From: Crocodylus rhombifer | Lineage: Eukaryota > Chordata > Crocodylia > Crocodylidae | Length of the DNA stretch: 64,000 bases | NCBI GenBank assembly: GCA_038503035.1 | Contig: JAVSML010019116.1 | Coordinates: 1-64,000, forward strand | Direction of reading: 5' to 3' | In this document: positions 1 to 64,000 of the stretch, in pieces | How positions within the stretch are numbered: position 1 is the stretch's first letter | How the letters are laid out: every line of letters begins with the position of its first letter | Made by a program: the position numbers and the translations under genes | The notes under the pieces: model-generated | The model's input: the letters and a program-made list of their open reading frames with translations, nothing else | Told to the model about the DNA's origin: nothing | Database searches by the model: none

Positions 1-1250
1 GGCCCCGGGCCGGGTGCTCCTGCCCCCGCCGCCCCCTGCGGAGCCGCGTGGGCCGCCGTGGCGGGCCGAGCCGGAGCTGGAGCCGGAGCCGGCTCCCCGC
101 ACCTACGCCGGGAGCCTGCAAGGTGCATCTGCCCTGCCCGAGCCGCGGCCCGGGGGCTGGGTGGGCTCCGACCTCCCCGGGAGGTGGCGGTGCAGGCGGT
201 GGGAAGAGACGTCGCTTTCCTGGGGCTGGGGAAGGCGCAGCCCATCCGCGGAGGCTCCGAGGAGGCTGCCGGCCCTCTCTGCCTGCCGGCGGGAGCTGAT
301 CTGAAACCGTAAAGCTGCCGCGGGCGCTCGTGTCTGTGCCCCAAGCTGGTGGCGCTCAGCCAGGGCGCCACGGCCCCCGTGATGCCTCGAGATCCTTTCG
401 GGGGTGCCGCGCCACGCGAGCCCGGCCGTGTGTGCGGACGTGATTCGCGAGATAAACCCAGGGATTTCCACCAGGACTCCAGAGGGTTAAAGGCATTTTT
501 TGGACCTGTTGTGGTTTTTCGGAGGTCTTTGCAACGGGAGAGTCTCTCTTGGCTCCCCCGAGTGACAAGAAAGAGCTGGCATTTTCCAAGGGGGGTCCTC
601 GAGCCTGGAAAGGCTGAGAGCCGATGTCTGGAGCAGATGGGTCCTGTTCTGCGCCACTTCCTTTCTGGCGGGCTCAGCTATTTGTAGGCAGGCCGTGCAG
701 ATAGTGTCCTTCCCCCTCCCGCTCTTGGTGAGCGTGCTCCACCTAGCTGCTGGCCGAATTCTGCAGCCTCTCTTCCCCGGTGCCGTGGGCGCAGTCCCAC
801 GGGGCGGTAAGTGCCGCCCTGCAGAAGCGAGGACGTCTCCGCTGTCGTCGCTTCTGCGACAGCAGCTCCTGGATGCCCGCCTGCGCCGGCTTCCCAGCCG
901 GGTGGCTCGGGCCCAGAGAGCGGCTGGCAGTGTAACCGGTGGAGCGCAGAGCCCGCGCTGAGCTCGGGGCCTGAGCGTGCGAGATGAGAGCTGGCCTCGG
1001 CGATGTCCGCGAGCCGCTGCAAGCGTTCCCTGGCTGGGGCAGAGCGAGAGCTCGGAGGGGCTCTGTCGACAAATTGCTAGAGGTTCTGGTTCGAGCCAGA
1101 GTGATCCCCACGGTCGCCTCTGTCTGCACCTGCTCTGTTTGTGCGAGATAAAGCAAAGGTCCTGTACGCTTGGCTGCTCCCCTGCTTGCCCTGGCGCTGA
1201 AGCGGGGGGGCTGTGCAGTGCGGAGGTGTGAAAGCAGCACGGCATGACTG
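1..1250 (+). promoter_or_regulatory. SLC2A4RG: CpG island at the 5' end of SLC2A4RG
   Basis: The first 1.2 kb is very GC-rich and dense in CpG, most strongly at 1-460 and 740-1030, unlike the intron DNA after about 1.3 kb. It lies directly upstream of the first firmly identified SLC2A4RG exon, as expected for a housekeeping-type promoter and first exon. There is no TATA box in an obvious position. The window starts inside the island, so the transcription start may lie to the left of base 1. Confidence 0.6.
3..122 (+). CDS. SLC2A4RG: Probable SLC2A4RG exon 1 (3' part only)
   Basis: The stretch from the left edge to 122 ends in AAG|gtgcat, a usable but weak donor. Exon 2 begins in phase 0, so the compatible frame is the one starting at base 3. 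That frame is open to 122 and reads an arginine-, glycine- and proline-rich segment (including RRPLRSRVGRRGG), loosely like the basic N-termini of the paralogues ZNF395 and ZNF704. No in-frame ATG is present, so the start codon would be left of the window. A different frame reads a proline/glutamate-rich peptide but would not join exon 2 in phase. Another strong donor (gcg|gtaagt at 806/807) could belong to an alternative first exon. Confidence 0.35.
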
Positions 1251-1865
1251 CCGCGGATGGGGACTGCGGACCTCCCATCCAGCACGTGTGAAAGAACGAG
1301 ACAAAGCTTGAGGTTTTGGGGTTTGTTTTCCTTGCTCTATCAAGGGAAAGGTGCAGAAATCAGCCCTGCTGCAAAGAGCCAACGAGACGGCCCTGACGGG
1401 CTGGAGCCGCAGCCGTGGCAGCCAGCGCAAGCTTCCCGCAGGCCACTTGTCCCGTCCGACCTGACACGGCTGTGTGCCCGAGTCCCTCCTCGGTCCAGCT
1501 TGTCGGAGGGGATGGATTTTGGGCTGCAGGAGGGGCTGTCATGCTTGTAAGGGCAAGGATGGAGCAGTGCTGCGTGTTTGTTTTAGAGTGGCTGCGAGGC
1601 ACTGCTGATTTGCAGTGTCCTGGAGGTTTTGGTAGCCCAGGGTTTCTCTGCATGGGAATCGCAGCCCCTGAGTTCGAGTCCAGAAGAAGCATCTGTGAGC
1701 AGAGCGGTATCATAGCCTGTGCTTAGGGAGTGACCCCGGAGGGAGGCTCAGCGCCTGCGCTGCCTTGGTGCTGCTACGCTGTGCCCTAAAGTCTCGTAAC
1801 CCCGCGGCCTCTGCTTGCATCCCTACCCCAGCACTTAAGCGCTCTTCTCTGGGTCTCGCCTGCAG

Positions 1866-2110
1866 AGTCCTCTCCATATTAATGGCCAAGGGCTGCTGGA
1901 AACGGCCGAGCCAGCCAACGGGCGGCTGAGGCGCCTGACGGACCCATTGGTGCTGAACGGCAGGAAGGTGGAGGAGCGCCAGGGGCCGCCCGCCGCGGCT
2001 CCCAGCCTGCTGGAGGGGTCGGACAAGGAGGCAGTGCTGCGGCTCCTCGGCTTGGACCTGGAGCAGAGCCCTCCGCCTCAATCCGCCTACATCCCGGTGC
2101 CCAGACAAAG
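1866..2110 (+). CDS. SLC2A4RG: SLC2A4RG exon 2
   Basis: The acceptor is cgcctgcag|AGT and the donor CAAAG|gtaggg. The exon opens in phase 0 and ends in phase 2, and has no stop in the frame that fits exon 3. It encodes [16 protein letters not shown], then a low-complexity Gly/Pro/Ala part and a Leu-rich stretch ([12 protein letters not shown]), ending in AYIPVPRQR. The last motif corresponds to HIPVPAQR of human SLC2A4RG; the earlier part is poorly conserved. There is no in-frame ATG, so the exon needs an upstream coding exon. Confidence 0.85.
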
Positions 2111-5100
2111 GTAGGGACCTGGCGGTGCGGGTGGGGGCACAGTGTCTGCCTCCCTGTGCAGGGGGATGTGGAAATGGCACGGCCTGCCCGTGGCAGACCC
2201 GAGCTAAGCAAGGCAAGGCATGTCTAGCAGGTGTGGCCTGGGAAAGCTGGGAACCTGCCTTCCTGGAAGGGCTCTGTGCAGGGCATCAAAGCCACCCTGT
2301 CTTCCCTGTCCCGGGGCTGGGTGCTGCCACAGGTGGAGGCTTCAGTAGCTGTGCACGGGTGCACATGAGCGCCCTGATTTCCGTGGGGCTCCACGGCTGC
2401 ACATGTCCCCTTGCATCCTGCACTTCTGCCAGCAGACAGCTGCTCCCCTGCCTGGAGGCTTCAGTCTGGCCTGGGCTGGGGGGGCGGCTGCTGGCTGTGC
2501 TTGCCGGGCTCTCTGTCAGGTATGCAGCGCACTGACATGTCACTTAACTGCACGCAGCTCTTGTAGTGGGGAAACACCAGGCTAAAAATAAACCTAATTG
2601 GGAGGCAATTATGTGCTGGTACTCTTCTTGGATTACAGGAGGGAGGCTGTGTGCTGCCTGAGTTTAGAAAGGCTCAGTAGGAGAAGGAAACGACGTTCTC
2701 CCTTGGGCTGGGAGCTGCCACCAAGGTAGATCAGTGCCTGCTGGTGACGGCAGAGCAGGCCAGATGTTGCTTCTCTGACCTAGAGGCCGTGCTAGAGCCA
2801 CTTGTCAGGGTTGGGGGCGGTAAGTGCCACTGAAGGCTTCCGGCCACGAGGGGGAAGGAAGGAAGGGGGAGAGTTGGCTCCAGGACCTGGAGGCATGAAC
2901 CGAGAGCGTGGAACCTGCACACGCAACTGGACCCTTGCTGGGTGTTGGGTCTGCCGTGCTCTGCTCTTCCGGGAACAGAGGCCGCTGCCAGAGACAAGGC
3001 TCCCATCTCCAGGGGCATGGTAGACCTGTGGCCTCCGGAAGGAAATCCGGAAGGGCTGGGCACCTGGTTACTTCCCAGCCCTCTTCCCCGTGGCGGCTGA
3101 CCGTGGTACACTTGGCAAGTCGAGAGCCCACAGCTCATGGTCGCTGTCTTGCAGAGCTTCGTCGATGCACCGTTTTGCTCGCCTCCGTGGGTCTGACAAC
3201 AGGGCCTTTGTGCAGCTTGGCTCCGTGCTGGATGCGCGGCACGGGGAGCTCAGCAGCTGCCTTGGCGATAGTAGACGGTGGGGGGCTTGAAGCCCGAAGA
3301 ACGGCTGCAAAAGCTGTCTCCTTGGCGTGGTGATGGCATCGGCTGCTGGCACCAGCCTCCTGCCGTGTTCCCACCCGCTCACTGCCTTACCTCCTTGCTT
3401 TTGGTCGTATGTTCCCCGTTGGCAGCCTTGCGCCGGGCTGAGCTCCTTGCTGGCTGCCACGAGGTGCAGTTTCCCGGCCTCTCTTGAGCTGTAGGCAAGT
3501 GGCTTTTCCATTCTAGTTTGCCCAGGCAGAGGAACAGGAGTGCATCGGGAGAGCCTGGATGCGCTCCAGGAGGGTTGGTGGGCTTGGGGACGGGGGGGAC
3601 AGCAGTCTGGCGTCGGGCATGGGCAGAGCCGGAGGGGATGGAGCAAAAGGGGCAGGCCAGGCCTGTCACTGGATCTGCCTGTCTGCTGCTTGGCCCAATG
3701 GGACTACCTGATGCCTTCCCACGAGGCGAACAGGCGTCGTCTGCGGAGCTGCCGAGTTGTAAATCACACTTGCAAGTTCTGAAACCAATCCAGAAGATGG
3801 TGATGGGGGGGGTGGGGGGAGCTTGTTTTTCACAACAGCTGCTTGGCACACACTGCCCAGACTTGGTTTTCAGAGTTTTATTTGGTTGGCCCTGTAAAGG
3901 AGGCCTTGGCACCCCTGCCAGCCTGCTTTGGACAATAGCAAGCTTGTTGCTGCCAGGGCCTGCCCCAGTCAGGCATGGAAAAATCCAGTTCACCTTTCCC
4001 TTTTCCCCCAGTTGATTTCAGATATGTCGAAAAAATCATGTCCCGCTTTCTCTTGCAGGCGGCAAGTGATTTAGCTCTTTGCAGAAGTGTCGCTCCGGTG
4101 TCGAGTGAACGGCATTGTACCTGGCGAGGGGGGGTCTGTAATCCTCCGCAGGGATATCCTAGACTGGAGTTGGGTGCTGAGCATGAGGGGCTGCTGGATG
4201 TACGAAAATGGTGGCAGCCTGGGCTTACTGCTGCCGCTCTGCTCTGGAGCTGCGCCGAGTCGCTGGCTGGTGCTTGCAGTAACGGTTGGACTTGCATACC
4301 TCCTGGACCGAAATAACTGCGCCTGATGTCCCAGGGAGGAGGGGTGGCCTCGGGCCCACAATAGCCTGGGTGTTCTGGGTAGCAGAAGCCTCCAAGGGGG
4401 TGGGGGGGTGAGGGACACACGCTGGAGTTGAAGTTGGGCCTGGGAAAGCTTGGATCGCCTGACATCCAGCAGGATTTATCCCGATGGAGACAGAGCTGCT
4501 CTTACATCTCCAGATGTCACTTTGTGACTGCGCCTTTCAACCCAAAACTGTCAGCCCCATCTCTCTCCCCTTCCTGCCCCATCTCCTTCCTCTGGCAGCA
4601 TCCCATGTCTCTTCGCCTGAGGCCAGGACGTGTGTTGTGATTTTTTTTTTTTTTTAATAAGAAAATGTCTGTGGGGCAGGACAGGACGAAGCATATTTTT
4701 GGTTTTTTTGGTTTTTTTTTTTGGTGGGTTTTTTTTTAAGGAACAAGCAGGCGAGGCCCCCAGAGGCTGTTCCCCCAAGGCAGAAGCCTGGTACCAGTTT
4801 TTTCTGGCATGAGCTCCAGACGCATCCTGTTGTTTTGTGTAATTTTGGAGAAGATCCATGATGCAGTTGTAACTACAGAGCTTGGGAGGCGAGACCTGCC
4901 CACGGACGGGACTTTTCAGTGTGACCTGGAAGGCTTAAATTTAGACTGCCCAGTCTGACCATACCCAGACCTCCAGCGTGTCCTGTCTGGTGCCAGAGGT
5001 GACCCTAGAAGTAGCAGGAAGCATCTAGATCAGGACCCTGCAGAAGAGAAGCCCATTTTCTTGGCCAGCACCTGCATCTGAAGTGACCCACCTGTCCTTG

Positions 5101-8100
5101 ACTGCTTGCTGGGAACTGCCCCCACCTCATTCTCGCACCAGCCCTTACGAGAGCTAACAATGCCAGAAGATGAAGCAGAAATGCCAACTCCTCTTCTTGT
5201 CCTGTGTAGGAGATGCTTCTGCCCCCCCCCCACTTTTTTTTTTTTGACTTGGCTATGTGGCCGTACAGCGCTGGGGAAACGGCTCCCTAAGAGCTCACCC
5301 CAAATCTGTCATCAGCAAGTGGCGTTGCTCAAAAGCGGCTGTTGTGTGTGTAGTTTAGTAATTGCCACCTCCGTTCGTGTTACAAGTTCTGTGCTATTGT
5401 GGGGAAGAGAGGAAGTCGGAAAGAAACCCAGAGCGGCAGCAGCGAGACTTAAGGAGGAAACGAGAACGCGCAGCTCAAGTGAAGCTCACCTTGGCCTGGG
5501 GACTTCCTTAAGGCTGCCAAGATGATTTCACCGCCTGTAGCGGGCAATGATCTTCCTTAGGGAAGGATCCTAAGCAGAACAGAGAGTCCTGTGGTTCACG
5601 ATGAGGTTGATGTCATGCTCTACTGGGAGCTGTAGCTGGGGTCTAGGGCTTGTCTACAAGGGGAAGTCGCCCAGAATAGCTGTTGTGAAATAGCTTGTTG
5701 GAAAGGGATTAAGTTAAATTGCAGTCAGGCACTCAGAGCGCAGGATAAAAGCATTTGTACAGGGACTGAGTGCAGCATAGCTCTCCCACTTTCAAGTCAT
5801 ACCCTGGCTTATTTTGCTACGGCTTCCCAGAGTAGGCAAGTCCTTGGATTAAAAGAAGAGAGCTCGTCTTCCAGTGCAGCTGTTCTTTCTTGTGTCACCG
5901 TTGGGATTTAACGTGATTACCGGCAGTATTAATTGGGTGACTTGATTGTTAGAACTCAGTGAGCTGTTGGTTCGGCCCCTGCTGTCACCGTGATCTGATT
6001 AGTTCGATGCAGTTGTCAGTGTAGTTGGTTTAGTGTTTTGCGTGCTTGTTCTTTTTAATACAGTCCTTAACCAGCAAAAACAAAGTACCCAGGGCTGCGT
6101 AGCCTTGCAGCTTGCAGTGTTGGCCATGTAACTCCAAGAGCAGAGGAAATTTAGTTGCAGTGCTTGAGAGCCACTTGACTTGAAGGTCATGCATCGATTC
6201 CCTCGTGGAGTCGCTGCAACGTGTTCTGGCTCCCAGGGGACATCCATATAAGTATTCAAGCATCTTCCAAAAAGCAAACCTGGAAGCATCAAATCTGGGC
6301 AAAGCAGTTTTTATTGCAAAACTTGGTATTGCACATCTGGACTGGCTGAGAGAGATGTCGCTGACTCCGCTCTGGACGAAAGAATCGGTACCCATCTTTG
6401 AGCGATGGATGGGAGCCCTCGAACAATAACACTTCCCGGTGGGGCTGACTGTACGTGGAAACCATATGCTGGTGTGGCATAGGACCGGCGGGGTAGAACA
6501 TGACCTCCCTGCCAGCTGCGGGAGGATGCTGACTGCCTCGGTGAGCGGCCCTGTGCTAATCTCTGTCCAGAGGGCTGGTGGGTTTTAGCGGGGTCTGGTG
6601 GCAAGAAGCTGGGTTTCCTGCATCAGGCCTGGCTCCCTGCACCATGACTCTCGGGCACTTGGGACCTGCTTCATCCAAGCCATAAAACTAGAGCAAATGT
6701 AATGGATTAGCCCATGGATGTTCTGGACATCGGCATGAGCAGCATAGAGCTGTTGGCTTCTGGCATACCTCCTTCTCGTGATGATAGCTCCGGGAGTCCT
6801 GGGCATGGCATTAAGTGCAGCCTCCCTCCAAGGGGGGACTCCTCAGCCTGGGACTACGTTCCTCCCTATACTCCTCGTCCAAGGTCTCTTATCAGCGTGC
6901 TCCTCGATTTCTGCCTCTCAGCTCCTCTGTCCCCCATGGCACCCTTCGCAGCCCTGAATCTCAGGCCTGTGTTCTGCCCAACAGGCCTGCCTTCCTAACA
7001 AACCCAAATGCAGGGGAAGATGCTGAAGTCTGAGCTCTCCCAGCTGCCTAGCCCCGCTTGGTTGTGGTCAACGCCGCCTCGCTGTGGGCAGGACAGAGCG
7101 GTGCCTCTCGACCCCCCGGCTGGAGCGCAGCTGGGCTGGGAGGCGCTCTGCGGGCATTTGTGGCCGGAGCGGGAGCGAGGCAGAGGGGTTTGACATGTGC
7201 TGCAAGCGGTTTCCTTCCTGGAAAACAAGGAGCGTTTTTCCAGGGCAGAGGTTTCGGAGCGGATTGCAAAATGGCTTCTGCTGTCACTGAGCTTTCCAGG
7301 AGGCTGCTTCCCGGCTCGGGCAGAGCTGGCACTTCTGCCACGCAGGGCGTGCCGGTCCTCGTGCTGTGCACGTGTGGCTGGATCTGAACCGAGGCACAGC
7401 CAGCGCGGCCTGCGTGAAGTGCAGGGAGGAGACGGAGGTGGAATAAGCTAACGAGGCCTGTTAAGGCATCGCTTCAGTAGTAAACAACTCTGCTTGGCCC
7501 CGTGCCCGGCTGGCTCCTCCCAGCCGTTCACGCAGCCCGTCCTTGCTTTTCCCAGTCCAGCTGTTCAGCTGCACGGACCGACCGCAGGCCCGCACTTGGC
7601 TCCCACGGTTGCTCTCCTGCTCCCGCACATCCTCAAAGCTCCGCTGGTTCTGGAGGGCGTCTGGGGTTGGGGGAAAGGATGGGGGAGGCAGCAGGTCGTC
7701 CTCTGTCCGCCTGGCTGTTGGGAGGGCTCTCCAGGTGGGATGTGCTTGTCCCCCGGGAGCTATAGCCACAGGTTGCAGACTACAAACTGATCCCAGCTCT
7801 CCAGGAACATCGGCTGTTTGAGGATCTCATGTTTTAATCCTGGAAACTCTATGGGGCGGGGGGTGCAGGTTCTTACTCCACGACACTTTTTTTTTCTTTC
7901 CAGGAGTAACAGGTGCACGGAGGTGTAGTGTTTGGGCTGTTAGCAGGTAGGATTTATCACCAGAGCCTGGAGAGACCCTCTTTATTGTTTCTATGGCAGC
8001 AGGACTCCCGGGTGCACTGGGAAGAGCTAATGCAGAGAGGCTGACGCCTCGCAGCCCATGCTGGGAGCTTGTCGGGGAGCCCGTGGGCTGTGACTTTGTA

Positions 8101-11100
8101 GATGTATTTACCTAAGGAATTGTCAAGTGGTATTTCTCTGCAGTGGGATCTGATGGTAACCAAAGCAGTTTTGTCTAGAAGTGAAGAAGGTTCCTAGCTG
8201 AGAGTTAGGTGTTGTCTTGCTTTTTTTTTTTTTTTTTAAATCCTGTCTTCTCTCCTTCTGCTGCACTCGATTCTTTCTTGACACCTCCTCTTCTCACCTG
8301 CTGCTCTCTAGGATGGGCAGGCTGCCTGCCCTCCCCTCTCTGACCATCTGGGCATTTGAGCGTGGGTGTCCTGCTATTCTCCCTCTCATGTCCCCAGTTT
8401 CGTGGAGTAGGTCTCAGGAGCAAGGCATGCCTGGCATTGCCTTTAAGGAGCCCCCGGAGGCACTTGAGCTGCCTCTTAGTTAAAGGTGCGATGCAGAGGG
8501 CATGGTGGACAGTGGGATGGAAGTGGCAGCCTGTTTCCCCAAGCAGCCGCAGGTGGATTGCCTGGCTCTTCACCATGCCTGGGCGCATGCTCCTCGCTGC
8601 TGCTGTCCTCCCTCCGCCGCAAACACTTGAGGCAGGTTGTCTCGCGGCCGCCTCGGAGAGGAAGTTGCAGAATCTAGCTGGTCTGATTTCTCTGTGACGT
8701 GACGCTGGTCTTTTTATGGCTGTGATCGAGCCCCTGGGGCTTCCCCTCTGTTGCGTATCGGAGGAGCAGGTGCCGTTCGGCCCTTGCCTGTGGTTGTCGT
8801 GCAGTCGGCTGGGATGTGTAGCGCACGAGGGAGGGTGGAGAGGGGGTTTCTCTCCCTCTAGGAGCAGAGAAGCTGTCAGCACTGTTTTCAGGGCTGTGTT
8901 ATTTCACACTGTGGTTCCTCCACCCTAATGTGCCTTTGCAGCCCCAGCTTCAGCCTTGCATTTGACTTCCTTGCCTATGGTCTTGGCTGTTGGTTTTTTC
9001 CTGGCCAGGCTCGAGGAAGAGTCTCAGCATGTGAGGCCGAAGGACCGGAAGCTGGACACGGACCCCAAGCAACCCCCGGCGCAGAGTGGGCTCTGTCCAC
9101 TGAGTTTCCTGTCACCAGCCCTGTCTGGTGGAGGAATGGCGACGGGTAATGGATGTGCTCGGGAGGAGTGGCAGGTGGCCCGTGGCTTGGACTCCACGGA
9201 CAGGAACATTTTGGGCTCAGTTGCAAGCTGGTGCAACTCCATTGCTCTCTGTGGGGTAGCTCCTGAACTGGCTGCAGCATTTGGAAAGCTCCCCAAGTTG
9301 GCAGATATCTCCGAAGCGCCCTGCCTCCATCAACCTGCCGCACACCTTCAGTTTTCCACCAGAACCTGGGAGGAAGCATCTCTTCCTCCCTTCCCCCCCC
9401 GGCAGCATTAAACCCGTTGTCTGCCCCCACCTCCCAGCTGCACCCGAGGCCAGCTTGAGCATGCACCGCCTCAAGTTTGCACCTGTAGCAGGACACTTTG
9501 AGGACTTGAAGCCTGAGTCGTGATCCTGCCTCAGATCTCTGCAGTCGGGGAAGGACCGCATGCACGCTAAGGGCTCACTGGAAACGTTATGGTTTGGGAC
9601 GGGGTGGGGAGGGGCAGGGGCTGAGCTGAGTGGTCACATAGCCGCTGGGTTTTTTTTCTCCTTGCATGCGAAATCAGCATCCAGCCTGTGGAGGGAGCGC
9701 AAGCTAGCTAACAGTGGTCTCTGCTGCCCGCACCTGTGAGCGGCTTCACCCAGACAAGCAAATTCCACCTAGTTCTGTCGGTTAGAGCTTTATTATTTAA
9801 AGGGATGAAACTTTAAATAAGCATAGTTGCCTGGGCGCACATCTGCACTACTTTTAATTAACATCTGGGCCGGGTGTTGTGTGGATGCTGTTGTTTCGGT
9901 TGAATTCCAACCTATTTTTTAGCAGTTTCAGCGAAATCTCAGGAAACCTGGTCTGAGCTCTGGCACAAGTCTTTTTGCACTCCCCGAACTAAATCAGTGT
10001 AACGTTTACATCTTGAGTTAAGCTGGTATGTCCCTGCTTGAAGACTTGCCACAAGTAAAAAGGCACGGGTAAGAGCGTGCGAGGGAGAAGAAACGCTGTC
10101 TGCAGGTTTATAACGAAGCAACGGAAACAGCGCAGAAGACGATGAGTCCTTTCCCTGCGGTTGTAGCTGTCGGGCTGTTATTGCCGAGGGTGGGCTACAC
10201 TCGGGATGCAATGCAGCCTTTTGGAGTTATTGCTTCTCGGATGGCAGATACGTCGCCTCCAGGCAAACTGAACTGTCTTTGTTCAGCAAAGGGTTGTTAT
10301 CCTGTTAGCAACCAGCCTCGGCCTCCTGGGGGAGGCTGGACGCTTGGTCTTGGGTGCCTCATTTCCTCTCCTCTTGCAGGGGGACTTTGTGGCATGTTGG
10401 CCCCCTAGCAAGTAGGGCCAAGCATGCAGGGGTTCCTCTGCTGCCTTCAGGGGGATGGTGCTGATCAGAAGGAGTGTAACACCATGCACGTTGTGGGGAC
10501 CTTTGGTCTCTGGACTAGGATGAGAGCGAGGATGGATCCGTCTCCGAGTTGCAAGGGTTGTTGTATGATGATGCCTGGAGGCCCCGGCTGAGATCAGCAC
10601 TGGTGCACGGTGCTGTACAAAACTGTAGCAAGACAGTTCCTGCCCTCCAAAGCTTGATGGTGTGGGTAGGCAGGACAAGAAGAAAGCCGAGTGCCATGGC
10701 CGCTCTGCTGCGCTGCCTCTTCTGCTTGGAGCTTGGTCTGAAAGCGACTGTGATGGTGCGAGCGTGCCGCCCCCTTGCCGAGGACCTGCCGTGCTGCTGG
10801 TTGCTCTGTGTGAAGGACGGTGGCGTTCCCTGCTCCGGGATCTCGTTGGAGCTGTATCTGAGGCCCCGTGGCCTGGTGTTTGAGCCCTGAGTGTGCTGGC
10901 AGGGCCCTCCTGTGGGAGGCATGGTGGAGGAGGTCTGCCCCATCCTCCTGGGTCGGTTCCCACATGTGTATGGGGGGTGCTCGCTTTCGGCTTTCCCTCC
11001 CAGTTACCCCCAGGGTGGGCTGGGCTGGGCTGGGCTGGGGGAGATCCTCTCGACGCAGGGGCGTCAAACTGAGGGCAGGGTGCAGCGAGCACAACTTGTC

Positions 11101-14100
11101 CCATAGGGTCCTTCGCAGCCCTTTGCTTTGCCCTGGAGGGGAGACGGCACTATCCAGGCTGCAGCCCATCTGTCCCCGCTCCTGGCTTGCAGCTGGGCTC
11201 GCCCTGGGGCGAGGGTTTTTTCGGCAGAGCCTGCAGGCAGGCAGCTTTCCTGCGAGGCAGCCGGCGCAGCCCGGAGCTCCTGGCCCTCGTGCAGAGAGGC
11301 TGCGACAGGAAGTTCATGCGATGGCTCCCGGGCCAAGGCCCATCTCCCTGCCCCCTCCTCTCCGCCCCGATCTGGCTCCCGGCAGCCTCAGCCGCAGCTG
11401 CCGACTGTACTAATTTTGGCTCTGGGGCTGCGCTGGGCCAAACACTGCTACAGGAAGTGGTGTGGGAGGGGGGAGAAGGGGCTTGTGATTGGCTGGGTCT
11501 CAACGAAGCTGCCAAACGAGCTGGCAACTGCCTTGCTATTGGCCCACCAGTCTCCATAGAGACGGTGATAGGCCAGGTGTCAGGCCCTCCCTTAAGTGCA
11601 ATTGTTCACTTTTTAGTAAAAAAAAAAAAAAAAAAAATTTCCTCGGTGGTTTGCTGTGGTTCGCGCGGGCCGGGAGGGCGCGGACGGGGCGAATCCCAGC
11701 TCCCCTCACCGAGGCCCGCCGGGAGGTCCGTGGCTCCAACATGGCCCCCCTTGCATCGGGCCGTCCTCGGACCCCGTGCGCAGGTAGATGTTCTCCTTCA
11801 AGGCAGCGCGTCTTTCGGATGCAAAATGTGCTTCTCTGCAGCATTCGTGCCGGCCCTGGGGGTGGAGCTGCCTAGACGGCAGCGATGGGGCTGGATGAGA
11901 TGCAGGGAGGACGAGGCGTCTCTCCGCCCCAAGAAGTTGGGCTACCGGATGAGTTCCTCCTGTGCTGGCTAATCTGGGGTTGTGCTAGGAAGGGAGTGGA
12001 GGAAAGCTTTCTTCACGTCTCAGCTTCAAGCTGGCGGTGTCCCTGCAAAGGACTTGTCAGAAACCTGGATATCTCTTTTTAAACCCCTTTCTCCCATAGA
12101 AGCGTGAGAAATGGCATGTCCGCCTCTCCTGGCTCTGCTGGATGACTTGGTGGTGTTGGAGAGACTCATTGCCATGCTCTCTCTTACTGTGCCATTTACA
12201 ACTCTTTCACATGGACCGGTGTGTACCAAGGGCGAGCACCCTTTCTCCTGGGATCTGCTGTTGGCTTTGAACAGTTGTAAACACAAATGAAGTCTTGGGC
12301 AGCTGCTTCTGGGGTGAGCCCCAATAAGTGGTCAATAATACACAGCCTCAGTGCATCCGCGGGAGAAGGGTCTGTAGTTGGAGGGCGGTGTGCCAAAGGG
12401 ACACTGATACCCAGGGCCTTGGTATTCATAGACAATTAGCGTTGGAAGGGGCCTAGCCTTGGCCATCTAGTCCCTTGGACATCTAGTCCAAGCAGGACCA
12501 GCCCCAACTTGGTCATCCTAGCCAAGGCTTTGTCTACTCGGGTCTTAAACACCTCCAAGGATGGAGACGCCACCACCTTCCTGGGTGACCTGGTCCAGTG
12601 CTTCACCACCCTCCTGGTGAGAAAGTTCTTCCTAATTGTCCAGTCCAGCTCCTTCCTCCATAGCCTCAAAACCAGCTCCGAGCTAAAACTGCTCCCGGAG
12701 CCATTTCTTACAGCTTGGGGCATTTCTGGCACGTGTGTCCAGGGGGAGGCCATCCTGCCATGGACCTGGCATATGCTAATTAGCTTGCTGCTTCCTCAGA
12801 AGCCAGCGGCCCTCATGCATCTCGTTATCCTAGTTTAATGCATCTGATTAAAATCTGGCCTGGTTGAGATCCGACCTCTGCTGAGCAGGCTGCACCAAGC
12901 CTCCACCCCTTACCCCAGCCAGTCAGCAGAGCCTGGCTCTGCCCCATCAATCACAAGTGAGGGATGGCTTCTCCCTGGAGCCAATTGCAGGGCCTCGCGG
13001 TGCGGTCTCTTCCCTGCTGCCAAGCTTCGTGGAGCTGCAGCCGCCCCGCCGTGCAGCTGCCTGCCAGTCCGGTCCATAGCATTGCACAACTTGCGGCTAA
13101 ACTTATTACGTCCTGTTCCAGTGCCTTGTTCCAGCTGGCCAGGCTCCCTTTCTAAGGGCTGGTGCATCTCCCTGCTGGATGTGGGGCGCTGGAAATGTGA
13201 GCCCGGAGTGGTGGCTGTCGGGACGCTCAGTACTGTGCCTGACTTTTATTTCCCCGACAGAATTTCAGGGGCTGTAAATCTCTTCCGAGGCCCCTCCCGG
13301 GCTGCTTGCTCTTGGCCGAGGTGGTAACCGGGAGAGAAGAACCGGGGAAAGACGTTCCCTTCTTCTTTGCACCTTTCTCTAATAGATCAGAGGGGTCGAC
13401 CAGGTGTGGGAGAGCGCGCCTTGGGGAGACCTGCTGGCAGAGGCGGGGGGTCAAGTGCGTGGTGGGTATCGCAAGCCAGGTTGTAGCATGGTGGCAGTGA
13501 TTTTGAAGGTGTTCTAGTTGCAAACTTACCTTTCTGTCTCCAGTGCGGAGCAGAGAGGATGTTGGATGTTATGCTGGGAGATTGGGGCAGCAGAGAAACC
13601 TAGAGAGGACAGGAAGCGACTGGTAGGGCTGCCTCCATGCTGTTACGAGCCGTTCCTAGAGCCCCAGAGCTGTGGTGGGGGACGCTGCAATGGCCTGGGA
13701 GGAAGGGGTGGCCGTTGCGCAAGGCCCATTGGAGGGCATTTAGCAGTGGCTGGGCTGGAAAGCTGTCCAGCACCCTCCTTCCTTCCTTCCTCGAGCGCCC
13801 ACTCACACGGTGGCTGTGAGCAGCTGTGGGTGTCTGAGCTGGGGAGAGGTAGCCGGAGGTGGGAGCGCACCGTGCCGTGGGAGGGACGGGGCGGGATGGC
13901 AGGGCAAGCCTGGACCTAGGCAGGCAGCAGCAAACCGTGTCTGCACCTGGCAACTGTCTGGCAAGCTGTGGGGATTGGGAAACCCGTATCGCCCTGGTAA
14001 ATATTAACCTTGGAGCAGAAAACGTCGTGTGGTTCATTACAGGGCAAGTTGGTGCCGGGCTGCGGTAGAACCCGGGAGCCCGAGAAGGAGGATAAACCAC

Positions 14101-17100
14101 CAGGTCCACCCTTGGCCTGTTTTTTCACCATCTCTCCACCCTGGCCCATTCTCTCCTGACTGCCTTCTCCCCCAGCCTCCGGGCTGCTTTCGAGCCCCTG
14201 GGGAGGATCAGGCAGCAGGTGCTGGTCCCCTGCTCTCCCCCGAGGTGGCTGCAGCGAGGAGGGGATGGGACCTGTGGCTGGCACTCTGAAGCCTGGGCGC
14301 AGTTTCTGGGAGCTGGAAGCAGGAGCCAAGGGGAAGCTGTGGTCTGGTTTTTAGTGCCAGGCATGTTGGGTCATGGTGAAGCCAAGACGGGCATGGCCGC
14401 CTGGAGCCTCCCACACTTGGGGATCCTGCATGGTGGGGTGCGGAGGGTGGCGCACCCATGCCTGGCTGGAAGCGTGGGAGGGCTGTGTGGCCTAGGGGCT
14501 CTGGGAGGTTGGGTCGGCCTGCAGTCAGGCAGGTAAGGATTGACAGCACCTGAGCGCCCGCCCTTCCCGCGGCTGCCTCTAAACCCCCTGGAGCTGACCC
14601 TTCGCAGCCTCCTATGGCCGTGCCCCGTGTTCGGTCTGACTTGGCAGGGGAGGTGGGCTCAGGCCCGTGCCACCAGAAACCCTTTCTGTTCACGAGCAGG
14701 CCTCGACTTGCAATGTTTCCAGTTGCAATGGACGGCACTTATGACGTTTATAAATTGCCACCGTTTCAACTCCGCGACGTTGGTTTCGATTTTATGACGC
14801 TTGATCCAGTGCCCTGCCAGCGAACAAATTTGGCGTCGCCCACCCCCCTGAAGAACATCTGTCCAAACTTCCTTGGACGCTTTCTTTAGGAAAGCAGACG
14901 AGACTCCCGAAAAACCCACAGCCAAGAACCCTTCAAAAAGTCCAGCCAAGTCACCTCAAAGAAGTCCTTCCAAATCCATATGATTGCTATTTACAATATA
15001 AATACATTAATGTAGCTATATGACTCTTCTATAATCGATCGAGTACAAAATTCTGAGTTATTTTTGGTGAAAATCAGGTATCAGGTCTTTGGTTCAGGGA
15101 CCGATCCCCCATTTATAATATTGTTTCCTATGGAAAAATCGGTTCCACATTGCAACCTTTCGACTTAAGACAAGGTTTTCAGGAACCAGTTGTGTCGTAT
15201 GTCCAAGGACTGCCTGTATTCTGGGCTTTGTGTCGTCACCCTCGCGTCCCGGAAAGCAGCAACAGGCTTGGTTCCTCGCTCTCCCTCCCTCCCCCATGCT
15301 AGCCTCGCATCTATTTTAGGATGGGAAGAAACCATCTTTAACGCTTTGGGAGAAGCTGCCCAGCTCCTTTGCTGCTCTTGCCACCACAGTTAACTAGCCT
15401 GGCACTGGGCCATCCAGTCCACACTGCCCGTCCCCCAGCCAGCAGGCAGGGATTCGCCCTGCCCACAGTGTTAGTTCAGACCAAACGAAAGTGGGTGCTT
15501 TGTGGGGAGTGCCAGTGTTTCTCCCGCTGCTCTCGTCTCCCCTTCTGGGTCCAGCAGAACATCCTGCCCTGCCCTCCAGCCTCTGGTCTGCTGCCCCTCC
15601 ATGCTCCTGCGGACCCGGTTAGGATGAAACAGGACAATTAACTACCTGCTGAACTTGGCTCCCCTGAGCCGGCTGTGGGCTCAGGGGAGCCTGGGGGCCT
15701 CTGCAGCAGTCCCCACCCTCAGTGCCCTGCTCCCAGGGCTGGCACCGGCACCCCAGGAAGTCGGGTGGGGGGCACTGATCTGCTTGGCATGGGTTCAAAT
15801 TCCTACTGGTGAGCGAGGGTGGATGGGTTTCGTGCTCTGAGACGAGGACACGCTGTGGCATGTCACTTAACTGCTCCGTGCCTCGATTTCCCTGCTGCTA
15901 AAGCGGGACGGTGGAGGATTGCCTTCTGTGGGTGGTGAGGAGGGTTGTGAGGGGGGGTGAATTGATGGGCCACGTGGCCCAACGCAGTGGAAGTGCGGGT
16001 TGAAGTGGAGTGGAAGGCAGGGAGCAGCTTCCCCCGAGGTTTCTCTCTGCCCCTTGCTCCCTTCCCAGGCAGGAGGCTTTCCTAGTTAAACCCTGACCCA
16101 GATAAAGTGCCCCCCCCCATGCTCCTTCCTGCTCCCCCTTCCCTCCTCACACCCATGACTAGTTTGGTCTGGTTGGTCGCAGGCTGCCTGAGCAAAGGGC
16201 TTTTAAAATGGTGCCAGCTTTGGAGGGGTGGGTGCATGGACCCCTGCTGCTGCTGTAGGCTTTGGGATGCCCCATCTCTTTGGTGCCCCTTGCTTTCTTT
16301 TCCCTGCCATGTAGCTGCCTGGGGTCCAGGAGGCATCTGTGCTGGCCTAAATCACCCTCTGTCCCGGGTGCATAGGGGCCCCTGCTCTCCTCTGACTGTC
16401 TGGGGCTGTTGGCATGGCAGGGGGGTGTCGGGAGCAGGCAGTGCCCTGACATGGTGTCGTCTCGCCTCCTCTGTCTTTTAGGAAGCTGTCGGGCAAAGCC
16501 AGGATCGACGAGGTCATGGCTGCCGCGGTCCTCACCAGCCTGTCCACCAGCCCGCTAGTGCTCGCCAACCCGGCCAGCGCCTTCAGCCCAGGTAACAGCC
16601 CAGCCCGCAAAGGGCAGGGTCCAAGGTTGAATGTGAGGTGCACGCTGCTGCCCCGTGGGGTGACACTATGGGACATCCTCTGGGCCCGAGACTACATCTA
16701 AGAGCGTGCAGATGGTCCAGCTGGATTGGGCTTCCCTGTGCCCCCATGTCTGAGAGCAGCCAGCACCGTGCGCTTTGCTGGAAGGTGCAAGACCTCTGCA
16801 GGGGACCTCTGTCCTCAGCGCCTGGCTGCTGATGGGATGGGGGACTGGCAGGCATGTCCTGCGTCATCGGGTCTGGTGCCCTGCTGTTGTGGGTCTCCAC
16901 GTCCCATCCCCTCACTCGCAGACTCACTGAGCTCAGTCGTGCCTGGCATGAGGACTGGGTGCAGTACTTCTAGCCAGACCCAGGACCTCTGCTCCCTCTC
17001 CCTCCAGCGAGGTCCAGCATCTGGGCTGGGCCAGGGCTTGGAGCTGAGGGCAGTGGAGACCCAGGTGGGTCTGAGCTTCCTGTGAAATAAAGAAGTCTCT

Positions 17101-20100
17101 ATCGAAAGAGCTTCACTTGTCAGGGACAGGCATCTACCTGCCTCTGCCCCGGGCTGTTGTGATGGTGTAACCCACCCCACTGGGGGTTGGTTGCCATTAG
17201 GGTGGGGGCTGTTGTGCCCCAGTTTTCCCCTTCCCTCTGCTTGGCCCCGAAGTTATCTCAGCCCCTAGGATTCCAGGAAAGTGTTAGAGGGGATAAAACC
17301 TGAGCCCTTTCTCCCTCCATTCCTGTGGCAGAGCCCGGCTGCGAGGCCTGGAAGGACGGTTCGGCCATGTCGTCCAGCTACAGCAGCAGCAGCAATAACA
17401 GCGGGGACTGGAGCTGGGACCTGCCGAGCGACCGCTCGACCCCGTCCACCCCCTCGCCTCCGCTTCCCAGCGATGCTGCCAAGAGCTTCCTGCCGGCTGC
17501 CCCGCTGGATGACAGCACAGAGGAGACCGAGGCGACCCACTTCCTCTTCGGCGATCCCATCCCACGGAAGAGGAAGGTAGGGGGACAGTAGGCGCTGGGA
17601 CAGCGAGGAGGGGATGGGGGCAGCCTGCCAGGGGTCCTCCTTTGGGCTCAGACCACTAGACTGCATCTCCTCCCTCCACCCAGGCTGGGGGTTCATGCCA
17701 CTGCCCCGGCGAGGGCCTTTGGGTGGGGTGGGCTCGGAGGGAGAGCCGTGAGCCTCACTGTCTCTCTCTGCCCCTGCAGAACTCCACCAAGGTCATGTTC
17801 AAGTGCTTGTGGAAGAGCTGCGGCAAGGTGCTCAGCAGCTCCTCAGGGATGCAGAAGCACATCCGGATTGTCCACCTCGGGTAGGTGCAGGGGCCACCGG
17901 CGCCTGGGGAACTTGGAGGGGGTCAGTGGTGTTCCCCCCCGGGCTGTGCCGGAGCTCCCTGCTCTGTTTCCAGCGGGGCTTCCCTCCCTCCTTGGATCTC
18001 TCGCGTGCTTGGCTGGCAGCTCGCAGTGCTCTTCCTGTCTATGTGCCCTCCGCTCTGGAGCCCTGTCTGGCTGGAAAGAGGTCCCGTCGTCTGCTCCTAG
18101 AGAGCTCTGAGCTGTCCGGTCCCCAGGCCCCAGCGCCGCCTCTCTTGCTGCCATTACTGGGTTGTCCAGACGTGTTCACAGCTGCCAGCCCGGGACCCGC
18201 AAAACTAGGGGTTGCCTCCGACAGCCATCTCTGTTTTCCCTCACCCAGCCGGAAAGCTGACCTGGACCAGAGCGATGGTGAGGAGGACTTCTACTACACA
18301 GAGCTGGATGTCAACGTGGACTCCCTGACGGATGGGCTATCCAGCCTCACCCCCGTGTCCCCAACCTCCTCGGTGCCGCCGGCCTTCCCCGTCCCGGAGG
18401 TGCAGAGTGCGCCGCCCCTGCTGGTGAAACCCGAAGTTTCCCTGGTGTCTCCCCTCAGCCACTCGGCGCCCACGAACTTGTGCCACGTCCAAACTGACCA
18501 TGCCTATCAGGTGAGATGCATGGGGAGGGACGGGCTGGGCATGGGTGGGAAGGGCTGGGAGGTCGGGGTCCCTTGGCCAGAGGCAAAACACCTTGGGGCA
18601 TTGCCCAGATCAGCGTGCGGCTGCCTCCTGCCTTGGTCCTGGCTCGGAGGGGCTCTTGGGCAGGGAGTATTTTCCACGTGCTGTTTGTTGATGTTGCTGG
18701 AGCCCCAGACCCTACTCGGCAAACTTCAGTGAGCCTTTGCAGCTGGCACTCATGTCGGCTTCCACCCGTGCAGGCTGGGGAACATCTGTCCTTGCGCCGT
18801 GCTGCAGACTCAGCTGCGTGGCTGTAAACTCTGGTGGGGGTGTTGGCAAGGAGTTGCCTTTGCTGACCACAGGCACCTGTGGGACTCGCCACTGCAAGAA
18901 CCAGCTCGCTCATTCTGGGCTCCTAGCTCTTCTCTCGTTGTTTGGTGGGCTGGAGCGAGGCTGGCCAGTGGTGGGAGGGTTTGCTCCCAGCTTTGTGCCC
19001 ATGAGCAGGGTGGCAGGAGCCTGTCCATGTGATCTGAATCCAGGAGAGTGCTTGTAAAAACGTGAGGGAAGTTGAAGTCCAGCTGAGAGAATAGGCAGAG
19101 GGCATGCGATGGACTCCCGGAGCTGCGCTGGTACCCAGGGTGGATGTTCAAAGGGCTGGTGCTTGCTGGCTGGGCTTGCGGGAGAGGCCTTCCTAGCCTG
19201 CTGCGTGCAGCATTCGGGGGCTGCAGTTCTTTCCTTGCCAGCGCCTGTCACATATCAGTGGGACACCGGAGCAGCAGAACAGCCCCTGTGTAGCCGCACA
19301 CCACTCTGCTTGTGTAAACCCAAACGTCCAGTGTCAGGAAGGGCCCAAGGGCTTTCCATGCCCAGCTCTAGGTGGACTTGGATCCCTCCCTGCCCCACCA
19401 AGGTGCCTCAGAGGCCTGTTTTGAGCACTGCAGGGCACCGTGGCCTGTGAGGCCTGCTCAGCCTAGCCAAGCTGTCGTCCCCTCTGAGCACCTGCCTCTG
19501 CCCCTGCACTGTTCCCACCGGGGCTTTGCCGGGCGTTGCTGCTGCTGGCAAAGTAGCCTGTTGCTTTCTGGGGCCGTGGGGGCAAGACCTTCCCTCCCTC
19601 CCTCCTGCACCCCTTCCCAGCTCTCCGTGGCCACACAGTGCCCAGCTGTCTCATCCTTTGCTGGTTACATTTGTGGCTTTCAGGCAACGGCTCCCGTGAG
19701 CATCTCGGCCGTCTCGAAAACCCTGCCCGGTGGGTTGGGATTCAGCATCTCCTGGCAGCAGCCATCGCCACAGGCACCGGTTGTTTTTAAAGGGTCCCCG
19801 GTGAGTAAGCAGATGGCACCCTCTCCCCTCTGCAGGGCCTGGCTGGCAGGGAAGAGTAGGCCAGGCTTTCTGGCTGGCTGCATTAGTGGGAGGTGCAGGC
19901 ACTGCAGTGAGTGCACCCCTGAGTGGTACAGAGTGCTGCCTGGGACCCGTGGGGCTCCTGTTCTGGGGGTGCCAGCATGGCGTGCACTCGGAGTGGGGTG
20001 CTCTGCGTCCATCAGGGAAGTGCCAGCAGCTTGGCCAGGAGGATTGAGCAGTGGTCAGTGCCCAAACCTGTGAAGGTTTGCATTTTGCCTCTCGGCAGCC

Positions 20101-22400
20101 CGAGCTGAGTTTCACAGAAGCCGCTGAGCTTTTGCGGGGGGGTGTGGTTCCTATCCACGCCCCCCAGACAAGGAGGGCTGGTGTTGCTTGGGCCAGTGAC
20201 CTGTTCGTGTTCAGAACTGTCATGCTTTGGGGCAGAGGTGCCCACGTCCCGTGTCAGGCAAACTGGGCTTGGCTTCATGGTGTGGCTGGCGATGCGCTGG
20301 GCAGGGGTGCGTTGCGGTGTGAGAAGTGCTGCTTCCACGAGGGTCAGAGGAAGAAGGCTGGGCTAGGATGTGGCCCTTGTCAGCTGGCCTGGACCCTCAG
20401 GTCTGATCTGTGATGCTCAGACTAGTGCAGCACTGTCTGCCCAGGGAGCTTGGGGCTCCTTGGAGGCCGGTGGTGGTCTCTGCCTGGGGCAGAGCTGGGA
20501 GAAAAACCCAGGAGTCCCTGCTATCATCACCAGCCTTAGAAGTTGGGAGGTAGGATGCTAGAGCACTGGGGTTGGACTCCAGAGGTCACAACTAGTCCAA
20601 CCCCCTGCCTGAGGCAGGATCATCTAATCTAGCAGAGCATCTAATCTATAGGAACCTGGGTGGGACCTGGAGTGGTCCCCAACCTCCTGGCCACAGCTGC
20701 TGTGGCTCTGTCCTAGGCTTGCTTTCCTTGCTGCCATCAGCCCACGCCCCTGCTTGCCTGGTGCCGCCTCCTGCTTGGGGAGGGAGGGGGCGTCGTCGTC
20801 AGCTGGAGGATGGAGCAGACCCCATCTCCCTTCAGCTGTAGCCAGCTCTGGCTTGGGACATGGGCCGCAGCCTCCAGGTCCTACCCTGCAGGCAGTCACT
20901 GCTGAGCTGCATCCCTGGGATGTGGATTTCTCCTCTGTGCCATGCTCTCGCTGGCTCTGGCTGCTCGGTTTTTCAGGCGGGAGCTTTGCCCTTCTGTGTG
21001 CACAGGCCTGTGTTGCTACCCTGGATTCAGTCTGTACCATCAGCCCGGCCTTGGCAGCGGTCTGCCCGCACACGCCGTCCATGCCCCGGTCTCACGGTGG
21101 GTTGTTCTCCCCAGGGCTGCCTGACTGCGATCCGGCCCATTGGAGTGGGAGAGAAGCGGCCGCAGATCCCTCACCTGCCTGTCATCAAGCCGCACGTGCC
21201 AGCGGCCCCCGCTGCACCGAAGCCGGCCTCCGGGATGAGGTGAGTTGAGATGCTGCCAGCGGGAACTAACATGCCCCTTCCTGCGTGACTGCAGCCGGAA
21301 GCCACCTCATGGCTATCTGACACGGTGGCTCCAGCGATAAGCCACCCCTGATGCTTCCCCAGCCAGCCGTGTCTGCCAGCCTGCGGAGGACCCGCACCCG
21401 TGGGCAGCCGGATGCCTCGGGTGTGCAAGCTTTCCATCCTACCCGGCCCCAGCTCCAGGTGGGCAGGAAGCTGCTTGGACCCACAGCCGCAGGTCACAGT
21501 GCCACCTCCATGCTCTCTCCAGCCCCCCGACGGCAGTCCTGGGCCATGGGGCAGCCTTGGGCAGGGCTGATGCCTTGTCCCTGGCCGTGCGTGATTTGGG
21601 GAGTGCGGGGCAGAAATTGCAGTTGGCCACCGATGCTGGTCTCAGGCCTCAAGGAAGGAGCCCTCCTGGCCTGCACGAACGATCCTGGAGGCCAGGCCTG
21701 ATGTGTAGTGCCCACTGCAGTGGTGCCAGGTGAATGCACATTGGTGTCTCTGGGGCAGCTGGGCTCAGGGAGGCGGGGGCTGCGTGGGCATTGAGGACCG
21801 GCTTCCCCCTGGACATGTATTGCTTCGCGTGTCGCTGTCGTTGGCATGTTCCAGAGGCAGAGGTCCAGCCCTTTCGGCTGCCCCTGTGACGAGAGGAGTG
21901 AGGCTGGGAGGGGACTTGGCTGTGGGGAAGGTCTTTTCTGCAGATGTCCTTGACGTGCAGCTGTGCCAGGAGCTGGCAGACGTGCACTAATGCGCATCAC
22001 TGCAGCGTTCAGTCCTCTGGGTCTGGCGCACCCGATGCCACTGCCTTTTGCTTGAGGGAGCTGATGCCCAGCTGCGGTGGTGCATCACCCCCCACCCCTG
22101 TGGCTTCATTGAGGCCAGGGCTCTCAAAGGCTGCAAAATGCCCTTGCAAGGGCAGAGGAAGGGAAAGCACAGGTCTCAAACCAGGCACCTCTGCCATGGC
22201 TTGGGGAAGCTCTGGCATCAGTCCCCATCTCTGGTGCCAAGACCTGGACTCGCGGCCCTGACTCATGGGCCTTGCTGTTCTCTCCTAGGAAACCCCGTGG
22301 GGAGGCCAAGAAGTGCCGCAAGGTGTATGGCATGGAGAACCGGGACATGTGGTGCACGGCGTGCCGGTGGAAGAAAGCCTGCCAGCGGTTCGTCGACTGA
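1866..22400 (+). CDS. SLC2A4RG: SLC2A4RG, GLUT4 enhancer factor / HDBP1-type transcription factor (whole locus, exons 2-9)
   Basis: Eight exons join in frame: 1866-2110, 16482-16591, 17332-17576, 17780-17880, 18249-18510, 19684-19800, 21115-21239 and 22289-22400, about 438 codons plus an unresolved first exon. All introns are GT-AG. The family (SLC2A4RG, ZNF395, ZNF704) consists of nuclear factors; the mammalian protein acts with MEF2A at the SLC2A4 (GLUT4) promoter and binds GC-rich sites in the huntingtin promoter. Seen here: the DEVMAA helix with the TSLSTSPL motif (exon 3), a Ser-rich segment with NSGDWSWDL (exon 4), one C2H2 finger (exon 5), [13 protein letters not shown] (exon 6) and a terminal C-clamp (exon 9). 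The [15 protein letters not shown] run and position beside ZBTB46 favour SLC2A4RG over ZNF704, which has a nearly identical C-clamp. Human SLC2A4RG is shorter, about 387 residues. Confidence 0.93.
11013..11041 (+). other. G-quadruplex-forming (GGGCT)n tract
   Basis: Six runs of three to five G separated by one or two bases lie within 29 bases, mostly as GGGCT units. This fits the classical G-quadruplex pattern with very short loops. It is on the sense strand of the SLC2A4RG intron, so both the non-template DNA and the pre-mRNA could fold. Confidence 0.7.
11445..11790 (+). promoter_or_regulatory. Intronic promoter-like module (CCAAT boxes plus small CpG cluster)
   Basis: Two inverted CCAAT boxes (ATTGG at 11488-11492 and 11538-11542, 50 bp apart) follow an ETS-like CAGGAAGTG (11451-11459). 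A CpG-dense block comes next at 11655-11790. Within that block an ATG in good context (about 11741) starts a short frame that meets a cag|gtagat donor at about 11783. Its phase (1) does not fit SLC2A4RG exon 3, so it would have to be a non-coding or differently translated first exon. The promoter role is inferred from motif clustering only. Confidence 0.35.
12425..12745 (-). mobile_element. CR1 LINE, 3' end fragment
   Basis: The plus-strand text runs from a ttcataga-type 3' terminal motif through the typical CR1 words (rc) about the ctagtcc, ggaccagccccaac, aaacacctccaaggatggaga and ccctcctggtgagaaagtt segments. This is the 3' terminal part of a CR1 retrotransposon inserted in minus orientation, 5'-truncated as is usual for CR1. 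The tail repeats are eroded to one unit. Confidence 0.85.
14697..15216 (+). mobile_element. Tigger-type (Tc1/mariner superfamily) DNA transposon, internally deleted
   Basis: The two ends are imperfect inverted repeats: the left end starts caggcctcgacttgcaatg and the reverse complement of the right end starts caggcagtccttggacatac. A TA dinucleotide follows the right end, as expected for a TA target duplication; the left copy has decayed. The interior keeps only the C-terminal codons of a transposase, so most of the gene is deleted. The length of 520 bp fits a non-autonomous derivative. The family name rests on the terminus and the transposase tail, recognised by eye. Confidence 0.7.
14855..14983 (+). 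pseudogene. Tigger/pogo transposase, C-terminal remnant
   Basis: A 43-codon frame ending in TGA at 14981-14983 encodes [13 protein letters not shown] followed by a Lys/Pro/Ser-rich tail with repeated KSP motifs. The QTSLDxFF motif and basic Ser/Pro tail are typical of the end of pogo/Tigger transposases. An in-frame TGA lies directly upstream (14849-14851), and the catalytic DDE domain is missing, so it is non-functional. Confidence 0.6.
15785..15960 (+). mobile_element. MIR-like (CORE) SINE
   Basis: The sequence matches the MIR pattern: a gggttcaaattcct segment, then tgtcacttaactgctc-cgtgcctc-atttccctg, then a g-rich section ending with gttgtgagg. The order and spacing agree with the MIR core and 3' part in plus orientation. 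It is old and diverged. Confidence 0.65.
16482..16591 (+). CDS. SLC2A4RG: SLC2A4RG exon 3
   Basis: The acceptor is gtcttttag|G and the donor CCCAG|gtaaca. The exon encodes [20 protein letters not shown] followed by [16 protein letters not shown], nearly identical to the conserved family block ([20 protein letters not shown] in human SLC2A4RG). The block is predicted helical and contains a nuclear-export-like Leu/Val pattern in the paralogues. Phase runs from 2 to 1. An AATAAA at 17086 in the following intron could allow a truncated transcript. Confidence 0.95.
16592..17331 (+). other. SLC2A4RG: SLC2A4RG intron 3
   Basis: GT-AG intron of 740 bp. Translation reading past the exon 3 donor continues about 36 codons to a stop near 16701. 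A lone AATAAA at 17086-17091 follows. I see no repeat or other exon. Confidence 0.7.
17332..17576 (+). CDS. SLC2A4RG: SLC2A4RG exon 4
   Basis: The acceptor is ctgtggcag|AG and the donor AGGAAG|gtaggg. It encodes [20 protein letters not shown], then [20 protein letters not shown] and the family motif PSPPLP, and ends with the [12 protein letters not shown] basic segment, a likely nuclear localisation signal. It enters in phase 1 and leaves in phase 0. The Ser run is encoded by an AGC-rich microsatellite-like tract (17378-17398), a candidate for length variation. Confidence 0.95.
17780..17880 (+). CDS. SLC2A4RG: SLC2A4RG exon 5 (C2H2 zinc finger)
   Basis: The acceptor is cccctgcag|AAC and the donor CTCGG|gtaggt. 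The exon carries the single C2H2 finger of the family: CLWKSC, then a 12-residue linker and H-IRIV-H, so C-x4-C-x12-H-x4-H. All four ligands are present. It is preceded by NSTKVMFK, which corresponds to QVMFQ in the human protein. Phase runs from 0 to 2. Confidence 0.96.
18249..18510 (+). CDS. SLC2A4RG: SLC2A4RG exon 6
   Basis: The acceptor is ctcacccag|C and the donor TATCAG|gtgaga. It encodes [20 protein letters not shown], then [20 protein letters not shown] and a Pro/Val-rich region, ending in HVQTDHAYQ. The acidic FYYTE block and the HTDHAYQ-type ending are conserved in all three paralogues. The acidic block may be an activation or cofactor surface; that role is an inference. Confidence 0.95.
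18511..19683 (+). other. SLC2A4RG: SLC2A4RG intron 6
   Basis: GT-AG intron of 1173 bp, GC-rich, with no repeat I recognise and no exon supported by both splice signals and conserved coding. Confidence 0.7.
19684..19800 (+). CDS. SLC2A4RG: SLC2A4RG exon 7
   Basis: The acceptor is gtggctttcag|GCA and the donor CCCCG|gtgagt. It is 39 codons, phase 0 at both ends, so it could be skipped without a frameshift. It encodes [20 protein letters not shown] followed by [19 protein letters not shown]. This resembles the segment of ZNF704 (FSISWQSPPV) more than human SLC2A4RG, where this part appears lost or very short. So the sauropsid gene seems to keep an ancestral segment. Confidence 0.88.
19801..21114 (+). 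other. SLC2A4RG: SLC2A4RG intron 7
   Basis: GT-AG intron of 1314 bp. It contains a short CR1-like fragment near 20571-20655 and otherwise nothing recognisable. Confidence 0.7.
20571..20655 (-). mobile_element. CR1 LINE fragment (short, diverged)
   Basis: The words gttggactccagaggtcac-aactagtccaacccc-ctgcctgaggcaggatcat match the extreme 3' part of CR1 in reverse. It is only about 85 bp, with a local duplication of catctaatct at its end, so the call is moderate. Confidence 0.55.
21115..21239 (+). CDS. SLC2A4RG: SLC2A4RG exon 8
   Basis: The acceptor is tctccccag|GGC and the donor ATGAG|gtgagt. It encodes [20 protein letters not shown] followed by [20 protein letters not shown] and M. The GCLT start corresponds to QGCLTPARLEP in human SLC2A4RG. 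The segment is Pro-rich and probably disordered. Phase runs from 0 to 2. Confidence 0.9.
21240..22288 (+). other. SLC2A4RG: SLC2A4RG intron 8
   Basis: GT-AG intron of 1049 bp. I see no repeat or additional exon in it. Confidence 0.7.
22289..22400 (+). CDS. SLC2A4RG: SLC2A4RG exon 9 (C-clamp and stop)
   Basis: The acceptor is tctcctag|G and the stop TGA is at 22398-22400. It encodes [20 protein letters not shown] then [16 protein letters not shown]. The four cysteines (C-x11-C-x2-C-x6-C as counted by eye) form the C-clamp, a small zinc-binding, DNA-contacting motif shared with ZNF395, ZNF704 and the insect Glut4EF. The terminal QRFVD replaces QRFLD of human SLC2A4RG. This is the most strongly conserved part of the family. 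Confidence 0.97.
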
Positions 22401-23680
22401 GCAGCGCCCTGCTGGGACCTCCGGGCTCTGGGAAGTCAGCAGCGACTCCTCCTCTTCCTCCTCCTCCTTGCACATTTTTTTTTTTTCTAATTTTTTTTTT
22501 TTTTTGCACTTCAAGTGCCTTTGGAGCCTTGTCTCCTGCTCCCTGCCCCCGGGGGCCTTGACAGCAACGGGCCAGACTCAGGGAAGGGAGCCCTCGGCCT
22601 TGCACTGCCCTGAGGAGCCGGAGAGGACAGAGCGGGCGTGAAAGGACATGGGGGGGGGTCCTCTAAAAAGGAGGAACGTGCGCAGCGGCGGCCAGGTTTG
22701 CAGCCTCTCATGGGCTGGGCCCTAGCCGTGTTCTTCCACTTGCGCCCCAGCTCCCCCTGCCCGCGTCCAGCCTCGGCCTGGCGGAAGCTTTATGTGCACG
22801 CGTTCGCTGACACCCCCGAGCTCTTTCTCTTTCCTTTCAGATAAGCTATTTCCTCCCCCCTCATTTCTGCCACTACGTTCCCACTCCTCCTCCTGCCCGG
22901 GTGCCTCCAGGGAGCCAGTCTGGGTACAGCTGGGGGGCCCATCTAGTTTTGGAAACTGCTGGCTCAGGCTGGGACACAGGGACCCTGAGCCCTTTGGAAG
23001 GGAGGAGAATAGGCCTGGGTCTGAAAGCTGTCCAGGTGGGGAGGGGAGACAGGCCCTTGCCTTCCCGGCTGTAATTTTGCTTTGGAGCCTTGCCCCACTT
23101 CCATTATTGAAAGCGGAAGAATGGACCTGACGCAGCCTCACGTTCGGCAGCGTCTCTTCCAAATCTGGGTTTCGAGGAGCCGGGATCTGCCTCATCCCTG
23201 CGGGGAGCCCTGGGGGTTGGAGCAGACGGGGTGCGTCAGAAGGCCGCGGGCGGGTACCAGCACCTGTCGGCAAGACCCGGCTGTGCCTGCGAGAGCTCAT
23301 GCACTTTTCCTGCTGAGCTTTTCCTCCTGGATCAGCAGCAGCCCCTTGGCTCCCTTTGCCCCGTCCCTTCCCCTTCCCCCTCGGTGTGTGGATCCGGGGG
23401 GCACCAAGGGCTGAGGCGGCGCCTGGTCGCCTCCCACTCCCCAGGGTGAGGTTGTTTTTTTGTTTCAGACTTTGTAACTTTTTTTAAAAAAAAAAAAAGA
23501 AAAGAAAAAGGAGGGGTTGCCCTGCCCTGTCCGCGAAGGGTTTGGGGGCGCCGCTCCGGGAAGTGCCTGAGTCAAGTCGCCCATTTGCACTAAGTCAAAC
23601 TGCACAAAGAGGTTTCTTTTTTTTTCTTTTCTTTGTGTGTTGTTTTTTTTTTTTTTTAAATAAAATCTATTGCCCAGCCG
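22401..23680 (+). other. SLC2A4RG: SLC2A4RG 3' untranslated region
   Basis: The region from the stop codon to just past the first good polyadenylation signal is about 1.28 kb. It is GC-rich with long T-tracts (22476-22505, 23610-23657) and an A-tract (23487-23498). I see no conserved open frame. Confidence 0.7.
23659..23664 (+). terminator. SLC2A4RG: SLC2A4RG polyadenylation signal (AATAAA)
   Basis: A canonical AATAAA follows a T-tract, 1.26 kb after the stop codon and on the sense strand. Cleavage is expected 10-30 bases further on. Other AATAAA copies at 25615 and 26573 could mark longer forms but are far downstream. Confidence 0.65.
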
Positions 23681-23842
23681 GATTTTAAATACTTCCCCCA
23701 GGACCTGCCAGAGAGATCGAGGGAGGGCCAAAAGCCGAATCCTTTCCTCTCCCAACCCATGCCTCCTTGCTTCTATATTTTTTTAAGGACTACATTTCCC
23801 AGAATCCTCTTCTCCCAGGTGTTCCCCCCCAAATTTTTAGCG

Positions 23843-23860
23843 CCCCCCCCCCCCCCCCCC
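23843..23860. repeat. Poly-C homopolymer (18 bases)
   Basis: An uninterrupted run of 18 C flanked by cg and gg. Length is likely unreliable in a draft assembly. On the opposite strand it is a G-run able to form G-quadruplex structures. Confidence 0.9.
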
Positions 23861-26627
23861 GGTTTTCTAAGCAGGCAGCACTCGTGACCGGGAAGCAGAG
23901 CGCCCACCTTCAGTGCAGTTTTAACCTGCCCAACAGCGGTCTCGACTGCGGGGGTGTGGAGAGTCCAGTGGTGTTTGCTCATGTTTGAGGTCGCCCCACC
24001 TTCTTCCCAAAAACGGTCCGTTGTGAACGCCTGGATGTGTGCGTGCATGTCCGTGTGGCCCGATGATTTTGTTGTTGTTGTTGAGCCGTCGTTTGGGTTC
24101 TTGTAGCGTCGCCGGGTCCCGTGATTCACTTGGTTTTGTTACTGATCCGACTGTGCCGCCTGCCGGGGTCCGGGCAGGAAAGCCCCTGTTCTCTGAATGT
24201 ATTAATGAAGGTCCGTTTGCTGCTGGAGCCCGCGGTGGCGATGTGTATTCTTTGCGGGGAAGGGCCCCGGCTCCTCTTGGGTAAGGTCCTCAGCATCTGC
24301 CCCAGCATGCGGCAGAGACGGCTTGGGGCTGTGCCTGAGCCTCGGCCCGCAGGTCAGCGGGCCGGACCCTGCACCCCGGAGTTTGTGCAGTCGGTAGCTG
24401 CGCAATCTCTTCGGTGCCAGCTGGGGAGGGGGTGTAACAGGGCCACAGTTTTCAGCAGGATCTAGGCGCTTCAGGGGCCCTGGGAAAGGCCTGTGCAGTA
24501 GGATGGGAGCTCAGCGCCCCTGGAGTATTGCAGCCCCCGCTGCTGTGCCTGAGATGGGCAGGTGCTGGTCTGTCAGGCTCCTAGTCGACTCCTGGCTGCC
24601 GGGACAAGTGGGGCGTTTGCCTGGGGAAGCCTGAAGGGGCTCTTGGCAGTGCCCGTGGCGTGGTGCGCTCTCCTCCCTCTTGTTTCTGGGTGGAGGGCAG
24701 CTTTGAGGCATGTGGCAAGACTGTGCATGCCGGCTGGGAGGCTTGCCTCCCACAGAGGTACAGGTGTGCGTGGGCCAAAGATGTGCCACTTGCTCTCCAC
24801 ACGTCACTGCATGCCCTTTGCCACAAGGTCACGGGAACTGCCCCCTCCTCTGCATCTGTCACCTTTGCCAGCGTGTGGAGCTTGACTACATCTGCCACTG
24901 TTTGTGTGGCTCTGACTACACCGAACATGGGGGGGCATTAGGGGTCTCTGCAGCTGCACTAAAGCTGGGGGTCAGTGGGGTCCCTCTGCTTTGGTTTGCT
25001 GTCACCTGCATCCCTCTTGTTTTCTCTGAGGTCCCTCTGGGACCCCAAGACTGGGTTGTTGCCAGACCCAGGCTTTTCCTTTCTGCCTGACCTGTCCCTT
25101 GCAGCTGCGGCTTGGTGAGGCCAGCGCTCCCTTCCAAAGGGGCTGAGTGGGGCATGGGCCAGGCCCTTGCAGACAGGGCACCTCACAGGCTGGGGCTGGT
25201 GGTTGCTGCAGGGAAAGGGGAGCCCTGGGAGCAGATGGCAGGGACGAGGGGCTCCTATTCCCTGTGCCCAGCAATCGGCAGAAGAGAAGCGCATGGGGAG
25301 GACTCACACCTGCCCCTGGCTGGGCCAACTCCTGGGGACAGGGTGTGGGGGGATTCCCTGGGCACAGCAGCAACCACAGCACTTCCTTGGAGCCTGCAAT
25401 GGGCAGGGGCATCCCCCCCTACCTGGGGGCAGTGCTGGGGTCTCCTAGCACTAGCCCCTGCAAGGATCAGGACCGCAGCTGACTGGAAGTACATTGACCC
25501 ATGCTCTGACCAGGACCTACGGCAGAGGTGCAGTGGGGGCTGCTTTTATTTCCTTCCTGGATGTCGCAGATGGTGGCATGGGGAAGACTGGGGGCCTCAT
25601 CAGAGCTGGAGGAGAAATAAAAGTGGAGTGACTTCTTTTCCAGGTTCGTCTCCACCTGCCTTGTGTGGCTTTTGTCTGGGGTGGCAACAGCTGCTGGACT
25701 GCACCCAGGCAAGGCCTGTTGCTCAGAGCTGGGGGCTCTCGGGGCATCCTCGGCCAGGCACTGTCACGGAGAAGGCTTGTGCTGCACAGCTGGGCATTGC
25801 ACATAGCAGGCTGCAGGAGTCGGGTCCTGGGGGAGCTGTTCACAGGTCAGGCCATCATCTCCCTGGGGCGAGGGTCCCCACTCCTGTCTCTGCAGGGGCA
25901 CTGGGTGCCAGTAGCTCATCCCAGTGCTGCAAGGGCTTCATGTCTCACCCCTGCTTCCTGCCAGCAGCGTGGGCCAGTGCAAGTTGCTCACAGCTCTTGG
26001 GTCTAGCCTGAGCAGGCGAAGGGGTGGTGAGGCTGGCTGCATACAGAGGGGTGGGTGTATTTGTACTAGCCATGGGGGCAGAAACACCAGGGCTCCCTGG
26101 AGGAAGTGGAGACCATGTCCACACTCCAGCACACACGGGCTGTTTCCTAGGAGTAGTATGTCCAGGCCACAGCGTGGGATCCTGCTGGTACATACCCAGG
26201 GACCATGCAGCTCAGGCCTGGGGGCTGGGCCTGCACCCATTGGGGCACCTGGAGCCACGGGTTTGAGCCTCCCAGGTCCTAGATGTGTTGCTGGGACCAG
26301 CAGCTGTGGCACCTTGCATCTGCCCCAGTTCCTAGAAACCAAACCCTTGCCGCAGCCCAGAGCAGGCAGTGCAGAGCTATACCCCACCCTCCCCCACAGG
26401 GCTGGGGCTCCCCCGTTCTCCCTATGGCCTGGGGTGCAGCAAGTCTGGATTTTGGCCCTCTCCGCTCACCCCAGCAGGGCCCACGCCTGGGGCCAAAGCC
26501 GAGTGCCAGGGCAACCCATGCATGCAGTAGCTTGGGTACCACTGAACCCCCACCGCACCAGCCCTAGCAGCAAATAAATGCACCCCCTTCCCCTCTAGGC
26601 AGCAGCTGGGAAAGAGCAGGCACACCC

Positions 26628-26651
26628 TACTGCTACTGCTGCTGCTGCTGC
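26628..26651. repeat. CTG trinucleotide microsatellite
   Basis: About eight CTG units with one interruption (ctactgctactgctgctgctgctgc). It is in intergenic DNA just downstream of a plus-strand AATAAA (26573). Confidence 0.85.
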
Positions 26652-27499
26652 ACGGAGGTACGCGCAAGCCTTGCACGAAGTTGCAGCCTAGCGGGGACCC
26701 CAGCAGCCCAGGCCTGGCTCCAGCCGGCCCTTCAGCAAGCCCACGGGGTGGCAGCAGAGGCCGCCTGTGCCCACGGGTAGCCGGGCTGGCAGCAGGTGGC
26801 AGCAGCAAGCGCTTTCCCTTCCCGCCGGCTCCGGGCTGCGGTGCTGGCCCTGGGCACGGAGCCCTGCCTGGCTCCAAGCAGGGGCCCACAGCCAAGCAGG
26901 CTGCACTCAGGACAGGCCAGTCACAGCGGCCTTCACTGCAGGCAGGCCCAGGCTGCAGCGGTGCCGTCCAGGACTGCGGCACATGTGCAGCCTTGCAGGG
27001 GTGGTTACGCGGGCTTGGGACGGTCTACGGCAGGGCCCGAGCCCTGCTGTGCCTGGAGAAGGAGCTCCGAGTTGCACAGGCAGGAAGGGGAAGCAGGCTT
27101 AACCCTAGGAGGGCAGCAGGGCCAGGGCCATTCCCATGGTCACGGGGATCCAGGCGCAAGGGGGCTCCGGGATGGCACCGGCTGCTTTCCGCCACTACTG
27201 GAAGGAAATGGATATGTTATACTCAGAGCCACTGAGGCAAAACCCCTTGCAACACCGGCAGAGAGAAGAAAGCCAGTTCACTTAGTTGGGCCCTGGATCT
27301 GAAGCTGGGGAAGGCAGTCTGCATGCTCCTTTATCCATTGCATGGGCCCCTTCACCCACAAGCTCAGACCAGCTTGAGCTGCCTCTGGCCGTAGAGGCGG
27401 TGGCCAGCCTGGTGTCAGAGCCCGGCTCGCGGGTAAGAGAGACAAGCAGACTCCTATGGGCAAACAAACCAGGACCATGTTGTAGCAGCAATTTTCCAA

Positions 27500-27505
27500 T
27501 TTATT
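27500..27505 (-). terminator. ZBTB46: ZBTB46 polyadenylation signal (AATAAA on the minus strand)
   Basis: TTTATT on the plus strand reads AATAAA on the minus strand. Just downstream on the minus strand is a T/G-rich stretch (tggtcctggtttgtttgcc). The position coincides with the sharp change from AT-rich to GC-rich DNA. Further minus-strand AATAAA copies (27874, 28796, 29656, 30143, 31033) could give shorter 3'UTRs. Confidence 0.65.
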
Positions 27506-28130
27506 GAAACTGATTGATTTTGCAAGTATGTCTACGCTAATCCCGTCACAAAGTCATTATAATCGATAGGCAGCCCGTGGGCATGCCCAGGCAGACAAGA
27601 AACTGTGAGATCAACTAGAAAAGAAGGTAATATTTACCTGAACTACATTTACAGAAAATCAGTACAACACACAGTCATGTTCTCCCACTGACTTCTGATT
27701 ACTAAAATCTCCCCACCTCCCTAAAATATTAAACACATCTCCAATACAAACACAGGTTTATAATAATTAATATAAAGTCAGTATAATATAGAATATTCCC
27801 AGCAAAAAAAAAAAAAAAAAAAAATCAACAATCTTCAAGCACTGTCTTGGTTCCCGCCCCCTATGTGTTTAGTTTTATTTTTGTAGACAGGTTTGAAGCA
27901 TGTTGAAAAATAAATATATATGAAAGCATACACACAGCACTCTTACTATGCAGAAATCCTAAAAAAAAAGGCAGAAATCCAAAACACAATATAGACTCTA
28001 AAAATAAAAAGAACCATTAAGTATGGCTTTCTTAAGAGTTGCACATGTCACAGAATGAGCTAAAATAAGATTATCTTTCATAATATTGCAAAAAATTCCA
28101 GTTTTTGCATTTTCTTGGATTTTTTTTTAA

Positions 28131-28157
28131 TTTTTTTTTTTTTTTTTTTTTTTTTTT
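28131..28157. repeat. Poly-T tract (27 bases)
   Basis: An uninterrupted run of 27 T, equal to a poly-A run on the sense strand of the ZBTB46 3'UTR. It is preceded by a second short T-run (28121-28128). Confidence 0.9.
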
Positions 28158-30243
28158 AAGGATGATGTGCAAAATTGGAAGTATCCACGTGGAGCTTTTT
28201 CGCAGAGATTCCTATTCAAAGATGGCAGTGTATGGACCAAACTCCCTACCCCAGATGGAGAGTCAGAATATACAACTTTGTCAGGAGCAAGAGTTGAACA
28301 CCCAGCCCAAAGTAACACATTCCAAAAAATGGACACACATTTATATATAAAATGCCAACTGAATGCAATTTTCACTTGGGAACGGCAGAACATTTCAAGG
28401 CATAATTCAAAATACAAAAGGATAAAAATCAGGCTTAATGCTGAAGTCAGCTTCCTTTTCATAAAAAAATATTCTTTTAATAACCTAAACACCAATTTAA
28501 AAAACAAGTCAGTCACTTTGAAAACCTTCATTAGACATGCCCCTCTTCTCAACGCCCTGCCAACTTATAGTGCATCTCTGTAAGGTTCTATGGTGACCTT
28601 ATATATATAAGAAACTCTTCAAATCTGCACAAATTAGGAGTTTTTAAAGACACATTGTTGGAAGCAACATAAAAGCTGACTAGAGGAGATGCCATGAGCC
28701 TAAGCTGCACTGTTAAAGAAACCTTTTAATGCAGAATGACATGGAAGTCTGACTGAGTGCATCATTTAGTATCATTGAGCAGTATTCTTGATATGTTTAT
28801 TTCACGTGGCAGAGATAAAAGCATATCAATCAAAAATGGTGGCTTCCACCGTTGTACATCATCATCAAAGCCTTGTTCAAAATGCTCTGAAATACTGGCA
28901 CCGTTTTGTTTTGTTTTATATAAAAATGAGAACAAGATTCAGGGACCAGTGTTTACATGTGTAAAGGAACTTTTAAATAGAAGCCGCGATATTTCTAGAG
29001 AGATTAAATGCTTCAATACGCCATGAAGGGAGTACTTTTCTGAAACTGTATTTGTATAATCTATATATTTTAGAAAAATTAAAAAAGGGGAGCTCAATGA
29101 AAAATACAAAGTCCTGAAGTGAGATACAAAGAGCAAGGGTTTGAGGTTAATTTGAGCAACTGCTGGATAGATACAACACTTGCGCTGAGTCTCTTTACCT
29201 AGGAGGGCAAAAGAAACTTGCATAGGCAGCAGATTAGACCAGTGTCTAGAGAGAGAAAAGCATGAGGTATGGGTGCAACCGGGACACACAGCTGTACACA
29301 CACTGACGGCGTTGCAGGTTTTTAGGACCTGGCCTCTTTCTTTGCTCAGTTCCCCACTCCCAAATCCCCTGGTTTTACAGACTTCCCTACAGGTCAAGAC
29401 AGTGGAGCCGAAGGCTTGAACACAGTTGCAAGTAGTGAAAAACTGAAAAAGTTGTATAGAAGGCATCCCCTTTCCATCGGATCGACTGTGTTGCTGTTTT
29501 CAAAGTCGCTTCCCCTTTTTAAAATCAAACCCCACGATTCTCCCCTGTATGCGTGTGAAACGCTAAACAGAAATTCCTGAAAGGGCTTCATTTCCAAGTC
29601 TGCACACCTCCGTCAAAATGAGAGCACTTAAAAGTATACGTCACATAGTAGAACAATTTATTTGGTATATATAGTGTATGTTAGTAATATAGAAGCATGT
29701 GCTATATTATAATTTTAACATTATAACACGTTAGCTTTTTGTGGGGATTTCTCTCTCTTTTTTGTAGTCTCAGCCTGAAGAGCACAGAAATGGCACTCGC
29801 ACTATTTAGAAAAACATCTTTGAAAGCCATTTGGCTTATTGTCTGCTATTTTAAAAAAAAAAAAAGGAAAAGGAAACAAAAGAGCAATATATAAAATATT
29901 TCCAAATAAAACACAAAATAAAGCTAAGCACCCCAAAAATCTCAATATAAAATTAAGTTCACCCAGGTAGGGGCAAGGAGAGGGGGAAAAGACAGCTCAG
30001 GATCTAAACCTTTCGTTTCTCCCTAAATATATGAGCTCAAGCTAGTGAATTTTTACGTTGGAGTCGGGGGATGAAAGAGATGGAATGTCTTAGGAACAGA
30101 AGGTTTCTTGTGTGGCTTGGGTTTTTTTTCCATTTTTAAATATATTTATTATATAAAAAGCCAAGCTACAGATATTGTGAAGTACTGTATGTATTTGTCT
30201 CTATGTAACAGGCAATGGCTGGAAGTTCAAGAAAAAAAACTAA

Positions 30244-30251
30244 TATTTACA
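30244..30251 (-). promoter_or_regulatory. ZBTB46: Pumilio response element in ZBTB46 3'UTR
   Basis: The minus strand reads TGTAAATA, a perfect UGUANAUA Pumilio-binding octamer, inside the inferred 3'UTR. A single 8-base match is suggestive only. Confidence 0.35.
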
Positions 30252-32658
30252 GGATAACTGTCAATAAATACACAGCCTGCATTTCTGAGAGGTGAAGGCA
30301 GTCAAATTCATGAAACAGTGAGCTAATCTTATGAACAACACACAGTGAACACAACTGCTGATTTCTTCTGTACTTAGAAAAAAGTATATAAAGGTCCAAT
30401 CTTAAAATATTTTTAAATACAGTAATAGGGCTTTACAACAAGCTAAAATGCAAAAACACCTTTTTACAGTTTCATAAAAATGTTTTTTTTGTTTTTTAAT
30501 AGGACCCCACCACACTATTCCTTGAACATTTAATGAATTCGGTTACCCATTTTTGTTGGCTAAAAGCAACAAATCGCATTTAACTTCCTTGATCCTAAAG
30601 TTTAGCAGCAGCGTAGACAGCAATCACAAAGCTTTACTTTTAGCTAACAGAAGGTGTTGAAAATATGGAGTGTTCTGGGGAGCGGGAAACAAGGACCAAC
30701 AAAAAATATTTGTTCAACTCATGGATACGAGCAAGCCAGCAGTCCCAAAGCTGCTGGATGCCTTATGCACAACGTGAAAATAGAAAGGACTGTGGGCAAG
30801 AAAAACCATGCATAGGTCAGTCGGTGAGCTTTACTTATTTTTAATCTCAAAAGGATGCAGACGATTGTGGAGCGAGGACTCGTGAACAAAAGCACGGTGA
30901 TGCGACCCTTTCGAGAAGACACTACCTAGAAATCCAGCTATGGTTCAGGTGCCGGGGGTGGGGGAGCAGGTTCCCTTGTTATCACCCCTCACCACTTAGC
31001 CTGGAATAGCTGAATTCCTTACAGAAGAGTTGCTTTATTGGGATCTTGGACAGTAAAAATCTGCTTTTAATTTTCCCCTCGGGGTCGAGCCAGGATCTCC
31101 CGTTTTTTAAAATTAAACTGCAAGAACTTTTCTGGGTTTTTTTCCCCCATAAGAGATTGCCTTGCCCACCACTGGAAAAAAAAGAAATTAGCACCTTTAA
31201 ATCATTTGGCTTCCGGATTGAACTAGTTGCCTCTTGTGGCAGGTTTCATGTACATTGTATAAAAATCTGCTCCAAGCAAGGAAACAGTGAGGTCTTCGGC
31301 TTTGTTTAAAGCACCAGAAGCATAGAGATGAGAGGTAAAGCAGAAGCTTTTACTACGAACAGGACACTTGAACTGGGTTTCTGATTTAAATGTTCTCAGA
31401 GGAAGGCAGCAGTGGCCGATATGAGCAAAAACCGAACCGGCCCATGGAAACTCAGCTGTACAAGACAGAGGAGACACTCCAGAGGAGATATCAGGTTCTT
31501 AAATGGAGCCAACCACTAAAAATTCAGGTGTCCTTGGTCAATTAAACCTAGGTAACGAACCTACCAATTGTGCGGGATGGTTTTTGCTTGGCAAGGAAGA
31601 ACGGCACAAGTTGGGTGAAACCCAAACTCCACAAAGTCGAGGACGCCTTTGCAACTGACTTCCATAGAGCCAGAACGTCACACCTTGCTTCTTGCAACTT
31701 CAGTTGACCCTTCATCTTGTTAAATGCCTTAGATTTACTAAAATTTGCATATATCTACAGAAAAGGCAGCTGACACCAAAGGGGGAAGGCGACACCACAC
31801 GCAAACCAACAAATTGGGCGCTAAACCGTTCGTGTCTTGCTGCATGCATCATACGTAGTAAACGTATCATAGGGAAATGCTGCTGCTCCTTCCACACAAC
31901 AGAAGCAAACGCGGTTGGAAGACTGGACACGATTAGGATGCCAGAAGGCCCAATAATTTCATGATTGTTCTCGGTGAAGTATTTGGAAGTGGAGGCCCCG
32001 TTACTATGAAAGGAGCTCTTAAGGCTGCAACTCAACTTGCCTTTTGATCTACCTGGCTTTGTGAAAACAAAAACGATACCAATCCACACCATCGACAGAA
32101 ATTACATATTTAAATCCATCTCTGCAAAAGGCCTGGGTTCTCAGCGGAAACCCTCCACCGCACAGGTCGGCTTGTTTACAAGATCCTACAGTGTGCAAGT
32201 CAGTCCACTGCTGCTGTGAATTTGGAACAAAGCTTAACAACATTGTTCAGGGCACAAACACCACCCTGATATTTTAATTCAGGGTGAAGAAGATTGATCA
32301 AAGGAATACATGCTTCACACAGTCTCCTTAGTACACTCTCCTCACAGTGCTCATACCATCAGAAACTCAAAGTCATTTGCATGCAATCTGATTTGCTCCC
32401 ACAGAGAGACCAAGACAGTCATGTTTTCATGGGGGGGGCAAGGAAGGGGAAAGGTGGAAGGAACTGATGCCACCAAAAGCAATGTTTCCAAATACAGTAT
32501 CTGAATGGTATAGAGCAAGGGCTCATTTAAAAAGAAAAAAAAAAAAACCCACAAAAAAAAATCTTTTGCACACATGGACGACAACAAGGCTACGTAGTTT
32601 TCCCGACACGCTCCTTCCTCCTGCCCTCCCCTCCCCTTACAAATGACAACAAAAATCC

Positions 32659-33045
32659 CTAAGAAATCCAAGTGAAATCCTTGTCGTTCTCCCCAGAGTT
32701 CTCTTGCTCCTGCGGAGAGTCGACGTCTTTGTCATCATCTAGAATCACGTCGTCTTGTGAAATCCCAACGTCATCCTTCCACTTGATGTCGTCGTCGTCG
32801 CCCATCTCTTCGTCTCCCTCCACTTTGATGTCGTCGGGATCTTCCATGTACTGGCCTTCGCCGGGATACAATTCGTCGGGGGAGCCTTCCCCTCCGTTCT
32901 GATCTAGGTGGCCTGCCATGCCTCGTCCGGAGCAATCGGCGCACACCCCGTGGCGGCGGGAGCCATGTTTAATGCCCACGCTGGCGGCAGACATGAACAC
33001 TCTATTGCACACTTTACACACATATTTCTTATCTTTACTGTGCAC
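32659..33045 (-). CDS. ZBTB46: ZBTB46 terminal exon
   Basis: The acceptor is ctcctttcctag|GTG at 33045 and the stop TAG at 32661-32659, 129 codons including stop. It begins [20 protein letters not shown], completing finger 2 and carrying a third degenerate finger (CKVC-x12 with GIKHGSRRH), then a CADCSGRG motif. A strongly acidic tail follows (repeated [17 protein letters not shown]) and ends in NDKDFTWIS. The first cysteine block and the ending match human ZBTB46, while the middle of the tail is much richer in Asp/Ile/Lys. Confidence 0.95.
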   Translation of the reverse strand: MHSKDKKYVCKVCNRVFMSAASVGIKHGSRRHGVCADCSGRGMAGHLDQNGGEGSPDELYPGEGQYMEDPDDIKVEGDEEMGDDDDIKWKDDVGISQDDVILDDDKDVDSPQEQENSGENDKDFTWIS

Positions 33046-36000
33046 CTAGGAAAGGAGACAACATTAAAAAAAATTAAGGCCAGGAAAGATGAAGTAAAGA
33101 ACTGCAAGCATGCTCCAGAAGGGAAACAATGCTTTGTTTCACTGTAAGAGAAGAAAAGGAGCGTAAGCCGTGACCGTCACCAGCTAATATCAGGGACGGA
33201 CAAGCAAGATGGCTCCTTGGCGTGATGTGAATCCTCACTGTGTTTCATTCTGCTTTGTGATAACATTAGTAGGACTGCATTTTATAATGCAGGACAAAAT
33301 CCTTCTCTGAATCACCTTTGGCCGTCAACCCAGTAATTTTAGCATGAGCCATCACCGGTCGACATTTTCTCAGTATGCCTGTATCCCCCAGGGGCACTAC
33401 AGCACATGCACACACACACTCCTTAAATCCCTGCTGCATTTTTGAAAGTCAGATTCTTCAAGTGGCCTTTACCATCCACTCTCGTTAAAGCTGCTAGGAA
33501 TGGGTCTCAACGTTACAAAAAGGTACTTGCTCAAAGTCAGACAAAGGGACAGTTTACCACAGATGCATCAGAGTAGCCGCTTCACTGTAGCTGCATTTTG
33601 CAAGCCCCTAATGTAGATTAAAAACCTCCAAGGGTGGAGACTCCACCACCCCTGTAGGTAGCTCATTCCAGTGTCTCACCATCCTCCTAGTGAGAAAGTT
33701 TTTCCTAATATCCAACTTAAACCTCCCTTGCTGCAACTTGAAACCATTGCTCCTTGGTCTGTCAAGTTTAGAACAAACACTTCCTTGCGCTCAAACGTGG
33801 TGATGACGTGGGTTTCCCAGGGAGGAAAGGCATGGGGGGTCGGGGGAGGAAGGGAAATATTACAGCAGCCCCATCTTCACTCAAAATAGTCAGGAAACGT
33901 GCTGCCTGGAAAATGTTATCTGGAGACACAACACAGGTGGGTCAAAATATGGCTCTACCATATATCCCCCTCTAAGAGACAGTGGCCCCTATAGGAGGCA
34001 GTGGGCAGAGACTTGTGCCTGGAGTTTGGTCCCAAATCTGTTGCAGAATGACCCTGGACAATTCACCGAATCCTTGTGCTTAAGTTATGAACCAGGCAAC
34101 AGGGATACTATGACTGCTTTTCTCCCGTGCTTTGCAAGCCCTGCTGTATTAACACGATGGCTTGAACAGTGCAATATTGGTTGGGCCCTCCAGCCAAAAA
34201 CGAGAAAACAGGCAGCAGCAAGCTCATTTTAGTTAAAAGCAAAAAATCTTGAGCTATAAATAGAGAGATTTGCTTTGGCTTTGCAAATGAATTTTCAGCC
34301 ACCAGCACAGCTGGTACCATGGCTAAAAGCATGAGTGGGGTGAAATGTCAACACTCTTGCTGCCTTCAGGAGTAGCATTAGCAGTACTGAGAACTGTGAC
34401 TAACAACAGTCCAGTATGAATCCACAAGAGTCAGTCATTCCCCATCCCAGCTCCAAGAAAAGGGAATCCCCAAGCAATTCTGATCCCCATCTCACCAGAA
34501 AGAGATTGTGAGGGTGCAAAGACAGGCTCAATGACAACTTTCTCTTGTTCCTGTCGGATCCAGAGGTCCGCTCTCCCACATTAATTTTGTAGCAGCCAAA
34601 AACTCTATCCTTGAAGGGCTCTCAAGTTTCATACTGATTGCCATTTCTCCAGTGGAGTACAAAGGGAACATTCCTGGCCTTAGGGTCAGGCTGTTTGAGC
34701 AGACTTTGGTTATTTCCTGTAGCAATAATCGTGACACGTGCATGTTTTTCCATGGGCAAGGCACCAGCTAAAGGGTGCAATGGATGAGATAAGTAGTGGG
34801 GCACTTCTGATAAACATGCCAATATGGGAAAAAGTAGCATACAGCCTTCCTGGCTCTGTTAAGGTCCCTTGTTAAACTGGCCATGGATGTGCTGCTCACG
34901 CACAAGCAGCCATAAGCACAGGAAGCAGCTATTTGGCCCCACCCGTGTGTGATGCCTTTCACAGGACACAGCTCAGTTGTGAGAACAGGTGCTTGGCTAT
35001 ACAAGAGCAAGCAACAGACACTTCCATCAGAAGCAGCGTCAAACCTGCCAGTCAGCAAGGAGATGGGGAAGGGAGAAAAGCAAAACAGCAAAGGAAAAAA
35101 AATCCCAACAGCCTGAGCAACAGGTAAGTAAAGAAGAAAGTGAAGCAAGTTAGAAACTGGGCAGCGGAGTCACCAGATAGCATGCGGGGATGACACGGAC
35201 TCCTAGGGAAAAGGAATAGGGCTATACTGCTTTTCCTCTTACATGGTTCACTTAAAGCGGGTAGAGGTGGCCCAAAGGCGAGTAGGCAGGGGCAGGAAGA
35301 CGGCTCTTTGCATGACAATCCCTTTAGAAAAAGCCAACCAAGGCCCATGGACTCTTTCCTTGTTCCATGCTGCTGGCTGTACCTCATTTTCACAGGCATT
35401 TGGGCTTATCAGTGTGTGGGGAAAAAGCCCAAAGTTTTTAGACCCTCTGAGGGGGCTAAACATACCATACCTAAACATAGGAACTGAGACGCAGCGATTC
35501 CTTTGTCCCCAAGTGTAAGCTACCTTGATACCTTTACACCTGGGTCCTCTACAACAGCAATATTCAGTTTTCTTCCTGGCTGCATAGATGAGTGGCAGGG
35601 AAAATTGATCGGCTTCATCTTTTCAATATTTACCAATAAAGTCAAAGCTTCCGATTTGGTCAGCACCAACTGAGCAAGTTCAAAGCCAGTACACTCTGAT
35701 GGCGCTCTCACTACGAGCTATCCCTGTTCTCAAATGTCTATCAAGCCAGGTTCTCAAAAGCCACTTCAAACTACAACACCGCTGTGCTTTTTACTACACC
35801 TAGGTGGAGCATTAACTTTCTGAAAACAGCTGGGCAACAGACCCAGGCTAGAGAAGGTTCTCAAAGTCTCTGTCCAACCCACTGGGGTCAGCTGAAGTGG
35901 GTTGCTAACAGGGTTTTCAAGAATCAGAACTGGGATGTGGCATCAGAAGACAGAAGAAACCCCTCATGCCAAAGGAACAATTTTGGACCGAAATAGAAAC

Positions 36001-39000
36001 ATAGGCCTCAGAAATGAACCATGTTTCAAACAAAAATGATTGTGTTTTTTACTTTCTCATCTAACATAGATAGCGTAGGCAGGATTCTCAAAGTGCTCTG
36101 TGTTACTGGACTTTCCCCCCTAATCCATAAAATACTTTATAGAAGACAGAAACACACTCTCTTTACCTTTTTTGAAGGATCAAAAAAGCACCAAATTTCC
36201 CCTTTGTATTAGAAGACCCCATTTCTATTGTATTTGTTACCAAGATTTCANNNNNNNNNNNNNNNNNNNNNNNNNNNNNNNNNNNNNNNNNNNNNNNNNN
36301 NNNNNNNNNNNNNNNNNNNNNNNNNNNNNNNNNNNNNNNNNNNNNNNNNNGGGGGGGGGGGGAGAGCTGTCTTGGCTGCAACAGCACCAAATCCTAATAG
36401 AAATCAATTGTTCCCAGAACGAAAAAGACCCAGGGAAGCAGCTGGCAAGACAAGGTGTCTAAAACTGCAGAACTAACAACAGGCCTAAAAACCTTTGTGT
36501 CTGCAGGGAGACTAACCATACTGTTTGGATGTGCCTACTGAACACCAGAAGACTAACACCCAAAGGAAATAATAAAGGGACATCTCAGGGAGCAGTCAGT
36601 CCCCAGACCAGATGGCTGGGCACTCATCCGAATGGACAAATACTCATGGAAGGAAGGAAAAGATGGCGAGGCTCTGAATACCATAGCAACTGATAACATA
36701 AGCCCCTTGATCATTCTGGTTTAAGTGGTACGGGCTAACTGCCCACCCTGTGTGTACACCACCATTTGGCAAGCTATGCCATTACACTGGCATCTGTTGC
36801 AGGCAGACAACTGGCTACCAGCTGACGATATCATCATTCTTCCCAGAAATGGGAACTGAATGTGGTTTCAGAAGGCAAGAGGAGACAAAACAAGTCACAT
36901 GTGCAGGGCAGTAGTAACAAAAAGTTTTAAATGTTCTTTGAAAAATAACGTCCTTACCTCAATACTAGAACTGGGGCTGTTGCAAAATTCAGCACTTCTC
37001 TTTAGCTGGACAGTAACAAAAACCCCCAACATCTGTCAGGGATATCTTTGTGCATCTTTCCAATTCCAATTTCTTATCTGCTGGCACAGGGGTGACCAAC
37101 CTGGGACATCAGTGCCCTAAGTGGTGTGGGCAGCCTCTGTGCGACAGGCAGTAGACTGGGCATGGGGCAGGCATCTCAATGGCAGATAGGAAACAGAGCA
37201 GAAAGCAGAGCAGCAGATGGGGCAGGGGAAGGGGTGGGAGTGGCCCTCAGGGAGGGTACTGAGCTAATTTGTGGCACGCCTGCCAAAACCGTGGGTCCCA
37301 GCAGTGCTAGCACATTGGAGCAACGTGGCCCGCAAAGCTTGCAGGGACGACATTACTTATTTAAACACTTGCACTAGAGACAGAAATATTTCTACTGAAC
37401 TTCGGAGTCAAGAGCCTTTAATAGCTATTTTTAAACCAAAAAATGGGCTAAATAAGGTAACATAGTCCCTTTAATCCTTAGTAAAAGATCAAGGAACTGA
37501 AAGAAGCAAAGGCTTTGTTGCTTTACACTGGTTTCAGGCGTTCTCCACGGCAGTCTGCACTGCATTAGGAAGAAATGGTATGCTACATGAAGACAGGAGG
37601 CTTGGAGTGAGAGATTCTAGCTCAAGCCCTCACCTTGCGGCTAGGAGCACTAAGCAGGAAGTGCAGACTACTTCCAGTAGCTCTTCGGGAACCCTCTGGC
37701 TGAGCAGGTGTTGATTAGCTCTGGGTGAACAGTCAGCAAAACACTGGGCCTTTGAAGGGTGAGGGAAAAGCACAGAGAAGTCTTCAGAGCTCCATAAAGA
37801 GGCTCAGAGGAGCCCCAGAGGGGAGAACAAAACCTAAATCTAAGCCAGGTGAAGCTCTTATTATCCCTAATCTGAACAAACCATCTCTGTTTCCCAACCA
37901 CCACTCGCTTCAGCGACTTCAAAGACACCTACTTACCAAGGTGTGCCGTTTCATGTGCTCCCGGCGTGTGAATTTTTTCCCACAGATTTCACAAGGATAG
38001 GGTCTCTCCCCTGTGTGGGATCGCATGTGTCTCTTCAGGATACACTGGTGCATGGCAGAGAAACTGCAGTACGGGCACTTGAATTTCTTTCTGATCACTG
38101 TGAATTCGTTTACTGTAAAAGAGCAACCAGAGCAAGCAGGTTACAACTCACAGCACTTCAAATAGCCCGTTTTGTTGTTTAATCTTCATTACCAGGATGT
38201 TTTTGCTAGAAAGCACATTCCTGCTGTTTAAACCCCTGCATAAGGAAAACATGAAACACGTTCAATTATGCTGCGCTATCTTCCTAATGTCTGTTTTATT
38301 AAGTAGCCTGCCTTAACCAGGATACTTAATACTGTGTCGACACAGCTGGGGATTTCAAGCATCTTCATCAGAGAAACCTTTACATAAGGTAGTGCACAAA
38401 ACTGTCCGATATTTAGCAGAAGTTGAAGAAGGAACTCATTTCTTCTGTGTCTGTTAAAGTGTACAACAAAATGAGATGATCTTTAGCCATAAGGCTGAGT
38501 TATCAGGAATGAGCTGGCCCACCTGAAATTCAAGCACGGCTCTCATTAGTGACAATGTCCTGAAACCTCCATGTGAAGAGTCAAGTCAAAAATAACTACC
38601 TGTGAACCAAGTGGCAGAAACGTGACAGTGACAGCTGCATGCTGAACTTCTCTTTCAAGCCCCAAATAAAACTAACCAGTGAAATAAATGCAGCTGGTGT
38701 TACACTATGTACCATGTTCGTATTCCCATTAACGTTCAAAAAGACCAAGATGCATCTTGAACAAATATGGCATTCTGTACGCAAGCATTTCACGGTAACC
38801 ATCTCAATTACTGTTACTGGCACTGCAAGCAGAACGAATGACAGTGAGAAACAAAATGCTGAATTAAAACTCAAGCCTCTTAAAACTTCTTCACAGCCCC
38901 AATTGTATAATTTTCATAGAATTCAAAATAAATAAATAACCACATTTTGCTGAACTGACAGAGGATGACTTTTTCAGAAGATATTCCTGGGCTGTCAATA

Positions 39001-42000
39001 GCTCTCCTCTTGTCATCCTGCTAGAGTGCACTCAAACTGGACTCCAGGGATGCATACAGCACTGACAGCCCAAGGGTCTAATTTGCCACAAGAATGCACA
39101 TAACAGCTGTGTTGATGTTTCCTCCTCCAAACAAAAATGAAAGTGGAACATGCAAAACAAGGCAGGTGAAAACACAAACTCGGATATTCCCCCAGTGAAA
39201 TCCACCCACCATATATTTGAAAGCAACTGTCTGTGTGCACGTGTTTTTTTTTTTTAAATCTGTCCTCTAAAAATCCTCTCATTTGACATTATTGCATGTT
39301 AATCATCACCCATTGACTCATCCTCACCCAAAGCAGGATTTTAACAGTGCTGAGGAACTGAATTCTGAATCAGAAATATAGTTGTCATTTAATCAAAATG
39401 TGGTTAAAGATCTGATACTTCTAGATGTCTGGCAACATTTTTATGGTTTTTTTTGGATAAAGCAGGGCAGGTAGGAGAGTGAAAGCAGCAAGGGAAATTC
39501 AGTGCCTACACCAGTGAGCACTTGACTACACAATTACCTGGTAACTCAAATAACTCTGTGTTCAGCAAAGACCCCGCTAGTGAAGTGAAAGCAAGGGCTT
39601 TCAGCATGTTACAAGATCATGCCCTGGGAGTGCAGCTGTACCCCAAAAAACAAATATTTAAAGCTCACAGTTTTCTACTCATTAGGCAGGCTCCCTGGAT
39701 ACATTCAGTGTCACCAGTTTGCTTTGGTGTCCGGATTTTTTTTAACTTTCACTTGCACTGTATTTTGCCATACAAGATAAAGCAAGCCATGGGAAAGGGA
39801 CTGTAATTAATTGTGCAAATGTACCTGAACATTTGGTGGGAAGATGCAGGAGGAGCCCATACATATATGGGGATAAGTTAGTTGGGAGAATATTGGTTCT
39901 TGGTACTGGTACGTGAAAGGAACCGAGTTCGATTGCCATTCTACGTGGAACCGCACATCTGTTTCTTTCCAACTTTTCAGACTAGAATCCCAACCAGGTG
40001 CAGGAGACTGCCAGCAAGTAACTTATTTCAAAGCATATGGATTACACACACTGTACTTTTTTCCTCCCCGTATTTCAGAAAGGAAGCCTTGAAAAATAGG
40101 GAAAGTTCCACATATTTTACATCCAGCCAACCAACCACTGCCTGCTGTGTAATCCCAAATAAAGATATGTCTTGACATTCCATCAACTTCAATTAAATAA
40201 AAAAATGCAATTTTCTTCTCTATTTTTAAAAGTATGCACAGTAAGGTTATAACAGGGCCATTTACTGCATACTTGCTGCCTATCTTAATACACTAGTGTC
40301 ACCTTTACATGTAGAAGCTGCTCGTGGGAAGCACTTTTGCTGCTAGGTCTGAAAGTTGTAGGTTCAGATAAAACCATAAGCAGCAAGGCAACAACTCAGT
40401 GTTACTTACAATGCACTATAGGATTAAAGTAAGAACTCCTGTTAGAAATGATATCCTGTAATGGGCTGTTTCACACTCCTTTCTAACCTTTGTTGCCAGC
40501 TTAGGTAGGAGTTGAAGAGCTCCTGGCACTTAAGGCTGAGAAATACATAAACTATTTCATCAGATGCTAAAAGCCAGCTAAAAATCATATCTGTTCAATA
40601 CCTGGATGGGAGACAAAGTTAAATACAGAGTTCTGTAAGAAGTGGTAATGACTAACCGAGCACTACTCTACCTTCTAAGTCTCCTGAGTGAAAATACCCT
40701 AGTATTGTGCTATGGGGTGCTATATGCTCCCACATGTACCACTTTTAAAATGATACACAAAAGTGGTCCTGACTGTAGCTGGCATGACATTTTTTTGACT
40801 AAACATTCTGATGATGAAAGCTAAACATTTTGGAGAGAGACCTGTTTTGATACAAAGGTATCAAAGGTCACTTCTAATGAGAAACACACCAAATAAAGAA
40901 AACCCACCTTTTTCTTCAAAACAAAACTGTTCAGACAAAAGTCAACTTTGTGAAAATGTTCTAGGAGCCCTGCTTTTGTTGCACTACGGGACAAAAAAAA
41001 TCCAATGTTGAAAACTTGAAAATCATCTTGACGCAAAATGTACTCTGGCTAGCCTAAGGTCTGACCACTTACAGACAAAGATGCGTAGAAGGGTGTCCAC
41101 TTCAGCAAAATGGGCAGTTGATTTCGATTGACCTTTAATTCCCTCAACCAATAATACCAGTTAGATGTACTAGCATTCATACAATCATAGAAAACAACGG
41201 TGGAAAGGGAGCTCAGGAGGTCACATCTAGTGCAACCCCCTGCTCAAAGCAGGATCAGCCCCAACTACATCACCCCAGCCAAGGCTTTGTCTATCTGGAT
41301 ATTAAACACCTTCAAGGATGGGGATCCCAACCACCTCTCTGGATAGTCTGTTCCAGTGCTTTACTACCCTCCTAGTGAGAAAGATTTTACCAACGTCTAA
41401 CCTAAGCTTCCTTTGCTGCAACTTGAAAGCATATTCTCCACTTGTCCTAAATTGTTGCCTTGTGCTGTTTAACAGCTGCTTTGTTCGACCCCAGAACTGT
41501 TCAAAGCATCAAAATTTTCCAGCCCAGGCCCAACTCTCATCAACATTTTCCAGTCCAGACCCAAAAAAATCTACCCACTCACCTATGCCACAATGACAAG
41601 AGTGATCATAGCAATAGTGAAAGCCAAGAATATTTTATTCGCCCACTAGAGACACTTGCTTGTTCCATAAAAGTACAATTTTAGAAGGCTAGTTTAAAAT
41701 CATTACACACACGCACACAATATCTCTTTTACTCTCACTTCTTTGCAAACCTTTGAGGCAAGAAGTGCAAAATAAGTAAGAGACACTTTAAAACACCCAA
41801 GTTTCCAGGTGCCATTCATTCTTCAACAAGGCATGTTCTAACATCCACTGCTTTATGCAGGCTTATTGTTGATAACATAATAGTAACTCAGCTTGCCTGC
41901 ATACATATTGTGCTACCTGTATTTAACTCGACTTGCAAAGCATTTCAGAAATGACTGCAGTGTGAAAAGGCACTCTTTTTTATTTTGTCACCATGCTCAG

Positions 42001-45000
42001 AAAAACTTGGAAGCATATGAAAAATATTTTGTCTGCAACTTCTGTTCAGGTTCTGACACATTTCCAGTCGACATAACCAAATTCAAACTGCCCACTCTCT
42101 TTTCTAGAGCAGACTTCGGAAAAATCTGAATATGGTGACAGACAAAGCTATTTGTGAGAATCTATCACCATTTAGAAGAGAACAAAAAATTTAGCCTGCA
42201 ACTGCTTGGCCACTAACAACGGGTTATACAAGCAAAACATTTGTACTCCCTAGGATCACCATAAACCAATTACTACAGAGTCTAGACAAAGCAGGCAAGC
42301 TATAAGCAGATCAGGTGAGGTCAAGAGGGATTATTTCAGCCCTCTCTCCTTCACTTCCAAGGCTATTTTCACTTCTATTCAACAATTTGAACATGCTACA
42401 TAAATTGTAACCTAATGGGCACCTTCCTCGGGTAGCAGGTTCCAGGTCTAAGGATTCTTTTACAAGTGGTTATAGGAAAATAAAAAATATATATATAAAT
42501 TTTTCTAGAGGTCATAATACTAGGCTGCAAACCCTTTTAAAGATGCAGCGGACCAGGTGTTTGGATCAGCGGTTTTGTGAACAGGAAATATTCATATACA
42601 ACTACAAAGGACCAATCCAGTTGAAATAAGTTATGCATACCTAGTATAGCATGTTAATTTGTCTTCTCCACTGTCTCACAAAAAAGTAATTATATCAATT
42701 GACTGTTTCAATAAGCATAAATAAAATGCACAGGCTTGAAGGATCTTCTCACCTTTGCGAATGCTCACTGCATGCCCAAGTAGCATCAAAACTAAACAAG
42801 CCTAAGGTTAGAAACACTGTTGCTATTCAAAACTGTAAGAACAACAACAAAGGAATTTGTTTCGCATTGCTGTTTGGGAAACAGATCTACAGCAAGTATT
42901 GGAGTTATTCAGAAGAGAAGACGATGCGAAACAGACTGATGGGTCCATATACCTGTTTAGTGCAGAAACCAAAAAAAAAAAAAAAAAAATGCATCTGCTT
43001 GAACTAGAGAGGTTAAGGTAGACAGAATTTTGTTATCAGAGTTGAAATTATTCAGGACGTTAGATTTGATTACTTTCCACTTGTGATAAATGCCACAGAA
43101 GTACACAGCAAATAAATGCCTGCAGTATTTATTCAAAAGGCAAGAATGCCCCTTAATGAATACATTCTTTCCTACATCATGGGGCACCTTAGAGATCTTC
43201 CACCCGTTTATTACCTAAAACCCCTGCATGGATTAAGGTTGTAGAAAGGCAGTGTATGTTTCTGCAAGTGCACAAAATGCAAATTGCAGACTTCAGGTAC
43301 ATGACTACAGCAATTATTCAGGCATTACCATGCACAAATAGCTAATTAGACACCCTGTATATGCTCCTATCACACTTCAAGTGATCAATCACAGCAACTT
43401 GATTTAAAAAAAAAAGATGCATTTGCATATTTAAACCATACTTGCACATCTAAACAGTATAAAAACCAGGCCCACATTTTAAACAAAGGGTTAACATTAT
43501 ATTGAACCATTTACAGCCATCTGTTTATCAACTGAAAGATATGAAAGCCTCAACATTAAATACAGATGAAAAATCTGTTTCTAACAAGGTATGCAGTGTC
43601 CACTATGTTCCTCACATTTACTGCTTTGCTTGTTGATAGTGAACTTTGATGCAGGTAAGATTCAACTTCCCAGACAAGAATTCCTACCCCCCCCCCCCAA
43701 AAAAAAATCAACTTGAGAGCTTGAAAGAGACTGGACATTTTTTAATTGTGTTTTTTTTTGTAATTATAGTTTTATTAAAACTAAATATTTTTGCCAAATA
43801 ACTATGTATTTTATTTCTCCATCTATAAACTCTTGAAAAAATAAAATCACTGTTACAAAAACTATATTACGCCGTTTGAATTCATATTTCACAGTATTGT
43901 GTGTTAAGAATATATGCCTACAGGCACATATTTTGTGAACAACATACCAGCTTTGGTATAGAAACATATTATTTTTCACCTAAACAAAGGTAAAACATAT
44001 GAAATATCTGACCCAAATAAAGAGGTTCATGTTAAAAACATTACAAAGCTCAAGAATAGCAGCATCTGCAACCTAGAAATTGGACCCTGACTGGATCATT
44101 ACTTATGGCGACATAGATAAATAAGTACAAACTAAATCTTTACAAGAAATGAGTAACAAGAAATAGAATTTGTTACAAATATTTGCTGCACTTAAAAACC
44201 TGCATAAATGTATCATTTTACAAATACAGTTATATGAAACTTACACTTTAGAAAATAGATCCACCAATGCTGACACCCCCCCCCCCAAAAAAAAACCCAA
44301 AACAAAACAAAACACAAAAAACCAAACAACCCCCAAAAACCCAGAAACAACCTTTGGCATAATCTCAAGTAATCTCACATACTTCACTAAAGTAATTTTT
44401 CATGGTTTATTTTTAAAATTTTCTCTTTGGTAACAGTTTATTTCTCAGCCCCTTCTCCATCTGAAAAAAGGGACACAATTGTTATTCATTTATTTTACAC
44501 ACTGGCCTTCACTTGATATTTTAGGCTCAAAATAGCAGTTATTACATGGTAAAACTAATAGTTCACATCATATTTCCCCCAACCCCAATACTGGAAAGTG
44601 CAAAGATTGGTTCAAGAGTGCTGTATTGCACTTATGTAAACATCTATTACATCGTACCCGCTGGTCCTTGCCTCTTGCCTAAAGCTATGGGCATTTTTAG
44701 TTTATTGGCTCATTCTTGAAAAACAAAAACAAAAACACCCCCCCCCCCGCCACAACCCAGGAATACAAGACTCACATTTTGATAAGAATTGGTAAAAGTT
44801 TCCAGAATTAACAGCAGATATGGGGGGCGGGGGGGGGGGGGAAGAGGGGGGATAGGGGGAGAGAGAGGAGGGGATGACACCTACTTAACCTTTCTAATAA
44901 AAAATTAGTTTGGAAACTGAAGGTAGAATTGATTAGTATGGTGAATTAATGCAGCTGAGTTCTTTGACAGGAGGGACTAGTATGTCTAGCAAGAATACTA

Positions 45001-48000
45001 CCTAGTCACTTTCACAGAGTAGCAAAAAAAAAAACAAAAAAAAAAACGACAAATGAAAATCAAAAAACAGTAGCTCAGCCAGGTCAGTAAGAGGAGAATC
45101 AACTTGATTATAAAATAGAAGTATTCAGTAATCAATAATGGGGAAGAAATTATAGGGACCAAAGAGTTTAATATGGCTTTGCTGCCATTTCACTTAAAAT
45201 GTGCATATGATTATACAGGAACAGACTGTCAAATGGATGGGTAGTTTGCTCAGATGCAGTGTGGGTGGAAGCCTGGGGGGCTGTCAACCCAGTTGGCTTC
45301 CTGATCTAGAGCCATCCAGTCCTGGCTCAATTTAAGAGCTGTGGCTCTAATTGAAACCAGCAGGCGATTGGGCGTGGGGGAACTTTGCTCCAGAATGTGT
45401 GCCCTGACAGTTCACAACATGGGGATGGGGGCAGTCGATACAAGGGGTGGTGGGGCCACCTCTGCAGCTTTCCCAAGGGGACAGCTCCTTTTCCCAAGGA
45501 ATTCTCCACTGCCTGCCCCACTCCTGGAGACACAGGGTGGAGAATTTCTTATGAAAATAAATCGTCCACTTCATTTTAAAATAAAATGAACCAAAAACTT
45601 TGATAGGGCTCTAATGCTGTATGTGAAACAATAAGCATTTCCCTACTGTGTTTTTTCCCACCTGGAGCAAGTCACAGAATCACCATTCCTAAAGGGTGGC
45701 CATGGCTTCCTAGGTTCTTTTGACATGACAGAAGAACCAACACACAAAGAAAGCATCCTAGGGTGTAATATCTCAGCACCAAACTAAGCTGCTAACAACT
45801 TGCATATTCTGCAAAGACCATTTGAAAAGCAGTTTTACTGAGCTCTGAACTATCATAATTGTTCATTTAGCTTCGCTCTGTTTGTAGGCAAACAAACAGC
45901 AAGCTGCCAGTCAAGAAAAAGAAAGCAGTTCACAGCTCTCAAAAAACTGAGCCAAAGTAATAAATGGGTGCTACAATAAGTCTTCAATTTTCCAGTAGCA
46001 TCCAACTGTCAAACTCCACTATAGCTTATAAGCTATTTTAAATACAACAGGATCTATTTTAACATGCATTCAATGTAGCCAACTCCATTACAATTATAAA
46101 ACAAACCAATAAGATCAAAAGACTTAAAGAACCTACCCTCCTGCAAGCAACATTTTATCCATATATATGTATAGCTCTCTAAAAACTCCAGGAAGCACAG
46201 CAGCATACAGGTAATTGGTACAACCTAAATATGTTCTCTTAACTACAGAGTTTCTTCAGAAATCTTGGCCCCATAAATAACTTATGGTACTGGGCAGTAA
46301 AGTGTTTTCATAGCTCTTAACCCTGAGATGGAAGAAACAAAAGGAATGGATAGCCAAATGGACCAGGAATCAGGAGACCTAGGTTCTGCCGGTGACCTTT
46401 GGGTAAGCTTGTCCACACTTGACAGATGGGAACTATGACACTGATCTCCTTTGTAAAGCACTCAGATTCACTGATGAAAAGCCAGAGTATTCATGTAGGT
46501 GAATACTACAGCTTAGTAGTATTGCAGCTACAAGCGAACCAAAACACCAATCTACTATCCAAAATATTCTTACACAAAATCGCACGTCGGCTGTAATTAG
46601 ACATTTTAGATTTGTGACATCTGCAATGGAAAGAGCTCATGACCAATCTGCCCACCACTTGGAATTTACTGTGTCATTACAGTCCACCCAACGGTAACCA
46701 TGTTGGCTGCAAGTAATAGTACAGCAGTCTACTGTTCCCAGCTTATGTAATTTAAAAGAAATAATTGCCTAAACCAGGCATCCCTCATGGTCTTTTAGAA
46801 ATGTTTGTAACTGTAGCTTTACTAAACATTTTCAGATTCCTCATTTTGATCCGTATCATCTAGAAATTCTTCTACTGTTGGGTGGGTGGAGCCCAGATAG
46901 CACATTTTCATATGAGTAGTGAGGTTTTTTTGTGTACCAAAGCCCTTGCCACAAAAGAGACACACAAAAGTATGTTCATTTGAGTGCACAGATGTAAGGT
47001 GCCGGTTTAAGTCAGTCTTGTCTCGAAACATTTTTAAACAGTTCGGACACTGCACCTTCTTGCAGTTGAAGTGGATTGTCTTTTCATGCCGATCCATGTT
47101 GGACTTCAGTGTGAAGCTTGCAGGACACTTAGAGCACTGGAAGCGGGCAAACTGACCATGGGGGATATGATCAGCAAATTCAGTGACTATCGGTCTAGAA
47201 CAGTCAATGAAATCAAAAGGCAGTATCACAGATAAAGCGTGCTCATGGATGTGCTCCTCTAGCTCTTCAGCACACTCAAAAGCTCTCCAGCAGAAACCAC
47301 AAGTCAGTCCAGAGTCCCAGAACAGGCCTTCATTAACTAAAACCACATCTTCAGATCTTGAGATGTTTCTCTCTAAAACAGAAACACATACACAAATCAA
47401 TGACTTCTAATACAAGATTACACCTATTTTTAAATGATATTGACCTCTCTATTTACCTGCGTCAGAGCTGCCAAACTGCCAAAATGCTAAGAATCCATCA
47501 CAGGTGACCTGCAAATGAACAGCGCAATTAAGTTAAAATGAATGTATACAACAATGCTTCTATATGCTAATATCTAGATTTCCAATTCACTCACCTGTCA
47601 ACCCTCCTCCATCCCCCCCACTACTTGTCTAATGGAAACCCAACATTATGTTTTGCAACAAGTATTTCCTTTTCTACAAAGCTTCCACTCTGGACAACAT
47701 TTACTTACTTACATCAAGAGTTTGGGTGCATAAAGACAGGGCCCTAAAGCTCATGGATAGGCTATCAAATGAAAATGCCTGTTATAAAAGTGGCTCAAAT
47801 AAATGTTTAGTGTTGCTGAGAACGTGTAGGCCCCATTTAACCTTGGGGATGAAACATTTCTGCTTTTATTTAGAAGCCAACACAGGACTGTGGGTACCTG
47901 ACTGTAAACAGTAAAATTGAAGACTGTGCCCTTACCCCTTTACTGCTATTTCTGCTTTCCACAGAGAAACACTCATCTCAAGCAAAAACAGCCTCTGTTC

Positions 48001-51000
48001 AGTTTCCTTCACATGAAACTGTCTGGCATTACTGATTCTAAACCAATAAATAAGAGTAAAGCTTTTCATAAGTAATTTCCACTATGCCACTGCCTGGCAG
48101 ATGGTATGGCTTGGACTGGTCCGTCAGATTGTGGAGGAGTTATTAACCTTTCTTACTATTCAATTTTTCTAAGGTGACTGCAAAGGAAGAGGCTCTGCTT
48201 CTCTCCATTTGTTTAACGAGGCAAATTCCTTACTTAAAAATATTTGAGATGAAAGCCCCAAGATGAGAAACTTTTATATTTAGATAAAGCCATTCCTCCA
48301 TATATCCATATTCAGGGCAAGGGAAAGAAAAAGTGCATTTTGGATAGTTGTGTTTTCAACTATATTTATGCTGCATCTGAACTCTCCAGCACAATGGCTT
48401 AATAACTGTTTTATAATAAAAAAATATAGACATGCAATTTTTGTAAAAAATATTGTTCAGGATAAAAGTTCCATTGAGGTAAGGGGGAAAAAGGAGGGAG
48501 AGAGGGGGAGGAAAGGGAGCTGCAGAAAAGGTTAGGAAAGTGCTAGCTCTCCAGCCCAACAGCAGAACTGGATATCCCCCTCCCTACCCAAAATTTTAAA
48601 TATAGTATATTTTGAAAACAACTAATCGGTGAGAATCAGCTACAGGTATAAAATATTGTTCATCAGAAATTCTCCTGCCAGGGATAATTTGTTTCAAATA
48701 ACTTTAAACTTTAAAAAATGACTGCAATCATCTCTTGTTCTTACCTGAGTGGAGGAAGATGCGTCTCCTTTTATCCTGGTTTCTGGTGAAATGTCACCAG
48801 AACAGGAGATCTCAGGGGGGCTCTGAGTGGCAAGGTGTGATGAAGACAGCAGGGGAGATGGTGCTTCCACTTTGCCATCAAATTCGCCCCTTGAACGATT
48901 CAAGTTGGTGCCAGGCCCTGAGGAACACAGGAAACGAATCTCACCCACGTGAACTAGCACCAGCTGGTGGTTTTAAAAAAGGCCCTGAAAAGGCAGTGAA
49001 TGAGCACTTGCAGTTTATCTTCTCTCAGTGGGAGGGAATGCAGCAGTGTAGGGATGCCAGCCTTTTTTTTTTCCTTTTTTAAACTAGCCTCCCCACCCAG
49101 AATGCCAGTTGTCTGTATGTGATGCATGTGGTGAGCGTTACAACTCAAGGCTGCAAAATGGTCACTAAAAAGAGTTACATGGGAGAAAGAAGTATAAGGC
49201 AGCGTAAATAACAGAACTATTACATCTCCGAAACACACCACTTTCAACAAGTACTACGTGAAATATATACATCTAAGCTTGCCATTGAAGATGCATCAGT
49301 TATCTATACAATTTGCTTTTAGAAGTTTTTTTGTCAAAGCTTTTAAGCTCACTATTAACCTGGGGGGTTAAATACCCTAGGGTTATTTATTTATATATAT
49401 ACTTCCTCCTAGAACACAAAGTGCCTTACAAAGGTGAGAAAGTTTTTTCCTTAATTTATATTTATGAGAATACAGAAGCAAAGGAAACTTGTTCAAGGCT
49501 GCACAATTAAACCTTAAAACAGTTACACTCTCTAAACCTCACTTGCAGTTTAAAGGGGGAAAAATGACTGGCCAGGCAAAGTATTTGTACACTTCTGCTC
49601 TCTCTGAGACAGCAGCTAAATGGTACATTTTATACTGTAAGCAAAAAATATACTTAGAAAAATAGTGGAAGCGTAAGTATAAGTAACATTTTATGGAAGA
49701 TGAATTGCTTTAAGTTTAAAGCTGTTAATTAAACCTTAAAAGCCGCATTCAATTTTTTGCCTCCTTCAGCTACAAAAATAAACATAGGATTTATTAAAAG
49801 AAAGTAGGAAAAATAACCAGGAACAAAAGTATATTTATATTTAAACAGGATATTACTACAGATTAAGCTGTAAACAAGATGATGATTAAAATAATTTTTT
49901 GTCCTAATGACTTTTCATTGTCATTACAGAGTAATTCAGTTCAAACTTATGTGCAAGATAGCAAACAAGTCATGTAAAAGTGTCAGTCATTTCATAATCA
50001 AGTTAAAATACCTGCACATGTTGAGCTGCATAGTATGAACACCTATTTCAGAAATGCCCATTATTTCACATGCCACCATAATCAGAATGCAATTGAAATA
50101 TTCAAATGAAAAACTTCTTAAATTTTAAGCAACCCAATAATCTATTGTTTTATTCGATGCCAAAAAGGTCAGGTTTCTCAACCCTGTATCATCACATACT
50201 CCCACTGCTCTCTCAATTTTTGGTCTATATGAAACAGCAGTGCTACTCTTGCTCTGTATTTGGTTTTGCCTCTGCTGTTTTGATCACCTATATTAAAGTC
50301 TTTTTATTATAGCCAAAGATGATAACACTATTTTAAACTTCTTTTCCAACTGTTTCAGCTTAACAATAAATCGCAGAATGGAAGAGGACAAAAGGTGCCA
50401 AGAAAACCTAAAGACAGGCAATAACAATACGAAATCCATGAGTCAATGGCTCCAGTTCTAAAACAGGTGGATGTTTTATCCAACTTACACTGCCACAAAT
50501 GTAATTTCCTTCTGAACACACATCCTTCTAACTGAACAAGAAATTCAATATATTTAATGAGAATTAAATATTCAGGGAAAAGCAGCACAAAATTCAAGTC
50601 TGATCATTAAGACTGCCTGTGAAGCCAAACATTGGAGGCTAATTACTGTTCTGATTTAGTCTTACAATGCTGATTTGGTCCTATTTATATTGCAACTATA
50701 CAGTGGGACTCCAGACTGTGTACGGGAGGTTCAATCCGGAGACTTAAGCTTATCACAGAGTAAAAACAAGAGGACTTGGCTTACATAATTCCCTTGTTAG
50801 CCCTCAGAGGAAGCTACACTTCATATTCGGCTCCTACTAAACAGCTGCCCACTTTTCAAACCAAGGGTAAATGTTCATAAATGACCACCAGTAAGTTTTT
50901 GGTAGGGGAAAAAGTACATAGCCATTGACAGTGGGAATGGAGGACATTCAGCACAACACAAGAACAGTGATTATTTTGAAAACAGCCATTAAAAGACACT

Positions 51001-54000
51001 TATCTGTTTTTGCCAACTGCAAACATAAAAAAGCAGCACTGCTGTTCTCTGCTACGCGAGTAAGTAAACAGCATTTGAGTTCAGGCTCCATTCTGACTGG
51101 TATGGTAAGAAAATTAAGATGACTAAGTTTTAAATGCAATTTTCTTTAATGATTGAAAGATACTTTAACTTCTTAATGAGAAATTAAGGCTGCCTATAAT
51201 CCTTCAGTCACCATTGTTCATGGAAGTAACATGCATGCAAGTCCTTTAGCTATATGAAAGCTGTGGGTTTGCCAAAAGCAACAACAGATTTAAAAGTAAA
51301 CTCCTGCAGAAATGTCGAATTGAAAGGCAAAGGTCATTATGACATGCTTAAAATGACATCAATGACATTTTGGTTTTGCATGTACAAAAAAATCCATGTA
51401 CATGTGAATAGCTTTAAAGCATTCCCACCTGGGAAGAGTGACCACTGTGTAAATGTATTCCTTTAACTTTTACGGAAAGTATAAATTATTGGCTGCAATG
51501 AATTGCTATCTAAAAATAAAATACTAACTGGGTTAGGCCTACAGCAAAAGGGCCTTGTGTACTAAGTAACATCTTGGACAACAAGGTTCAAGGAACTGCT
51601 TCTCTAAACAGTTTTAGCTGCAAAACAGAGTGTAAACAGGAAGAGCTGAACTTAGACATATGAAGAGCTATAGAACATCTGAAAATATGAAAGGAGTCAT
51701 TTTAAGGGAGTTTAACTGAAGTACCCAGAAAGCTGAAGCACTGACTTTTTACACTGGAAAAGACAGATAAAATAACATGATTGAAATCACCAAGATTAAA
51801 TCTCTTCTTCTCTTAGACATAGAAGAAGAATAGCAAGACCCTCCACCTTAAAGAAATAGAAACTGGGCATAAATCTTAAGAGCTGACAAGCTCACCCTAA
51901 TCAGGGCCCACGTAAGCAAGCTCTGTACACAATATCAGGAAGGGGATTTTTCATTATCTCCCCAAAAACCCCTGTGAAGTCACTGGCAATCTTTAAGGCA
52001 CAAGCAGAGTTGAAGCAAGCTATCACATATTCATTTTGGAAACACACCCTTCAGGTAAAAATTAAGTTTTGCAAACACTTATTTTTGTTTATTTCGACTG
52101 TGGCTAATTCATAACATGTATACACATGATAGATATATTTAAACTAAAAAGTCACCAGGAAGCAGTGTTGCAGAAGTTTTTACTATATTTATTTAATACG
52201 TTACTCCAAAGGATCCCAAAATATTTGACAAAGAAGCTGATATAACAAGTTAAACACAAATGATGTCCTCTACCCCCAAAATGTCATCTCATCGGGGTGA
52301 ATTGCGACGCATGTCTAAAAGCACTTAACATCTCTACAGAAGTTTAATACAATGGAAGTAAACTTTACACAGATTTACAAAGGGCCTGAGAATAGTACAT
52401 GAACATCATTACTACAGTGGGATACTGGCACAGAGCAGCTTACTTATGAACAGTGCATGACATCTATAATGACAAGTAAAACGGAAATCCTGATCGCATG
52501 TGAAAGTCAGCATCTCCAGCATCAAACTGTCCCATACCACACTGATTCAACAGCTAACAAATCACTGAGATTACTTTTCTTACAGTATCCATTCTTTAGA
52601 CTTCCTATATGACGATTAAGCCAGCTAGCTTATGAGAAGCAATGTTATTCACAGTAAAAGACAGTACAGTTTCCAGCTATATGGCTATGATGTTATGTCA
52701 TAGCAAGAAATGTAAATTACCTTATTTTTAAACTGCTTTGAATCTGGTAAATTTAGAAGTACTGCACTTCTGCTTGATCCTTACATACAAAATACATTAA
52801 CAGGCACTGAAAAGCAAGAATCCTACTACGCTACATTTCTTATTAACTGAATATCAGGTAATTTCACACCTCAGGTGTCAGTATTACAAAACATACATTG
52901 CTTCTACTTCCACTGAAAAGACTGTTTCAGTTGCAAAGAACTTTTTACTTCGTTTTTTTTTTACTATGCAAAACCATTTTTGCAGAAACAGGGGGAAAAA
53001 AGCGAAGACAAAGCTTTCTGGTAACCAGTTCTTCCCCAAGTACAACTTCCCAGGTTTGAAATACATTAGAAAAAGAAGCATGAGGTACAATGAAGACTTT
53101 AGTGTGTTCTCAGTTAACATCTCACAAAAGTATGAATTATGTTAGAGGAAAACAACAGGGCTCCCATTTACACAGAGACTTTTAGAGGTATACCCATTCG
53201 AAACAGCTCATGAAAAAGCACAGAAAACACTCTTCTGTTCTTCATCTCCTCACTTCCATCTTATTTAAAAAAAAAAAAAAAAAAGCAAAGCAGATGTTAC
53301 CCCTAGTTAGATGAGGTACTTACAGTACCATTTTTGGAACAAGGAGGAGAACCGAATCAGAAGGTGGTCAGTCAAGGTCCAAATACAATTGAATTAAAAC
53401 TGAGGGTAGGAAACCTTTTTAAATGCTTCAAATTACAGTAATGAATTTCATTGTCAAATTCCACAAAGCAGAAAACAAAGTACTGAAACCTACCTACAAT
53501 TGCATGTGCTTAAACAAGAAAAAAAAAAAAAGATCAACCTTGTTCATGGTGCCTTAAAAAAAGGGTTTAAATGACTCAACATCCTCAAATTGTGCTTATA
53601 AAAACTATGGACATGAAATAATGGGAGGCAAAAACATCCAAAAAAAAAATCAATTGCTGATTGAAATGAGATGTTTTGGCTATATTGTAAGATCTAGCCA
53701 TTTGCTTTGCATGAACATTATACGCTATAGTTTTACAAAAGCATTATGTTCTGGGGGGATTTTTCTTTGGCTTGGGGGGGGGGAGGGAAAAGAGTGCTCA
53801 GTGTTAAAAATGATGCCTAGGATTTAACACTATACATTTAATACCACTAACGGATTAATATTACAAAGACGTACATTTAATTCTAATAAACATTAAAAAT
53901 AAGTCCATTTCAAAATTATGATGGCACATCCACGCGAGTCATGACAAACAGCACACATTTTAATAAAACACAGACAAAACATTTTTGAGCTCCATGCTTC

Positions 54001-56262
54001 AGCTTTAAAATGAGTTTCCTCGGGCCACAGCCACACCCAGAAGTGAGAACTATCAAACAAGCAATTATCTTTTTGCCTTAATTAAAAGAGAAATCCATTT
54101 CACTTGCGTAAGATGATTGGAGGCTCCAGGTAATTGGAGCCTTCATGCTTCTGATGGTTAAAAAACAGCCTAAATTTGTTTGTGATCGGGTTTATACCTA
54201 TTTGATCTTGTGCCAATAGCTTCCTTCCGCTTCAAGGCAAAATAAAAATCCTGGCAACTCAAGGCCAAGATGAGGGGTGGTGGTGCAGCATAGTTCTCTC
54301 CTGCCCATGAAGGTAAGAACTCCATCATGCTACCACTTGCAGAAGCCATGGCAGTAATACACTGCACTTGAAACTCTGACCCAAAGCACCCCCTTCCCCC
54401 TTTTAATAAAACTGCCCCATTTTCACCCTCCACACCAGCTGCAGGCCTGGGGAGGACACTTTCCATAGCAGAGGTTCGAGGGTTGGTGCTATGGAACAAG
54501 ACTGAATTGGTACAGAGGGGCTCTGTGCTACTTCGCTACTTTGAGATTTCTGTTTGAATAACCAAAACTATTCCAGTCATTTAATCAGAGATCACCAAGG
54601 TGAGTAAACTAAAAATACAACATAGGAGCTGCAAAAGCCATAAAATAACCTCCCAAAACTCTCAAACTTCCAAAAAAGGTTACAAAAATCTCAATTCCCT
54701 ACATTTTTTTTCTTTTAGACTGATTTAAGAAGAGATCTGCTGTTACGTTTATCGCAGTTACATGGTCATCTCCTGCAGTTACTGCACGATATACAGTGAT
54801 TACTGGGTTAAAAGTAACTACGCACACTTCCTGTGACCAAAAATACAAAAAAAAAAATTAAATCCATTCAAATGTGAATATCCTTTCAACTTTTTTTTTA
54901 TTGAGTGAAGGAAAAAAAATCTCTCTGAAAGTAATGGCTTTTAACTTTCCTCCAGCCTCTACTCTGCCCTGAGGTCTCTCCCCACATTATCACTGCATTG
55001 ACAAAGTTTTTTTAACATTATATCCCAAAGAATCAAAATGCCTTAGCAGCCTGTTCAACTGGGAAAAAAAACAGATCTGTTCTTAGAAAACCACCAACAC
55101 TTACGCTCCAGTGCAATTGTGACTTGTCTCTCACTGTCTGTCTTACGATAAGCAGGGTGCCATTATACATGCAATGTTGACAACTTTTCAGACTCAAAAA
55201 AGTAGCTTTAAATGACTAATGCAGAGAACGTCTGTTGCTATTGCTGTGCAGGACATTTAGCCATCAATAAAAGAATCCAATTGATTTCCCTTCCTTTTTC
55301 AGTTCCATCATTTGAAATAAATTAGTTCCTCCTTCATAAAAGAAACATAAAAGCCAAACAAAACCCAAACAAGCAACTCTTTTTGTGATTGAACACAATG
55401 GAAGTCAGTTCACTTGCACAAACCACTTGGTCATTATTAGCTAAAAACAAAACACAGCAGTAAGAAGGAAAAAATAGGTTAAGGAGAGTTATAAACACAT
55501 CAGCTACTACTCTTGTACTTTTTAATGTTACTGAAATAATGATTTCCTCCCATCAAGCATTACGACTGGTCAAATTTGGATTCAAAACCTTCATAGTATC
55601 TTTTTTTTTTTAAACTGAAGAGATCAAGCATTTTGCATTCCATTCATAGCTACCATTTTCCCCAATCAGAGTTGAGCCATGCTACTTAGATACTATTAGT
55701 GTCCTAATATGTCTATTATATACTTCTACAACACCTTTTTGTATTTCCAGTTGTTGCTGTTAAAGATATGCTGCATAATATTACCAATAACAGTTTCTGA
55801 ACATTACGGAGTACATATGAAAGGCAGGGTAGAGGGTTGTAAGTTTCTATACATGCAATTTTAAAAGTCTGTATAAACAGTTCTGATAAATCTAAAATGA
55901 TCTGTATTTCCTGCTTTTCTCCCAAATGACTTTGCAAATGTAGCGTTACACAAAAACATAAAATAAAAGTGCAAACTTACAAGATAAAGAATGTGTGCCT
56001 TTGGGTAAGTATTCGAAGAGCAGAGAACTATCTTCACTCAGCATGTCAGCTTTCAGAGACAGCAGGCTGTTCTTACTCATGAGGGCTGCCCGCAGGTTAG
56101 CAACTGTTGCAGCCTGAAGTGCATCATCCTTCTCTGGAGTAAGAGGCTGAGACAGGTAACTAGCTTCACCGCCTATGAGTGCTTCATCCACATTTGTGTA
56201 AAGATCAGATCTCTCCACACGGTTATCAGAGCTGCTAGGTTCTGTCACCGTCACATCACCAC
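32659..56262 (-). CDS. ZBTB46: ZBTB46 (BTBD4, zDC), 3' part of the gene, canonical form
   Basis: Three exons on the minus strand, 56262-55981, 38112-37937 and 33045-32659, join in frame to about 281 codons. They match the C-terminal half of ZBTB46, a BTB zinc-finger repressor that marks and shapes classical dendritic cells and endothelium in mammals. Seen here: [20 protein letters not shown] and the [10 protein letters not shown] block, two intact C2H2 fingers, a third degenerate finger, and an acidic tail ending in DKDFTWIS (human ends DKDFAWLS). The BTB domain and N-terminal half are encoded to the right of the window. The tail-to-tail position with SLC2A4RG is the same as in human 20q13.33. 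A second set of finger exons lies inside its 17.9 kb intron. Confidence 0.94.
33617..33770 (-). mobile_element. CR1 LINE fragment
   Basis: The plus strand reads attaaaaacctccaaggg-tggagactccaccacc, then ctcctagtgagaaagttttt and ctcccttgctgcaacttg, the characteristic CR1 3'-region words in reverse. The extreme 3' end (ctagtccaacc part) is missing here, so this is an internal fragment. Confidence 0.8.
34000..34130 (+). mobile_element. MIR-like SINE (diverged)
   Basis: The order tggagtttggtcccaaatc, ttgcagaatgaccctggaca-attcaccgaatcc, ttgtgcttaagtt follows the MIR pattern (tgtgaccttgggcaagtcacttaacc). It is heavily diverged, so the call is tentative. Confidence 0.45.
36251..36350. other. Assembly gap (100 N)
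   Basis: Exactly 100 N, the usual placeholder for a gap of unknown size. It is followed by 12 G, so it probably broke at a G-rich, polymerase-stalling tract. Distances across it are unreliable. Confidence 0.98.
37937..38112 (-). CDS. ZBTB46: ZBTB46 zinc-finger exon (canonical fingers 1 and 2)
   Basis: The acceptor is gctcttttacag|TA and the donor ACCTTG|gtaagt. It encodes [20 protein letters not shown] continuing to [12 protein letters not shown], then [20 protein letters not shown] and MKRHTL. Finger 1 is C-x2-C-x12-H-x3-H. Finger 2 has CEIC...H and its last His (in VHS) comes from the next exon. The TGERPY linker is classical. It enters needing one base from the exon before (T plus TA gives Leu) and ends in phase 0. 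By eye the sequence is essentially that of human ZBTB46. Confidence 0.97.
41174..41470 (-). mobile_element. CR1 LINE, 3' end fragment
   Basis: This is the best-preserved CR1 copy. It starts at the terminal motif attcatacaatcatagaa, then ggtggaaagggagctcagg-aggtcacatctagtgc, aaccccctgctcaaagcagg, atcagccccaactacatca and ccctcctagtgagaaagatt. The 3' end is at the low coordinate, so the insertion is in minus orientation. The wording (ggctttgtctatctgg) is closest to what I remember of crocodilian CR1. Confidence 0.9.
44822..44841. repeat. G-rich tract (G-runs of 6 and 12)
   Basis: A G-run of 6, a C, then about 12-13 G, followed by a further purine-only stretch to 44876 with several GGGGG runs. 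It is a G-quadruplex and triplex candidate and a likely place for assembly length errors. Confidence 0.85.
46360..46490 (+). mobile_element. MIR-like SINE
   Basis: The sequence reads caggaatcaggagacctagg-ttctgccggtgacctttggg, then taagcttgtccaca, cagatgggaactatgacac and tttgtaaagcactcagatt. This follows the MIR consensus order (sequence with ggagacctgggttct, gaccttgggcaagtc, cagatgg and gtaaagcgctcag), in plus orientation and opposite to ZBTB46. Confidence 0.7.
46822..47372 (-). CDS. ZBTB46: Alternative ZBTB46 terminal exon with four zinc fingers (exon C)
   Basis: The acceptor is gtttctgttttag|AG at 47372 and the stop TAG at 46824-46822. It encodes 182 residues. Finger 1 is CGFC-x12-H-IHE-H; finger 2 CSKC-x12-H-EKTI-H; finger 3 CPNC-x12-H-LTSV-H; finger 4 CLFC-x12-H-MKM-C, a C2HC form. 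Fingers 3 and 4 are joined by SNEHTFV, like a classical linker. An acidic tail follows ([17 protein letters not shown]). The exon needs one base from upstream, and exon B supplies it (G plus AG gives Glu). It differs completely from the canonical fingers at 37.9-38.1 kb. I infer it is a terminal exon of an alternative ZBTB46 mRNA. Alternatively it could be a nested gene, but I found no first exon for one. Minus-strand polyadenylation candidates lie at 45167 (ATTAAA), 44489 and 44437 (AATAAA). Confidence 0.78.
47457..47508 (-). CDS. ZBTB46: Alternative ZBTB46 exon B (52 bp)
   Basis: A tiny exon with a good acceptor (tgttcatttgcag|GTC) and donor (GACGCAG|gtaaat). It is 17 codons plus one base: [17 protein letters not shown], starting in phase 0 and ending in phase 1. 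The phases fit exon A upstream and exon C downstream. It is 84 bp of intron away from exon C. Because it ends in phase 1 it could also join the canonical finger exon at 38112 in frame, so A plus B might also be used as a 75-codon cassette insert. Confidence 0.65.
48745..48917 (-). CDS. ZBTB46: Alternative ZBTB46 exon A
   Basis: The acceptor is ctgtgttcctcag|GG and the donor ACTCAG|gtaaga. It has 57 whole codons after a split first codon. The T left at the end of the exon at 55981 plus GG gives Trp, so it joins ZBTB46 in frame. It encodes [20 protein letters not shown] then [20 protein letters not shown] and [17 protein letters not shown], a Ser/Pro-rich, probably disordered linker. It ends in phase 0, matching exon B. 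Recognition rests on splice signals, phase agreement and open reading, not on a known homologue. Confidence 0.7.
54121..54142. repeat. Short perfect inverted repeat (hairpin)
   Basis: Eight-base arms aggctcca and tggagcct enclose the loop ggtaat. The loop region also reads TAATTGG. It is in the ZBTB46 intron with no other feature nearby. Confidence 0.7.
55981..56262 (-). CDS. ZBTB46: ZBTB46 exon upstream of the fingers (common to both 3' ends)
   Basis: The acceptor is atttccatag|GT at 56262 and the donor TTATCTT|gtaagt at 55981. It has 93 whole codons between split codons: [80 protein letters not shown] and [13 protein letters not shown]. This matches the human segment from SVTEASSSDSRGER to HSLSLNEF. 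It ends in phase 1 (a single T), compatible with the canonical finger exon (T+TA) and alternative exon A (T+GG). Confidence 0.95.
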
Positions 56263-57077
56263 CTATGGAAATAAAAAAATGCCATTAGGAAGACGTATAA
56301 AATATGCCTCGCCTTGAAAGTCCACACGTCTACCATACATGCATTTCTAAAGTCCAGATAACTAGGAACCAATACTACATAGTTCAAGAGGGAAGCAGTC
56401 CCCTCAGTTTAACTCTCTTAGCAAATGGCAGGAATATTCCAATTAGTCCCAACCTTGCTGATACATTGGATTTCTTCAGCTTAACCCAAAACTTGCTTTA
56501 CAGGTACTCTATATCAAAGCAAACTTTGTTAGCTTTGCCTGTTGCCAACCACTGAAGCCTCTTTGTAATGCATCATGAGGAACTGATTTGTTGGAAACAC
56601 CTCCTGCACACCTTCAAAAAAGCTTGTGAACCGTAACATTGTTTTACTGAAGAGCACATACTCTTTTACAAATTAAAGATGATGCCACCAGAATCAGGTC
56701 AATGAAATCTCTCTGGACCTACTAATAGGAGCTGTAGCCTGCAATGCTGTCCTGGGAACTAGTTGGGTATCTTCATAGCAACTATAAGCAATGACAACCC
56801 AACAGAGTACAAATAGTAAGAAAACCTCTCACTAAGCTATATCAGTTTGTACTTTGTACTAGGGTTTAAGAGCCTCAATAACTACCAGTTCAGAGACTTT
56901 GACAGTGCACTAGTAGAGAAGCTGTTTTCAGTCCCTTAAATTGCAGCTTTCCAAAACATTATTCGTCCAGGCTGAAATTTTCCAGCCCTGGTTTCTTCCC
57001 TGAAGACGTTTTTGGAAAATTTGAGCAACAGAAGTTCTACTCTGTACAGGGTCCATGAGGTCATTTATATGAAAAGG

Positions 57078-57110
57078 GCATGCATGTGTGTGTGCACGTG
57101 TGCACACACA
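57078..57110. repeat. Alternating purine-pyrimidine tract (Z-DNA candidate)
   Basis: Thirty-three bases alternate purine and pyrimidine without a break, made of TG, CG and CA steps (TG runs, then GCACGTGTGC, then CA runs). Its centre is palindromic, so it could also extrude as a cruciform. Confidence 0.75.
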
Positions 57111-58186
57111 AACACACTTTAAATGGTTCAATCGCATGCAAAAAGAGATTAAGCTTTACATGAGCAATAGTGACAGATTTCTGAGCTAACAATGCCAAGT
57201 GCTTCAAGAATAATCAACACAGTGAATACAAATATAATGGACCATTAAAAAAAAAAAAAGACATGCAAAAAAAGATACAAGATGATACCAAGTATATAAT
57301 GTTCACAATTTTGCATGCATTCGTATGTTTTTGCTTTTATTGAAATAAAAAGAGGTGCTGATCTCCATCCATACCTCCAGCCACCATGGTAATTATTTGA
57401 AAAATTCATAAAGAAAAGAATTACCACCAAGCTGCCAAACAGGAACCTTTTCCCATAAATGTGAAGTAGTTAATTAGTCAGTAGTCACATGCAGCCAACC
57501 TAAAACCCAATCTCACACATCTGGATAATGGTTAAGACTCCCTAACAAACAATGCCTATCTAGCATGTATTAAAAATTAAGATCTTCAGGCTGTTTTGGG
57601 GAAACTCTGGAAATGACCCAGCAAAGGTGACTGCAGCTCTAGAACTCTGCACAATTCATACATAAATATATGGGGGGGAAGAGGAGGTTTTTCAGGTAGA
57701 TAGATCTCAAATGATGTATACTTTGAATGTCAAAACACCGTAAAATCCACACAAACCAACAGGAAGTCAATGCAGGTATAAGAACTGGTATTATATGCTT
57801 CCCTTCAATATACCCCACTCAGAGAACTTGGCCGGCAGACAGCTGTCAACAATAGTTGTTGGGACATATGAGGAATAGTGAAGGAAAGGGAATGTCTAGT
57901 TGTAGGCTTTAAATACATCCTCTGTCTCCTTAAGCAGGCAAGCTATTTCTGATTGACAAGGGACCATTACCCTGCTCCAACTCAATTTTTCTTTTTGGAG
58001 TAACTACCCAGTTGTACTCATTCCCATCAGAAAAAAAATATAATAAAAGTTTAAGTTTTGAGTTTCTAAATTTTAGTTTTGATGTTTGTTTTTTTAAACT
58101 GTTAATACTTAGCTATGCTTCTTTCTGTTGTATTGAACAGTATAGTCATTTAAAAATAATTACGTATACATTACATGTTATTAGGT

Positions 58187-58211
58187 AGTTTCCCTTTAAA
58201 CAGAATTCAAA
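58187..58211 (+). repeat. 25-base direct repeat, copy 1
   Basis: Reads agtttccctttaaacagaat then tcaaa. It matches 60695-60719 at 24 of 25 positions, with no similarity in the flanks. It contains GAATTC and an almost palindromic tttaaa core. Confidence 0.8.
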
Positions 58212-60694
58212 TTCAAGCATCATAAAATGGCCAGAGAACAAAGAATTCGAGCCAATTTAAAAAGTGATATAATGAACATCTTTATCAAACAGGTGGTTAC
58301 AAATGGATACCAAACTTGTTGTTCTTCTCATGTTTGGAGTGCATTTCTGCATGTAGCAACAAAGAATTCAGGGCAGAAAGTATGTTTGACAACAAAAGTT
58401 ACTGTTGCCAAATACAGGCAGTAAATACTTCCATTTTTCTCACTTCTTTTCAGAAGCCAATTACAGATGCTGACTGACAGCTTCCAGAATCTGTTGCTGC
58501 ATGCTACACATACACACTAATTGCTAAAACACATGCAGATTAATTGTAACTGTGACAAGATATTAAAGATTTCCCAAAAGCCAAGACAGCAGAAGACAAG
58601 CTTTGGCACTTCTCATATGTATAGTATAACTGGCTCAAATACACAGCAAGGCAAAACATATCCTCATACAATCACATGCATATTAAAATACTCTTCAACC
58701 TGGAACAGACAAATGTAATTTATATCAGTTTTGCAAGCTCTTGTGAATTAAACAGGGATCAGGAATGGATAGATGGGCAACTATCACAGACAGTAGGCAG
58801 GTATTATTGCAATTTGCTCCTGGCCAGGAAGGTAGCCTTTAGCAAACATCTGCCTCAGGATGGACATAGCTGGACAAAAATGTAAATTGCTGAATCTTAT
58901 GCCAATAAAGGTTTATCCTGATTTCTTCAAAAGCAATTCTCCATCAAAAGACGTGAAACTGCCTCCTCCTAAAGGTTCTCTCTTCTGCTGATTACTTTTT
59001 TTTCTTAACACACACATGCAAATTGCTTATTACTTTATGTAAATATTGTATGTCCAGAGTCGGAGAACATAAAAAATAAATGAAGTCCTTCTTCACAGAG
59101 CCTCTAAAACTATTCTTCTCTTCTGTCCGATATAAAAAGCTTAGTATGTTACCAAGGAATTATGTAAAATCTAGAGTATCCATCACTGCCCAGTAATCAA
59201 AGTTCTTCATTAAGGCCCTTCAAATTCCTGTAAACTAAGTTTCCATAAATGTATTTTTTCTTTAAACTGTCCAAGGAAACGAAACATTGCAAGCTTCAGC
59301 TTCACCTAACTTGCAGCTTTTATTGCAGTTTTTTTTTTTTAACCACTAAGGCATTCCTCTGATTCAAGGCACCATTCACTGAAGTCTTGATCAGGGCCAG
59401 CAAGTGAAACAGGGGATTAATGCTGTTCTGAAAAACTGAGCTCATTAATGTCATTGAAATTAGTTCTTCCCCATTATTCTTTTGCCCCACCCTAGTTTCC
59501 AGGGCACCAAATCTTTCAGAAAAGCTTTATTCATTCAGCTGAATAAAGATATTTATAAAAGCACAGGGTTTGTTTTATCAATTTTAACTGCAGTGTACAT
59601 CCCACATCCCTGACACTGAAAGCAATGTTTAACTGGAAAAGCCCTTATTTACACATTAATAAAAAAAAAAGTACAGGAACCCATATTACATGGATTTTCA
59701 CACAGAGCAATCACATATCCTAGTTGCTTAGCATACGATGAAAATGCATTTTGTCCTTGATTACACTGACCAGCTGGTAATTACCACAACTAAGCAAGAA
59801 TGACAGTCAAGCAGTTTGAGAGAGTGGCTACAGCAAGTTCCTAAACCAACACAGATAGGCAAGGCTGCTGTGTATAATTTACGTTTGGAAAAAACAGAAC
59901 TGAACTGGATATTCACTCTGCTGAGGAATACGCTAGCAATAAAATACAGCTCTCTGTTTCATGCGTATAGTTCCTAATCCAGATTACAGTTACTTGATCT
60001 CAGCAGCAAGCTGCTACTTTGGCAACCTGGATTTTATTTTAAAAGTAATACTAAACTGCAAGGGGCCATAAACTGAAGATGAGAAAATTAAACACACCTA
60101 GAGATAGTAAAAAACAAACAAACAACTGAAATATTTTTTCTACAGAGACAATTATCTTATATTTACCTAGTCTGAAGAACCCAAAATGCACTTATGTGGG
60201 TGAGAGGCTTGGAAAACATTAATGTTATAAACTATATAGAACTGGTCATGTGATTTACCACTGCATGCAAAAACTATTTCCCTTAGTCTTTACTGAGGAG
60301 TTTATAACAGAAAACATAAATTGCATTATACTGATCAACTGTATTATATTGATCAATTAAAAAAAGGTAGTTTTGCTATATCAAGAGGAATATTTCAAGA
60401 CTGGCTGCAAACATATCTGGGGATGAGGCTGGAATGTATGTAGTCACCTAGGTACCAGTTTGTAATGTGCTGTTTGCAATAATTTTAGCTTGCATATATG
60501 AAAAACTACTGGCTGTTCCTTTACCACACTGTGACAAAGTGCTCCTAAGCTCTTTGGTCTGATCTATGTCTAACAGGGTCTGACAAGTCTCCAAACTTCC
60601 AGTCTGAGAAAACATAAGCCTCAGACTAGCGAGAGACTAAACCTTTGGGCAATGGTTCGGTAACCAACCAGACTCCAGAAAGACGTGATCAGAC

Positions 60695-60719
60695 AGTTTC
60701 CGTTTAAACAGAATTCAAA
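60695..60719 (+). repeat. 25-base direct repeat, copy 2
   Basis: Same as copy 1 except G for C at position 8, which here makes a perfect GTTTAAAC palindrome. Nearby, a second local repeat occurs: actccagaaag(a)acgtga at 60672 and again at 60724. Confidence 0.8.
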
Positions 60720-62353
60720 GGATACTCCAGAAAGAACGTGAAGATTCTCATTCTGTGTATGCACAGTTTGTTCTTAGTTACTATAGCATGAAAAGAAGCT
60801 GAAACCACATTACAGAATGTGTTCTTCTAATATCACACCGTATCAAATTGACATCTTCATTAGATTTTTGCATCTCAAAAAATGCAGTTGGTGCAAACTG
60901 GTGTGGTCTTGACAATCTTGATTCCTCAACTCTACGCAGTATATAAATCCAACCATCAGTTTAGAGTTTAGTCAAAGTGAAAGGACATGAACTGCATGAG
61001 CTCCGTTTTACTGTGAAGAGCAGGAGCCCAAAGACCAATTCAAAACAGTCTCTGCTGTGTAGGACGTCTACGTCCAGCCGCTGTAGCCTTTTAAGAATTT
61101 TTTCACAGACTTCCCTCTTCCAGGAAGCTATGGATGATGACAGATATCACCCAAGATGATTTGCCCAGCAGAAGAATACATGGGTAATATCTGTGAGCAG
61201 ATGTGAATGAATGTGTGCGATTCACAGCACTTTGAAAGTAGATAGTGGATGCTCATCGCTGCCAGTCACAGACGTCAAGGTAGCACTCAGACTGCAGCAT
61301 GAAACTGCTTGGCTGCTTCAAGTTTTATGTCTATTTTGAGCCGAACCCAAAGATCAGTGTCTAGGCCAAGGCCCTTAAAGAAAGAAAAACCCCAAAATAT
61401 ACAACAACAATATTTAAAGGGTCAGGAACTCAGCCCAATCATTTCTAACCACACACTAAATGCAAACATACCACAGACATTTTGCTCTTAACAGAAAAAA
61501 AGCAACTTGACTTTGAGTTTACATATTTCTGGACTAAGTACAAAAAGAATGCTACAAGGTAACAACTGACCAAGCTGGGTAAAGGTATTAGACAGCAGGA
61601 TAATTATCAGTAGGGCTGGAATGCAGAAGTTTCAGATTTTCTTTTAGAGGATGAGGATGTCCATAATCACATTACCTGTGTCTTGTAACCAATGAACCAA
61701 AACTGTTCTGTCCAAGATTAAAATTTACTGATGCAATAAGGAGAAGAGCAAGTCCAGAAACTATGTTACTCCACTGATGGAAGTTGACACAGATAAATGA
61801 AAAAAATAATTAAATTGTGGGAGCTGTATCTGAGACATGGCTTATGGATGCATATAAAAAGCCCATCTCCATTAACTAGAGCATATCATCATCATGGACC
61901 ATGATTAGCTGGAAATTCAGATTTATTAGGTTTTAAGGTAGAACTCAAAGCACTGTTTTATCCAGAAAAAACACACACACCTCAAACTTCTAGTGAGGAA
62001 TTAAAACAAAAGTAATGTGATAATGTAACTTACTAAAAATACTGAAATAAAAGACAATTTTAAACTACTTATCTACAAAAGCTAAAAAGAGTTGCTAATA
62101 AAAGCTTGAAACCTAGTAGTCTGAAGCAAAAATACCTGTGCCATCATCCCCAGACACAGAACACATATATGCTCAAAGAAATAACTCCTGCAGTTTAAAG
62201 AAATACAATTTTATCTTGTAATTAACGACCTGTAACTTGCTTTATTTAAATCACTTTACATTTTTTGCTTTTGCTTATTTGTTCTATGCTTTCATTTCAT
62301 TAGCCCCCCCCTTGCACTTTATGGCTTACAAACATCAAGTTATACTTAATCTC

Positions 62354-62363
62354 NNNNNNNNNN
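62354..62363. other. Assembly gap (10 N)
   Basis: Ten N between a polypyrimidine-rich left flank and ctctcccac on the right. Probably a short estimated-size scaffold gap. Confidence 0.97.
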
Positions 62364-63201
62364 TACTCCCCTCTCCCACACGTTTTCCAGTCATTTCTCC
62401 CCCCAGTCCCAGGCTCCCAATACCACTCTTCCCTTTCAAAATTTATTCCAGTAATTTTTCCCTCCTGCCCACTTTCATTCCTAATTGTCAATGGACAACT
62501 AACCCCACCCCTCCCAGGGAAGGAAAAGCATTTTATGAAATGGGTAAGGTATAGATCAGGAGAGAGATCAAGAATTTTTATTTTGCAAGTTACTTATAAA
62601 CTTTGAATAACAAATCAAATGGTACGAGGTTGCCCACCTTTCATAAATTGCTGGGTTTAATACTCCTCGGTATCATATTTTTTTCAAATGAAACTAAGCA
62701 TTTCTTGTAGATACTTTAATGTCTTCAAAAGGAAAGAGAGAAAAGTCTAAAGTATATGGTGACAGAAGTGAGAGCCAATACAGGGAAAGTAGATGCAATC
62801 AAACATGCAATCTTATATAAAAGAGTCTAGATGAATGTGTATCACACCGCAATGCATGCTACTGGAAATAATAAGTGTTTGGCACAACAAGCATAAACAG
62901 GCATCTGATTTGTTCTTCACAGTTAAATTTCAATTGCAGATAATTACCATTTGAAATCCATTTGTACATTTAAGAATTAATTGTGCTTCATAAATGTTCC
63001 CGTGTTTTGCAACACAATTTATAGACTGTCTTCTTCACATCTGTATGTGATCCACAGATAAGTGGCACATTATAACTGGAATAACCCACAGACAAGCCGA
63101 GTCAAATCGAATCGAAACAAAACAAAACAAAATCCCCCAGATATCGCAGAAAGACCATCAAAAATATTTAAACATTGATTTTAAAATGTACATCATATGG
63201 T

Positions 63202-63219
63202 GGGGGGGGGGGGGGGGGG
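63202..63219. repeat. Poly-G homopolymer (18 bases)
   Basis: Eighteen consecutive G in AT-rich intron DNA. Length is likely polymorphic or misassembled. Confidence 0.9.
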
Positions 63220-64000
63220 AAATCACTCCTGAGTTCAGGTGGAAAAGCCAAACCTAATTATGAAAGTTCAACAAAGTAATGCTAAAGGACATACTGACCT
63301 TACCAGCCTGTTCCGCAGCACCCACAGCTGCCTCCACCCACCCACGTTCAAAACTAAATAAAACCAAACTCTTTATACTTCTTGCATTTTAGCAGGGCCT
63401 GGCCTTGAAAGCCATCCCACTTCCTCTCCTACTCAAAACTGCCAGAAGCTCAGATTTGCACCCTGGGGAAATGGGCATTAGAAATGATGCCTGTGCCATA
63501 TCAAAGATACGAACACAATCTCTCCTCCAACTGAGGGCTCTAAAACCAAGAAAGAAGGATTTTTTATTTATTTATTTTTTAAATGGGGCCGCTAAAACAT
63601 ATACTGCCTCCAGACAAGTTTAAATGGCCAGAGTAGCCTTGGAATATTCTAGTTACCGTCATATTCCCCAATGTTGTATACTTGGTAGAATATAAGAAAC
63701 CTACAGACAGCTTAAAAAAAAAAGAGAAAGTCTAGAGCCCGAGAGGAAAGAACGATGAAAACAGACAAAGTACAAAATGTAACATTATAAACTAAGTTCC
63801 ACCGCCATCATTTTCAGAAAGGATGTCAGAACCGTTTTCTTTTGTTTTTTAAATCAGAAATATTATTTCTATGTCTAATGGTAGTGACTTCTTTTAAAAG
63901 ACGTTTCTTCTGCATGTTAGTAATTTGTCTGTACATCTAAGGAAGTCTTAAATTTATAAAACAGTTTTTATCTAGAAGGACCCTGAATACTTTACCTACA

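Follow-up and report, generated by a model that had tools for sequence, protein, structure and literature searches.

A probable alternative last-exon block of ZBTB46 in Crocodylus rhombifer would place a second zinc-finger array under the same BTB domain

The window, a stretch of 64,000 nucleotides of Crocodylus rhombifer DNA that was analysed as a whole, very probably carries within ZBTB46 an ancient block of alternative last exons, which would provide one BTB domain with two alternative DNA-binding ends. Support for a two-ended ZBTB46 comes from gene models and conservation, and on the best reading of these sequences the arrangement is about as old as the jawed vertebrates.

ZBTB46 lies on the minus strand of the window, as do all exons described here. 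Exon 3 (56262-55981, 282 nt) is common to the canonical and cassette forms, ends in phase 1 and encodes a protein segment identical to that of Alligator sinensis P0001 over the whole exon. The BTB exon 2 is located on the same contig and strand approximately 31 kb upstream, near 87.0-88.0 kb, and also ends in phase 1, with the donor GTAAG. Exon 3 is followed by a 17,868-base intron and, 17.9 kb beyond, by canonical exon 4 (38112-37937), which is entered in phase 1 and encodes the first canonical fingers; exon 5 with the stop codon (33045-32659) forms the usual ZBTB46 end. Cassette exons A, B and C all reside inside this intron. Exon A (48917-48745, 173 nt) encodes a linker, is entered in phase 1 and left in phase 0, and has a homologous stretch in annotated isoforms of relatives. 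Exon B (47508-47457) spans 52 nt, and A and B together comprise 225 nt and keep the frame. Exon C (47372-46822, 551 nt including the stop codon TAG) is the terminal coding exon. The canonical acceptors and donors that the earlier note had assigned to these three exons can be read directly in the sequence: in order from A to C, with a slash at each boundary, they are TTCCTCAG/GG, CAG/GTAAGA, TTTGCAG/GT, CAG/GTAAAT and GTTTTAG/AG.

The reading frame of the block fits that of ZBTB46. Exons 2, 3, A, B and C form one open frame of 664 aa without stops, and the canonical series of exons 2, 3, 4 and 5 likewise gives 593 aa without stops. The earlier note had also maintained that the phases of A, B and C match each other and exon 3 up to the end of C, and this holds, since exon 3 joined to A, B and C stays open up to the stop of C and A to C contribute 258 residues. 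Other combinations fail: exon 3 joined straight to C meets an immediate stop, a join of exon 3 to B and C that leaves A out shifts the frame and, from lengths modulo 3, so does the omission of B alone.

How might one gene reach two ends? Exon 3 would face two rival acceptors of equal phase, that of A at a distance of 7 kb and that of exon 4 at 18 kb. Splicing to A would commit the transcript to an end past C, provided that an intronic poly(A) site is used. Candidate signals lie 3' of C at 46670 (AGTAAA), 45172 (ATTAAA) and 44706 (AATAAA); the nearest AATAAA is thus 2.1 kb past C, and the nearer ones are the variants AGTAAA and ATTAAA only. Cleavage and polyadenylation within the intron would then yield the 664-residue protein, in which fingers F1 to F4 replace the canonical array. 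Because the BTB and linker would be the same in both forms, the same partners could be brought to different DNA sites. The protein is presumably made in Crocodylus rhombifer, with F2-F4 binding DNA, and cell type would regulate the choice of last exon; this regulation and the target sites are likewise presumed in the model.

Exon C encodes three C2H2 fingers, a last finger of the C2HC type and an acidic tail, an assignment that was made by inspection and agrees with the description in the earlier note. A Pfam comparison of exon C returns zf-C2H2 at 3.5e-16 over three stretches. AlphaFold2, run on the 182 residues of exon C with an alignment of 29 sequences, predicts four beta-beta-alpha units with a mean pLDDT of 70 and a pTM of 0.31. 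Ten-residue means of pLDDT range from 81 to 92 over residues 81-160 (F2-F4), with the block 71-80 at the start of F2 at 73; those near F1 are 83, 86 and 69, and the ends fall below 50. The fingers had been called unrelated to the canonical ones. They do form a different array, whose helix residues differ by inspection from the canonical ones, but the term is too strong with regard to generic finger similarity, which amounts to 30% over 69 aa (E 1e-6, against one sequence). In a PDB search, the best 60 of 99 matches are generic finger proteins.

A chance open frame was considered and rejected. On neither strand of the intron is any open frame longer than that of exon C, which has 194 codons and four finger patterns; when the intron was resampled 200 times under a Markov-1 model and read on both strands, two resamples contained a frame of at least 182 aa and none contained one with at least three finger patterns. 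A recent retrocopy is rejected by the introns and by the single match of exon C across the Crocodylus rhombifer genome. A search of the genome for a paralogous cassette with P0001 as the query, in which 68 of 974 candidate places were scored, gave for the cassette part, outside the home contig, only matches of E 3e-9 or weaker, like those of generic finger arrays. A tRNA scan found no tRNA. The repeat scan revealed short, chance-like pairs only.

The earlier note had proposed that one BTB domain can pair with two different DNA-binding domains; as far as gene models show, this understated the case. Three protein searches with 65, 76 and 107 rows yielded 196 different proteins, of which 99, sorted by motif rules, contain the BTB, the shared linker and both F2 and F4 without canonical fingers. 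These 99 are cluster representatives rather than 99 species and include, for example, three Sarcophilus and three Phascolarctos entries. The motif of the exon 3 end is found in 98 of them (H[ST]LS in 89, PKG[PS]G in 9) and is absent from P0005. Pfam confirms the BTB-zinc finger plan in P0002 (BTB 5.9e-27, zf-C2H2 1.4e-10) and P0154 (BTB 3.9e-26, zf-C2H2 4.8e-10). When the window's own partial protein is added to make 197, another 43 proteins carry the cassette outside the full-form rule (35 of them nameless), 14 are finger proteins of other kinds that show none of the motifs, and the other 41, among them the window's protein, comprise partial models, composites and fusions.

The full form is annotated in cartilaginous fishes (Pristiophorus, Heptranchias, Heterodontus, Mustelus, Stegostoma, Rhinoraja and Leucoraja), in ray-finned fishes (bichir, sturgeon, paddlefish, gar, bowfin and many teleosts) and in tetrapods (caecilians, platypus, echidna, marsupials, lizards, tuatara, turtles, birds and Alligator sinensis). 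The only frog match, P0180, is an unrelated finger protein. The cassette isoforms of the relatives are database predictions, and three models that hold both finger arrays (P0137, P0143 and P0145) suggest that gene prediction can misjoin adjacent exons here. Two short entries close to teleost sequences, P0103 and P0107, come under the source code lgn, tentatively taken here as assembled reads, on contigs of 1221 and 1197 bases; by eye, both run through A, B and C unbroken, and P0066, P0075 and P0111 seem to keep the intron ahead of C. The unbroken sequences fit spliced RNA, and they cover A-B-C rather than the junction of exon 3 with A.

Wrong joining bears on a different account of the block, namely that A, B and C constitute a nested gene with its own promoter and that the databases fused this same-strand neighbour to ZBTB46. 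Whale shark P0181 (406 aa), in which another first exon is followed by exon 3, A, B and C without a BTB, could represent such a gene, as could fish entries that are annotated separately under other names, such as P0071, P0095 and P0096. However, exon 3 is present even in P0181, the 99 returned proteins include the BTB, and the phase of the block fits exons 2 and 3. Moreover, A, B and C contain no in-frame ATG ahead of finger 2 in the window, although some relatives do carry a Met in A. We regard a nested gene as very improbable.

The relatives contain further arrangements, and ZBTB46 is annotated with up to four C-terminal ones. Exon 3 is skipped in P0017, P0080 and P0047. A and B are joined to exon 4 in eight proteins (P0055-P0061 and P0063) from painted turtle, kiwis and a girdled lizard, and exon 4 follows directly on part of C in nine bird representatives (P0040, P0043, P0046-P0051 and P0062), whose clusters total 312 member sequences that were not inspected individually. 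Such forms would be expected if the block served mainly as an insertion ahead of the canonical fingers (A and B, with or without F1-F2, followed by exons 4-5), which would create one longer DNA-binding domain. Both joins are in frame in the window: A and B inserted before exon 4 keep the frame, as does a putative internal donor in C with its last exonic base at 47064 and GC at 47063-47062. Nevertheless, the bird join seems to require this GC type of donor, and use as an insert only leaves unexplained why the forms ending with C have kept F3 and F4 conserved all the way from sharks to marsupials. The insert explanation is highly improbable, and an alternative last exon is the preferred reading of the block.

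The conservation was assessed in 154 rows, which are the 172 with the motif FTLKSN (window included) minus 18 in which canonical fingers occur too. F2-F4 retain each of their zinc ligands in 150 to 154 of these 154 rows, which are not independent and include many close kin, and in which six F2 columns are invariant through the FTLKSN selection. Helix positions -1, 2, 3 and 6 are kept in 154, 153, 154 and 151 rows in F3 (D, T, D, R) and in 144, 151, 149 and 132 rows in F4 (T, K, N, T). F2 has L, S, N and R at these positions, and under the finger code F2-F4 would be predicted to recognise a core near NAN-GCC-GAN. F1 keeps its ligands in 151 to 154 of the 154 rows and does not keep its helix residues.

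Identity to the window differs along the protein. Across the 12 proteins compared, among them that of the garter snake, the BTB shows 89-100% identity. For F2-F4 the values are 86% for A. sinensis, 82-87% for the remaining six tetrapods when the snake is set aside, and 53% for the snake itself; a sawshark and three ray-finned fishes reach 65-69% there and 25-36% in A and B. In five amniotes (Caretta, Dromaius, Sphenodon, platypus and Dromiciops), the BTB is 100% identical, F2-F4 82-87%, A and B 60-80% and the F1-F2 linker 41-64%. The canonical fingers change more slowly than the cassette, with identities of 97% in turtle, 99% in kiwi, 93% in gar and 88% in the Varanus model. In a midpoint-rooted tree of 64 rows hand-picked from the named ones, nine vertebrate groups each form one block with 8 changes, the minimum possible being 8, and none of 200 shuffles is as low; the support for the lepidosaur block is only 91/87. 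As far as these sequences can tell, tree and conservation together give a picture of vertical descent from a jawed-vertebrate ancestor.

Some copies are damaged. In A. sinensis P0001, which belongs to the 99, Ser replaces the first Cys of F4 and the frame shifts further on, after an A run; this could be genuine damage or a fault of the assembly. The last fingers are damaged in pheasant P0045, also one of the 99, ligands and the end are lost in garter snake P0052, and the model of Varanus P0065 is cut short. The lesions in P0001, P0052 and P0065 could indicate a former isoform that is now decaying in crocodilians. In the same direction, no match named for a placental mammal occurs among the 196 proteins, of which 35 are nameless and whose names are abbreviated; absence from these protein searches is not proof of loss. 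The copy in the window, however, is intact in its ligands, splice sites and frame, and decay is very unlikely indeed. Among the 196 proteins, none is named for a lamprey either. We consider it likely that the ancestral jawed-vertebrate ZBTB46 was two-headed, with one BTB and two exchangeable DNA-binding domains, that many lineages keep both and that placentals, mouse and human among them, lost one.

Canonical ZBTB46 (BTBD4, zDC) shares the gene, the BTB and exons 2-3 with the cassette form and differs in ending with exons 4-5. It is a dendritic-cell marker in people and mice and is used to define classical dendritic cells. In the accessible text of one study, the human ZBTB46 fingers are placed in exon 4 and one finger set is spoken of (PMC13421333). 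Chicken ZBTB46 is reported in XCR1+ dendritic cells and in putative plasmacytoid ones, the latter unlike in mouse, and the passages available name no isoforms (PMC10634274). Our search of the open-licence literature on ZBTB46 and on vertebrate BTB genes with alternative fingers found no description of the cassette isoform, which is apparently annotated by pipelines and undescribed in the literature.

The insect genes broad and fruitless possess a common BTB region with alternative C-terminal, mostly zinc-finger, exons. In lola and mod(mdg4), too, a common BTB region is spliced to alternative C-terminal exons, and 20 forms are counted for lola, 17 of which differ in their C2H2 ends, with C2HC fingers mentioned as well (PMC1947980, PMC11426971). 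The plan of lola, with common BTB exons and alternative finger exons, is alike, for ZBTB46 at the level of gene models only. Lola, broad, fruitless and mod(mdg4) differ from ZBTB46 in being insect genes with many ends and a TTK-type BTB, and lola and mod(mdg4) employ trans-splicing, whereas ZBTB46 is one vertebrate gene with two main ends and all exons in cis on one strand. Its anatomy would not require trans-splicing, and by analogy ZBTB46 may work like lola without being homologous to it. Among vertebrate genes, PATZ1 is a member of the BTB-zinc finger family, and ZFP64, which is not known to have a BTB, is credited with isoforms that differ in their finger sets. Intronic polyadenylation forms of PATZ1 are predicted, in the excerpts available, to alter the finger array (PMC5928244); these forms lose fingers (from 7 to 4 or 5), whereas in ZBTB46 the array would be swapped for another.

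Swapping a whole DNA-binding domain under one BTB is a known insect trick (lola, broad, fruitless), and no vertebrate case of such BTB-linked finger swapping was found in the open-licence literature. ZBTB46 would thus apparently be a new, vertebrate variant of the insect plan. The two forms should have different 3' ends, and therefore existing 3'-end single-cell data from chicken and fish could show which cells use which form. What mouse work predicts for ZBTB46 may not hold in chicken, fish and marsupials, and if the ancestor was indeed two-headed and placentals lost one head, half of what the gene originally did has never been studied.

The second zinc-finger cassette of ZBTB46 (exons A to C, window 48917-46822, minus strand) is intact in Crocodylus rhombifer, in contrast to the copy in the predicted Alligator sinensis protein P0001, in which the final cassette finger carries Ser in place of its first Cys and a frameshift lies downstream of an A run. 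These two changes in P0001 may reflect real polymorphism, decay or an assembly error.

In predicted bird ZBTB46 models (P0040, P0043, P0046-P0051 and P0062), the middle of exon C is joined to exon 4, apparently from a GC donor, giving a product that combines the first two cassette fingers (F1-F2) with the canonical fingers. The same candidate GC donor is present, in frame, at window 47064. The whale shark model P0181 (Rhincodon typus) is annotated with a different first exon, followed by exon 3 and the cassette, and lacks the BTB domain.

An open frame at window 17752-18732 on the plus strand, without a match in a Pfam search, appears to resemble SLC2A4RG, the expected neighbour of ZBTB46.

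Among squamates, the cassette appears degenerate in the garter snake model P0052 (Thamnophis), with ligands and its end lost, and is cut short in the monitor lizard model P0065 (Varanus). Judging from these two models, the second domain has possibly been lost repeatedly in squamates.
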